From: Sabellastarte sp. h YS-2021
Taxonomy: Eukaryota; Annelida; Polychaeta; Sabellida; Sabellidae
Direction: 5' to 3'
Length of the DNA: 64,000 nt
Assembly (NCBI GenBank): GCA_964017235.1
Contig: OZ024935.1
Coordinates: forward strand, 9,176,001-9,240,000
The notes under the pieces: generated by a model
Database searches by the model: none
Told to the model about the DNA's origin: nothing
Seen by the model: the letters and a program-made list of their open reading frames with translations, nothing else
Part shown: piece by piece, positions 1 to 64,000 of the stretch
How the letters are laid out: each line of letters opens with the position of its first letter
How positions within the stretch are numbered: position 1 is the first letter of the stretch
Position numbers and translations under genes: made by a program

Positions 1-831
1 ATGTATTATTAATTGGTAATGTAACTAACTATTCTGCCGGTAACTATAAAGAATTGTTTCAGAAGACCTTTATAAAAGAATTAGTGTAGCAGAATGTTGG
101 TGGTTTTGGGCCTTACTACACCAGAGGCTGTCCCCCCTGCTGGTGGTTGGGTCAGATCCATCCTCATTGGTACAAGCTGTTTAGTATACTGTTAATGTGC
201 ACACTGTTAAAATATTTCATTACTGTGTATGGATAGCACTGTACATATCTCTGAAGGGAGATTCTCTACCCTCACCTCCCCAGAGATTCTATGCACTATG
301 TTCAAAAAGGGTAAATAAGGGGAATGTTATTTTTTAAAAAAAGATTTGAAATGGACGAAGCATAGGGTAAGCTTTAAGGTGACCAACAAATCAGAGGACA
401 CAATCCCATTGGTGCTCAAAATTATTGATTTGCCCGAACATTATTTATGTTTGCATACTGTGATACCTGGATGTTTTGGTATAAAACAATGAATTATTGT
501 CCCAATCTGTAAAATAAGAAACTACACCCTTTTTGTGGATGCAGTTGGAAGTTCACTGTGTCATAGCAAAATGTCGACAAGATTGCAGATACGAACATGG
601 ATGCCGGTACAGATGAGATTAAGGACAGGTGTATTTCCAGCCTAAAATGCATTAAGTCCATCATGTCTATTTTGTCACCAGACTGTTCTGCCCTGTGTAT
701 TACATGATGATGGCATACTTGTGATTTTATATTTAAAGCTTCATCTACTTCATCGACTACTGTCGATTCTGACTAAATTAAATTTCATAATAATATAAGA
801 AGTAATACAAAAGGAAAAATTTGCTGTTTAC
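1..831. other. Non-coding stretch, probably intron or intergenic
   Basis: I see no convincing exon, RNA gene or repeat here. It lies downstream (minus strand) of the splice donor of the exon at 832-1016, so it is most simply that gene's intron. Confidence 0.4.
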
Positions 832-1016
832 CTGCCACATTTTTCAATTGGACTTCTGCGACACCATCTTTGCAACAAAGTACACTTAATTCTTTATCCA
901 GGAACCCTGCAAGAAAATCCTCAAGATGGTCCTTATCGTCGCTATATTCATCAGGAACATTGCTGACATAGATTACTGTTCCAGATTCTTTCTCAGCCAT
1001 GTTTCCCTGATGGTCC
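832..1016 (-). CDS. Probable first coding exon of an unidentified host gene, weakly RRM-like
   Basis: On the minus strand a TTTCAG acceptor lies just before 1016 and a CAG|GTAAAC donor follows 832, giving a 185-bp exon. An ATG at 1000 in a good context (AAACATGG) opens about 56 codons that stay open to the donor. The peptide begins MAEKESGTVIYVSNVPDEYS and ends near DGVAEVQLKNVA. A beta strand (TVIYVSNVP), an acidic helix (DHLEDFLAGF) and a second strand (GVAEVQLKN) recall an RRM-type beta-alpha-beta fold, as in the N-terminal RRMs of some PARP14-like proteins, but the match is weak and I do not claim the family. The acceptor upstream of the ATG implies a 5' non-coding exon above it. The next exon would lie before position 1, outside the window. 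Function unknown. Confidence 0.5.
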
Positions 1017-1312
1017 CTGAAACGAGTTGTTGGTATCATGTATCAAACAATGATTGTTCTGGGTTTCAATTATAGCGTTATCCTAGAAAGAAAGGTCTGT
1101 GATGAGTCAAATGAACTGCACCTGACCTGCTCAAAACCAATACTTACTGGACACTCGGCCACAAATATGGGAAGTCAGGAATGTACCATGATGTCATTCT
1201 GAATAAATCTGATTAGCAGATATTTATTATGTATATACTTTGGTTTTAAGTTCTGTTTTCTATGGCTCACTTTGAAAAAATAATTTTACAGATAAATTTG
1301 ACTGGAAACATT

Positions 1313-1895
1313 TTTTATCAAATAACTTAGGAAATATTTGCTAAACAGTAAACATTAAGCGTTTAAATAACACTTGTCGACAATGTTTTCTAAATGCTTG
1401 CTCTGAATATGTTTAATGTATATTAGCAACTGGCTTTCATACCCATCATTTAAAAACATTTTTGATATGTATTCTATCAAATGTTTTGAAAACATTCTAC
1501 CCCAAAAGTTTTTAAACTCATATTTTCAAAAATCCTTGTTAAATGTCTTCAAACATTTCTGAACAAAGATGGTGGAGAGCAATAATAGGGGATTTTGCAG
1601 GACTTGTCAAAAATGTCAAAAATTTCCCTACATGCAATCCTCAAAAGTAAGCATTGAATTGGGCCACATTTTTAAAGCTACTATCTTACAATTTTAGACA
1701 TAAAATAATATTTTCATCAGACAGCAACCTAAAAAGATATTGAATTTTACCTCTGGCTCAAATTAAGGTTAGTATTGCTCAACAATGCCAAAATATTATT
1801 TTTGAGACAATAGCATGTTCATATCTAATGTCTTTCTAACATTTGTCATTAAACCTTTATTAAACCGTACACCAAAAATTTTTTAAACACCTTGT
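1313..1895. mobile_element. Diverged copy of the AACGTTT-rich MITE family
   Basis: The block from about 1560 to 1890 aligns by eye with 27815-28085 (shared phrases such as GAGCAATAATAGGGGATTTT, CATGCAATCC and CTATCTTACAATTTTAGACA). The flanking parts have the same run of AAACATT/AACGTTT words. Both termini are decayed and no target-site duplication is recognisable, so this is an old copy. It has no coding capacity and is likely non-autonomous. Confidence 0.6.
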
Positions 1896-1964
1896 ATAAC
1901 TAGACATACACATTGCAGAAATGATGCAAATTTGTATCCACCAGAAAGACAACTAGTGAACCAT

Positions 1965-2594
1965 TGTTTGACCTTGATGGAGGGGTCCTAAGGTCAAACC
2001 ACATCAAAAGATTCCCAGTGCATGATTTCCTATAGGTTGGTTTCACATTACAAACCTCTAGGATCAATAATAAGTGAGTTATAAGCACTTTTAATTTGTT
2101 TGCTTATCCTCAATGGACCTTGGAGGAAGGACCCAATGTCAAATCTGACCACATCAGAAGATTCCCAGTCCATGATTTCATATAAGTTGGTTTCACATTG
2201 CAAACCTCTAGGACCAATAATAAGCGAGTTATAAGCACATTTAAAATTAGCTGTCCTCTTTAATTTAACCTTGAGGCAGGGGCCCAAGGTGAACTCTGAA
2301 CAGATAATTTCTTGCCCATGATTTCCTACAAGTTGGTTTCATAATGCAAACCTCTAGGACCAATAATAAGCAAGTTATAAGCGCTTTTAAGTTTGGCTAT
2401 ACTCGTTTGAAAGTGGGGGTGGGGGGGTTAAAGGTCAAATCTAATCACATCAGAGATTCCTAGCCCATGATTTCCTATCAGTTGGTTTCACAAACCTCTA
2501 GGAGCAATAATAAATGAGATATAGGCAACTTTTAAAATCCCTACATTATTTACTTTGGCATTCTGTGGACCTTGAATGAGCATCTTCAAGGTCA
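1965..2594. repeat. Tandem array of about 147-bp units, copy A (about 4 units)
   Basis: Units begin near 1967, 2113, 2262 and 2404 with a decayed fifth near 2560. Each carries TTGACCTTGA-like sequence, AAGGTCAAA, GATTCCCAGCCCATGATTTCC, a CAAACCTCTAGGACCAATAATAAG segment and GAGTTATAAGCACTTTTAA. The same unit forms the array at 9622-10436. Short open frames on the minus strand across this block are by-products of the repeat. Confidence 0.85.
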
Positions 2595-2799
2595 AATAGG
2601 GTTGTAGAGTGGTAACACTCTTACCTCCCACCTCTTAGGTCATGGGAAAGCTGGTAGTTGCTTGCTGTTGGTCAGCAGTTTATAGTACAGAACCTTGACC
2701 AAATGTATGTACTGGTTTCCTTTGCTCTTCCAACTACCAGTCGGGATATGACCTGTGCAGTGTTAAAAGCGATGCAACACCCCAAATAAATAAATAAAA
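2595..2799 (+). mobile_element. tRNA-derived SINE, copy 1
   Basis: The head (GTTGTAGAGTGGTAAC) resembles a degenerate tRNA A box. The body contains GGAAAGCTGGTAGTTG and TGTACTGGTTTCC, and the 3' end is an (AAAT)n tail. The 10-bp sequence TTCAAGGTCA stands at both sides (2585-2594 and 2800-2809) and is a plausible target-site duplication, putting the insertion in the last decayed unit of the 147-bp array. The body matches the inverted copy at 6690-6872. Confidence 0.65.
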
Positions 2800-3149
2800 T
2801 TCAAGGTCAGTTGTCTGTCAGCTTATAGAGGACATGTATATCTGTTATATATGTGAACTATGAAGAGATTCAACCTTCTACTTATCAGAACAAGCCAGTA
2901 CAAAGTGGTAGATAATTTTCAAAGAAATGCATGCGGTGGCCATCTTGTTTTTCAGAATGAGGATAATTTCAGTCCCAGAAAAGCAGACTTCCAAATGAAG
3001 ATATCCTGCAAATTTGGTGAAGCTGGCTGGTGTAGTTTACCTCTCAGAGTGTTAACACTGAAAATCTCTCTACACGCCCTGGTGGCAGCGGACGTGGTAG
3101 TGTAGCGAATGCTTTGCCAAAACATCCACCCGATGCCTTTGGTGGATAC

Positions 3150-3242
3150 AATAAATGTTTTTTGTACCCGTTTTGTACTCATTTTTAACCCAAACATTTC
3201 CTTTCAAACTTTTGCATAAAATCAAAAAATGTTTATTGGGTA
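3150..3242 (+). mobile_element. Terminal fragment of the AACGTTT-rich MITE
   Basis: About 90 bp match the right end of the copy at 27398-28200: a GTACCC...TTTTTAACC segment, CCAAACATTTC, and a terminus reading AAAAATGTTTATTGGGTA, ending at a TA dinucleotide as in the complete copy. The left part of the element is missing. Confidence 0.55.
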
Positions 3243-3244
3243 TA

Positions 3245-6200
3245 AACTATTCAACACTGAATGTATACACATCATATATATTCTACAGAATATTTTACTT
3301 ATTTTTAAGGTTTGATTTAGAATGATGTTACTCCTCTTTTCTGCACAAAGTTCACATGTTAATTTATTTTAAGGAGAATGGGCAAGGTGTCAATTCATAA
3401 CAATATCAATAGCTTTTGAATGATATATTGACCATGATAATTGGACAGCAGTTGAGGCAACCACATGCAAATTAATATTAAATATTAGTTTCCCAACATT
3501 TTATTCCTCTTGTGATGTATTTACTTAAGGAATATACACTAATAACACCAGTTCTTGCTTCTGTGACAGGAAACTGCCAAGCAAACTGGAAACTAGAAAC
3601 CTCCTCAAATTACACACAAGTCCCACAAGCCACTACCAAAAGATAGGCAATGTTAATATTAAAAGTGTTTGGAGCAATTGCTGAATAATTCTTTTGTCAA
3701 CAATGTTTGGAAAGTTTAGAACTCAAATTAAAATCCTTAACTGATAGCCTGTATGATATAACTGGATAGATGTCACAGTAATTATATGTAAAAAGTTACA
3801 ATATTTTTAAAAATATGTTACTCAAAACAACATATCAGTAAAAAAAAGCTGGAGTTTGTCCTTTGTCCGAAATAAATTTATTGATTTTAAGAATTTCTAT
3901 AGATTGTTAAGCCACAGTCATATGGGGTCAGACAGTCACCATTGAAAATTGAGGGGCTACCAGTTGGAAAGTTTGACATCTTGTCACAAGCTGTTACCTC
4001 TGTGAAGATTGGCAGGGCCGTATGTAGGGCTTGTGTATAGGCTAGTACGCCCAGACACACCATTTTATTAGTAGAATAAAAAATGAGATATACAATTACC
4101 CATCCCCTTATAAATAATGCATAAAACCACAACTTTCTGAAAAATCAGGGTGTACCAAATCAACAATCTAGCTTCTCCCGTATGTTGGAGTCTTGCAATT
4201 GGCAAATGCCAAAGGGCTCTCTGAACATGAGTTTGGCTGTTGAATCAGATGTAAAACAATACATTGAACATACATTTTCGCAAAAAATATAATCTACTGC
4301 TTCAACACACGGGGAAAACTAAGTGCTGTAAACTAAGAAAACAGTGGATATATATAACCGCAGACAGTCAAGGGACTTCCTATATCAGGAGTACAGAGTT
4401 TGGGTGGAATTGAGGGGAAGATGCTCTGTAGAGAAACTGGATTTGTAAAGATGGGTCTTGAGATGCTTCAAAGAGGATATTATTGAAGTTTTATTGATAT
4501 TTGTGATTACTGACATAACATGATTTACATTCCAATAAAGGCAACAGCCACAAGGAGTTTCAAATACCTCAAGGAGGTTCCATTTTATGTTTTAGCCAAA
4601 CTTGTATTTTACATATACATTTTAATAAGTAATAATTCATAAACATTTATTTTTGGCAGGAAGAGTTCAAATGGACATAAAATATTAAAACACTTTGACT
4701 GAATGGTTGTTATTATTATGTACTGATTCAGACAATATACTATAACCATTTATGAAATATTTCACCCAGTAAAACAAATACAGTTTAATTTAATTATAAT
4801 ATATAATTTTGAAGTTACTAACTAAAAGTACTGCTTTTAGCTCACTGGCACCCAATATTTAGCAATTGTCCAAATGATTAGTACTCAGCTAGTATTACAA
4901 GAATAATACTTTTGAGGTTATAAGCTATAAGTACAGCTTTGAGTGTACTGATATGATCAGATCACATGTTGACAACAACAAACTGTCCCTCTTTAAGATT
5001 TGACCTAACCACGTCAGAGGTGGTGGGGTAGGGAGTTACCATATTAGAATACATCTATTAGAGAAAAAGCATATATTGAACATAGATAGATTACTTTGCA
5101 AACTAATGGGGCCCCTGCCCTAAATTTGCACTAACAGAAAGTACATGTGTATGCAAAACCATACTTTAATCAGTTTGGATCACTAAAATAAAAACAGAAG
5201 GTTATGTCACTCTTGCAGTGGCAAAAACCTGCTAAAGTGATGGTATTACTGTTAGTCATAGGCCACTTTTCCATTACAAATTACACACAATCATATCATG
5301 GTACATCCATAACACACTGTAAATTGAATCACCAAGTCTTTCTTAAGGCTCAAATTTGTACCGTGTCTTTTTGGAAACATGTACTGAATTATTTACTGTT
5401 CACAAAACACTCATACATGTTAAGATATATTAGCTTAATAATATGTTGACGTGAAATCCAATGCATGTAAGAATATATTATGCAAACTAAAATTGGATCG
5501 TGTAAAGTAAAAAATGTCCCTAATTACAAGAAAAATGGAGCCTTTATTAAGGCTCTGAATAATGAGGTGTTAAATGCTGATAAAATTGTCTTTCTCATTT
5601 TCAATCCTTACACATTTTTAACCTAGAGTCCTAGGATCGGCTCCAGTGAAAAACCCGCATTAGTGTTGATATACATGTCACGGTAGAAAGTCCAATCTGG
5701 TAGATTTTCAAGTTCCACTGGAAGAAAGTTTAATCCAGGAAATTTGGGCATTGCCATTGGGTCCGAAATCTAATAAGCTTGGTTGATATTCTAATCTCAG
5801 AAATATGGATGTTACTCTGTTTACCAGAATGTAATCTTTGTAGACACTCAATGAAATCTTGAAGGAAAGTCCAACTGAAACATCTTTCCATTTGTGGTGC
5901 ATGTGGTTGGAAAGTTGAACTTTTATCAGGATGTGAAAAAACCTTAAAAAGCAGTAGGAGCCCATGTATGTATTTGCATACGCTTTAATTTTTTTTTAGT
6001 CTGCTTGCATATGAAATGGAACTTATGGCGCTATTTACCTTAAAAGGGAGGTGTGTAACAATATTATGGATGATTCTGTACACAGTCATCAATCTATACA
6101 TGAGTGGCCTCTCAGCTGTCATTATGAAGAACTTGAACAAAGTGTTTTTTGGCTTAACCATTGTTTGCCTACATAACTACATTCAAAAATTTTACAGCCA

Positions 6201-6680
6201 ACAAGCATGTTAGCAAAAACTTCAGCTTGTCACCATGCGGTATGGACACAATTGTTGTACTGTATCGCCAGAACTGTTGTCATAAATTGTCTAAGGTTAA
6301 GCTTTTGCTTAGTCATGGACAAAGCTACAAGTCTTTTGCCTCAGTTGAGACTTCGACTGCAGTTATTTTCATAACTAATTACTTAGCTAACACTTTTGTG
6401 TTTCACCTGGTAATGTGATGCACTCACGAGCTACATATGAACCAAAAAAATATTAACTCCCCAGGCCTCTTTTGTGGCTTTATGCCTTTTGTATTTTGGT
6501 AGTATGCATTATGTTTCATAAGTGTACATAAGTGGGATTCATACTTGTGTAGGACGCATTCACCACAACACAGACCACGTGTCCAGTATGTAGGAGATTT
6601 TACAAGATGGTTGAAAAACTTTCCCCAAAGCTCTAACGTGCTAAACTGTTGCTTATTTATATATTTAGTATTTTAAATCA
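3245..6680. other. No gene seen; non-coding with one short dispersed repeat
   Basis: About 3.4 kb of AT-rich sequence. None of the short open frames has recognisable composition or splice context. The only structure found is at 5340-5430 (separate entry). Confidence 0.4.
5340..5430 (+). repeat. Short dispersed repeat, copy 1
   Basis: The segment from TCTTAAGGCTCAAATTTG to CACTCATACATGTTAAG matches, in inverted orientation, 29485-29575 and 30360-30440. It may be the end of an uncharacterised non-autonomous element; I could not fix its limits. Confidence 0.5.
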
Positions 6681-6689
6681 TGACTAGTA

Positions 6690-6872
6690 CCTTATCAGTT
6701 ATAGTGTGGCATGTAGTAGGAAGGGCAGAGGAAACCAGTATATACAGTTGTCAAGATTCATGTACTGTACAGAAAACTACCAGCTACCAGCTTTCCTACA
6801 GAAGCTCAGTCCAGGATTTGAACTCTGATCTCAGAGGTGAGTGCATTACCAATGTGCCACCATGTCCCCCAG
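6690..6872 (-). mobile_element. tRNA-derived SINE, copy 2
   Basis: Read on the minus strand the head contains GGTGGCACATTGGTAATGC (A-box like) and GAGTTCAAATCCTGG (B-box like), followed by GGAAAGCTGGTAG and TATACTGGTTTCC, the body shared with the SINE at 2595-2799. No clear A-rich tail or target-site duplication remains. It is not a functional tRNA gene: the tRNA-like part does not fold into a full cloverleaf and runs on into the SINE body. Confidence 0.6.
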
Positions 6873-7222
6873 CTAAATTATTGTTGAACTGTACACACAG
6901 GGGGGCGAGGGGTGTGCGAGGGGAGGGATGGTTAGTTGGGGGGCTGTTTTTAATGTGCACTACTAAGATGTGAGGTCTCTTTTAGGAGTTATAAGGATAA
7001 GGACATGAAGAAAAATTTATAAAAGAAGAAAGAGCTGTTACAAAAGCACAGGACTGTATGAACCTGACATTAATGATTTGTGCTTTAATTTGAATAAGCA
7101 CAAAAAATGCCTGAATCACTTGTTTAAAGTTTTCCTCATCCTTAATGCCACAGCCACACTATGGCCACTAAGGGTTCAAATTACAAGTAGTAGAGATACC
7201 CGCCCCTTACTCCGAACATATG

Positions 7223-7273
7223 TCATACAACATATGAAAGACATCAAACATATGTCTTCCATATGTTGTATGA
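7223..7273. other. Inverted repeat able to fold into a 22-bp hairpin
   Basis: The left arm (7223-7244) and right arm (7252-7273) are complementary at 21 of 22 positions, with a 7-nt loop. The stem is AT-rich and built on CATATG words. It could be a MITE core or a chance palindrome. The stem is shorter than that of a usual animal pre-miRNA and no flanking lower stem is seen. Confidence 0.55.
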
Positions 7274-7731
7274 AGGCAACCTCAACCTATCCCCACTGTA
7301 ATTAATTACAATCACATTGATTATGCCTTACATAGTATGATCACCAGAAATGTACAAATGTTGTTGATGACAACCTATTGAGGCTTTTCCGGGCTTGGAT
7401 TAACTTAGCTAAGATTATGGTTTTAAAATCAAGACAAAGAGTACGCAAAAGTTTAGGAATCTTAAAGTCTTAATTTGAAGTCTAAGTCTGGACAAAGCCC
7501 TTGATGTACATTGGGGTGTCTTATTAGCAAAGTGTGAACTGGGATCATCTACTATATCCATGTGGTGATAATTTATCTTGCAACTGAAAAATTGAATTTT
7601 ATATTCTCTTTGGAGTGTACATATCAAATGCTATATAAGTTGTGTAATGTGGGACAAGAAAATAGAGGTCTGCGGCCACGTTAAACATGGATGAGATCAG
7701 TGCGGTTTAATTAAATGGAGGCCATCTCTGT

Positions 7732-7944
7732 TTAAGAATCAGCATCAAGAAGATTCCTTTTTTTGGTGGGAATCCCCACGTCACCCATTCCAGACATAGT
7801 TTCAGCCATTTTAGCCATGTGAGCCTCTAATTGGCTTAATGTTTTACTGGTGGATTGCTCCTCACATACGTGGGTGTATTGCTCCCCCATTAGATTACCA
7901 ACTTCTTCGTCAACATAAGGATAGTCAACAAAGGTATCAGCCAT
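7732..7944 (-). CDS. Short open frame of unknown nature, possibly an element fragment
   Basis: A 70-codon minus-strand frame starts MADTFVDYPYVDEEVGN and ends with a basic patch (PTKKRNLLDADS). The composition is protein-like: an acidic N-terminus, a central predicted helix (SQLEAHMAKMAETM) and a basic tail. It may be the start of a gag-like or other retroelement ORF1 whose remainder is lost, or a small host exon. I do not recognise it and see no splice signals that decide the matter. Confidence 0.3.
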   Translation of the reverse strand: MADTFVDYPYVDEEVGNLMGEQYTHVCEEQSTSKTLSQLEAHMAKMAETMSGMGDVGIPTKKRNLLDADS

Positions 7945-8097
7945 AGTTGTGTAGAAATAATTGGACAACAGATATTATATAATCCCAGTACATTAAGGGT
8001 GCACATACAAGTTTAATATCAAAATAACATGAAAGTTTTATATCCAAAACAAAAAAAAACAAAGACAAGTTCTATATTACAAATAAATCACACTATA

Positions 8098-8911
8098 GCC
8101 CATTGTACACTTGCGCGGCACGGCGTGGTGCGGCGCGGCTAAATAAAATAGAAATAATGGAGGTAGTTCACTGCTTATACATATGTGCGGCGCGGCAGTT
8201 AGCGGTGCGGCGCGGATTTTTCTATTTAGAAAATTTTCTAATTTTTTTCAAAAACCGCGCGGCTTTTTTTTACTATTTTCCCCAAGTTTTCATTGATATT
8301 TAGATTCCACACAGGTTAAAAATGACAGTCTTTCACAGAACTTTATACAAATATATTAATTGGAAAACAAAGTGCAAGCACACAGGCTCATTGTGAAGAG
8401 ATTAACTACTAGGGGAGTGATGACAAAATATGGTGGGTGTCCATATAGACACATAAAAAGGTGTAACTGAATAAGGATTGCAATTTTAAAAGGGACACAC
8501 TGGTCAAGGGTCTTCTTGGTGAAGAGATTAAGTCCTTATAAAAGACAGAGGGATTAGACCATGTTAGGTGTGTGACAATATCTGTAGACACAACACAGCC
8601 AGAAGTTTATAAATTGAAAGGGAGTGTAATCACCAGTATTATAAAAGGGACAATGCGCAAGGCCTTTCATTGTAATAGGAGTAAATGCATGTAAGGGTAG
8701 GAGGGTGTGGAAATGAACTGTGGGGTATTAGCTTTTTAATTACATTATGATTATTTTAACTATTCTATTCCCTTTAACTCTAGTTAAAATATTTGTCAAT
8801 ATATTGAAAACTGCTGCGAAAATCGCCCAAATGTGCAAGGCAAAGAAAATTCGTCTGCTCAGTATGCAGTAAAAATGGTACCGCACCGCGCCGCGTATAT
8901 GTGCAAGAGCC
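8098..8911. mobile_element. Non-autonomous DNA element with GC-rich inverted ends
   Basis: The left end reads GCCCATTGTACACTTGCGCGG and continues with GGCACGGCGTGGTGCGGCGCGG. The reverse complement of the right end reads GGCTCTTGCACATATACGCG and continues GCGCGGTGCGG. A further GCGCGGC cluster lies at 8188-8265. The interior is AT-rich and has no coding frame. The contrast between CpG-rich ends and AT-rich core, and the inverted ends about 810 bp apart, suggest a MITE; superfamily and target-site duplication are not clear. Confidence 0.5.
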
Positions 8912-8914
8912 TTA

Positions 8915-9620
8915 ACAAACACTACAGTTTTTTATGTTCCTGGCAAAGTTTTATAATTTCTCAACACAAGTGTGAACACCAAGAAAGCAGGATGTAAAGT
9001 GAAGCCAGTTAGTGGAATGTTATCTCATGAAATTCCAGAGTGACAGATTGATGTGAGTTAGGATTAAACAGAGAGGTTGTGAACATTTTATTGAAAACAT
9101 AGCACAAAAAACGCAACATAAATTAAAACGAGATCAACGTGGCAGAACTCTTTTAACGTGAAATACGTAACGCCTGGTACTTTTAACGTTGTGAAATGAC
9201 GTTCAACACAGAAATCACTGACGTGTAACGTAGCGGGAAAGAGATACAGGCTTTAAAAACGTTTTTGGCAACCTGTCTATTAATATTTTCAGAATTTACA
9301 AAATGCGGTATAACAACAACAACAACAACAAAAAAACAAGAGGAGAGTGCCCGTGAACGGGCACTGTGTCAGCTGACTGAATGTTTTTGATTTGTGATGG
9401 TGATAATGAGAGGAAAGCATAATTATCAGGGAAAGGGCAGTACAGAAATACAGTAAATGGTAACTGAACAGTATGTTCGAAAGATATTCCGAAGCTGACA
9501 GAAGAAAAGGACAAAAAAGTTGTGCCCTGCAAATGATATTATGAAATAAAGTAACAAGGTAATTGTTTAAGTGTAAAAAGTAGGTTAAAAATATTTAAAG
9601 AAATACTATAAATGCAATAT
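8915..9620. other. No gene; (AAC)n microsatellite and a small hairpin
   Basis: An (AAC)n tract lies at about 9312-9334 and a perfect 8-bp stem with a TGAA loop (AGTGCCCG/CGGGCACT) at 9346-9365. Several ACGT words occur at 9130-9230. Nothing else is recognisable. Confidence 0.5.
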
Positions 9621-9621
9621 C

Positions 9622-10436
9622 CTCGTTCGACCATAAAGAAGGGGTCCAAAGGTCAAATCTGACCATAGCAAAAGATTCCCAGCCAAAGAATTTAGGATGG
9701 TTTACCATCCCAAACCTCTCGGACCAATAATAAGTGAGTCATAGGCACTTTTTAAGTTTGGCTATCCTTGTTTGACCTTGACGGAGGGGTCCAAGGTGAA
9801 ATCCGACCACACAAAAAAATTCCCAGCCCATGATTTCCTGTAGCTTGTTTACCATCCCAAACCTGTAGGACCAATAATAAGCGAGTTCTAAGCAATTGTA
9901 AGTTTGGCTATCCTCAATTGACCTTGAAGGAGGGGTCCCAGGTCAAATCTGACCACACCAAAAGAATCCCAGCCCATGATTTCCTATATGTTGGTTTACC
10001 ATCCCAAACCTCCAAGACCAATAATACGCGAGTTATAAGCACTTTAAGTTTGGCTATCTTCGTTTGACCTGGAAGGAGGGGTCTAAGGTGAAATCTGACC
10101 ACACCAAAAGATTCCCAGCCCATGATTTTCTATAGGTTGGTTTTCCATTCCAAACCTCTAGGACCAATAATAGCGAGTTATAAGCACTTTTAAGTTTGGC
10201 TATCCTCATTTGACCTTGAAGGAGGGGTCCAAGGTGAAATCCGACCACACCAAAAAATTCCCAGCTCATGATTTTCTATAGGTTGGTTTTCATTCCAAAC
10301 CTCTAGGACCAATAATAAGCGAGTTATAAGCACTTTTATGTTTGGCTATCCTCATTTGACCTTGAAGGAGGGTTCCAAGGTCAAATCGGACCATATTAAC
10401 AGATTCCCAGCCCATGATTTCCTACAGGTTGGATAC
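9622..10436. repeat. Tandem array of about 147-bp units, copy B (about 5.5 units)
   Basis: TTGACCTTGAAGGAGGGGTCC recurs near 9770, 9918, 10063, 10209 and 10355, spacing 145-149 bp, preceded by a decayed unit from 9622. Each unit carries a TGACCT word and usually an AGGTCA word about 15-20 bp later. Same repeat as 1965-2594. The last unit breaks off after CCTACAGGTTGGATACAAT and the 155-bp satellite begins at once. Confidence 0.9.
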
Positions 10437-13400
10437 AATGATTTACTCAACAGTGAGAGCCTGAAAGAAGCTATTGCTCAGCTATGCCATGACATAGAGG
10501 TCTGCAATTTCACTATGTTATAGCTGACCAAAACGTCTGTGAATAACATATTTAACAAAATACTCTAAATGTAATAGTTTTCAAGTTACTACTGATTTAC
10601 TCAAGAGTGAGAACCTCAAAGTAACTATTACTCAGCTATGCAATGAGCTACATGTCTGAATTTTTGCTCTGTTATAGCTGACCTAAAAGTAGGTGAACAA
10701 CATATTTAAGCAAAATACTGTAAATGCCATAGTTTCCAAGTTACAACTGATTTACTCAATAGTGAGAACCTGAAAATAGCTATTGCTCCGCTATGCCATG
10801 AGCTATAGGTCTGTAATTTCACTATGTTATAGCTAACCCAAAAGTAGGTCAACAATATATTTTAACAAAATACTCCAAATGCAATATTTTTCAAGTTATA
10901 GCCGATTTACTCAACAGTCAGTGCCTGAGAATAGCTATTGCTCAGTTGTGCCATGAGCTACAGGTCTGTAATTTCACTATGTTATAGCTGACCCAAAAGT
11001 AGCTGAATAACATATTTAAACAAAATTCTGTAAAGGCAATAGTTTTCCAATTACAACTGATTTACTCAACAGTGAGAACTTCAAAGTAGCTATTACTCAG
11101 CTATGCAATGAGCCACAGGTCTGGAACTTCACTATGTTATAGCTGACCCCAAAATAGGTGAATAACATATTGCAACAAAATACTCTAAATGCAATAGTTT
11201 CCAAGTTATAAGTGATTTACTCAACAGTGATAACCTAAAAGTAGCTATTACTCAGGTATGCCATGAGCTACAGGTGTGAAATTTTACTATGTTATAGCTG
11301 ACCCAAAAGTAGCTGAATAACATATTTATACTAAATTCTCTAAATGCAATAGTTTTCAAATTATAAGTGATTTGCTCAACATTGAGAACTTCAAAGTAGC
11401 TATTACTCAGCTATGCAATGAGTCACAGGTCTGGAACTTCACTATGTTATAGCTGACCCCAAAATAGGTGAATAACATATTGAAACAAAATACTCTAAAT
11501 GCAATAATTTCCAAGTTATAAGCGATTTACTCAACAGTGATAACCTCAAAGTAGCTATTACTCAGCTATGCCATGAGCTACAGGTCTGAAATTTTACTAT
11601 GTTATAGCTGACCCAAAAGTAGGTGAACAACATATTAAGCAAAATACTGTACATGCAATAGTTTTCAAGTTACAACTGATTTACTCAATAGTGATGACCT
11701 AAAAGTAGCTATTACTCAGCTATGCCATGAGCTACAGGTCTGAAATTTTACTATGTTATAGCTGACCCAAAAGTAGCTGAATAACATATTTATACTAAAT
11801 TCTCTAAATGCAATAGTTTTGCAATTACAACTGATTTACTCAATAGTGAGAACCTCAAAGTAGTTATTACTCAGCTATGCAATGAGCTACAGGTCTGAAA
11901 TTTTACTATGTTATAGCTGACCCAAAAGTAGGTGAACAACATATTTAAGCAAAATACTGTAAATGCAATAGTTTTGAAGTTACAACCGATTTACTCAATA
12001 GTGATGACCTAAAAGTAGCTATTACTCAGCTATGCCATGAGCTACAGGTCTGAAATTTTACTATGTTATAGCTGACCCAAAAGTAGCTGAATAACATATT
12101 TATACTAAATTCTCTAAATGCAATAGTTTTGCAATTACAACTGATTTACTCAATAGTGAGAACCTCAAAGTAGTTATTACTCAGCTATGCAATGAGCTAC
12201 AGGTCTGAAATTTTACTATGTTATAGCTGACCCAAAAGTAGGTGAACAACATATTTAAGCAAAATACTGTAAATGCAATAGTTTTCAAGTTACAACCGAT
12301 TTACTCAATAGTGATGACCTAAAAGTAGCTATTACTCAGCTATGCCATGAGCTACAGGTCTGAAATTTTACTATGTTATAGCTGACCCAAAAGTAGCTGA
12401 ATAACATATTTATACGAAATTCTGTAAATGCAATAGTTTTCCAATTACAACTGATTTACTCAATAGTGAGAACTTCAAAGTAGCTATTACTCAGCTGTGC
12501 CATGACCTACAGGTCTGAAATTTCACTATGTTATAGCTGGCCCAAAAGTAGCTGAATAACATATTTATACGAAATTCTCTAAATGCAATACTTTTGCAAT
12601 TACAACTGATTTACTCAATAGTGAGAACCTCAAAGTAGTTATTACTCAGCTATGCAATGAGCTACAGGTCTGAAATTTTACTATGTTATAGCTGACCCAA
12701 AAGTAGGTGAACAACATATTTAAGCAAAATACTGTAAATGCAATAGTTTTCAAGTTACAACCGATTTACTCAATAGTGATGACCTAAAAGTAGCTATTAC
12801 TCAGCTATGCCATGAGCTACAGGTCTGAAATTTTACTATGTTATAGCTGACCCAAAAGTAGCTGAATAACATATTTATACGAAATTCTGTAAATGCAATA
12901 GTTTTCCAATTACAACTGATTTACTCAATAGTGAGAACTTCAAAGTAGCTATTACTCGGCTATGCCATGACCTACAGATCTGAAATTTCACTATGTTATA
13001 GCTGGCCCAAAAGTAGCTGAATAACATATTTATACGAAATTCTCTAAATGCAATAGGTTTTAAGTTACAAGTAATTTACTCAATAGTGAGAACTTCAAAG
13101 TAGCTATTACTCAGCTATGCAATGAGCCACAGATCTGAAACTTCACTATGTTATAGCTGATCCCAAAATAGGTGAATAACATATTGAAACAAAATACTCT
13201 AAATGCAATAGTTTCCAAGTTATAAGCGATTTACTCAACAGTGATAACCTAAAAGTAGCTATTACTCAGCTATGCCATGAGCTACAGGTCTGAAATTTTA
13301 CTATGTTATAGCTGACCCAAAAGTAGCTGAATAACATATTTATACGAAATTCTCTAAATGCAATAGTTTTCAAGTTATAAGCGATTTACTCAACAGTGAT

Positions 13401-13725
13401 AACCTAAAAGTAGCTATTACTCAGCTATGACATGAGCTACAGGTCTGAAATTTCACTATGTTATAGCTGACCCAAAAGTAGCTGAATAACATATTTATAC
13501 GAAATTATTTATTCTCTAAATGCAATAGTTTTTAAGTTACAAGTGATTTTACTCATGATGGAAGTTACTGAAAAGCCCAAAAGTAGCTATTACTCACTTA
13601 GCTATTGAGACAGGCACCCAACTTACTCACCATATTGTAGCTATGCAAAAAGTAGCTGAATAACATATTTTAACAAAATGCTCTAAATGCAACACTTTTC
13701 AAGTTATAAATGATTTTGTGCATGA
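10437..13725. repeat. Satellite array, 155-bp unit, about 21 copies, with 310-bp higher order
   Basis: GATTTACTCAA recurs at 10440, 10594, 10749, 10904, 11059 and 11214 and so on, a steady 154-155 bp period. Each unit contains CTATTACTCAGCTATGCCATG, ACTATGTTATAGCTGACCCA and AAATGCAATAGTTTT. Two unit types alternate in the middle: one reads GTAGCTGAATAACATATTTA, the other GTAGGTGAACAACATATTTA. The 310-bp pair at 11680-11988 is nearly identical to 11990-12298, showing recent homogenisation. Edge units (10440-10900 and 13540-13725) are the most diverged. Bivalves are known to carry a 160-bp satellite (BIV160); I cannot say whether this is related. Confidence 0.92.
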
Positions 13726-13729
13726 TTTC

Positions 13730-14160
13730 ATGAATTTTAATGCATTAAAAATTATTAAAAAAATTTATTAAAAAAAAAGTAAGACAGATCCAGGTCTCAT
13801 ACTCACACAAGAGAATCTACCTGTGGCCTAGTACATATATGCAAGATATGAGAGAAATCCCTGCAATAGTCACTGAGAAAATTGTGATTAAGTGTTGAAA
13901 TTTTTACACTTTTGGTGGGGGTACCCCCCTTGTAATGTCTCTAGCAAACAGACGAACAGACAGATTTGCATGCCTTGAACAATTTTTCATCCTCGATAGA
14001 TAAGGTATCTTTTAAAAAAAACAGTACGTCTCTAGGCCTTGTAGTTTTGGAGGAGAAGTTGTTCACGCGGACGCGGACGCGGACGCGTACGCGTACGCCC
14101 ACGCCGCAGAGTGACGACATAATGTCAGCTGACTGACAAGTCAGCTGACATAAAAACTCC
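13730..14160. repeat. Satellite-flanking repeat with GCGGAC microsatellite and 13-bp inverted repeat
   Basis: The array decays into an A-rich stretch. Then comes a non-coding block with a (GCGGAC)n/(GCGTAC)n tract at about 14070-14096 and a perfect 13-bp inverted repeat with a 4-nt loop at 14122-14151 (ATGTCAGCTGACT and its complement). The block may be the end of the element that carries the array; this is not proven. Confidence 0.4.
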
Positions 14161-15690
14161 TATATTTTAATGTGTGTAAACATTCCGATGTTTATGAACA
14201 TTTATTATACACCACAAGTCATATTTTACCAACATACTGGGGAACGTTTTCCGGCTAATGGTTTTTAAATATATTCCATGGCGACTTTGCACAAAAGGAT
14301 TAACTGTTTATGTTTTCCTTTGAATATTTCTAAAACCATGTTCCCCATAAAGATATGTCAACAGAGTGTCTACTGCTTTACTGCTTTAAAATACAAGAAG
14401 AAAAGGCGGTGAAGTGTAAAAGTTTAAAAGATTTCTTAAAGTTTTTCTTTTTTAATTCACTGGGACTCATTTGTTTCATTTCAGACTTTTCGCAAACAAT
14501 AGACTGACATCTAAGGTAGCCTGTACATATTCTCCTTACACAGCTGCAAAGAGGTGGAAAATGGACGCAAATGAATCCACATAATGTGTAACCTTTGTGG
14601 CCACAACTGCTTTTCTTGCACAGTCACTAACAGCCAAATGTGTGATGGATATTTTTATACCAGAGTTGACAACATACATGCAGTAAAAATACATTTAACT
14701 TAGACTTATTTCGGGAAAAGACTCAGTGAAAGACACCAAGTATAATACTTCATTTATTAGAGTCCTTTTACCTAAAATGTTTCATATGTGTATATTAGGC
14801 ATTTTTGTAAAAGCCAATGTCAATATATATGTAGACATACATGTGCATAAACATATGTTTGGTTTGTATAGAATCATTTGGAACTTCTCTGGTTTTTTAT
14901 GAGGTGAAACGATCAATAATGGAACAACTTTCTAAAGCCGTTCATTCCCTACAATTGTTACCTCAGGTTACTTTTGTCTGAAGACCTCTGGTATAACTCA
15001 AAATTCAAACTTTCAAGATAGAAAACGTAAAGGCTGGCATACCATTCAATGAGACTAAAGAGCTCCAGTCCAGTTTAAAACATGTTAAACCCTTGTGGAT
15101 GTCCCAAATTCTAATTTTTGTTTTAAGTCGCTCATGCACTAGTAACACCCCACCACCACCCCACACACCCCCACCCCCCACCCCCACCCCACCCCCGTTT
15201 GAAATTGTAAAGGGGGTTCGAGAGTGAACCCAAAGCAACAGGCTTAACATTTTAAACATCCCACACTGGATCGAGATTCATCCAAAATTATAATAAGAAA
15301 TCAACTGTTTCACAATCTTGCGGATGTCAAATCAGACTTCTTAAAGACCTACTTAGTTTTTCCCCGCAAAGAAAATTATTATATGAAAATAATCATGGAA
15401 TTTATGCCACGTAAACAAAATATTAGATAACGTCCATGCATGGATAGAATATCAGCCCGTTATCAGTTTTTAGGGAAAGTGTATAAATATAAAATTGGTG
15501 TTAACAAAAGCAGTCGGAGAGATATTTTGCGACTACTGTATAAACCATTAACTGTAAAATTACAAACTTTTCCGGGGTGGAGGGCAATGGTGGATATTTG
15601 TTCCAGACACGTGAACCCCTGCTTATTTAAAGCTGATTCCACCACTGTAAATTATTAGTCTAGACCACCGATTGAGGCGCTCTCTGTGTG
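14161..15690. other. No gene seen; C-rich low-complexity tract
   Basis: A run of CCACC/CCCC at 15147-15197 is strongly purine-rich on the minus strand and could form a G-quadruplex there. Otherwise the region is AT-rich and featureless; the short frames here lack splice or start support. Confidence 0.4.
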
Positions 15691-15725
15691 TTTCAAGCCT
15701 TTGGCATGAAACGGGGAATTTCCAC

Positions 15726-15780
15726 GAAAGTGAAAGTGAAACTGCTTCATCGTGCTTCTGTTTGTACGGTTATGTATATT
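15726..15780 (+). promoter_or_regulatory. ISRE-like element followed by a TATA-like box
   Basis: Positions 15726-15744 read GAAAGTGAAAGTGAAACTG, which fits the interferon-stimulated response element consensus (GAAANNGAAACT) with an extra GAAA half-site. TATGTATATTAA lies about 30 bp further on (15771-15782), and a GTAAAGT donor-like word at 15823 could end a short leader exon. IRF-family factors exist in bivalves. The arrangement suggests a plus-strand promoter of an immune gene, but no transcript is assigned; the nearest candidate exon is at 16684. Confidence 0.35.
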
Positions 15781-16683
15781 AAGAGGCATTCATTCAGCTA
15801 AGGTTTACAGTACCGTTTGCTCTTCCGTAAAGTATATTTTCTTTGAATACACTAAGAGTTGCAAGTGTACTTATCACGGTGTGTATGTACATATAAATAA
15901 GATACAATAAACCAGTTTATCTCTGCACGGTTGTTCGGCCAAAGGACTCCACAGAAGCAGACAAATATAACCACAGTGTTTTTTTATGTCATGTGACTCT
16001 TTATTTTTAGTCAATCTATTTTACTGGTGATATCCTTTGTTTAACCCAAGTTATCTTTCGTAAATTACTGTTTTTTTTCAATGGAAAACCCAATAACCAC
16101 ACCAGAATTCCCAGAGGTTATTTAAGGAGGTCCCCTATATTTCTATTCTTTATTTTTTAGCATTTCAATTTTGAAGTGTTAAAAAAGACAAAGAAGCATC
16201 TTAGATCGCGGCAGATACGTATGTAGCAAAGCCCATTTGTTTGCAAATGTGTCCAGCTCGTAATTGTTATTGCAGTTTACTTTTTAAAATGTTGCCAAGT
16301 GAATTTTGAATATTTTTTTTTTCCAACTACTCCATTTGAGATTAATTTTATTCCATATAAAATATATAAAAAGTAAATCAAACACCCAAATTGACACCTT
16401 CAAATTTGGCAAAAAAAAATTAAATGACACAGTTATAACCTAGACATATTGTGACCACCCATGTACCTTGTTATGATATCACCGGATGGTCTGACCCAAG
16501 AGTAATCAATTTCCAGTATGATCCCCACCAGTGTATATTATGGTTCTTAGTCTATTACATAAACTCTTTATAGTGTTAATGATTTTGATTCAGATCCGTG
16601 TGACCCAATGTTTACTGCAAATAACAAACAATTCACTTCCTGTATTGTTTTCAAATTTACCTTCTAAATATCTGTGACTTCAG

Positions 16684-16801
16684 GTTGGTTTTGGCAGCAT
16701 ACACAAATCCAAGAATAACTTCCTTTGTAACAGAAACGATCGGCACTTTTACAACAAACTGTCCAGAAGTTGTGTATCAGAGACTATGTCTCCTTATCTC
16801 T
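16684..16801 (+). CDS. Candidate internal exon of an unidentified gene
   Basis: ACTTCAG| precedes 16684 and a strong |GTAAGTATG donor follows 16801, bounding 118 bp. Two of the three plus-strand frames are open through it. The second frame reads LVLAAYTNPRITSFVTETIG and onward and looks the more protein-like; the first includes SIHKSKNNFLCNRNDRHFYN. No family is recognised. It could belong to the gene whose promoter may lie at 15726, or be a chance pairing of splice-like words. Confidence 0.25.
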
Positions 16802-17198
16802 GTAAGTATGTCTATCAAGGAACGGTTTCCTCAAAACGTCTGCCGGTTTTCATGAAACATTAACATCAAATGCAGCACAGTGTGAATCAATACATTAGAC
16901 AAGTCTCACAACCTGGGGACTATTTTTTTTCCTATAGAATAGCAGAGTCACGTTCTATTTACAGCACAAACTACTTTCGTTTTAGGCAGTACAGAATAAG
17001 TACACATTGCGTATAACACCACAAATAAAAGCAGTTTGTCTTTATGTAAATGTTAGCCTACTAGACTGATCTGATAATTATAATTGCCAAACAGGTTATG
17101 CTTTTGCATGATTTTGTTTGCCTGTTTGTCTGTCTGAGTATATTCGTGGTTACTAATGAATGCATGTTTATAAATTTTTATAAAGGTAGGGTCTGACT

Positions 17199-17245
17199 TA
17201 AATAAAAAGTGATTACATTTTGTTACCACTCTGCCACCGTGCCCT
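17199..17245 (-). mobile_element. SINE head fragment
   Basis: On the minus strand GGGCACGGTGGCAGAGTGGT followed by AAC is a tRNA-like A-box head closely similar to the heads of the SINEs at 2595 and 6690. No body or tail is recognisable, so it is a truncated or decayed copy. Confidence 0.45.
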
Positions 17246-17944
17246 CCTGAAAAATCGCTTAGAGACCTGTCAGAAGCAGTTGACTGGGTTAATAAAGATA
17301 CTTTTCTGAAATTCTTCTTCATTTAAAAAAATTATTTAAGTTTTCTTAATTAAACTGATTTGTAACCCTTTATGGCTGGGTGTTAGAAAAAACAATTCAA
17401 ATACAACTGTACTTGTATTTTCTCATCATACAACACAGCATCAATAAAGCAGAAAAGTAAGGGGCCCTTTTGTACAGAAACTGGATGCTTTAATTGTAAT
17501 GGTGTTGAAGTATAATCTGGTTCATGTTAATGTTGAACAATGGGGGATAAGTCCCTTTAATTATGTACAATGGTGAGAACTGCTTCTATTATATTTTACA
17601 AAGTGTGATTAAGACACACCAAATATAATCGCATGCTCTAAATCAATCCTTTTAAACTTATATTCTTTAATTGCTTGTTTACATCAGAATTATTAGAATT
17701 GCATTTATATTAAATGCATAGCCTCTGCAGATGGTGATCCTTACTTTTGTGGTCTTTTAGAAACAATTGGCTTTTAAAACATACTGCTGTTTGATTAATA
17801 TCAGTGATAACAATCCCTCTACTTAGATACTGAACTGCTTTGTAACTTTTGCGATCTTCGGTAAACAATCGGCTTTAATTGATTAATATTTGTGCAAACT
17901 GATGGACTCTTGTGAAATGGATTAAGAGTGATATTGTTATGCCT

Positions 17945-19496
17945 GTATATATATGTTGTATTGAATGTAGATAACTGTTGAATGTATACATTCAACGGGT
18001 CAAACCGTTGAATGTATAGATTCAATGGGCAAACTGTTGAATGTATACATTCAATGGCTCAGCTGTGGAATGTATAGATTCAATGGGTGAAACTGTTGAA
18101 TGTGTACATTCAATGGCTCAGGGCATGGAATGTGGAAATAATTTATAGTTGATAAGTTGATTGGAAGTATGAAGACTTATGTACACTTTAACATACACTG
18201 AGTATTTTCTAAAATCAAATCACTATTTATAGTAGTTGTAGGGATGATCAAAAGAAAAAGTCTTCTATTGAAGTGTTAGCAGGGGCTCAAAGAAGAAGAA
18301 TCTTGTAGGATTAAAGACTTTATAAACATAAAGAGTTCCCTTTAATCTACACTAGTGGGTAAATTGTTTATCGATATTGCCGATATTTATTGTTTTGGAA
18401 CTGGACTCCCGTTATCAAGATCTAAACATGTATTTCAATATCGCCATTTTAAGTAAAACTGTAAACTTACACTGTTAATACTCAAAGTAAAGCAAAAATC
18501 TGAAGACATAGTACACTTTTATCTCACATTTTTGAAGTTTTCGATGCGTTTTTGATGAAAACTGCATTGTTTTGTTTTGATTCATTTCGCTTCCTGTTAG
18601 CGGTTCGGGAAACACTAAAATAAAACGAATTCGGACTATTTGGTAGACAATATGAACCCCCCGATATCGCCCGATATTGAAATATTTTTACATTCAATAT
18701 CGATACCCACAAAGCCAAACGATTTACCCCCTAATCTACACACATTAAAACAATTGCTGTGATAATCAAAGCAAAGAACAAAGAGAGACAGTTCAAGCCT
18801 GAGTAATCTTTTGATCACTGATTACAGAAAAAGTTGTCACCTGAGTACCTCTTTAATGCTCTCCAAATTTGTGTGTGATTGTTTACAGTTAATCCATGAA
18901 AGAGGATCACAGAGGTGCAATTGCAATTAGTCTTACCACACCAAGAAACACAAGAGCATTGGGGTTCATTGTGATTATATAATTGGAAAATAGATTAATA
19001 TTTCTTGTTCTTTTTTATCCTTTACAAAATATTTAAACAATAATTAAGCCATGTTTTATAAATATTGAAAAAATATTTAAGGCTATAATACACTATACTA
19101 ATAAACTCAACTACATTTAACTTTTATATTAGTAAAAATGCATCATTAATTCATACAATATAATATTAAATTAAATAGGTTTTATAATAGTATTAACATT
19201 GCATCATTAATTTATACAATATAAATATTAAACTAAATAAGTTTTACATAAATATTAAACTGTTAAGGGACTACTTATAAAAATCATAATATTTAAAGAA
19301 CTTATACACATTCAATGATCATAACTGTTGAATGTACACATTCCACAGCCAAACTGTGGAATGTACACATTCAATGGCTATTTGCTGTTGAATGTGTACA
19401 TTCAACACCTAGGCCATTGAATGTATACATTCAACACTTGGGCCATTGAATCTATACATTCAACAGTTATCTACATTCAATACAACATATACACAG
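17945..19496. mobile_element. Insertion with inverted ends built of palindrome arrays
   Basis: Both ends consist of five near-palindromes of about 20 bp spaced 29-31 bp apart. The best is GTTGAATGTATACATTCAAC at 17977-17996. Left series: 17977, 18007, 18036, 18065, 18095. Right series: 19327, 19356, 19387, 19416, 19445. Outside them GTTGTATTGAATGTAGATAA (left) mirrors TTATCTACATTCAATACAAC (right), so the two ends form long inverted repeats. The interior is AT-rich, has no transposase frame and contains a further small insertion at 18353-18731. The insertion interrupts copy A of an older repeat, whose empty form is at about 20440-20460. Confidence 0.6.
18353..18731. mobile_element. Small MITE nested in the palindrome-ended element
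   Basis: TAATCTACAC occurs at 18343-18352 and again at 18732-18741 as a 10-bp direct repeat. Between them the ends are inverted copies: GGGTAAATTGTTTATCGATA at left against GGGTAAATCGTTTGGC... and TATCGATATTG from the right end. The 379-bp body has no coding function. A target-site duplication of 9-10 bp is typical of Mutator-like elements, but the termini alone do not fix the superfamily. Confidence 0.55.
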
Positions 19497-19514
19497 ATAT
19501 CAAATATTTATTTA

Positions 19515-19915
19515 GCATCTAGGGGCCAATTTGACCAGGTTAATATTTCTAGGGGCCGATTTGACCAGGGTGTTATTTTCATGGGGACCGATTTGACTAG
19601 GATGCTTTTTTCTGGCGACGGATTTGATGGGGGCCGAATTGTCTGTGATTCCCTGTGAACTAGAAAAGATTTTTTTTGGAAAACTTAGCTACTTGTAGGT
19701 GAGAAGGAAATGGTAGCTGTGATGACTGCCACAAACTAAGAAGCGGGTTTTAGGATGAGATGAAAATATCTCATCTAATCTAATTGAATGTGGACATTTA
19801 TAGCACTTAATCTCCGTCAACTGACAGGGAAGCTGGACGAATCGGCCCTTTGCCAAATCGGCCCTCGGCAAATCGGCCCACCAAAAAAGTCAGCCCTTGG
19901 TAAATTGGCCCCCAG
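19515..19915. repeat. GGGGCCGATTTG subterminal repeat cluster with inverted partner
   Basis: Three to four repeats of GGGGCC(G/A)ATTTGACCAGG, spaced about 30-35 bp, lie at 19520-19645. Inverted forms (AATCGGCCC, three to four times) stand at 19838-19912. The pair encloses about 200 bp and looks like the two ends of a non-autonomous element. A second direct cluster at 20477-20585 ends copy B of the old repeat. Confidence 0.55.
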
Positions 19916-19944
19916 TTGAAAACTTTTATAAATGCAAATTATCT

Positions 19945-20600
19945 ATAGAATTTATAGACCTGCACAAAGCATTGAACTGGGTTGTTTAAGATACTTTTTT
20001 CAGCATCATTACAACTTCTTAAGTTATGTTAGACTAAGTGTGATTAACACACATCAAAGATAATTGGATGCTGTTATCAATTCCTTTTTACCAATATCCT
20101 TTATAGTCCTGTTTATGATAGAATTATTAAAATTTCAATTATATATAATCCATTGCCTCTGCAGATGCGATCATAACTTATCATAGCTTTTAATGTATGC
20201 TACTGCTTGATTAGTATCTGTGCTAATAATCCCTCTGCTTAAACATTAAACTGTTTTGTAACTCTTGTGATTATTGGAGAACAATTGGCTTTAAGTCGTT
20301 AATATTTGTATTATATTTTGTATAAGTTTATTTGATTAACATTTGTGTAATTGCTTTATAAGTTTTTAGACTGAGATGAAGTGCTGAATAATCTTTATGT
20401 TTATATTTTATTTTAAAGTTAGGAATGACATTGTTATTCCTGACTTTTCACATAGATTTATATGCATTTACCATTTAGGGGCCGATTTGATCAGGTTAAA
20501 ATTTCCAGGGGCCGATTTAACTAGGTGTTATTTTCAAGGGGCCCGATTTGACCAGAATATTTTTTCTGGGGGGCTGAATTGTCTATGATTCACTGACAGA
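19945..20600. repeat. Old interspersed repeat, copy B
   Basis: Uninterrupted homologue of copy A (17265-19655), including the terminal GGGGCCGATTTG cluster and a terminal TGTCTATGATTCACTGACAG (TGTCTGTGATTCCCTGTGAA in copy A). It provides the empty site for the nested insertion in copy A. Confidence 0.6.
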
Positions 20601-22890
20601 CTAGGTGTAGCTAAACATAAATAAGGTGAGTAATCATGAGTCCAATAGCATAGTCTGATAACGCCAGAGAAGATGAAGGGTTGGAGGGAAGGCTATGGCG
20701 GATAGGCAAGTACCCAGAGAAGTTATATTAAGTATAAGGGAATAAATGTGACATGTTGGTGACTGCTCCAGTGAAAGACTTGCAACATTAAACACTTTAC
20801 TACCAATTGTGTCATACAAATTTTAAATGAAACAAGTAGTCACAAGTAGTGCACGAAGCGGTCATGCATCTCATTACTAATGTAACCCATTGCTGCTTAA
20901 CTTCAGTGAACAGACAGATACTCATCACAATGCACCACAAGTCCAGAGGAAAAAAAAACGAAAAAAATAAAAAAAATCCCAAAATGATCTCTAGAAGGAC
21001 TGGCTAGAGCTCGCGTTTAACTAAATACCTTTGACAGTTTTGAACAGCCGTGCAGTAGCAGGAAGGAGAATTATGAAGAGGACTTGAGATAACAGGAGAT
21101 TAATGAAGAGGTTACCACCAAGGATTCCAGCTCCGAAAATATCCTTTCTGTTGTGTATATATTTTGCACAATATTTTAATTTCCAATATGGCTTTTATAG
21201 TGCTTAATCTCCACCAAAAAGCAAAATCTTATGCACAACACCCAAGAAACAAAAAGTTCAAAACACTCATAGTCTAGAGACATAAAAGGGGAGGGGGTGT
21301 ACACACACCACAGAAGAATATGGTGAACCTACATTCCCCTGAAACCCAAATATATACCAAGGTGGGATTAAATTTATACTAAAATCTTAACATGTTCTTT
21401 TATAAGCATAATTAACATGAAGTATAGTAAAATAATTCTATTGATAAGAACATGCAGATTTTGTCCATTAAAATGAAATCATTAAAAGTTGTGTACCATA
21501 TGAAAGTCCTAGTCATTCAAACTTCAGCAATATATTACAGTTACTAATATCAAGATATAAATAACTTAATGATTCTAAATTCAACAGGCTTCAGTTTAAT
21601 TATACTTGTGATATTATAAGCCATAATGCCAATGCCACGTGAGCTCAAAAATCAAGTGATCTCAGTAGGGTCAAGTCAGGTGAAGGTTGGTTATTTCTTA
21701 AACCTGGTTCATGTTTGATTTCAATACAACAGTTTACAACTGTCAGAGATAAAACACTTTAAGTTATATTATGGTGATATATCACAGAAAAATTGCCCAA
21801 GTAGTGCATATTTATCAACATAAGAGGATACAAATCAGTACAGTCTGCGTTTGAAGGGCCAGAATTGTGTGCACAGTCGTCCGGATTGATAAACTTTAAA
21901 ATATCCTCAAAGAGAGTTGTTTCACTTTTATTATCCATCCATTCAATTGTAAGTAAAATTAGAAAACAAAATGCAAAAGAAAAATTATCTGTGGAATGTT
22001 GCATAGTTTTGGGCACTGGCGAATGTAAAACCTTCAAGTTCAACCTGCAATTGCAGATTTTAAATGCAACAAAGATAAGTGGATATTTTGTAATATACAT
22101 TTCTTTGGTCCTTCACATATTTATAGCTTACATGATTACCCGCGCCAGGCCTTTTTTTTTTTTTTTTTGGGGGGGGGGGGGATCTCTTCGTCTAGCAATC
22201 TGTTTGTCTGTGTTCATGGTAAATTCAAAAGTGGCCAAATAACAATCAGTTATATTTTGAGAGAAATCTCAATTTCTGGAAAGAAAAAAATCTATAAATT
22301 GTCGACACGTGTGTAAGCATTGGTAATGCAAATTCTTGATGGTCTGGTTTGGGGGTCTACGACTTATCCGACATAGTGCTGCGACTTAGGTTTATACTGT
22401 TATGACTATTCTTGTAAACAGTTTCTTACCATGAACTGCACTCAGAGAGCACAGACCTCCGCCAAGCAGATCTTTCCACCCCTATTCTTCTTACTCTGCA
22501 TCATGTCAGAATTTTGCTAGGATCCAGAACAGACATATGTATATTATATACACGATTGTGATCCTGAGTGTCCTGTATTGTTTGCTGAGCTATGTGACTA
22601 GGTATAGGGAGGTATATACAATGACACAATATCCTTTCAAAAATTCGTGCATCCAGGCAGTGATCTGAATCACCACCTAAATAGTATCATCCTTTTCCTG
22701 GTGCTATTTTTAACATCTCTTCCCCCCCCCCCCCCACACAAATTCTGTCTGTAATTTTTTGAGTTGTTTTGCAAACAGACAGTAAACCAACAAACACCTC
22801 CAAAAACATATCCCCCTTGGAGGTGGTAAGAATGGAGCTCAGTGATCGTTTCAGCCATACAACCTTTTTAATTGGGACATATTTGTAAGT
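20601..22890. other. No gene seen
   Basis: AT-rich sequence with a T17/G13 homopolymer pair at about 22153-22181 and a C-run at 22724-22734. The frames at 21759-22242 overlap on both strands and show no domain. A short block at about 22440-22480 reads like the end of some dispersed repeat, not identified. Confidence 0.4.
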
Positions 22891-22897
22891 TTTCAAC

Positions 22898-23050
22898 ATG
22901 AGTAATCATAGCAGCCAATAGGAGTAGTCATAGTAACCAACAGGAGTGGTCATAGTAACCAACAGGAGTGGTCATAGCAACCAAAAGAAGTAGTCATAGT
23001 AACCAATATGAGTAGTCATAGCAGCAAATAGGAGTGGTCATTGCAGCCCA
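22898..23050. repeat. 22-bp minisatellite, about 7 units
   Basis: GGAGTGGTCATAGTAACCAACA and close variants repeat about seven times. Substitutions between units are mostly transitions. Confidence 0.85.
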
Positions 23051-23814
23051 CCAAGCTATAACTTTGGTTGGTCCCGAAAGATGAACAAGAATATCCCTTT
23101 GGGAAACTTTTTTAGTGTTTGGAAGAATGTATCATTTGTAAAGTTAAGGAACGATTTGCATCATTGATTGATTGATTGGTTGATTTAATACCGTGCCAGT
23201 ATCTTGTTGTATCAGTGAACTAGCCACTTTAAGATTTCTCATGTTTTAAGTGTGATGTACATCACCCTGCACAACACAAGTGTTTTCTTTGAAACAAACT
23301 GATGCAATAACAACAAAATCGAAATGTATGTTGCAAAATTTGATGGCAAAGAGTTTTTCCAAGCATTAAAAATCACTCTATATATAGAGAGTGCATGACA
23401 AAGAAAATAACCAAACAGGACAGATGTATTACACATAGAACTGGCGGAGACTACGAAAATGAAAGTGATAAGTCAATTTAATGCTTTGTATGAGCAATGA
23501 TTCATTTGTTCAGGCAAACGTAAAGAGAGGGAGGGACAGATTTTTTATTAAAGTGCCACCTGCTGTAGCATGAATTGATATTAATAACAAACAAAATAGC
23601 AAGCAGCCAGCCCTCATTGCAACGGCTTATGAGGCACTGTAAACAAAAAAAAAAAAAAGAATTAAATTGCCACACATTAAATCAAAGTGTTAGATACACA
23701 GAATTAAATTGTACGATAAGAATAAAGTTAACACCACAAAATATTTCAACTCAAGACACTAGTAATAGAACATACAGTATATTATACTTGTTGAGCAAAA
23801 TAAAATTGTTTACT
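23051..23814. other. No gene seen
   Basis: Non-coding. Holds a GATT run at 23165-23185, a short poly-A at 23645-23659 and an AT-rich stretch that leads into the 3' end of the LINE on the minus strand. Confidence 0.4.
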
Positions 23815-25860
23815 TAGATTCAAACAAGATTTTTCCTTTTTGATAAATTTTATATAGATATTTTTCAATAAATACAACATGTTCCCTTTTCATTAGTATC
23901 TTGATTTTGCCCTGTACATCAAGGTCATACCAATTATTGTATTTTGAAACTAGATGTCTGTTAAAAAGTCCTCTTTCTTCAGAATATAAAGGGCAACTCC
24001 CTCATCACATATTTTGCAAATTCCGTCTTTGATATTTTTCCAGTGTCCAATTTCTATTTGTTGTGGGAGAATACCAAAACAAAATTTAGCAAGTAATGAT
24101 CTTTCCTGCCTGTTTTGTATTTTGTAAATGTAGGGTTCCAATTGATATGTATCTTTTAATGTGCAATATGTTCTGAGTTTAGGGCTATTTTGAACATTTA
24201 ATTTCCAATTATCTGTTCCTTCTTGACATATTGTTTTAGGTCCATACTTGTTCTGTTTGTAAAATTTGATTCTACAGGAAAATGTCAAGGATTTTTAAGC
24301 TTCACTGCACCATGAGTACTGAGTTCTCTTTTTGTAGTCCCAAGAGAGCACATTATATAACAGTCTAAATTCATCAGTTTCACAAAGTCTATTCCTATAT
24401 TTTAGTAACTTTAGTTTTTTTTCTGTTGTAACTACTAACCCAATTTAAATCTCCATAGACAGCATCAATGGACGCGAACTTATGTACTCCTGAAAAGAAT
24501 TTCATGGCTTTATTCTGAACATTTTCTATTCTATTACATTTCTAAAATAAGCGCCATTTTACCGATATCTATATGTTCATTAAATACAAGCCCCAAATAT
24601 TATATTCATTTACTATTTGAAGATTTTTATCACCTAGCTTAAAACAAAGTTGGAACAATCTACAGAGTCTTTTCTGAAATGCATAACCTGAGATCTATTA
24701 CAGCTGAACTTAATTTCCCAATTTTGGCCCCAGTGGAAAATGACATTAAGCATTTTCTGAAGATCCCTTTCTGTCTCAGCTATCAAAGCAACATCATCTG
24801 CATAAAGAAGTATTGATACCCTTTTGCCATTATAATGCAAAATACCCAAGCCTAAGCTATTTACTTTGTGAACTATATCATTTATAAAAATATTGAAGAG
24901 AGTTGGGGACAGCATGTCTCCTTGAGGTATACCAACATTACTGAAGAATCTTTGAGTCATATGACCATTTACATCAACACAGCATTGAATAGCTGATATT
25001 TATTTTTACAATATTGTAAACCTTTCCAGTAATGCTTGCCTTTAAAAGTTTATACAGGAAAAGATGTCTGTTAACCAAATCAAAAGCTTTTTCTGCATCT
25101 ATAAATGCAACAAAGATGGATCGATTTTTGGCTTTAAGATTCTTTATAAAGTTTAACAGAATAAAAATATGGTCTTCACAATTACGGTTTGGCCTAAAAC
25201 TGTTTTGTTCATCTGCCAAAAGGGAGTCACTTTAAAGGTATTGTGATATTCTATTGTTTATAATGGTGGTAAATAACGTGAACACAGTAGATAGAAGACT
25301 TATTGCTCTGTACCGTGTGGGTATTCTTAGATCCTGTGTGGAACTCATTGGGATGGGTTTTATAATAGCTACTCTACAAATAGAGGGAATGATACCTGAC
25401 TCATAGATACATTTGAAGAACTTAAATATTTCATATGGCAAATTGTCCAAACTTATAGCTTTACCACTTTTATCTATTTACAGCCCTCTGAACTTCAGAT
25501 CTGCAAACAAGAAAATTTATTTCATTATTGGTATTATTTCCAATAGATAATTCAAGTTTTGTGTAATTGATAAAGGATGTTGTTACTCAGATCACTTTTT
25601 GCCTCGTTAGTGCTATTGTAAAGGTATTCAAATGTGTCACTCCATGTTTTTCTCTTTGCTGGGACTGTCTGTTTTTACTTTATTTTCATGATCATCTAGG
25701 CAGTATATTTCTAAAGGAATCTGATGTGCTTTTTGTTGTGGACCAAATGACTTTATATGCTTTCAAAATTCTCAGGGATTGTCCACACTGACCCTGTATT
25801 TCTTCCTGTTTGTTCCTATTGAACTTTAAAAAGAATGTAAAACCGTATGAAATTTCATGG
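23815..25860 (-). mobile_element. Decayed non-LTR retrotransposon (CR1/Jockey/I group), RT to C-terminus
   Basis: Read on the minus strand from about 25860. First a pre-RT region (FGPQQKAHQIPLEIY), then RT blocks: KSGKAISLDNLPYEIF; RYRAISLLSTVFTLFTTIIN; ADEQNSFRPNRNCEDHI; VAFIDAEKAFDLVNR (catalytic Asp of motif A); NVGIPQGDMLSPTLFNIFIN; ILLYADDVALIAET (YADD box, motif C). Downstream come the connection region (FFSGVHKFASIDAVYGDLNW) and a C-terminal domain with LLAKFCFGILPQQIEIGHWK and a Cys-rich ICKICDE. The endonuclease part and 5' end are missing, as is usual for 5'-truncated LINEs. At least three frame changes or stops (for example near 25230, 24990 and 24630) break the frame, so it is inactive. 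No tail or target-site duplication is recognised. Confidence 0.85.
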
Positions 25861-25869
25861 TTTTCATGA

Positions 25870-26810
25870 GCACCCAACACATGGGCTGTTCTATAATGGC
25901 AATCCGATTGTAAACCCACCTTTCAAAATGGGAACAAAATTAAAACCATTCATGACCTAGGGGTACTTTATTGCTATGTGCTATGACAAGTTTTTGATAT
26001 TTTCCCAAAAGATCTTGGTTCAAGAAATTGGTTCAAGAAATTGTCTGACATGCTCCCAAAAAGTTTGTGATAGTTTACTGGTCAATCCAGTTGGTGTATG
26101 AACCTTAAGGATCAATTTAAGGTTCAACTTAAACGTTAAGATATGCTAATGATCACTGCAAAATCAATAAGATGACTTTACGAAGGTTACAATATAAGTT
26201 TAAGGTGTGTTTGCAATGGGTTCCTGAACGCAAACTCTGATAAGAATCGGGAGCAGTTTAACAAAACTATTAAACCCTGAACATTCTGATTGTTCCCCCC
26301 CATCGAAAACGCACAGTCAAGATGACTGGTCCTGAATGGTCTATGAACATAAGGACTGGGTTTATGGACATTCAAATTGCCTCCAGACAGCAACTTTTCA
26401 GGATCTTAACCCAACCAGGGAGTGCCAGAGTAGAACCATTAGAATACCATACTATTTTTTTCGAATGATCTGACAACCAGTTAAGTGAATGTGCCCTGTG
26501 CACTACACATAACATTTACTGCTGACTGCTATACCTTGCCACAACTTGGACACCAAACCCTTATTTTAGTTTGTTTTAACTGTAGTTTCTTGGATTTCTT
26601 TTTGTATTATAATATGAATTGACACAAGCGCAGCTTACGGTATTAAGTAGATAGATATAGATTAAGCATTTTACAGGCATCAGATCAAAACAATAAACCT
26701 TTTGAAATTGCTTTACTGGACGAGAATACAATTTCTACTAGAAATCAATGCCCCACTTTGGCATTTCCAGAGATAATTTAATTATTTCTGTCTCCACTTT
26801 ACCTCCCTTT
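25870..26810. other. No gene seen
   Basis: Non-coding sequence between the LINE and the EMI-like exon; neither repeats nor splice-bounded frames were recognised. Confidence 0.4.
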
Positions 26811-26818
26811 TTTGTTAG

Positions 26819-27078
26819 GTGGAAGTGCACGACTATTTCCGGTGGCCAATCATAAGGTTTGTGCCATGATACGGCGCAAAGCAGTATACAAAGAGATTTC
26901 ATCTCAGAGTACAAATATTTTTTATAAACCCAGCTGTTGTGTGGGATATGGAATGGATGAGATCTCTGTGTTCATGAAAATTGTGCACAGTTGGAATGCC
27001 AAATTGGCTGTTGAAATTGGCCAATGGCAGTTTGACCAAAATTATATTCAACTGGGACTCGCAAAACTCTTAAAATGA
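26819..27078 (+). CDS. Possible EMI-domain-like exon, host gene or pseudogene
   Basis: A good acceptor (TTTTTTGTTAG|) precedes 26819 and the plus-strand frame stays open to a TGA at 27076-27078. The peptide includes NHKVCAMIRRKAVYKEISSQ then IFYKPSCCVGYGMD. A Cys, several spaced aromatic residues and a final CC-x-GY recall the N-terminal half of EMI domains, which in multiple-EGF-like proteins (MEGF10 and relatives) end in CC-x-G-[YW]. The second half (from DEISVFM onwards) lacks the further cysteines expected, and no clean donor follows CCVGY. This could be a broken exon, or the resemblance may be chance. No neighbouring exon of the same gene was found. Confidence 0.28.
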
Positions 27079-27202
27079 TTGGACAATACCAAACTTCTGA
27101 AAGGAATTGATATGGAATAAACAATTCTTGAACAGAAAAACAATTTTTTTATTTCTTGTGATGGTGCTCTGGGACAATTAAAACCAAATTGAGACTTTTG
27201 TG

Positions 27203-27395
27203 GTCCCTATGGCTGAGTGGTTAAGGTGTTGTACTCGGAATATGATCAAGGTCCCAGGTTCAACCCCCGTCGCTGCCAGTTTTTCAGGGATAGTACCCTT
27301 GGGTATTAACACTACAGTGCCTCTCTCCAACCAGGAGTAATGGGTACCTGGCTGCTAGTGGGTTCTTAGTGTGTGTGCTGTATTGTGGCTGTCCC
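27203..27395 (+). mobile_element. tRNA-derived SINE, second family
   Basis: The head has an A box (TGGCTGAGTGG, 27210-27220) and a B box (GGTTCAACCCC, 27257-27267) at normal tRNA spacing, as in a Ser/Leu-type tRNA, followed by a non-tRNA body with TACCCTTGGGTATTAACAC. It ends abruptly where the MITE at 27398 begins. The cloverleaf is not maintained and an unrelated body follows, so it is a SINE and not a tRNA gene. Confidence 0.65.
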
Positions 27396-27397
27396 TA

Positions 27398-28200
27398 CCC
27401 AGTAAATATTAGAAAGGTTTTTAATTGGTTTAAACGTTTACAAAATGTTTTTAAAACCTAAGTAAACCCTATCTGTGGTTTTCTAAACGTTTCTAAGTAA
27501 AAATTTTTGCTGTAATGTTTAAAAAACGTTTTATAAAATTTTCTATAAAAACGTTTTTACTGAAAACGGTTATTAAACATTCATAAAATAACTCAAGAAG
27601 CTAGGTTTGACTGGAAACGTTTTTAAAACATTTATAAAATAGCAAGAGAAATTAAGGTTGTGCTGGAAATGTTTTTCAAACATTAATCATAAAATGTCTT
27701 ATAAATAGTACACATAAATTATTTACACAACATTCCCTACCAAATGTTTTTAAAACATTCTTTCAAAAACGTTTTTTTAAACCTATAATTTCAAACCCTC
27801 ACCTTCAAACATGTCCAAACAAAGATGGCGGTGAGCAATAATAGGGGATTTTTGAGGACTTTGTCAAAAATTGCCCCACATGCAATCCCTAAAAGTATGA
27901 ATTCAATGAGGGCACAATTTCTAAGCAACTATCTTACAATTTTAGACATGAAAATAATATTTTCAATAGTCAGCAACCAAACAAAGATATGGAATTTGAC
28001 CTCTGACCCCATTATTATTCAGACATTATTATGTTCATTTATAACATTTTTCTAACATTTATCGCTAAACGTTTAATAAACGGTTTTCATAAAACGTTTT
28101 AAAAACATTCTATTACAAATGGTTTTCGTACCCATCATTTTTTAACCTTTGCCAAACATTTCTTTTCAAATGCTTGCAAAACCTAAAAATGTTTACTGGG
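27398..28200. mobile_element. Complete AACGTTT-rich MITE with CCCAGTAAA ends
   Basis: It begins CCCAGTAAATATT and ends AAAAATGTTTACTGGG, inverted ends flanked by TA on both sides (27396-27397 and 28201-28202), fitting a TA target-site duplication. About 800 bp, no coding frame, dense with AAACGTTT and AAACATTT words. Related copies: 1313-1895, 3150-3242, 47434-48009 (inverted) and 52360-52935. A TA target suggests a Tc1/mariner-like or similar transposase in trans. Confidence 0.75.
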
Positions 28201-28202
28201 TA

Positions 28203-28915
28203 GTAAACTGGAAAGTCGAGTGATAGTATATATACTGATAGATACTAGTCTATAAACCATTACATTTACAAATTTCCATTAAATAACCATTCAGTTTTCG
28301 GTAACAGCTTGAAGTCGGAGCCTACACTACAAAGTTGGGGCCTACAACATTCCATTTTCATTTGAAACCTGAAATTACATTTAAGCTAATTGAAAATGAG
28401 TGGTCTATGATTGTTCAAATCAAATGAAATATTTCCCCGCTACACGTTGAAATCACCTGTAATACTAATATAAAGAACAAGAACACTTGTAAAATAAGGA
28501 AACTTAAAAGTAATTGAACCAGTGTAAAGATGTCCTATTTTTTCTGCATAAAGAGTTTAGAAATATCTTGCTTTACAAGTCACTCTCCTGGCGAAATAAA
28601 ATTAAATAAACTTTTTTTAGATAGTTCTACAAAATACAAATACAATATGCCCAGAGGATCTTGGAAGTTTATAAGTGTACATGTTTAAGTTTCTGTTAAA
28701 AGAACTGGTAATAAAAAGAAACTTTGTGTATTCGTATCTATCTTTACAGTGAAACAAGAACAATAAAACCTACATAAACCATATACATGGAGACAATTAT
28801 ATGCAATGAAATACGCCTGTACTGGAGTGTTTTAGAAGTCAGCAGACTTTGGGGCGCCAATTTAACACAGACATCCTGCATACAATACTAGCCTTGTAAC
28901 AACTTATTTTCTAAG
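28203..28915. other. No gene seen
   Basis: Non-coding. It may hold the remainder of the SINE displaced by the MITE at its start, but I could not confirm that. Confidence 0.35.
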
Positions 28916-29445
28916 TTGGTTTTAGATGATGAATTTTTAAGACCAAAAGCTTTGAAGATTGGAGATATCGTAAAAAATAATGGCCAATTGCTGACTCATG
29001 GGGAGTTTCAAAGAAAATTTAACAGAAGAATAAATTGGCTAAAATTGTATTCTGTTACACTTGCCATTCCAAACACATGGAGAGAGCTAATTAAGATGAA
29101 CATCCCATTTTGGAATGTAGAAACATGTGAAAGTCAGATAACTATGCAAACTAAAGTATCTAGCAAAAAGTGTTACTGGTTACTAGTTAAAAAGTGGTAA
29201 CAAAGCCAACTTGTATTAATAGCTGGAATGAGAAGGGTGTGGTGTTTAATGATGAAATATGGAAGAAATTATTTCTGCTGCCAAAATTCACCACTTTTAA
29301 TATTAAAATTACAATGTTACAATATAAAATTCTTCACAGAATCTATGCATCGAAAAGTAAAGTATCAAAGTTTGTAACTGAAAGTTTTCAGTTCAGATAT
29401 GGAGTTTCAGTTTCTATAACATACTCGTACACGAATGACTTTTAG
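28916..29445 (+). mobile_element. L1/Tx1-type LINE ORF2 C-terminal fragment
   Basis: Two consecutive plus-strand frames (28916-29200 and 29194-29445) match in order the C-terminal region of the ORF2 at 38822-42229. DEFLRPKALKIGDIVKNNGQ corresponds to DEFLNLKIIDFLDEKKKLIP; AIPNTWRELI to AIPVTWKRKF; the segment ending FNIKITMLQYKILHRIYASK to YLQSFQFKILHRTVNCGYN. One frame shift near 29197 separates them. RT, endonuclease and tail are missing, so it is a dead fragment of a related but distinct subfamily. Confidence 0.75.
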
Positions 29446-30450
29446 AGCAACAAACAGCTAAGAGAAATGCAGTTCTATCTGTTAACATGTATGAGTGCTT
29501 TATGAATACCATATATCTGTGTGCATGTTTGAAAAGATATCCTGCAAATCTGAGCCTTCAGCAAGGCTACATCAACGCTTATAAACTATATATATCCCCG
29601 CAGTCTGTAACGTATGATTATATGCCATTATCCATTTTCATAACAAAAGTTCTAACTGTAATATTTTCAATTAGACTACTGCGTCAAAGGGAAGACAAAA
29701 ATCCCAGTACTGAAATGTGCTTCCTGAATTTTATGTAACAAATATCTCCTCCTGTTCATTTTTATTGAAAGAAAACTCTGCATGCACTTATACATTCAGT
29801 GAAAACTATGTCCACATTGTTTTGACAATTTAACCACATGCTGTGTTTTCTGCACACATCAAGCTGACACCTGTGGAGATTTTTAAGATGTTCCTGGTCA
29901 TTTCACAACTGTGGCCGATTTCAAAAAGGCCAATTCAAGTATCTGGTTGTTCCAAAACCTCACTTGGTTTTGAAATGGACTGGGCAATTTAAAGCCTATT
30001 TTGTGACAGTACAAAAATCTGAATAGCTTCACTTATATATATTAAGCCATGAGTGAGAATGTGCACAGCTAATTTTATGATAAAATTAACTTTAACCCAA
30101 CTAATATTTAGGATTATTTGAAGCTGATTTGTTTAACATTACAAGTGTAAATTGGTTACCGGGTTAGTCATAGATTTTTTAGGGTGAATTTAATAATAAT
30201 GTTTCAATGCTAAGTCCTTCAACAGACAACTATAAATACAACCATACATATATCATGATAGCCTTGTTGAAGGCTCAAGTTTTTTTGTAGTTAGGGAAAG
30301 TTTTCAGTTCAGATAATGGAGTTTCAGTTTCTATAATGTACTCATACATGTACTGACTTAACATGTATGAGTGCTTTATGAATACCAAATATCTGTGTGA
30401 ATGTTTCAAAAGATATCATACAGATTTGAGCCTTAAGCAAGGCTAATATC
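29376..30450. repeat. Pair of short repeats about 900 bp apart
   Basis: 29376-29575 and 30290-30450 share GAAAGTTTTCAGTTCAGATA, GGAGTTTCAGTTTCTATAA, ACATGTATGAGTGCTTTATG and AATCTGAGCCTT/GATTTGAGCCTTAAGC. Parts also match 5340-5430 in inverted orientation. They are direct copies of one short dispersed element. The sequence between them is non-coding. Confidence 0.55.
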
Positions 30451-30812
30451 CTTAATGAAGATGGCAATTTTACATACGTGTGCAGCATGAGCGATATATT
30501 TTGGATATGAGATGTTTTACTTTTATTATCCACCATTTTGTATGAAGAAAAAATAAAATGAGTCCATATTTGAAGAAAAATGTGATAAAGGCCTTAATAT
30601 ATATATAGACAGCAGTGAGTTAAAAATATTCAATTATTGACGAATTTGTAACAATAATTTTGTAGTGAATACAAAAATATATATTCTGCTCTATATATCT
30701 CTCAATATGGGCTAAACACGGTGTGTGGTGAATAATCAAAGATGCTGTTTTTTGCTTAATATATGCAGTACAGACTTTGACACTGGTTTCCGGTGAGATT
30801 ATAATTTTTGGG

Positions 30813-30834
30813 GGTTGACATTTAGGTGTCAACC
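30813..30834. other. Perfect 8-bp hairpin near the left edge of the DIRS-order fossil
   Basis: GGTTGACA and TGTCAACC flank a 6-nt loop. It lies about 250 bp before the first gag-like sequence and could mark the left terminal region of the element, but no matching right end was found. Confidence 0.3.
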
Positions 30835-31647
30835 TTAATCATTCCTGCACCCCACTGTAACCAATTTATCCATATATTTTGTAAAGTTACCAATTATTCT
30901 GTTTGGTAGTTTCAGATTGGTTAATAGCTTGACCCTCTGGTTGACTTTAGGGGATAATGGTCAGGTCTGAACTGGCAGTCGACGTGACAAGACTAAATAT
31001 TTTTATAAAAATTTATTTAATTTTTTGTTAGTTTTGTATTTGTTTTATCGTAATACTAATAGTCTTGTCTCTGGTTACATACTACACTGGATGAGATGGC
31101 AACTCGTCAGAAGCACAGAATGGCAGGTAAACCTTACAATTTGCGTAGAAAAGTTGAGATTCCGGTTGAATTACAGGTTCAAGATAATGGTGCATTTTTT
31201 AATGAATATTTTTTCAGAGCCAACCACTGGTCAGTCTGATTCAAAGTCTGATACTGAGAGCGATATTGAATTTGATATTGCTGCACTTGTTAATGCCAGT
31301 AGTAGTGATTCAGATCATGTCGTTTCAAAACATAGGATGGATGTTAGAAAATCTGATAGGACACCACCTGTTGAATGGATGCGGGATCCGACTAGTTCGG
31401 ATCAAGCTTTGATTAATGCAAAAGTTTTGTCTCAACTTGATGCAATTGGTAAGCTTTTGAATGCCATTGAAAGTACTTCTGTGCACAAACCTCACTCTAA
31501 GGCTATAAAAGCTGTGTGTAAACCTGTAGCTGTGAGTTCAAATCTCACTGCTTCCCAAGGGGAGGCTCATTTGCAAGAAAGTTTGCCAAATTTACAAACT
31601 ATCTGTCATGATAGGTTATTCAAGAGCAAGTTGAGAATCGTCTCAAG

Positions 31648-31663
31648 GAATTGTCTGGCCTTA
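31648..31663 (+). repeat. Left target-site duplication of the twin-primed LINE
   Basis: GAATTGTCTGGCCTTA, identical at 16 of 16 bases to 42326-42341. Both copies lie in the gag-like region of the DIRS-order fossil. Confidence 0.95.
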
Positions 31664-32031
31664 GTAGGTGCGTAGATATTTACAATAACATATATTGATT
31701 TTTCTATTTCACAGTGAAATAGCAAAATTCTACCATTTGTATCTGTTGTAATTTTAAGAATATTGATATCAACATCAATATTTGATGGAATTAAAATAGC
31801 AACACCCTTACTATTGGATGTACCATGAGAATAATAAATTTTACCATTAAATTCTTTTTCCCATTTATTTTCGTCTTCCTTACAAGAATGTGTCTCTTGG
31901 AGTAATGTTATTCCTTTGTGATTTGCCTGTATCCATTTGAAAAGTGATAATCTTTTCGTTTTTTCTCTCAAACCTCTACAATTGAATGAATTCAAAGTAA
32001 AATTAGTTATCATACCTGGATTTGGTTGCAC
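31664..32031 (-). CDS. LINE ORF2, N-terminal part of the AP endonuclease (inverted segment)
   Basis: The minus-strand frame begins MQPNPGMITNFTLNSFNCRG (either Met could start). It carries the first endonuclease motifs: NSFNCRGLREK, the catalytic-Glu block LLQETHS, SKGVAILI, and NIYAPT at the very edge of the insertion. Beyond 31664 the frame runs into DIRS-fossil sequence, so the last 18 residues of the open frame are not ORF2. The rest of the endonuclease (IIGGDYN, SRLDFWLIS, SDHSIL) is on the plus strand from 38822. The enzyme nicks target DNA to prime reverse transcription; here its gene is cut in two by the inversion and cannot act. Confidence 0.9.
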
Positions 32032-32039
32032 ATTCTAAC

Positions 32040-35000
32040 ATTTTCCATTTGACTAATACCATGTCTATAACCTGAGCTAGCCAGTAAAAACTCCAACTGA
32101 TTATACAGATTAACATTACAAATATATTGTAATTTTGTGTCTTGTAATAACATCAACAGACAGGAGGCATAACAATTTTCAATTTCAAAAATAAACATGT
32201 TCTTTGTGTACCTCATGATTTATATACATTTGACGGTTGTTTCTCAAAACAGAGACATTAACTATATATATTGCATACTTTTAAGCAAACTAAAAGATTT
32301 GAAAATAGACTTTTGATGTGACTTTGACACTTAACTATATTCTTTTACTTGAGTAAGACTTAATGCGTACTTAAAATAAACTAACATATCACTAGGTTTA
32401 AAACATCTTGTTGTTTAAAATATTTTAAACACGTATCGTCAATGTATTGTAGTTCACATGTTTTATAAGCGTATACTAAAATGTATTAAAATATGTTATT
32501 CATCTACTTTTATTTTTTTATTATATTTATTTATTTATTTTTTTTTTTAGCTCGACCCATATAACTATTGACGATTTCACACTTCAACACTACAGTATAG
32601 TGTTTTTTTAAAGCTTTCCTCTATTGAACTAGCACAAGTGTCTACTTTATGTAATGCTTTCCTATTTAACTTATATCATATAATGTTTTTGGGATAAGCA
32701 ATCAACTACATGTCTGTATTGATAAATTGTATAAGACTACTACAGTTCAGTAATATTTAAGCCTCTTGTCAATTACATCACAACAGACCAGCACAAGTAT
32801 GGACTGTGCATCAAAACCCTCTACTCAACTTCTATCACATTTGGTATTTCAGGGTGTTATCAAATGGTTAATCACATTGATAACTGATTATACTCTTACA
32901 AATTGCAAAATAATTGCAATTTTATGTTTTGCGATACATCAAAAAAAAAGTAAGAGACATAACAATTTTTTCAATTTCAAAAGTAGACACAAAGTTATAG
33001 TTCACAAAAAAGAGGATATTTCCAGGTTTCTATCTCCGTTAATTAGGATATGTATGCCAGTAATCTAAATAATGTGAAACAAGTTACGTGTATAAATTAT
33101 CTTGATAGGTTTATACTTCACTACCACAGTATGTTGCATTACAATGAACCAGCACAGGTATATATTTTGTATAGAAACCTTTTGTTTAAACTTCTATCAT
33201 TCATCAGTATTTTCAGGATACTATCCAAAAGCAGTCCCATCGCAACATGTCAAAATATCTTGTTTAACTTCTATCATATTCAGCATTTCAAGGTGTTATC
33301 AATGGTTATTTGTATTATACTATGACTAGGTAATATATACCAGGGTTTTTTGACAATTTCACACTTCGCTGTTACAATATAATGCTATATAAAACTTTTA
33401 TCAATTACATTATAATAAGTCAGTACCAGCAAATACTGTTTAACCTCTATCACACCCAGCATCCCAGAATATTATCAATGGCTAACTACACCACAACATG
33501 AGTAGGCAACACATACCACCTATTCTAACAATTTCACACTTCACTACTGCAATATACTGCTATTTAAGTCTTTTATCAGTTACATTGCAATAAAACCAGA
33601 ATAAGTATATACTTGTATCAAAGCATCTATGCTTATATCAAAACATCTTGTTTAACTTCTAACATATTTAGTGTTTCAGAATGTTGCCAACGATTCATTA
33701 CATTATAATATGGGTAGGCAACCTCTACCTGTTATTTTGATAGATTCACACTTCTACAGTAATATGCTATTTAAGCCTTTTATCAAATACATTACGGAAA
33801 CCCAGCATAAGTACATATTTGTATCAATTTAAAGCTTCTTATTTAACTTCTACAGTATAATGCTACTCAAGCATTTCATCAATTACATTACAATGAACCA
33901 GCACCAGTGTGTATTTTGTATCAAGACATCTAGTTTAGCTCTGTTATATTTAGTGTTTCAGAATGCTATCTATGGTTTATTAATAATGTGTCAATTACAT
34001 TGCAATAAGTCAGGAGAAAATGCTACTTAAGCCTTTTAACAATATATTACAAAAAGGCAGACAAGTGTGTACTTTATATCAAAACATTTTGTTAAACTTC
34101 TATTATATTTAGTAATTCAGGATACTATCAAAGGTTTATTACATTATAATATGTCTAGGTAATATATACCAGCCATTTTGTCAGCATCACACTTTACTGC
34201 AACAACAAATTCTACTGAAGCCTTTTATCAAATACATTACAATAAATATGCACAAGTGTATACTTTGTATTGACACCTGTTATTGTGCAAATGCACACAC
34301 AAAGCTAAATTCAATACAAAATTATAGCACATTTTTAGATTCTGGCATATAACATACATTAAAAGTCTGAACTGTTTTTGAATGGTCAGTTGCATTTTGT
34401 TGTGACAATATTGACAGCTTGTAAATCCATGGTCTTTATATAGATCCAGCACAAGGTTGAATTGGTTACAGTCAGTTACATTGTAATTGACACGACCATC
34501 AATTGCGTACCATAAACAGATCCAAATAGTCCATAGCAATCATCAGTTATGTTGGAATTGGCTCATACCAATGTAATACTACAATCAGTAACAAGTATGT
34601 ACCTTGTATTGACATCTGTTGATGGCGTAATACAGAATCACCATCAGGTTGAATTCAATACAAAATTATAGCTTATATTTAGATTCTAGCATATAACATA
34701 CAATAATATGTCAAGTTGTTATTGAATAATCAGTTGCATTTCGTTGTGACAATATTGTTACTTGTAAATGTATGGTCTTTATATAGATCCACCGCAAAAC
34801 TGAACTGGTTAGTCAGTTCCATGTAGCACAATTGTGTAGCATAAACAGAACTAAATAGTTTATAGTAATTATCAGTTATGTTGGATATGACCAATAACAA
34901 TATAAATACTATAATCAGTTACCTTATATTTAATTAAACAGTACTACAGATTCATCACAAAACGTAATCAGGCACAAAATCATCGATTACGAACAAAGAC

Positions 35001-36740
35001 GTTTCTGAGTAAATTAAGTACTTATAGCTTATAATGCAGCAGGAGTCAATTCACAGTTTCATTTATGTCAACATCAAAAGTTATTAATTTTTGGTTATCT
35101 TTTAAATATGTGTATCAGCGTAACCACAAATATGTAGTTTTTTTTTCTCCATTACTTCAAATTAACATAAACCACAAAAAGCCATAACAGTCACACAAAC
35201 CTCAGCTACCCTACCTTTAATAGTTACATTACAGGGCCCAACATAAGCAGCTACATTCTTTTTATGAGTGTACATCAAGCATCTTAAATTAAAATTACCA
35301 CCATTTCAGAAATCACTACTATCATAAAGATAACATAAAGACATTTTGAGTAAATCAAGTACTTATAACTTGTAATACAACAGGAATCAATTCGCAGTTT
35401 CATTTATGTCAACATCGAAAAGGTATCACTTTTTGGTTAGATTTCAAATATGTATATCAACAAAATCACATGTATATCAACAAAAGTTTTTTTTTCCTCC
35501 ATTACTTCAGAATAACGTAAACCACAAATAGCCGTAACAGTCACACAAACCTCAACTACCATACCTTTTAATAGTTGTTACAGTGTGCAACATATGCAGC
35601 TAGGCTCTTTTTATGATTGTACATCAAGCATCTTGAATTAGATACCGCGATCATTTCAGAAATCACTGCTATCATATGGTGGATTTTTAGTTTGTAATGT
35701 AATTGTTGTTATTACATTATAATGCAGTTGAAGGAAACCATTCTAAAATATAATTTTGATTTATTTAAATCTGAAAAATAATTCTGTTTTATATCATCTC
35801 ACTTTGGCATAAAAATTGACAACTTTCAATAATACTTCACGCTAATATCAGCCTGAGCCAAACTGCACGTAAGCGCAACAATCTCACTATCTAACACCAG
35901 AATGCAGTACTATCAACAACTTAAATCTATGATACACCACAATACATTAATACCAGTATATAACTTGCATCAATATATTTTAATTTAATTAAATCTGAAA
36001 AATAATTCTGTTTTTTATATCATCTCCCTTTGGCATGAAAAGTCACAACCTTCAACAATATTCCCACGCTAATATCAGCCTGAGCCAGACTACAAGTAAA
36101 TGCAAACAATCTCACTATCTAACACCACAATGCAGTACTATCAAGAACTTAAATCTATGGTACACCACAATACGTTAATACCAGTATGTAACTTGTATCA
36201 ATATATTTTAATTTAATTAAATCTAAGAAATAATTCTGTTTTTATATCACCTCCACGCTAATATCAGCCAGAGCCAGACTACACGTAAGCGCAAACAGTC
36301 CCACTGTCCAACACTACAATGCAGTACTATCAAGAACTTAAATCTATGGTACACCACAAAACATTAATACCAGTATATAACTTGCAACAATTACAAAACA
36401 ATTCTTGTCTGAAACATTTTGTATCAATAATCTATTCTTTTCTAATTTACTATCACCTTGTCTGAACAATTAATTTTATAGATTTACCCACAAAAACTCT
36501 CAGCTCACACAAGCCCTGACAGAGCCCAATGGTTTATAAAATATATAAGCATGACAGTTTTACCAGTCGATGCCACAATATGGTGTGGTAAAAAAAAACC
36601 TTTTAAACTATGATATACTCTTTGATTACCGTAAAGTAATACCAATTTACATTTTACTTTAGTAAACTCTTTTTAAGAAAACAGATCTTATTAGAATAGT
36701 TTATGTCAATAATTTGTAGTTTATACTTCTAGTTTATGGT
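32040..36740 (-). repeat. LINE inter-ORF spacer made of four tandem-duplication blocks
   Basis: Between ORF1 and ORF2 of the LINE lie 4.6-4.7 kb without coding capacity. Block 1 (about 32560-34250): diverged units of about 180-230 bp sharing CAGCACAAGTGTRTACTTTG, ACATCTTGTTTAACTTCTAT and TTTCACACTTCACTACTACA. Block 2 (about 34250-34920): two units, period about 348 bp. Block 3 (about 34975-35690): two units, period about 346 bp, sharing GTTTCATTTATGTCAACATC. Block 4 (about 35755-36400): three units, period about 230 bp, sharing TTTAATTAAATCTGAAAAAT and CTCACTATCTAACACCA. The usual inter-ORF region of L1-type elements is far shorter. It is either a genuine spacer of this family or the trace of an older insertion carried along. 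Confidence 0.6.
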
Positions 36741-36749
36741 TTATGTCAC

Positions 36750-38102
36750 CTACAACGATTCTCTTAAATCACACAAAATTTGACCAAGTGCATTTTCTCC
36801 TGGCCACTGACTGTAGTCTTCAATTTTTTTGTCACTTATTGACAAACCGCATGAGAAGAACTTCTCGTGAGGATTTGCTTCAACAATCAAACCTTTTGTC
36901 GTTTTCAATAGCATTGTCAGTTGTGGGTTTTGTTTGAACTTAAGCGCACACCCTGTAAACATGGTTTGCCTTTGCACTGTCCGCCACATATCTTCATCAA
37001 AATGTTTAATCTGATGTCCAAGTGATTTAGCTTTTCTCGGTGTTTTAGCTTTCAAAATTTGTTCTGCCGATAATGTATCTTGAAAGTATAATGCTTTTTT
37101 GTATTGATAGTACTTTTCTACATTATCAAATGTGATGTGGTTTTCTTTAAATTGGCATGGGAAAAAATTACTCATAAAGCTTCTCTTCCCGAAAAAAGCA
37201 GTTCCTTCGGTTGTTGTCATTTGTCGTTCATATGGTGTATGTGGTGCTAAATCTTGTGGGATTTTATCAATGTCATTTGCATAATACTTTTGACTATCGA
37301 TGACAAGACAGTCTCTTTGTACGCTGCATTTTTTAACTTTCTCACTTCTTCTTGCTGCATGAAAGTATGGTAACAGAACTTTTCTGTTGTCAATCATTGA
37401 ACTGGGTAAGTCTTCACATAGTATAATCTTAGTCCCTTTCAATCCTGATTTAGCTTTCCACGCTTTTTCACATTGTGATTTTTCCTCAAACTTGACCATC
37501 ACCTTCCTTGGTTTAGTTACTGGGTATGGTAATAAGTGAGGTGGCTTACCCAAGCGGTACACTGCACATAGTTTAACATCAGCACTAGTAATTTTTAAGT
37601 GTTTTTCAAAAACTATACTTACTTCATCAAGTGTATTTTCATTAGGTCCTTTTTCTGGAAGACCCTCAAGGATCAGGTTATTTTTCCTATTATCTAGGTC
37701 AAGTTTGATAAGGTGGTCATTCAGTTGTTTATTTGAAGTTTCTAGTGCACAGACTCTTTCTTTCAGTGCTGCAATTTCAGTAGAATTATCAATACATTGT
37801 TGAGTGTATTTGTCTACTTTTGATAATGCTTTTCGCATCTCACAAACATCTTCCGATAGGGCTGAGAAGGCATCTTTGAACCAGGACGGGGCATCACTTT
37901 CATTGATTTTTTCGTACTTTTTTTGGTAATTAATACATACAACTGTGTCACTCAGAGGAGTGGTTGGTGATTCTGTCAAGCTTGCCATCATCTTTTTTGT
38001 GTGTATAGCGTCTGGGGAAGTACGTGTATTTATTTTTTTATTTACATCAATTGCTGTTGTGGGACTTCTCTGAGTAAGAGTTCTCTTTTGACCAGATTTC
38101 AT
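36750..38102 (-). CDS. LINE ORF1: coiled-coil/RRM/CTD ORF1p fused to a NADAR domain
   Basis: An intact 450-residue frame. Residues 1-75 are basic and Ser/Thr-rich. About 78-138 is a coiled coil (EIAALKERVCALETSNKQLN). About 138-230 is the L1 ORF1p RRM (RKNNLILEGLPE, KVMVKFEE, GTKIILCEDLP). About 231-295 is the L1-type C-terminal domain (RKVLLPYFHAARRSEKVKKC). About 300-450 is a NADAR/YbiA-like (DUF1768) domain: FFGKRSFMSNFFPCQF, DNVEKYYQYKKALYF, TPRKAKSLGHQ, DMWRTVQRQTMFTGCALKFK, LLKTTKGLIVEANPHEKFFS, and the closing WPGENALGQILCDLRESL. L1 ORF1p trimerises and coats element RNA. NADAR enzymes cleave N-glycosidic bonds of ADP-ribose derivatives or riboflavin intermediates. The fusion is seen directly; what the NADAR part does for the element (for instance countering host ADP-ribosylation) is inference. 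The key conserved positions are kept, so the domain may be active. Confidence 0.9.
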   Translation of the reverse strand: MKSGQKRTLTQRSPTTAIDVNKKINTRTSPDAIHTKKMMASLTESPTTPLSDTVVCINYQKKYEKINESDAPSWFKDAFSALSEDVCEMRKALSKVDKYTQQCIDNSTEIAALKERVCALETSNKQLNDHLIKLDLDNRKNNLILEGLPEKGPNENTLDEVSIVFEKHLKITSADVKLCAVYRLGKPPHLLPYPVTKPRKVMVKFEEKSQCEKAWKAKSGLKGTKIILCEDLPSSMIDNRKVLLPYFHAARRSEKVKKCSVQRDCLVIDSQKYYANDIDKIPQDLAPHTPYERQMTTTEGTAFFGKRSFMSNFFPCQFKENHITFDNVEKYYQYKKALYFQDTLSAEQILKAKTPRKAKSLGHQIKHFDEDMWRTVQRQTMFTGCALKFKQNPQLTMLLKTTKGLIVEANPHEKFFSCGLSISDKKIEDYSQWPGENALGQILCDLRESL

Positions 38103-38821
38103 AAACTTTATTCATTCACTTCTTTATTCATAGCAACATGACAGATTCGTTTGTGAATCCCGACCCTGATCAGGAAGATACTTAGTTGTAATAAAAGTCG
38201 CTACAGTACATAAGCCACTGAAAGGCTAAGATTTTTTTCCACCTTTAAAGTTTTTTTTTCTCCTCCTTTACAGGCCTTTGTTTACACACCTTCATTCAGC
38301 TACACAATTTTACTTTAAATTCTCCCTGGTGTAAACTCTTGGAAACAGTTTATGCAGCACTACTAACAACACAAGGCAGGCCACTGTATATCACTGATGC
38401 ACATTACAAGGTCGTATATTCTTTACCAGAATGATGTTAATGGGCTTCTCAGCAGTTTACATTACTCTTCTAACAACACAAGGCAAGTTTTTGTATATCG
38501 GTGATGCACATGGTTAAATGTCATAATGAGCGACAATTAAAGGTTTCTATCGGGGATACATTTTAAGTTATTTGCAGTGTTGAGAGTTGAAAAAACAACT
38601 GTAATAACAATAAAAAACTCTCCCCAGATACCATTTAGAAGTATGCATTTGTTCATTTATGGTCCATATACTGTAGATCTTTTCACTTTAAAATCTCCGT
38701 TTGAAAACATGTCTTTTCTGTTATCGGTACATAATAAAATGCATTCCTATATGAACACGTCTTTTCCGTTATCGTCTTTTCCGTTATCGGTACATACTAA
38801 AATGCATTCCTATATGAACTT
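38103..38821 (-). promoter_or_regulatory. LINE 5' UTR with tandem monomers
   Basis: Upstream of ORF1 on the minus strand. Its outermost 110 bp hold two copies of a unit containing GGTACATAATAAAATGCATT and CCTATATGAAC (about 38713-38760 and 38775-38820) plus a partial CTTTTCCGTTATCG between them. A second pair of similar segments (AACACAAGGCA...TGATGCACAT) lies at about 38367-38403 and 38475-38511. Tandem 5' monomers with promoter activity are known from rodent L1; activity here is inference. The 5' end abuts ORF2 at the twin-priming joint. Confidence 0.6.
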
Positions 38822-41800
38822 ATAAAGTTAATTGAAGAGTATAGCGACAACCCATTAATTATTGGTGGTGATTATAACATATGCCTTGATAATAATAAAG
38901 ATAAAAAAGGAGGTACCTTGGACAAAGAATCAGCTTATAGGGAGAATTTACATAACTTTATGGAAGAATTTTGTTTATCGGAAATATGGCGCATTAGGAA
39001 TCCAGACAAAAGACAATTTAGTTGGCGAAATAGTGGGCCTAAGGGTTTAGTACAGTCAAGATTAGACTTTTGGTTAATTTCTAACTTTCTAGAATATGAT
39101 GTAACTAAATGTTGCATTCATCCTGGACTGCTATCTGATCATAGCATATTGAAACTGTCATTGAACTTGACCGAAACCCAAGGCAGAGGCAGAGGGACTT
39201 GGAAATTCAATAATAACTTGTTAAAAGACTTTGAGTATATAGACCTTGTTAAAAAACAAGTGAAGTCCGTAAAAGAAATTTTTTTTGAAGATAAGAGAGT
39301 CCGATGGGAATTCTTGAAATGTCAAATTAGATCTGAAACTATAATTTTTGCTTGCAACAAAGCAAAACAATCGAGGCATGAAGAAAAAATACTACAAGAA
39401 AAAATACAAAATTTAGAAACAGCTTTAGACGCCAATAATGAAGAACAAATCTCGGAATACAATCAACTAAGGCGAGAGTGGGAAAACCTTCAAGATATCA
39501 AAACTAAAGGTGCTATAATCAGATCGAAAGCGCAGTTAGTAGAAGAGGGGGAAAAAAACTCTAAATACTTTTTAAATTTAGAGAAGCGTAATTACAACCG
39601 GAAATGTATGAAAACAATTATAAATCGAGATGGGTTAGAAGTTACAGACCCCAAAAATATTTTGAATGAACAAGCCAATTTTTTGAGAATCTTTATACAA
39701 CCAGGAAAATTGATTCCATATCTAATAGCAAAATAGAAGAGAAATATTTAAAAAATCCAAGTATACCTAAGCTAGATCAAGATGTTAAATCAAATCTCGA
39801 TCTTCCAATAAATATAGATGAACTTTCACATGCACTTAAAAATATGAAAAATGATAAGTCACCGGCTTAGATGGGTTTACGACTAACTTTTATAAGTTCT
39901 TCTGGACTGACTTAAAAAATCTTCTGTATGAAACATTAACTTATTCTTTCCAACAGGGGGAATTACCTTGTGGTCTTAGAAGAGGTGTACTTTCATTAAT
40001 ACCCAAAAAAGATAAGGATTTACGATACCTGAAATCATGGAGACCTGTATCTTTGCTAGCAACTGATTATAAGATACTAGCCAAAGCACTGTCAATAAGA
40101 TTAGAACAAGTTATGCCAAGTTTGATAAGTTGTGATCAAGTGGGTTACATTAAAGGACGTTTCATAGGAGAAAATGTGAGAATTATAGAAGATATTCTGA
40201 GTTATACTACAACTAAACATATCCCAGGGCTATTAATCCTAATAGATTTTGAAAAAGCCTTTGACACTGTAGAATGGAATTTTCTCTTTAAAAGTCTGAA
40301 ATCTTACAATATTGGATCAGAATTTATTTCATGGGTGAAACTTCTTTATAATAATATCACATTATGTACAGTGAACAATGGGCACCTCTCTCCATCTTTT
40401 AAACTCTCAAGGGGAGTCCGACAAGGCTGCCCGCTATCTGCTTTCTTATTCATATTAGTCTCAGAGATTATATCATTGTCTCTGAAATCTGATAAGGGTG
40501 TTAAAGGAATTAAAATTGCAGGCACAGAATATAAAATTTGCCAACTAGCAGATGATACAACCATTTTTTTAGAAAATTTAAGTTGTCTTGAAGAAGCTAT
40601 TAATCACTTTAATGCATTTCAAAAAATTTCTGGTTTAAAATTAAATATGGAAAAAACTGTTATAATACCATTAGGCCCATTCCGAAATATACTTATTTCA
40701 TTACCAGACTGGCTTAAAGAATTACATATAAAGTTAGATTCTTTTCAAACTTTGGGAGTTTGGTTTTCAACCGATGCTGCAGAGAGAACAAAAAGAAATT
40801 TCGATGAAAAGTTAAGGAAAGTTGAAACCATTATTCAAATTTGGAAACAGCGCAACTTATCATGGAAAGGACGCATTGTAATAATAAAATCTTTGATATT
40901 GTCCCAATTTACACACTTGTTTAGTATGTTATACACTCCTCCATATGTGCTAGAAAAATTAAAGAGACTTATTTTGAACTTTTTGTGGAATAATAAACCT
41001 CCAAGAGTTAAATATGAAACTATGATTGCCAACATAAAAGATGGTGGACTAAAGCTACCAGATATTACCAGTTTTCATAATGCACAAAAAGCCTTTTGTA
41101 TTAAAAGACTACAGACAAGTAGAGGCAAATGGAAAAACTTATTCCTCATATTAAGTAATTTAAATTCTCTCTTGTTGGATCATAAGTTACAAGTGTCTGA
41201 TGTTAGCCCATGTAAAATTGGAAGTTTTCATCATCAAGTACTAAATTGCTGGTATGATATTAAAAGTACACAGCCACTTACAATGATAGAGCTATATAAT
41301 GAGTATGTTTTTATGAACAAATTTTTTCTAGTGAACAATGCTCCTTTAACTCCTAGAATGCTCGGGATGAGTGATGAATTCTTAAATCTAAAAATTATCG
41401 ACTTTTTAGACGAAAAAAAAAAGTTAATCCCTGCAAAAAATTTAAAAAGAAAATTTAAGTGTAGAGCAACCATTCTTGATATACAATGTCTTATTTCAGC
41501 AATACCGGTAACATGGAAACGTAAGTTTCAAATACATACAGAAAGTTTTCAAAGGTTGTCTGAATTTAACATACAAATTAATAAAAAACCAAAAGAATTA
41601 TTTAAACTTAAAAGTTCAGAGATATACTGGGAATTAGTAAACAATAAAATTAAAGCTCCAACTGCACTGTACACGTGGATTGACTTATTTCCATTCTTAG
41701 AAAAACTAGAATGGTCTGAAATTTTTAGCCTGGCTCATAAAATAAGTAAAGAACCGTATTTACAAAGTTTCCAATTCAAAATCTTACACAGGACTGTCAA

Positions 41801-42229
41801 TTGTGGGTACAATCTCTTTAAGTGGAATCTTGTTAATTCTGCTGTTTGCAATTACTGTAATTTATGTATAGATACCATTGAACATCACTTCTACTACTGT
41901 GCTGCATCACAAGACTTTTGGATGAACGTCTCTGACTGGTTGAATTCTTTTACGAGGGAAAGTTTTAGTCTTTCAATATGTGAAGTGCTTCTTGGTATCA
42001 TTAAAACCTCTACAACTGACACACATTATTACACTCATAACTATGTTATCATACTTGGCAAGTGGTTCATTAACTTAAAAAAAATAATAAAGAAAGGATT
42101 TGGTTTCCAGACTATATTGCACATGTCAAAAATAAAGTTAGAGTTCTGAAAGAATCTTTTACAGTTACTAACAATGTGAAGGTGTTTAAACAAAGGTATG
42201 GAAAACTATATGACCATTTATGTGACTGA
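38822..42229 (+). CDS. LINE ORF2, rest of endonuclease, reverse transcriptase and C-terminus
   Basis: Starts at the inversion joint in the endonuclease: LIEEYSDNPLIIGGDYN, SRLDFWLIS and SDHSIL are its later catalytic motifs. A coiled linker follows (about 39300-39560), then RT: WRPVSLLATDYKILAKALS, LILIDFEKAFDTVEW (motif A), GVRQGCPLSAFLFILVSEI, and QLADDTTIFLE (ADD box of motif C, with Leu before the Asp pair as in several invertebrate Tx1/L1 elements). The C-terminus has a Cys/His knuckle CNYCNLCIDTIEHHFYYC. Three single-base shifts interrupt the frame: in a T6 run at 39679-39684, near 39864 (CACCGGCTTAG), and in an A8 run at 42077-42084. Two are in homopolymers and might be assembly errors. 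The true stop is TGA at 42227-42229. Clade: L1/Tx1 group. Confidence 0.9.
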
Positions 42230-42325
42230 TGTATGCGTTAATTGATGTAACTTATGTAACATCTGTTTTGTAATAATCATCTACTAAAGAGGCTAATAAA
42301 AAAAAAAAAAAAAAAAAAAAAAAAA
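42230..42325 (+). other. LINE 3' UTR and poly-A tail
   Basis: A short 3' UTR ends with an AATAAA at 42294-42299 that merges into A28 (42298-42325), next to the right target-site duplication. An uninterrupted tail indicates a recent insertion. Confidence 0.9.
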
Positions 42326-42341
42326 GAATTGTCTGGCCTTA
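42326..42341 (+). repeat. Right target-site duplication of the LINE
   Basis: Identical to 31648-31663. The DIRS-fossil gag-like sequence resumes directly after it. Confidence 0.95.
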
Positions 42342-43625
42342 ATAAAAAAGCTATTGATGCAAAAATTATGTCACAGGGGGGAGAGGTCGGTTGATGATTA
42401 TGTAAATCAAAGAGTCAAATGGCCATATGAATTTGTCTTAATCAAAACTTCCAAAGACAGGTTGAATTACAATCATCTTTATTTTGCAAAGTGGATAGCC
42501 GGATTTTGTCAAATCATGTGAGATGAAGGAAATGAACAAACAAGAGGTCATATGCTAGACTTTTGTTATTGCTTTGTTGGACGATTCCAATGGCTTTTCG
42601 TGGCAAGCAGCAAAAGCCAGTCCCACTGTACTGTTATGTCGAATGGAGCAAGGTGAAGTTGCTGGTTGGTCTGAAACAGAAAAAAATTTATAAGATCCGA
42701 AGAGCAAATCCGCAGAGACATGTTTATGGCTCCCTCACCAATACTGGTAGCCAAAAATTAAAAAAACAAAGTCAGACTCACCAAAAGGGTAACAAATCAA
42801 TGCGTTGTGTACTTGAATGAGAACTCTTGTACTTTTAACAAACACAATGAAACAAAGGGGTGTTTTATAGGCATATCTGTAGTTGTTGTTTTGCCAAAAA
42901 TCTGTAAAAAATGATTAACCCTGGGCATGGTCACGAGGGCTCACTTACAGCCTGATCATGTCCGGGAAGATTTGAATAATATGTCTAGAAATAAAGTTAC
43001 ATATGTACATAGTAGCGTTGAAAAGAGTATAAATAATCAGTATCCTAGTAGGTTTGTGTATAATCAATCTAGTTTTGATTTGAATATTTTGAAGCAGGAA
43101 ATCTTGGCTACTAGAACCACTTTTGAAGAATGGCCAATAGCCAGTGACAGATATGGACCTATGATACCTGGTAAGTCTTATGCTGAGGTCTTGAAGACTG
43201 ACTTACAGTCTCAATGTAAGAAAAGTGTTGCAAAGAATAGGGTGACCATGCAGCAAGGGCGCATTCAGGGCAAGCTTGCGGGGTGGGGGCACATCATACC
43301 CATTAAGAGTCAAAGATTCAGTTCTGATAGCCCAGCTTGTATAAATACTGCCAAGGTAAATGTTAAGGTTGCGCCAGATCACTTGCAAGAACCAGTAGCT
43401 GTTACTAACAGATTTACTCCTCTGTTTGAAGTAGATGAATTTGGTCAGGAAGTTAATGTGATTTATACACTGTATGATATTAACTATGAATTCTCTGACC
43501 TTGAGTGTAACCTTGCCATCCTGGACTCAAATTTGGGATTTTGTTTAAATGTCACAAATTATGATAGTTTTGACAAAAAATTGCTGAAAAAAACGAGTGG
43601 ATCAGAATCTGCTTCAACAAGCTAG
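42342..43625 (+). mobile_element. DIRS fossil 1, second part of the gag-like region
   Basis: Continues the gag-like sequence interrupted at 31663. The piece 42927-43625 contains PVAVTNRFTPLFEVDEFG, a phrase of the kind found near the end of DIRS-type first ORFs. Broken fossil; no function is expected. Confidence 0.65.
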
Positions 43626-43936
43626 CCATGTTCGGAGTATGCTGCTTGTAAAGAACAAATGGGCAATGCATTCGGGGTCATTCAACTGTCACCTCTAATG
43701 CTTTATCAAGGTCCAAAAACTAATCATGCTTGCATATCTGACATTCTTACTCTGCCTAGGGCTGTGAGAGACTCCAATTGTCCAAATTACATGGGTATCC
43801 GGATTCCTGTGGCTTCTAAATTGAAAATAAAAATAAGAAATACTATTTGGCACATTATTAGGACAAACAACTGGTAGACCTACTGGAATTTGGCTTCCTG
43901 CTCGATTTTGACAGGAATTGTAAATTACACTCTACT

Positions 43937-45286
43937 GTGGAAAACCATGCCTCAGGTCGAGATCACACCTATGACATAGAATGCTACATTCAAGAAGAGT
44001 TAAGTCATGGTGCTATGTTAGGACCTTTTGATCAGAAACCAGTATCTTTGCACATATCTGCCTTCATGACCAGGGAGAAGCCAGACTCTGAGGTTAGACA
44101 TACTATTGTGGATTTGAGTTGGCCTGAAAAAATTTCGGTTGATGCTTCAGAAGGACATATACCTGGGTTCAAGCTTTTCTTGAATTATCCATCTGTTGAT
44201 GACATTGTTAAGAAAATTATTGAACTGGGACCTGGTTCATGGTTATACAAAGTTGAAATTATCCGAGCTTTCAGGCAGCTTAAGGTGGATCCAGGGGACT
44301 TGGATCTGCTGGGTCTTAAGCATCAGTCATACTTTGTGGATCAATCAGTAACATTCGGGTACAGACATGGCTCAGTTTTCTTTGAAAAAGTGACCAATAG
44401 CATTAGATATATTGTAAAACAACATGGTTTTCCATATCTGTACAATTATGTCGACAATCTAATATACTGTGGCTTACCGTCCAATATTCACCAGTCTTTT
44501 GAGACATTATTAGAGCTTTTGACCCAGTTGGGTCTTGCCATCAATCCTAAGAGGTTGGTGGCGCCATGCACCTCTTTGGTGTGTTTAGGTATACTTATTA
44601 ACACTGAAACACGAACCATGTCTGTCCCACCTGACAAGCTTAATAATGTTACTGACATGTGTCAGCAATGGCAAACCAAACAATTCTGCTCAAAAAGGCA
44701 GCTACAATCACTGCTAGGTTCTCTATTGTATGTGACAAAATGTGTGAAACCTGCTCGTACATTCCTTAACCGTATGTTGATGGTTTTTAGGAAAACTTTT
44801 GATCAAAAGGCCATCTTTTTGACCAGAGACTTTTTCAGAGATTTAAACTGGTTTTACACCTGTTTGAGACAGTTTAATGGGGCTGTGTATTATGCCACTA
44901 AGCCTGTCCAGGCAGAGTTGCACCTGGATGCATCTCTTACGGGCTTGGGGGGGGGGGGGGGGGATTTTTGATAACCAGCGTTAGGCTTTACCAATTCCAA
45001 AAAAAAATCAAAATTACTGTATTGTTCATCTTAAGTGATAAATATCTTAGCTACGCTCAAAATCTGGGCTTATCAGTGGAAATATAAGAAAATTCAGGTT
45101 AAATATGATAATATGGCAGTTGTGGAGGTTCTCACCTCTGGAAAGACGAAAGATGCCACACTGGGTGCATGTGCTCGTAATATATGGCTGTTATCTGCAT
45201 TATTCAATATTTCCATTCATATTAACCATATTTCTGGAAAATCAAATGTTATTGCTGATTTACTTTCCAGGTTTAAATTTGATTAA
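43937..45286 (+). mobile_element. DIRS fossil 1, reverse transcriptase and RNase H region
   Basis: The family is recognised from the RT core around 44090-44480 (including GAMLGPF upstream and YNYVDNLIYCG at the motif-C position), the thumb region with LGSLLYVTKCVKPARTFLNR, and an RNase H-like stretch ending HINHISGKSNVIADLLSRF. The same blocks in the same order occur in the minus-strand element at 60960-64000. A G-run lies at about 44947-44963. Fossil, broken. Confidence 0.8.
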
Positions 45287-45417
45287 AAGTCTTCGGAATT
45301 GCTTTCCACATATATCCCCAATGTGTCATGGGTCCCCACTCATATCGATTTAACTTGCTTAAATTATGATATATAGTTTCAGATCACACTGTTGCCTCAG
45401 CCCAGCTGACCACCAGA

Positions 45418-46300
45418 GTGTATGCCCGACTTCGGGATGCACATAGACCTGCAACTCAGAAAACATATTGCAGGATATTGGCTGATTTTTTGGCTTTTCT
45501 GGTGGTCACTGGGCTGACCCCTTGCCAGGTAAATTTAGATATTATTTTGGCCTTTCTTGAATATTTGCTAGATAACTCTATATCTGTTGCCAATATTTGC
45601 AATTATCTGGCAGGTCTTAGGACCATGTTCATAATACATAGCCTCCCCACTCACCCTTTCAGGGATGAAGAAATCCAAATGTTTGGTAGATCTGTAAACA
45701 GACCACTTGTTCCTAAGTCTAAATCCATATTTACTGGACAGATCCTGGTGGACATTGTTTCTGTAAATGAGACATTAGAATTTTCACAAATTTTTGTTTC
45801 AGTATATCTTCTGGCATTTTTATCATTTTTGAGATTGTCAAACATGGTTCTCCAAATAGCTTTGACCCTTCCAGGCATCTAGCTCGAGGCATTAATCATC
45901 TTTTATAACAAAAGTGACTATTGTTCTGATGAAATGGTCTAAAATCATTCAATCTCGAGACAAGGTTCCTCGGCAGGTCATTCTCAAATTGCCAGTCACA
46001 GCATTATTTAATATGCTGACTGTGGTTCCTGGTTCATTTTGCCATTTTAAGGCCAAAAATGGTCTCTTCTTACAGATAGTATGGTCAGGAAGCATTTGAA
46101 CAGTGTCTTGCTTTTATTACATTTGTAACACCATAACTTTACATTTCATACCTTTTGGAGGTCTGGGGCCTCTTGGGCTTTTGAACATCGGGTTCCCATT
46201 GATATTATAAAACAGAAGAGCACTTGGTCCTCTGCCTGTGTTTGGAGGTATATACAGAAATCAAATTCCTCCATCTCTCCACTGACCTAAGCCTTCCAAC
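45418..46300 (+). mobile_element. DIRS fossil 1, tyrosine recombinase region
   Basis: The N-terminal SAM-like core-binding part (YARLRDAHRPATQKTYCRIL) is followed by the catalytic region. The C-terminal block around 46140-46260 (FHTFWRSGASWAF, then VWRYIQ) matches the FHTFRRSGATFAF block of the second element. In DIRS-order elements this enzyme integrates a circular DNA copy in place of an integrase. Broken; its last part lies in the tandem-duplicated segment. Confidence 0.75.
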
Positions 46301-46559
46301 TACACCGACTCCCTTGATGGGTGATTTGGGTGAGATTTTATACATTAATTGGAAATAACCCCTGTTGGTTGCATATTACACAAAATCTTTTACATTTAGA
46401 TCTGGAATTGTGACCCCCCTGATGCACTCTCCCTTTGTTTGCTTCATGTGTTTGCGTGTCATTAATTTAGTTTTTATTAGTGGTATCACACATTTCTAGG
46501 CAATGGCTTTGTTTTCGTTACAGTTGCTTTTAACAGGAAACTATGTTTTGTTACAGGTG

Positions 46560-48390
46560 TTAAGAACATGGAACCCCTATCTGCAAGGGCAAAGACCAAG
46601 AAAGCCTACACTTAAATTTTGTTCATTTTGTTTTGCATAATCATGAAGGTGTCAATGTCAATTGTGACTGTAAAAGTTATTGTATCCTTTTTTGGAATGT
46701 TTAGTAATAAATAAGTGTTCAGCTTCAATATGTTTCAGCAATCATGGCCAAATTGATTGTGTATGATCTAGACTTTTACATATGCGACCATCCCAAGGTA
46801 AAATATTTTGTAAAATCTGTAAAAGATTTCAACTGTGTATCACAACATAATTTACATTCCCATGTTAAAACATATTGCTCACTTAGAAGTGGCTTTAGAC
46901 TATTCCAGGCACCTTATGAGCTTAGACCTATTTTTTATGAAATTGTTTGTCAAAATCATTTTTAAGTGGACAAAAGCCATACAGTCCAGAGGCGCTGTTT
47001 AAATGATCACTTTGCCCAGATTGTCAGATAAAGACATATGCCCCTGTGTGGCTTTAAAAGCTTTGCAGCATTTAATTCCCTTGTCAGAGTATATGTCACT
47101 ATTCCAAAGTCAAGTCCCAGAGACTGGGTCACCCTTATTGATTCAAAGGTCAGGAAAACTTTTAAGCAAATACAATAGACTCTCGATTATCTGAACCTCC
47201 TGGGAGACATCATTAAAGTTCTGATAATCGTGAGGTTTGGAAAGCTGAGAGTGAAACTATGATCATACATTAGCATTAATGCAAATGGTCGATAATAGAG
47301 TGTTTTTGTAAAATTTGCTTTTATCTGCATACAAATGAAATAAAAGATGCTAATACCTATGTTATTCTGTTTTTATAAATAATCCATAATATTTAGCCAT
47401 GAAAAGTCAAATATGTACTTTATATCACAGCTTCCCAGTAAACATTTTTGGGTTTTTCAAACGTTTGAAAGGAAACATTTGGCAATGGTTAAAAAATTAT
47501 GGGTACGAAAACCATTTGTAATAGTATGTTTTTAAAATGTTTTTTGAAAACCGTTTATTAAACGTTTAGTGATAAATGTTAGAAAAATGTTTTAAATGAA
47601 CATGTTTACTGGGTTTTTTGTTATTTTACACTATTTTGACACAATATTTAATGACTTGTTTTGTTACTGAATAATTAAAATTGTCTGTGTTAACCTCTAT
47701 TAAATAAAACATTTCATGATGAATGTTTGAAAAATGTTTCCAGCAAAACCTTAATTTCTTTAGCTATTTTATAAATGTTTGAAAAACATTTCCAGTCAAA
47801 CCAAGCTTCTTGAGTTATTTTCTAAACATTTAATAAACGTTTTCAGCAAAAACGTTTGTATAGAGAATGTTTATAAAACGTTTTTTAAACATTACAGCAT
47901 AAACATTTACTTAGAAACGTTTCGAAAACCAAAGATAGGGTTTAATTAGGTTTTAAAAACGTTTTGTAAACGTTTAAACTATTTAAAAACGTTTCAAATG
48001 TTTACTGGGTTTTTTGTTATTTTACACTATTTTGACACAATATTTAATGACTTGTTTTGTTACTGAATAATTAAAATTGTCTGTGTTAACCTCTATTAAA
48101 TAAAACAGAGCAACATCTCGGCACATAATAATACTTTTAATGACATTTTATTTTATCATCTAAAAATACTGTCTTTTCAAATGCAATTCATTGGATTATG
48201 GGATGTTTTGAGGCCTGCACATTTTACCTTTCACAGTTTGCGTAGATCTTGTGCCAGCTTTGTACTTAATGCGCATATTCCAATTCAAGCCATTCAACAA
48301 CAAGAAACTAAAACTTCAGACAGCATCTAAAGATATATCCAGACAGACCAGTCCACTGGAGAGCAATTAGCCATTTCTCTGGCTGATGCT
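46560..48390 (+). mobile_element. Second DIRS-order recombinase remnant (fossil 3), in duplicate
   Basis: Tyrosine-recombinase-like pieces include DKDICPCVALKALQHLIPL (47020-47090) and, beyond an inserted MITE, FHSLRRSCASFVLNAHIPIQ (about 48230-48290). Because fossil 1 already has its own C-terminal block at about 46140-46260, this must come from another element. Broken, old, with the MITE at 47434-48009 inside it. The same remnant recurs at about 51486-53316. Confidence 0.6.
47434..48009 (-). mobile_element. Rearranged AACGTTT MITE with its own flank copied into its centre
   Basis: The ends CCCAGTAAACATTT (47434) and AAATGTTTACTGGG (to 48009) match the complete copy at 27398-28200 in inverted orientation. 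The central part of the family consensus is missing. In its place stands a 109-bp segment (47602-47710) that repeats 47998-48106, i.e. the right end of the element plus about 97 bp of the host flank beyond it. Repeated at 52360-52935 in the tandem duplicate. Confidence 0.75.
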
Positions 48391-51036
48391 ATAGATGCTT
48401 AGACTCTATTGTTGGACTTAAATATTAAAGGTCATGTTGTGAACCTAGAGGTGAAGTTGGCATGGCTTGACTCTCCTCCATCTGTTAACTTACTCTCAAA
48501 TCTGGCTTTAGTCCACTGGGGTTTTCAGGGCACTCTTTCTTGTGGGGGGCCACTTCCTTTGCTATTAGCCAACACTGACTTTAGGCCAGTTTTGTTATTC
48601 ATATAATAATGTATTTTAGTGGAACTTTATTATACTGTAATTAAGGTTTGCACTTTGTGATTGAATTATTGAAAGGATGAACTTTAATAGACTCTAAACT
48701 TTTACATGTTATTCCTATATATTAGCTCTGTATAGTGCTGTTTTGCAAAGCCATATTCTAATATATATGTTACGTCCAATCTATGAAATTGTCCATTTCG
48801 TGAAATCTGGATTTATTCAATTGTGGCTTGCCCGTTTCATGTAATAGGCGATGTTATGCATGGAATTTTAAATTTCATGCATAGATGAAGGAAATGATTA
48901 TGAAAATGATTATGGAAATGTAAAAGTAATTGAAACTATGTTACTTCAAAAAATTCCAGTCCAAAGAAAGGTAAATAAATAGGGTTTCTTTCTGTATCAG
49001 TTGTTTCAAATATGTTATACTTTTGTTAGCATTTTAATACAACTAAAGTATTTAGAAATCTAAGTAGTACAATCCGAATATCTACTTTATAATGGTTGGC
49101 TATTTCCAGCTTAAAAATTTACATTATGTCATAAAATATTAAAAATACTACATCCCACCCCCACCCAAGGGGATGGAAAGATTAAATGTTAATAGAAATG
49201 GCCTCTTTTTGTAAGATAAGCATTTATGTTTTGTGGGGTTAAGGTCTAACTGTGTAGTGTATTACAATTAGCCATTGTGCCCCCTGAAAGCACTAAACCT
49301 GAGATGCAATTGCAATTGGTTTCTGTAGCTACCAAGGTTTAGCTAGCATTTTGATCACACTTGTGATCTATTTTCATAAAACCTGTACAAAGAAGCTTTA
49401 CACAATAGTCACATTCATGACCTCTGCCATAAGTTACCTGAGTAGTCAACGTGGATTAAGGTACCTGTGAGATTATGGTTATATAACAAAGATAAAATAC
49501 ACTGAATTGTTAATCACAAACACAGAAGACACTGTTCTAATACTGTTCTAATGTGTGTTTTAATCTTTAATTGACGTTTCAGTTAAATAATTGTAAGAAA
49601 TGCTCTTAAAATTTTTTTTCTTACTTGAAGATTAACTTTAAAGGTCATGGGTTGTCACACTTTTAGACATCTGGTGCTACTTTAGCTTATGATAATATTT
49701 TCTTGGAAAATACAATGCCCCATGTCCTCTGGCATAGTTCCTCTGTTCGGATATACTTACAAAAAGTTTCTGTAACCACTTCCATAGCTCCTTCTACCTT
49801 TGAATTATCCTACCTCTTTTCAGTCTGGTTTGGTGTTATTAAATTTCAAGGAATTTTGAAATATATATAGGGGGAGATGTGTGTACTAACATGTATATAA
49901 ACTTCACAAAGCTGTGTTTTACTATCTCAAGTCTTTTTACCTTTGGTACTATATGAGGGCTGAATGATTTTTTGCCAGATTTTGTGGCTGACAAATTTTG
50001 TATTTCATCAGAGAGTATGTTGCACAGATTCATAATGATTCCTTGTATGTCCGATTTGATGGAATGAGAAGTACAAACACTTAGAACAAGTCTAACCTTC
50101 CTGGGCTCACCATTCTAATTGAATCATAAATGATCGGGCTATAGGGCTTTATTTTTATATTTATTCATTTTTATTAATTTATTATAGTGACACGTAAGAA
50201 GCACATATTACATACAAAACAATAGCAATCAAACATAGATTACTTAGCCTTCTAGCGGGCTTATCAGTTACTATGATTAAACCATATAAATTGAACTTCG
50301 CTCTTCATTACCAGAGCTTAATTTTTTATTTTAAACCAAGTATTTTCAACATACTGTTGTTTTTTTTATAATTGAATAACATTATATCTTGACACTAAGT
50401 AATTATTTTGTTATAAAAAAGTTTCATGTTCCTGTGTAAAATTTACAAGTGAAGAGAAAATGAATCTTAACTTCAATCAAATTTTCAGTGCATATTTACA
50501 ATATCTTCTCCAATGGAATCCTATTACTTTGGGCATTGAGGGTATTTCGTCAGACTACTCCTCGTGTAAAAGAGTAAACAACTTCTATTGACCATGGTTG
50601 AGATCAAATGTTTCCAAATAAAGTAGAATCTCTTCCAGGTGCAATTTTTCAGCTATCAATAAGTTGTAATTTTTCATATGTCATGTACATTTCCTTGTCA
50701 GCTGAGTATTATCCAATTTTTTTCAAATGAATTCCTTTTCTTACACCCCTTTCACAATACAGGTGATATCACCCGTGGTTAGCCATGCTTGATGAAATGT
50801 CCCTGTCTTTGGATCACCGCCTGAAGTCCGTATGAGACCTTACATCCCCAATAGGCTAGCATGTGCTACCGAAAGCCAAATATATGAAAACATTTCACAT
50901 CAGTAGGATGCAGTGCCTCACTGTTAAGAACAGTGTGAAAACCTTGAGTGATACCCATGTCACCGTGAACAAACCAGGACAACCACCATAACATGACAGT
51001 AGGATGACTGTGATATGAAATACTGTGTCAAAAATG
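48391..51036. other. No gene recognised in the rest of duplication copy 1
   Basis: AT-rich non-coding sequence. The 65-codon frame starting at 48409 follows directly on the recombinase remnant and is probably its 3' trailer. A minus-strand frame at 49839-50033 has no recognisable domain. Confidence 0.4.
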
Positions 51037-54000
51037 CTTTTATTACATTTGTAACACCATAACTTTACATTTCATACCTTTTGGAGGTCTGGGGCCTCTT
51101 GGGCTTTTGAACATCGGGTTCCCATTGATATTATAAAACAGAAGAGCACTTGGTCCTCTGCCTGTGTTTGGAGGTATATACAGAAATCAAATTCCTCCAT
51201 CTCTCCACTGACCTAAGCCTTCCAACTACACCGACTCCCTTGATGGGTGATTTGGGTGAGATTTTATACATTAATTGGAAATAACCCCTGTTGGTTGCAT
51301 ATTACACAAAATCTTTTACATTTAGATCTGGAATTGTGACCCCCCTGATGCACTCTCCCTTTGTTTGCTTCATGTGTTTGCGTGTCATTAATTTAGTTTT
51401 TATTAGTGGTATCACACATTTCTAGGCAATGGCTTTGTTTTCGTTACAGTTGCTTTTAACAGGAAACTATGTTTTGTTACAGGTGTTAAGAACATGGAAC
51501 CCCTATCTGCAAGGGCAAAGACCAAGAAAGCCTACACTTAAATTTTGTTCATTTTGTTTTGCATAATCATGAAGGTGTCAATGTCAATTGTGACTGTAAA
51601 AGTTATTGTATCCTTTTTTGGAATGTTTAGTAATAAATAAGTGTTCAGCTTCAATATGTTTCAGCAATCATGGCCAAATTGATTGTGTATGATCTAGACT
51701 TTTACATATGCGACCATCCCAAGGTAAAATATTTTGTAAAATCTGTAAAAGATTTCAACTGTGTATCACAACATAATTTACATTCCCATGTTAAAACATA
51801 TTGCTCACTTAGAAGTGGCTTTAGACTATTCCAGGCACCTTATGAGCTTAGACCTATTTTTTATGAAATTGTTTGTCAAAATCATTTTTAAGTGGACAAA
51901 AGCCATACAGTCCAGAGGCGCTGTTTAAATGATCACTTTGCCCAGATTGTCAGATAAAGACATATGCCCCTGTGTGGCTTTAAAAGCTTTGCAGCATTTA
52001 ATTCCCTTGTCAGAGTATATGTCACTATTCCAAAGTCAAGTCCCAGAGACTGGGTCACCCTTATTGATTCAAAGGTCAGGAAAACTTTTAAGCAAATACA
52101 ATAGACTCTCGATTATCTGAACCTCCTGGGAGACATCATTAAAGTTCTGATAATCATGAGGTTTGGAAAGCTGAGAGTGAAACTATGATCATACATTAGC
52201 ATTAATGCAAATGGTCGATAATAGAGTGTTTTTGTAAAATTTGCTTTTATCTGCATACAAATGAAATAAAAGATGCTAATACCTATGTTATTCTGTTTTT
52301 ATAAATAATCCATAATATTTAGCCATGAAAAGTCAAATATGTACTTTATATCACAGCTTCCCAGTAAACATTTTTGGGTTTTTCAAACGTTTGAAAGGAA
52401 ACATTTGGCAATGGTTAAAAAATTATGGGTACGAAAACCATTTGTAATAGTATGTTTTTAAAATGTTTTTTGAAAACCGTTTATTAAACGTTTAGTGATA
52501 AATGTTAGAAAAATGTTTTAAATGAACATGTTTACTGGGTTTTTTGTTATTTTACACTATTTTGACACAATATTTAATGACTTGTTTTGTTACTGAATAA
52601 TTAAAATTGTCTGTGTTAACCTCTATTAAATAAAACATTTCATGATGAATGTTTGAAAAATGTTTCCAGCAAAACCTTAATTTCTTTAGCTATTTTATAA
52701 ATGTTTGAAAAACATTTCCAGTCAAACCAAGCTTCTTGAGTTATTTTCTAAACATTTAATAAACGTTTTCAGCAAAAACGTTTGTATAGAGAATGTTTAT
52801 AAAACGTTTTTTAAACATTACAGCATAAACATTTACTTAGAAACGTTTCGAAAACCAAAGATAGGGTTTAATTAGGTTTTAAAAACGTTTTGTAAACGTT
52901 TAAACTATTTAAAAACGTTTCAAATGTTTACTGGGTTTTTTGTTATTTTACACTATTTTGACACAATATTTAATGACTTGTTTTGTTACTGAATAATTAA
53001 AATTGTCTGTGTTAACCTCTATTAAATAAAACAGAGCAACATCTCGGCACATAATAATACTTTTAATGACATTTTATTTTATCATCTAAAAATACTGTCT
53101 TTTCAAATGCAATTCATTGGATTATGGGATGTTTTGAGGCCTGCACATTTTACCTTTCACAGTTTGCGTAGATCTTGTGCCAGCTTTGTACTTAATGCGC
53201 ATATTCCAATTCAAGCCATTCAACAACAAGAAACTAAAACTTCAGACAGCATCTAAAGATATATCCAGACAGACCAGTCCACTGGAGAGCAATTAGCCAT
53301 TTCTCTGGCTGATGCTATAGATGCTTAGACTCTATTGTTGGACTTAAATATTAAAGGTCATGTTGTGAACCTAGAGGTGAAGTTGGCATGGCTTGACTCT
53401 CCTCCATCTGTTAACTTACTCTCAAATCTGGCTTTAGTCCACTGGGGTTTTCAGGGCACTCTTTCTTGTGGGGGGCCACTTCCTTTGCTATTAGCCAACA
53501 CTGACTTTAGGCCAGTTTTGTTATTCATATAATAATGTATTTTAGTGGAACTTTATTATACTGTAATTAAGGTTTGCACTTTGTGATTGAATTATTGAAA
53601 GGATGAACTTTAATAGACTCTAAACTTTTACATGTTATTCCTATATATTAGCTCTGTATAGTGCTGTTTTGCAAAGCCATATTCTAATATATATGTTACG
53701 TCCAATCTATGAAATTGTCCATTTCGTGAAATCTGGATTTATTCAATTGTGGCTTGCCCGTTTCATGTAATAGGCGATGTTATGCATGGAATTTTAAATT
53801 TCATGCATAGATGAAGGAAATGATTATGAAAATGATTATGGAAATGTAAAAGTAATTGAAACTATGTTACTTCAAAAAATTCCAGTCCAAAGAAAGGTAA
53901 ATAAATAGGGTTTCTTTCTGTATCAGTTGTTTCAAATATGTTATACTTTTGTTAGCATTTTAATACAACTAAAGTATTTAGAAATCTAAGTAGTACAATC

Positions 54001-55962
54001 CGAATATCTACTTTATAATGGTTGGCTATTTCCAGCTTAAAAATTTACATTATGTCATAAAATATTAAAAATACTACATCCCACCCCCACCCAAGGGGAT
54101 GGAAAGATTAAATGTTAATAGAAATGGCCTCTTTTTGTAAGATAAGCATTTATGTTTTGTGGGGTTAAGGTCTAACTGTGTAGTGTATTACAATTAGCCA
54201 TTGTGCCCCCTGAAAGCACTAAACCTGAGATGCAATTGCAATTGGTTTCTGTAGCTACCAAGGTTTAGCTAGCATTTTGATCACACTTGTGATCTATTTT
54301 CACAAAACCTGTACAAAGAAGCTTTACACAATAGTCACATTCATGACCTCTGCCATAAGTTACCTGAGTAGTCAACGTGGATTAAGGTACCTGTGAGATT
54401 ATGGTTATATAACAAAGATAAAATACACTGAATTGTTAATCACAAACACAGAAGACACTGTTCTAATACTGTTCTAATGTGTGTTTTAATCTTTAATTGA
54501 CGTTTCAGTTAAATAATTGTAAGAAATGCTCTTAAAATTTTTTTTCTTACTTGAAGATTAACTTTAAAGGTCATGGGTTGTCACACTTTTAGACATCTGG
54601 TGCTACTTTAGCTTATGATAATATTTTCTTGGAAAATACAATGCCCCATGTCCTCTGGCATAGTTCCTCTGTTCGGATATACTTACAAAAAGTTTCTGTA
54701 ACCACTTCCATAGCTCCTTCTACCTTTGAATTATCCTACCTCTTTTCAGTCTGGTTTGGTGTTATTAAATTTCAAGGAATTTTGAAATATATATAGGGGG
54801 AGATGTGTGTACTAACATGTATATAAACTTCACAAAGCTGTGTTTTACTATCTCAAGTCTTTTTACCTTTGGTACTATATGAGGGCTGAATGATTTTTTG
54901 CCAGATTTTGTGGCTGACAAATTTTGTATTTCATCAGAGAGTATGTTGCACAGATTCATAATGATTCCTTGTATGTCCGATTTGATGGAATGAGAAGTAC
55001 AAACACTTAGAACAAGTCTAACCTTCCTGGGCTCACCATTCTAATTGAATCATAAATGATCGGGCTATAGGGCTTTATTTTTATATTTATTCATTTTTAT
55101 TAATTTATTATAGTGACACGTAAGAAGCACATATTACATACAAAACAATAGCAATCAAACATAGATTACTTAGCCTTCTAGCGGGCTTATCAGTTACTAT
55201 GATTAAACCATATAAATTGAACTTCGCTCTTCATTACCAGAGCTTAATTTTTTATTTTAAACCAAGTATTTTCAACATACTGTTGTTTTTTTTATAATTG
55301 AATAACATTATATCTTGACACTAAGTAATTATTTTGTTATAAAAAAGTTTCATGTTCCTGTGTAAAATTTACAAGTGAAGAGAAAATGAATCTTAACTTC
55401 AATCAAATTTTCAGTGCATATTTACAATATCTTCTCCAATGGAATCCTATTACTTTGGGCATTGAGGGTATTTCGTCAGACTACTCCTCGTGTAAAAGAG
55501 TAAACAACTTCTATTGACCATGGTTGAGATCAAATGTTTCCAAATAAAGTAGAATCTCTTCCAGGTGCAATTTTTCAGCTATCAATAAGTTGTAATTTTT
55601 CATATGTCATGTACATTTCCTTGTCAGCTGAGTATTATCCAATTTTTTTCAAATGAATTCCTTTTCTTACACCCCTTTCACAATACAGGTGATATCACCC
55701 GTGGTTAGCCATGCTTGATGAAATGTCCCTGTCTTTGGATCACCGCCTGAAGTCCGTATGAGACCTTACATCCCCAATAGGCTAGCATGTGCTACCGAAA
55801 GCCAAATATATGAAAACATTTCACATCAGTAGGATGCAGTGCCTCACTGTTAAGAACAGTGTGAAAACCTTGAGTGATACCCATGTCACCGTGAACAAAC
55901 CAGGACAACCACCATAACATGACAGTAGTATGACTGTGATACGAAATACTGTGTCAAAAATG
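51037..55962 (+). repeat. Tandem segmental duplication, copy 2 (4,926 bp)
   Basis: Copy of 46111-51036. It contains the second copies of the fossil 1 recombinase end (about 51037-51226), the fossil 3 recombinase remnant (about 51486-53316), the rearranged MITE (52360-52935) and the non-coding remainder. Unique sequence resumes at 55963 (GGGGAACCTGTCAGG). The near identity means a very recent event or an assembly duplication of two haplotypes. Confidence 0.95.
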
Positions 55963-56439
55963 GGGGAACCTGTCAGGTGGTTCCGCCGCCTTCAATCACC
56001 TGTAACTGCAGGATGTACTGCCTGCAGTGAATGGGGTATAAGCATACATATTAAATAATGGTATTGAATATTAAACCAGCCCAGTTCAGAGTGAAAACCT
56101 GGTACTGGTATACATTTGTGTATGCCCAGATAGCAGCAAATTGCTTGCTTTTATATCCGTTGACCATTTTGATCATTATTAAAAGCAGATAGCAGTCCCA
56201 TAATCAAGAATAGGATGAACATAACTTTAAAATAGATTAGGAAAATTTTTAATCATCAAATGCTGATCAAATTACATAAAAATACTTAAAACATGAAAGT
56301 CTTTTATCTTCAATCATTCCTGGCTTGAATGTAGAACTTGTTTGTCTTTTCTTGATTTATTTTCCTTAAATCAATTACCTTTGTCTTATTGAAAGTTTCA
56401 TTTACTACATGTATCACCATTTGCAAACAACGACAAACA
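55963..56439. other. No gene seen
   Basis: Unique non-coding sequence after the duplication, with a small CTGCAG-based hairpin near 56025-56042. Confidence 0.4.
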
Positions 56440-57060
56440 TTTTCTAAAGGTTGTTTTCATTTTCACTAATAGGCAAAATGTCATCAGCAAATAACAGAAC
56501 CGATATTTTTGAATTCCCAAAGGCAACACCAATTTTTAAATGAATATCAAGTTCTAAATTGTTCAAGTATAAAGCAAACAGGGTTGAGATAAATGCCACT
56601 TTACCTAACTCCTGGTTCTGTTATAAACCAATTTAGGATGACATTGTTTATTAAAACTGCTTAAAAGCATAATAAATATGTCCTCTCATATTATTATTTG
56701 TAATAAAAGAAGTCCCTGGTAATGCTGTCAAATCCTTTATTCATATTAATATGTTGATGAAAAGGTGTCTTTATTTTCAAGTATTCTATTTTTATTACTG
56801 ATGACAATGAGATTATATCACTTTCCCAAGACCGATTTTTCCTAAATCCACCTTGTCATCTCCAATCAATTCAATACTTTCTAAATATTTAGCCTTGTAT
56901 TTAAGACACTTGAATACACTTTGCTAATGCATAAACTTAAACTAGTAACCCTATAAGTAACCGCCACATGTGGGTCATTATCACTACTTCTGGAGAAAGG
57001 TTTAATTATTGCTTTTGGAACACACACTACGTACAATGTGATTTGTGAAACACAGATTAT
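56440..57060 (-). mobile_element. Decayed LINE reverse transcriptase scrap (CR1/Jockey-like)
   Basis: On the minus strand, scattered across frames: RKNRSWESDIISLSSVIK (near 56840-56800), a KGFDSITRDFFYYK segment at the motif-A position (near 56735-56690), and VLLFADDILP at the motif-C position (near 56490-56460). The order and phrases resemble the LINE at 23815-25860, but many stops and shifts have accumulated. It lies downstream of the C1q gene's stop codon. Confidence 0.6.
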
Positions 57061-57448
57061 ACAATTTTATATACCCTTACTCAAGGGATTATGACCTTAG
57101 ACCTTTTCCCTGACCTTTCTACCTCAAAACCACTATTCTGTTTGGGGCCTCATTCTGATTAAATACAAATGCATTAACTGTCAGAAGATATCAAATATTA
57201 AATTAATGGGATAATTATTTTCAAATCTAAAATGAAATATTTCTCCAATCTGGGGATATTTTGTACATTGTTGTTGTAAATGAATGCCACCCCATAGTAC
57301 TTTAGTACTGTCTAAAATTGTAAGTACATTATACAAGGTCAAAGGCTACTTAAAATTGTTACAATTTTTTTTCTTACATTATTTAAATGGATAGAAAAAA
57401 AATAATCCAACAGAATCTGAATTTCAAACTACATACATAGCTAATTGA

Positions 57449-57876
57449 CTAGTCACTGTGAAGAAGAAATCCTACGAAGGTTGTTTTTCTGTTTCTTTCA
57501 GATCCAATCAAACTTTTTCCTTTATTAGTGCACTGCACATAAACTTCTTCTCCAGTTTGACAATATATGACAGCAGTGTTTCCACACATTGTATGAATGT
57601 TAATATTTGACTGAATTTTACAATACACTCGGCCAATAGCTCTTTCTTCGTGCACAAGATTGTAATATATTTTAGCACCATCTCCATCGAGATTTGTATG
57701 CAGCATCATCATGAAAAAGTAACTTCCATCCAGAGGGCATCTGAAGATCCCTGTATTGGTGCCATAGTGTCCTCCTTCATTGTACTCAATTCCACCAAAG
57801 ACAACCTTCTTTCCAGCATCAGGGTTGATGTCTCCATCCAAGTAGGCCGAAAAACTTATTCTCTGTGCCTTCAGTG
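57449..57876 (-). CDS. C1q-domain protein, terminal exon with the whole C1q domain
   Basis: The minus-strand frame ends at a TAG at 57449-57451. The domain starts at ISFSAYLDGD, the classic N-terminal strand of C1q (usually FSAYL), and contains YNEGGHYGTNTGIFRCPLDG, GSYFFMMMLHTN, GDGAKIYYNLVHEERA and the closing KTTFVGFLLHSD. That is about 137 residues, the normal length of a C1q jelly-roll domain. The acceptor is best placed at 57877 (ACAAAAG|CA): it is weak, but its phase joins exactly to the exon at 58695-58739, giving QGS-A-LKAQRISFSAYL; another AG at 57869 does not fit the phase. Bivalve C1q-domain proteins are usually secreted lectin-like pattern-recognition factors that form trimers. 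The signal peptide must be in an upstream exon not seen here. Confidence 0.88.
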
Positions 57877-58694
57877 CTTTTGTTTAAATGGAGAATTCAA
57901 CAATATTACACTAATTCTTGGTTCTCACACAATAATTGTTCATGTAAATAATGTATTTATAAACAATTACTTCAATTAGAAATTATATTAGCACACCCTT
58001 TAAGTACATTTATGACAGCCATAAACCTCAACAAGTTTAATTGCCATATCTGGTTTCACAAATTTCCAGTATGTTTCTGTCTTTCAGGTGCGATCTCTTC
58101 ATTGGAAAACTGCTTATTTGGTATGTTAATAGGTAGATGCTTTATTTTTATCATAAATATTTTAACCTTTGTTAATATTTTAGAGAAATAAGATACACAA
58201 TATTGACCGTTTTCCTTGCAAAATAGCTTCCAAAATACAATTCACAGGTTCTTGACCATAAAATATGTTTTACTGTAAATTAATTTTTATAAAAGTTTGT
58301 TCTGATACTTTATGCTTTGCAGGTTATGGCTGTCAAAAATTAATACTATATTAATGTGTTTTTAATTTGTGTAATTAATTTTTCATTTTGACTCTTTTTT
58401 GCCTCTGTAACAAAAATGGATATAAATTCCCACATGATGTGTAAAATAGAGAAGTTTTGTAAAACCTGAAGGTAACCAGTATAATCTCAAATATTTCCAC
58501 ATAAACTAATTTCAGTTTTAACTTATATCATTTTGTTGAGTATTAAAAGAAGTAAAATTATAATTATATTTACAAATAAATTTATATAATCATCAATAGA
58601 AATGTAATTAGAATCATAAATACAAGATTCATAAGTTGCTTTGATATGATTTGATTGAATACAAATGATTTCAATTTGAGAGAGATCACTTTAC

Positions 58695-58739
58695 CTGAGC
58701 CTTGCTTCATAATATCTTCTTTGAGAGTTGCAATGTCAT
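58695..58739 (-). CDS. C1q gene, 45-bp coiled-coil exon
   Basis: TATCAG| before and |GTAAAG after bound a 45-bp exon on the minus strand. Read in the only open phase it gives DDIATLKEDIMKQGS, a heptad-like segment (I, L, I at core positions). It joins in phase with the 33-bp exon upstream (G|AT) and with the C1q exon downstream (G|CA). Confidence 0.7.
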
Positions 58740-59339
58740 CTGATACAAACAGAACATAGTTTAAGTTATGTCAAAATATGAATGAAATAGTTCAATCATG
58801 AAAAGTTGTTTTAAAAATAAATGGTCCCGAATGGTTATCTAGGTCAAATTATTATGGTACCATTTTTTACACTTCCTGCAAATTTCATGGAAATTTATCC
58901 ATAATTTTTCAAGTTATTTTGTAGACAAACGGTCAAATAACTTCATGCCACCAATTACATAACTTCCTTGGTAGCAATCTGTCCCAATCTCAGCTGGTCA
59001 CCCAAGGGACAGTATCCATGTGTGCTCCCCATCGTTTAGTGAAATAATACCGATACAAAAATGGGGATGAATGGTGTAGTGCTGGTATATAGATCTCCTC
59101 TCTCTTATATCATACAATTAAGGGCTGTCCAGAGCTTTACTGAAAGGCGATAATTGTTTACATCTACTTGGATATTAAGGTACAGAACCATAAATTATAA
59201 TGCATTTGTTTCCTTTTTCCTGTTCATGATATTATCATTCAAATACTGACATGGCTGAGACCTAATATATATCTCACATAGTATCAATACATTTCTACCT
59301 AGTGATTCTAGATATTCTATGTTTAAATATCATACCTAC

Positions 59340-59372
59340 CCTCTAATCGAGCTGTCTTATTGGTCACTTGTT
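59340..59372 (-). CDS. C1q gene, 33-bp mini-exon 2
   Basis: TTTCAG| before and |GTAGGT after. The 33-bp exon encodes EQVTNKTARLE plus the first base of the next codon. It is similar in sequence, length and phase to the exon at 60550-60582, so the two look like tandem exon duplicates. Each adds 11 residues to the coiled-coil stalk ahead of the C1q domain. Confidence 0.65.
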
Positions 59373-60549
59373 CTGAAAGTACATCATAAAAGGAACAGAT
59401 TTTTTTGTTGAGTTAGATGTAACTGTTACTTCTACAAGCACAGCATCAACCTTGGAAAAATAATGCTGCTCATAGTAAACTTAGTAAGTTCACACTTTTG
59501 TTATAACATAGTCCTAACAATAAAATGACTTTTATTGCGATTAATCTCCACCAAAATACACTCCAAGGTGCAAGAACCAAAAAAAAAAAAAAAAAAAAAA
59601 AACAAGACCAACAAGGACAGTCTAGAAAAAGGCAATTTGGAAAATTCGATAAAACCAAGGATGGGAGCGTTTTGTGATAGTGGCAGAATGGATGTCATCA
59701 AGCAAATCATTCCATACTTGCGGAACATTAGAGGCAAACCAAAACGCTTAGATGATTTATACAAAATTTATAAAATGTGGCACCTCAAAAATTTCAAACT
59801 TTATCCGGCTACTCCTAGAATTGTAAAAGCTTTTTGAGTTTCAAAAAAGCTCTGACATAATTAGGATTATCACTCTGAAGGAACTTTTAGACAAGCATTG
59901 TCACAAAAATGTGGGAAACCAATAAACTCAAAATAGTTTGGTAAATGAAAAGAAATTGGAAGATCAATATGTTAAAGGTACAACAAAACTTCTCTACCAA
60001 GTATATATATTAATGTTAAATTTCATGAGCATGGTGCAAGCTGAATAGCTACTTAAACAGCTCTGTACCCTTTACTGTGTTTTTTCTCACTGACAAATGA
60101 ATAGACCAGTGTGGTGATGTTCAAGATTCTAAAAACATATACGTGTATAAACATGTATCAGTTGATGTTTCAATATAGAAATCTTAAACTGGTGAAAATA
60201 AACTAGCATGGCAATTGACTTATGTTACATTGTCTAAAGTACCGTCTGATTACTGTATTTTATGCACTTGTTTCCCCTAGCCTGGCATCTTATCATGTTG
60301 CTATATATAAGATTTCTTTAATGAAGCTTTAAACTTAAATATGTTAAAATAAAGATACAAACATATCCTGAAAGAAGACTACTATCACGCTATTATAATT
60401 ATTGCACACATTTTCACCATAATTTAACAATTGTTGCATATAATGAAACCTGTGGTTTATATCATATGTTATTAATATTTCTTTCCAATAATCCTTGATA
60501 TTTAGTTCAACACAGCACAATGATTGTTCTTATGCCCCCTTTATCCTAC
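59373..60549. other. Intron of the C1q gene with A-rich tract
   Basis: Contains an A22 run near 59580-59601, next to CTTTTATTGCGATTAATCTCCACCAAA, similar to phrases near 19795 and 21195, so a small dispersed repeat end probably sits here. The lysine- or phenylalanine-rich frames across the A-run are artefacts. No further mini-exon was found in it. Confidence 0.45.
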
Positions 60550-60582
60550 CTTCTAATTCTTCTGTCTTGTGCATCAAAAGTT
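60550..60582 (-). CDS. C1q gene, 33-bp mini-exon 1
   Basis: TTTTCAG| before and |GTAGGATAA after. The 33-bp exon encodes ELLMHKTEELE plus the first base of the next codon, with the same phase and the same E-x3-(N/H)KT-x2-LE pattern as the exon at 59340-59372. Further upstream exons are expected beyond the retroelement that starts at 60960, or beyond the window. Confidence 0.65.
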
Positions 60583-60959
60583 CTGAAAATATATAATTGC
60601 AAGAATAGTTATTGAAATTCTAATTAGTTATCAATGAGAGGAGCAGTTACTATGAAAAAGGGTTCTTTCACAGAAAGCTTGGTTCAGATATTGTCATTCA
60701 GTATATATATATTTTGATATAGTCCGGTAAACTACTGACCATAGTGTTTGCCACACAAACTGCAGTATCAACAGTTTGGACACAGTTGGAGGCAAGAAAG
60801 GTTAAGTGAGGTGATAGGTCAAAGGAAAGGTCAATGTAAGGTGAAGAAGGGACAGGACTTGTTTGGGATTTTATTTACACGTTAGTAGCAATATATGTAC
60901 AATATACAAGGGATTTAAAATATTTTTATGTAAAACATGAAAATTTTTAAAACCACCAA
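60583..60959. other. Non-coding between C1q mini-exon 1 and the DIRS-order element
   Basis: No exon or terminal repeat could be fixed here. It may include the 3' terminal region of the minus-strand element that follows. Confidence 0.35.
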
Positions 60960-63900
60960 GCCAAACTAAAAGGAGGAGGGGATGAGAGAGGCAAAAGTGG
61001 AGGGAATAATGGAGGCAGCTTGAGAGGCGTTCTGGAGGTAAGTCCATACAGCTGAACTACGCCACAGCCCATGGGCCATGATGTTCTGAAGAGGGATATT
61101 GTTGTCAAATGCAAATGTGGCCCCAGAACGCCTGAAAGTATGGAACCCATGACCAATTGGAGAGATATTGAGAATGGAAAGGACTTGTCTGAGGGAATCC
61201 CTCACATGAGTATCAATGATTTGTACGTGTGGGGGAGCTTTGCAAGCAAACAAAGGAGCAGAAGGAGGGAGAGGCCTAGATTGGAGGAGAGTTCTCAATG
61301 CTCGGATTGGACATAGGAAGAAATTCTCAATTTGAGGAATTTGAATCATGTGACTAGTATTACCATCTTGGAGGGTCTTGGTCCACTTGACCAGAAGGTG
61401 GGCCCCAGGAGGGGCAGAAATCAAATCTTGTCTTAGGAAATGTTTATCCTTGGAAAACTGTCTGGCTGAGTGAGGAGCTATATTGGAGAGCCTGAAAAAA
61501 GCATAGAAAGCTACCAGAAAAATTGCTCGGAATAGAGGAGGGTCAGACAGGAAGTCACATGCCCTTGAAATATCATACATTGTTCTTATGCAGAATATGC
61601 CCCTAGGCGTGGGTCTAAATGGTGAGGTAATGGAGAGGCTCCTAATATATCTGTGAACCGCTGGGTGAGCTAGAGCCCCAGTGTCAAAATTGAAAAATGG
61701 AGCCATAGAGCAAATGGATGAGAAATAATTTTTAATGACCTTAGGGGATAATCCATTGGTAGCAAGAACTTCCATGAAGATGAGGAGGTTATAAGCCGAA
61801 ATTTCAATCGGAAGGTTGCAGAACATAATAATTGATAAGAAAGTCTTGAAATGAGTCTTGTGGGCTTGGATGGTAGCTGGTCTGTATGCTGAGGCGACTC
61901 TATTCCAGGCAGATGTAAAAAGGCCCTGGGGATCCGGAAGCGAACCTGAAATTATATTTGAAGGTCCAGGTTAAAATAATGTATAGGGACATTATCCCAC
62001 ACAAAGTCAGAGTTGAGGATATGAAGCATTTCTTGTGATATGCCCTTAGGTGAATGTATTCTTGATAATGCATCAACTATGATGTTCTTGTGACCTTGAA
62101 TGTGTTGGATTTGTAGGTCAATATCATAGGCCACTGTAATGAACCATATATTTCTAGTACATGCATGGAGAATTGCATCCCTAGTCTTGCCTGAGTTGAC
62201 CACTTGGACTACTGCCATGTTGTCGCAATGAAACCTGACTGTGGACTGTGCCCAATGACGTGCCCAAAGCCTAAGTGCTACTAAGATATTGAGCATTTCA
62301 AGGTGTGTTATATGAAGGTCAGTGTTAACAAAGGTTGGGACAGGGGCTGCATAGACCCTGTTGGCCCAAGTTCCCCCCACTCCTGTAAGGCAAGCGTCTA
62401 TGTAAAGGGATTGCATGTGCTTCAGCTCTGATTTAAATATTTTGGTGGAGCCAGCAAAGTGAGGAAGGAACCTGATGAACCACTGAATATCCAGAAAAAA
62501 TTCCTCTGTTAGTTTAATTTTTCTAGCATAAGGATTGTTTCTGAATAGGGAGAGTATTCTATTTATGAATATGCGAGCAGGTTTGATGCACTTGTGAAGG
62601 TACACCAATTTTCCTAGAAGGGATTGAAATTGACGTCTGGTTAGTGAATTCTTGGTCATGACCTGACAACATTCATGGTAGATTTCCTGGAGCTTACTGG
62701 CTTCAATGCTCAGAGAATTTTTATCTAGGTCAATGGTGATTCCCAAGCAGGTAAGGACCCTAGTAGGAGGAGATCGCTTGTTCTCATTCATGGGAAGGCC
62801 TAATTCAGTGAGAAGGGCAGAGAGTTTGTTAAAATGACGCCATGCGTCATCTTCTTTGGCGACAATGATATAGTCGTCAATGTAAGCAAAAATCTTGCAG
62901 TTGTCCTTGCCCATGATATGTACAATTGAGTCTGACGTCATCTGGAAGGCCGAGCTCCCATGGGTCCAGCCGAACGCGGCCGCTACGTCCAGACAATAGC
63001 CCCCCCCCATTTTAGGCCAAACTTGAAGGCGTCAGCCAGGTCGACGCGAAGATTTCTGAACGCCCTGGCTACGTCAATTTTTGCAAGGAGAACCCGACCT
63101 TGGGTGGCTTTGATTTGGTCAACAATGTTGTCTATGGTGGGAAATGTGAGAGTGAATTCCAGGTCATCAAATCTGTCCCTGGTGACGGCGTCGTTCACTG
63201 ACGCCCCCCTGGGGTATGAAAGATCAAGAATAACACGCCTTTTATTGCCATCCTTAGGCCTTGTGAGGAGTGGGGAACAATGGAAGTCGTCATAATCTAT
63301 GGTTGGGAAGGGGCCCAGCATGGCTCCCAGTTGCACTTCTTTGGTCAAATAGTGTTGTATGGCAGCAGGAAATTGCATTGCTGAATGGTGGTTTTTGACA
63401 TCCGTATTGTGGAGATTTGAGGGGTTGTTGATAGATAAGGGAAAACCATATGTGAGGTATTGCAATAATCTCTGGTCATGGTAGTCTTTCAGGTGATGAC
63501 GCCATGCGTCGAGATTCAGACTCGAGGGTACAGGAAATCTTGCAAACTTATAGCTTGGAAGTCTAGTACTTCTAATGGCCTTGGCCATGCATAGGTAGTC
63601 CTCAAGTGTATATGTAGCTTTGGGTTCCCTGTCTGGACCACAAAATTGAAAGTCTGTAGACGTTTTGGCCAAGAAACCTTTAGTTTTTTGTGTGTTATTA
63701 AAATCAGAAATGACGGCGTCAGAAAGTTCACTGAGATGCCTAGGAATGACGAACGGACGAGAGTCGACGCATGGACCCACGACATCCCTAACAGTATCAA
63801 GCCCATCATCAGCAGTTGATGAAGTGGGTTCTTGTTGCTGTATAATCATATCAATTTTATCTTGCATATACTCAGTATAGGATTTGAATCCTAACTTTCT

Positions 63901-64000
63901 ACTGAGAATGTCTTTCTCATAGTCTCTATAGCACGATTTGGGATCCAAATCACTGTTTTGATATTCATAAAATGTAATAAACATTGCAAATGAGATTGTA
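60960..64000 (-). mobile_element. DIRS-order (Ngaro-like) retroelement 2, well preserved, runs off the window
   Basis: Parts on the minus strand, 5' to 3': end of the first ORF and RT start (63984-62983), RT and RNase H (63010-61952), tyrosine recombinase (61826-60966). Family phrases include GAMLGPFPTIDYDDF, FAYIDDYIIVAKEDD, LGKLVYLHKCIKPARIF, HIQGHKNIIVDALSRI and, in the recombinase, GHGFHTFRRSGATFAFDNN. The order RT-RH-YR without methyltransferase is Ngaro-like and the same as in fossil 1. It looks close to whole over the part seen, with only one or two breaks, and is clearly younger than fossil 1. It lies upstream of the visible C1q exons, perhaps in an intron. Its GC content is visibly higher than that of the surroundings. 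The 5' end is beyond 64000. Confidence 0.85.

What the first reader, a model, noticed from the sequence alone, without database searches (positions are those of the whole stretch)
36750..38102. L1-type ORF1 protein fused to a NADAR (YbiA-like) ADP-ribose glycosidase domain
One intact 450-codon frame carries coiled coil, L1 RRM and L1 C-terminal domain, then about 150 residues with NADAR signatures from SNFFPCQF to WPGENALGQILCDLRESL. NADAR proteins are known to act on ADP-ribose derivatives, and some remove ADP-ribose from nucleic acid (reported for DNA guanine modified by DarT-type toxins). Host PARP-family ADP-ribosylation restricts viruses and retroelements. A retrotransposon RNA-binding protein bearing a de-ADP-ribosylating domain would be a plausible counter-defence, or an enzyme acting on the element's own RNA or DNA ends. 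That role is inference; the fusion itself is read from the sequence. I do not know of a formal description, though such fusions may already sit unremarked in mollusc proteomes.
Basis: partly seen in the sequence, partly recalled or inferred. Interest (0 to 1): 0.9.

Follow-up and report, generated by a model that had tools for sequence, protein, structure and literature searches.

The report
Jumping gene with ADP-ribose-removing domain
The RNA-coating protein of a family of jumping genes in this animal's genome carries an extra, still-conserved enzyme domain of the kind that elsewhere strips ADP-ribose off DNA and RNA, which suggests (but does not prove) that these elements undo a chemical attack on their genetic material.

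The parts
31648..31663 (.). left target-site duplication GAATTGTCTGGCCTTA
   Evidence: exact 16-mer, the only such pair between 30-34 kb and 41.5-43.5 kb; about 1e-5 exact matches expected by chance
31664..38798 (-). inverted 5' part of the LINE (5' region, ORF1-NADAR, inter-ORF spacer, start of ORF2); inner end approximate
   Evidence: blastn against collinear copy L064: window 31661 matches L064:7418 (3 bases into the duplication) and window 38799 matches L064:7436
31666..32034 (-). ORF2: N-terminal part of the APE-type endonuclease
   Evidence: Pfam Exo_endo_phos profile positions 2-83, E 0.0036, 17.5 bits, below the cut-off of 24.5; contiguous with the plus-strand part in L064
32035..36749 (-). 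4.7-kb inter-ORF spacer with series of degenerate tandem repeats
   Evidence: TRF and self-BLAST
36750..38102 (-). ORF1, 450 aa: L1-type ORF1 protein fused to NADAR
37686..37886 (-). coiled coil, residues 73-139
   Evidence: AlphaFold2 helix 73-139
37410..37685 (-). L1-type RRM, residues 140-231
37233..37409 (-). L1-type C-terminal domain, residues 232-290
36753..37205 (-). NADAR domain, residues 300-450; E329, K336, W373, E408 kept from the 8bau site
38103..38798 (-). region upstream of ORF1, ending in a junction with small duplications (38711-38756 and 38774-38819)
38799..42325 (+). non-inverted 3' part of the LINE
   Evidence: blastn to L064/L065 at 99%
38801..39736 (+). ORF2: C-terminal part of the endonuclease and following region
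   Evidence: Exo_endo_phos profile 138-225, E 1.5e-5, 25.3 bits against 24.5
40053..42149 (+). ORF2: reverse transcriptase and C-terminal region (the ORF2 frame is interrupted upstream of this)
   Evidence: RVT_1 1.7e-29, zf-RVT 2.5e-4 below cut-off; best solved relatives L1 ORF2p, 5.6e-45
42298..42325 (+). poly(A) tail, 28 bases
42326..42341 (.). right target-site duplication GAATTGTCTGGCCTTA

Best explanation
An L1-superfamily (probably Tx1-like) LINE whose ORF1 protein, the RNA-coating protein of the retrotransposition particle, has a C-terminal NADAR glycohydrolase domain kept by selection. Shown by sequence: the fusion, that it is the ORF1 of LINEs with their own endonuclease and RT, its presence in at least 18 families in one genome, purifying selection, conserved distal-ribose glutamates, and that the window copy is a 5'-inverted insertion. 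Inferred: ORF1p brings the NADAR domain onto the element's own RNA and cDNA, where it hydrolyses an N-glycosidic ADP-ribose (or related ribosyl phosphate) adduct placed on guanine by host or foreign nucleic-acid ADP-ribosyltransferases, so that the template stays copyable. The altered pyrophosphate-binding residues suggest that the adduct, or the way it is presented on the polymer, differs from that of known NADARs.
For: Fusion and folds. LINE membership: 16-bp target-site duplications, poly(A), endonuclease split at the inversion; ORF1-NADAR, endonuclease and at least part of RT in line in 16 of 17 copies examined. Relatives: 23 of 24 and 29 of 34 database proteins carry NADAR by precomputed Pfam. 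Selection: NADAR dN/dS 0.09 (95% bootstrap 0.04-0.17), 0.19 (0.08-0.38), 0.09 (0.04-0.16) in three informative pairs; NADAR more conserved than residues 100-290 in 203 of 210 pairs. Active site: E43- and E125-equivalents are E and W89 is W in 18 of 18 families, K50 is K in 16 of 18. Co-inheritance: distances of the ORF1 part and of NADAR correlate at r 0.87 over 21 proteins, 0 of 2000 permutations as high. From papers: NADARs were the only hydrolase family tested that reversed guanosine ADP-ribosylation on RNA (PMC11833690, passages), and they reverse it on DNA, a eukaryotic one included (PMC11543638, passages and section 12); six clams have DNA guanine-N2 ADP-ribosylating activity, CARP-1 cloned from one (PMC11209040, passages); some RNA viruses of invertebrates carry NADAR too (PMC9503650, passages).
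Against: No activity was measured. The pyrophosphate-binding residues are replaced: R79 by H/Y/N in 17 of 18 families (K in 1), R93 by A/Q/D in 18 of 18, W133 by F in 18 of 18; K50, essential in E. coli C7 NADAR, is Q in 2 of 18. Whether this host encodes a guanine ADP-ribosyltransferase could not be tested (search unanswered). One of four independent dN/dS pairs is uninformative (0.50, only 3 synonymous changes, interval 0.13-2.18), and all frames used were chosen for having no stop.
Confidence: 0.45

Rival explanations
1. The LINE NADAR is an active glycosidase on a different substrate: a free ADP-ribose derivative, a ribosyl-phosphate nucleoside, or a step in processing the element's RNA, as suggested in passing for the oyster and brown-algal elements.
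For: Distal-ribose residues kept while R79/R93/W133 are replaced; in 14 prokaryotic or viral NADARs R93 is K/R in 13 and W133 is W in 13, though R79 is R/K in only 11. YbiA acts on riboflavin intermediates, and phage NADARs are argued to act on small ADPr derivatives (PMC11543638 and PMC9503650 passages). RNA processing was proposed in PMC12477816 (passages).
Against: A soluble-metabolite enzyme has no evident reason to stay fused to the nucleocapsid in every family seen (inference); E. coli YbiA also acts on guanosine-ADPr in RNA (PMC11833690 passages).
Confidence: 0.3
2. The NADAR is a binding module that reads ADP-ribose marks on host proteins or nucleic acids to place the particle, and catalysis is lost.
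For: Changes at the pyrophosphate site could lower turnover; K50 is Q in 2 of 18 families.
Against: Both glutamates that coordinate the reacting ribose are E in 18 of 18 families and in 44 of 44 frames, which pure binding would hardly need.
Confidence: 0.12
3. A domesticated host gene, or passenger sequence, that only happens to lie beside a LINE.
For: In the window ORF1 and RT point in opposite directions.
Against: One insertion between target-site duplications; breakpoints 17 bp apart in the element and collinear parts in 16 of 17 copies; 44 stop-free frames in 18 families; dN/dS well under 1.
Confidence: 0.03

Closest known systems
NADAR-bearing ORF1 of Tx1 LINEs of Crassostrea gigas (Repbase), noted in PMC12477816 (Genome Biol 2025; passages seen)
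   Same: NADAR domain in the ORF1 protein of L1-superfamily LINEs
   Different: In the passages seen: a sentence, a pointer to a supplementary figure and a suggested role in RNA processing; no ORF1 anatomy, selection test, pocket analysis or element structure. Whether the window element falls in the Tx1 clade was not tested by a tree.
[quoted passage not shown]
   Same: NADAR recruited by a retroelement
   Different: LTR element, Pol not ORF1; blastp of those domains gave almost only bacterial hits, which suggests a separate acquisition
Human LINE-1 ORF1p (2yko, 2ykp, 2ldy, 2w7a)
   Different: no domain after the CTD (recalled)
Phytophthora nicotianae NADAR (8bau) and E. coli YbiA (2b3w)
   Different: R79, R93 and W133 equivalents are H, Q and F in the window protein; here fused to an RNA-binding protein
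ORF1 esterase of some non-LTR retrotransposons (PMC3905857) and viral-type helicase in TRAS ORF2 (PMC5563155); both abstracts in a search listing only
   Same: enzyme domain added to a LINE protein
   Different: unrelated enzyme families, other LINE clades (CR1/L2 and TRAS; the former recalled)
NADAR in RNA viruses of invertebrates (PMC9503650 passages)
   Same: NADAR encoded by an RNA-based parasite of invertebrates
   Different: in viral polyproteins, not in a retrotransposon nucleocapsid

Membership tests
NADAR / YbiA superfamily | Pfam NADAR profile match over the curated cut-off | tested here: met
   129 bits against 35.1, residues 307-450; 30 of 35 members of alignment A3 match at E 0.01
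NADAR / YbiA superfamily | NADAR fold | tested here: met
NADAR / YbiA superfamily | YbiA-type glutamate (E125) plus E43 and K50 | tested here: met
   window E408, E329, K336; E43 and E125 18 of 18 families, K50 16 of 18
NADAR of the 8bau kind (guanine de-ADP-ribosylating) | pyrophosphate-binding residues R79, R93, W133 as in 8bau | tested here: not met
   H, Q, F in the window protein; replaced in 17 (K in 1), 18 and 18 of 18 families. Not strictly defining: YbiA has K at R93
NADAR of the 8bau kind (guanine de-ADP-ribosylating) | hydrolysis of guanine-ADPr in DNA or RNA | not testable with these tools
   needs purified protein
L1-type ORF1 protein | coiled coil, RRM and CTD in that order | tested here: met
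L1-type ORF1 protein | match to a Pfam L1 ORF1 (Transposase_22-type) model | tested here: inconclusive
   no such family at E up to 1 for the single sequence nor among the families listed for A3 (25 of 27 shown); profile and fold comparisons do match L1 ORF1p
LINE of the L1 superfamily | APE-type endonuclease and RT downstream of ORF1 on the same strand | tested here: met
   16 of 17 copies, at least part of RT in each; RT best solved relatives are L1 ORF2p, 5.6e-45
LINE of the L1 superfamily | poly(A) tail and target-site duplication | tested here: met
   28 A at 42298-42325; 16-bp duplication and continuous flank frame in the joined empty site
Tx1 clade | RT falls in the Tx1 clade in a tree with reference LINEs | not tested
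   no reference Tx1 sequences at hand; name taken from PMC12477816 by analogy
Twin-primed (5'-inverted) insertion | inverted 5' and direct 3' halves between one pair of target-site duplications, breakpoints close together in the element | tested here: met
   window 31661 to L064:7418 (inverted) and window 38799 to L064:7436 (direct), 17 bases between; duplication at both outer ends

The most novel reading that the evidence does not exclude
LINE ORF1 NADARs are a distinct enzyme clade, rebuilt around the pyrophosphate site, that cleans nucleic-acid ADP-ribosylation off the retrotransposon's own RNA and cDNA: a counter-defence carried inside the retrotransposition particle, implying that animals rich in these elements use guanine ADP-ribosyltransferases (CARP-1-like) against mobile elements.
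Probability: 0.25. Interest if true: 0.88.

Novelty: new member of a known kind. Interest (0 to 1): 0.6.

Why it matters
The physiological role of NADARs outside DarT operons, animals included, is stated to be unclear (PMC11125620 passages), and clams have a guanine-modifying enzyme (CARP-1) whose natural target is, to my knowledge, unsettled. A retrotransposon nucleocapsid that has kept a NADAR domain under purifying selection across at least 18 families in one genome gives that question a concrete, testable partner: an RNA-binding protein whose substrate should be the element's own RNA or cDNA. If so, it would be a retrotransposon counter-defence working by base de-modification.

Tried and rejected
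Considered and rejected: ORF1 from one element and RT from another, suggested by their opposite strands; the single target-site duplication, split endonuclease and collinear copies exclude it. Domesticated host gene: rejected by copy number and linkage.

Led nowhere or told against me: the viral-contig scan with the window protein found no relative, and with alignment A2 one viral-contig NADAR (L001). The one genome-contig scan gave 54 prokaryotic NADAR loci; I took 14 of them plus L001 and dropped L008, whose stretch held a stop, leaving 14 as a yardstick. It was fetched with a pattern that contains the E43 glutamate, so its 14 of 14 at E43 is by construction. The NADAR-only protein search returned 10 proteins from 20 candidates, too few to place the donor. 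In the NADAR tree the 27 fusion rows need 2 label changes and 0% of 200 bootstrap trees had one; strongly supported branches force only one, and P0023 and P0024 sit on long, unsure branches. A single origin of the fusion is therefore neither shown nor excluded. The tree of the ORF1 part is not identical in branching order. One search took position 362 for R79 by mistake; searches use 363. P0022 looks frame-shifted inside NADAR and is the only row of 27 with another letter at E43. One dN/dS pair is uninformative, with CTD 1.43 in the domain breakdown. P0034 is a database ORF1 relative without a NADAR call. DUF1768 (old Pfam name, recalled) appeared in none of the 10 papers listed. That no fuller description is in print rests on the searches only, in an open-licence library.

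Not answered: whether ORF1 residues 1-295 have close relatives without NADAR in this genome; how many RT copies there are; whether the genome encodes a Scabin/pierisin-type ART (PF22596; accession and meaning recalled, never confirmed).

Full report

Surroundings. The RT frame at 40053-42149 is on the plus strand, best matched among solved structures by L1 ORF2p (5.6e-45); the element ends in poly(A) at 42298-42325. The 16 bases after the poly(A) recur exactly at 31648-31663; about 1e-5 such matches are expected by chance. The reading frame of the interrupted sequence continues across the joined flanks; that sequence seems to belong to a DIRS-like element (weak RT match 43937-44971, E 0.042; weak tyrosine-recombinase SAM matches 45418-45882, E 5e-4; the DIRS label is recalled). 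An N-terminal endonuclease piece lies on the minus strand at 31666-32034 (Exo_endo_phos positions 2-83, below cut-off) and the C-terminal piece on the plus strand from 38801 (positions 138-225). The 10.7 kb are thus one LINE insertion with an inverted 5' part.

Same genome. The window lies in an unnamed 1.786-Gb genome of 647 contigs (that it is an animal, probably a bivalve, is inference). The ORF1 protein has 96 matching rows there, a lower bound; by my count 67 have no stop inside. I fetched downstream flanks of 17 of these 67. In 16 of 17 the endonuclease and at least part of RT follow ORF1-NADAR on the same strand; RT is incomplete in some (for example L066, L079, L081), and in L082 no ORF2 was found in the 8.7 kb held. 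In the near-identical copy L064/L065 all parts are collinear, and the window's two breakpoints fall at L064:7418 and 7436, with 17 bases between. This is the signature of twin priming (PMC2837659, abstract in a listing).

Relatives. A search of 5.8 billion proteins found 24 relatives, 23 with a precomputed NADAR call; a profile search found 34, 29 with one. Of the 5 without, P0016, P0028, P0029 and P0030 look like pieces that end before or within NADAR, and P0034 is an ORF1 with no NADAR call. No organism names are given for these proteins.

Selection. I used 44 of the 67 stop-free rows, the window included; they form 18 clusters at 80% amino-acid identity. Nine pairs had total dS of 0.03-1.0, from four independent groups. 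NADAR dN/dS, one pair per group: 0.09 (95% bootstrap 0.04-0.17), 0.19 (0.08-0.38), 0.09 (0.04-0.16), and an uninformative 0.50 (0.13-2.18; 3 synonymous changes). The coil-RRM-CTD part gave 0.15, 0.25, 0.19 and 0.38. Among database relatives NADAR is the best conserved part (mean pairwise identity 0.471 against 0.399 RRM, 0.371 CTD, 0.279 coil; 18 proteins, 153 pairs), and its distances track those of the ORF1 part (r 0.87, 21 proteins, 0 of 2000 permutations as high). Choosing stop-free frames favours constrained copies.

Active site. The roles of 8bau residues follow PMC11543638 section 12, mapped through the HMMER alignment. E43 and E125 coordinate the distal ribose; K50, R79, W89, R93, W133 and D130 the pyrophosphates. 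In the window protein these are E329, E408, K336, H363, W373, Q377, F416 and E413. Over 18 families: E43, E125 and W89 are kept in 18, K50 in 16; R79 is H/Y/N in 17 and K in 1; R93 is A/Q/D in 18; W133 is F in 18. In 14 prokaryotic or viral NADARs R93 is K/R in 13, W133 is W in 13 and R79 is R/K in 11. Three standalone database NADARs (P0031-P0033) keep R79 and W133. So the catalytic end is kept and the pyrophosphate end rebuilt, which I have not seen described (passages and searches).

Mechanism. L1 ORF1p packages the element RNA (abstract of PMC5940361 in a listing). A NADAR on its C-terminus would sit by that RNA and the cDNA made from it (inference). NADARs reverse guanosine ADP-ribosylation in RNA and DNA, and six clams are reported to modify guanine N2 in DNA. 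The best reading is protection of the template; it is inference, and the changed pocket argues for caution about the exact substrate.

Prior art and verdict. PMC12477816 (passages) reports NADAR in Ectocarpus Gypsy Pol and, from Repbase, in ORF1 of several oyster Tx1 LINEs, and suggests RNA processing. The two bivalve TE papers in which I looked for the term have no NADAR in the main text (PMC10294476; PMC8905726). The fusion is therefore a new member of a known but barely described kind; the element anatomy, the breadth in one genome, the selection evidence and the derived pocket are added here.

Noticed in passing
window 32035-36749; L064, L066, L068, L070-L081, L083: Long spacer between ORF1 and ORF2 in these LINEs (946-5219 bp, median 3366, 16 copies), in the window with series of degenerate tandem repeats. 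How ORF2 is translated after such a gap is unexplained.
   Followed up: partly
L127 4751-5236 (+), L128 4814-5353 (-): A second kind of NADAR frame: short (the 38 top-scoring of 150 scored matches have open frames of 167-179 aa). In the two I read it stands alone, with R at R79 and W at W133 by eye; the two loci are 94% alike over it, and L128 also holds a dUTPase frame (2e-19) and a 484-aa frame without a Pfam match. Possibly a DNA virus-like or large mobile element.
   Followed up: partly
own genome G000: NADAR is very abundant: 2705 first-look candidates, and all 150 that were scored pass the Pfam cut-off.
   Followed up: no
window 31025-31675 and 42342-45882 (+): The LINE seems to interrupt a DIRS-like element (weak RT and tyrosine-recombinase matches).
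   Followed up: partly
window 60966-63984 (-): Another RT-bearing element (RVT_1 6.3e-7; RVT_3 7.3e-4, below cut-off, in 61952-63010).
   Followed up: no
window 38711-38819: Small duplications at the inversion junction, including ORF2 sequence and a 15-bp tandem repeat, possibly template switching during twin priming.
   Followed up: no
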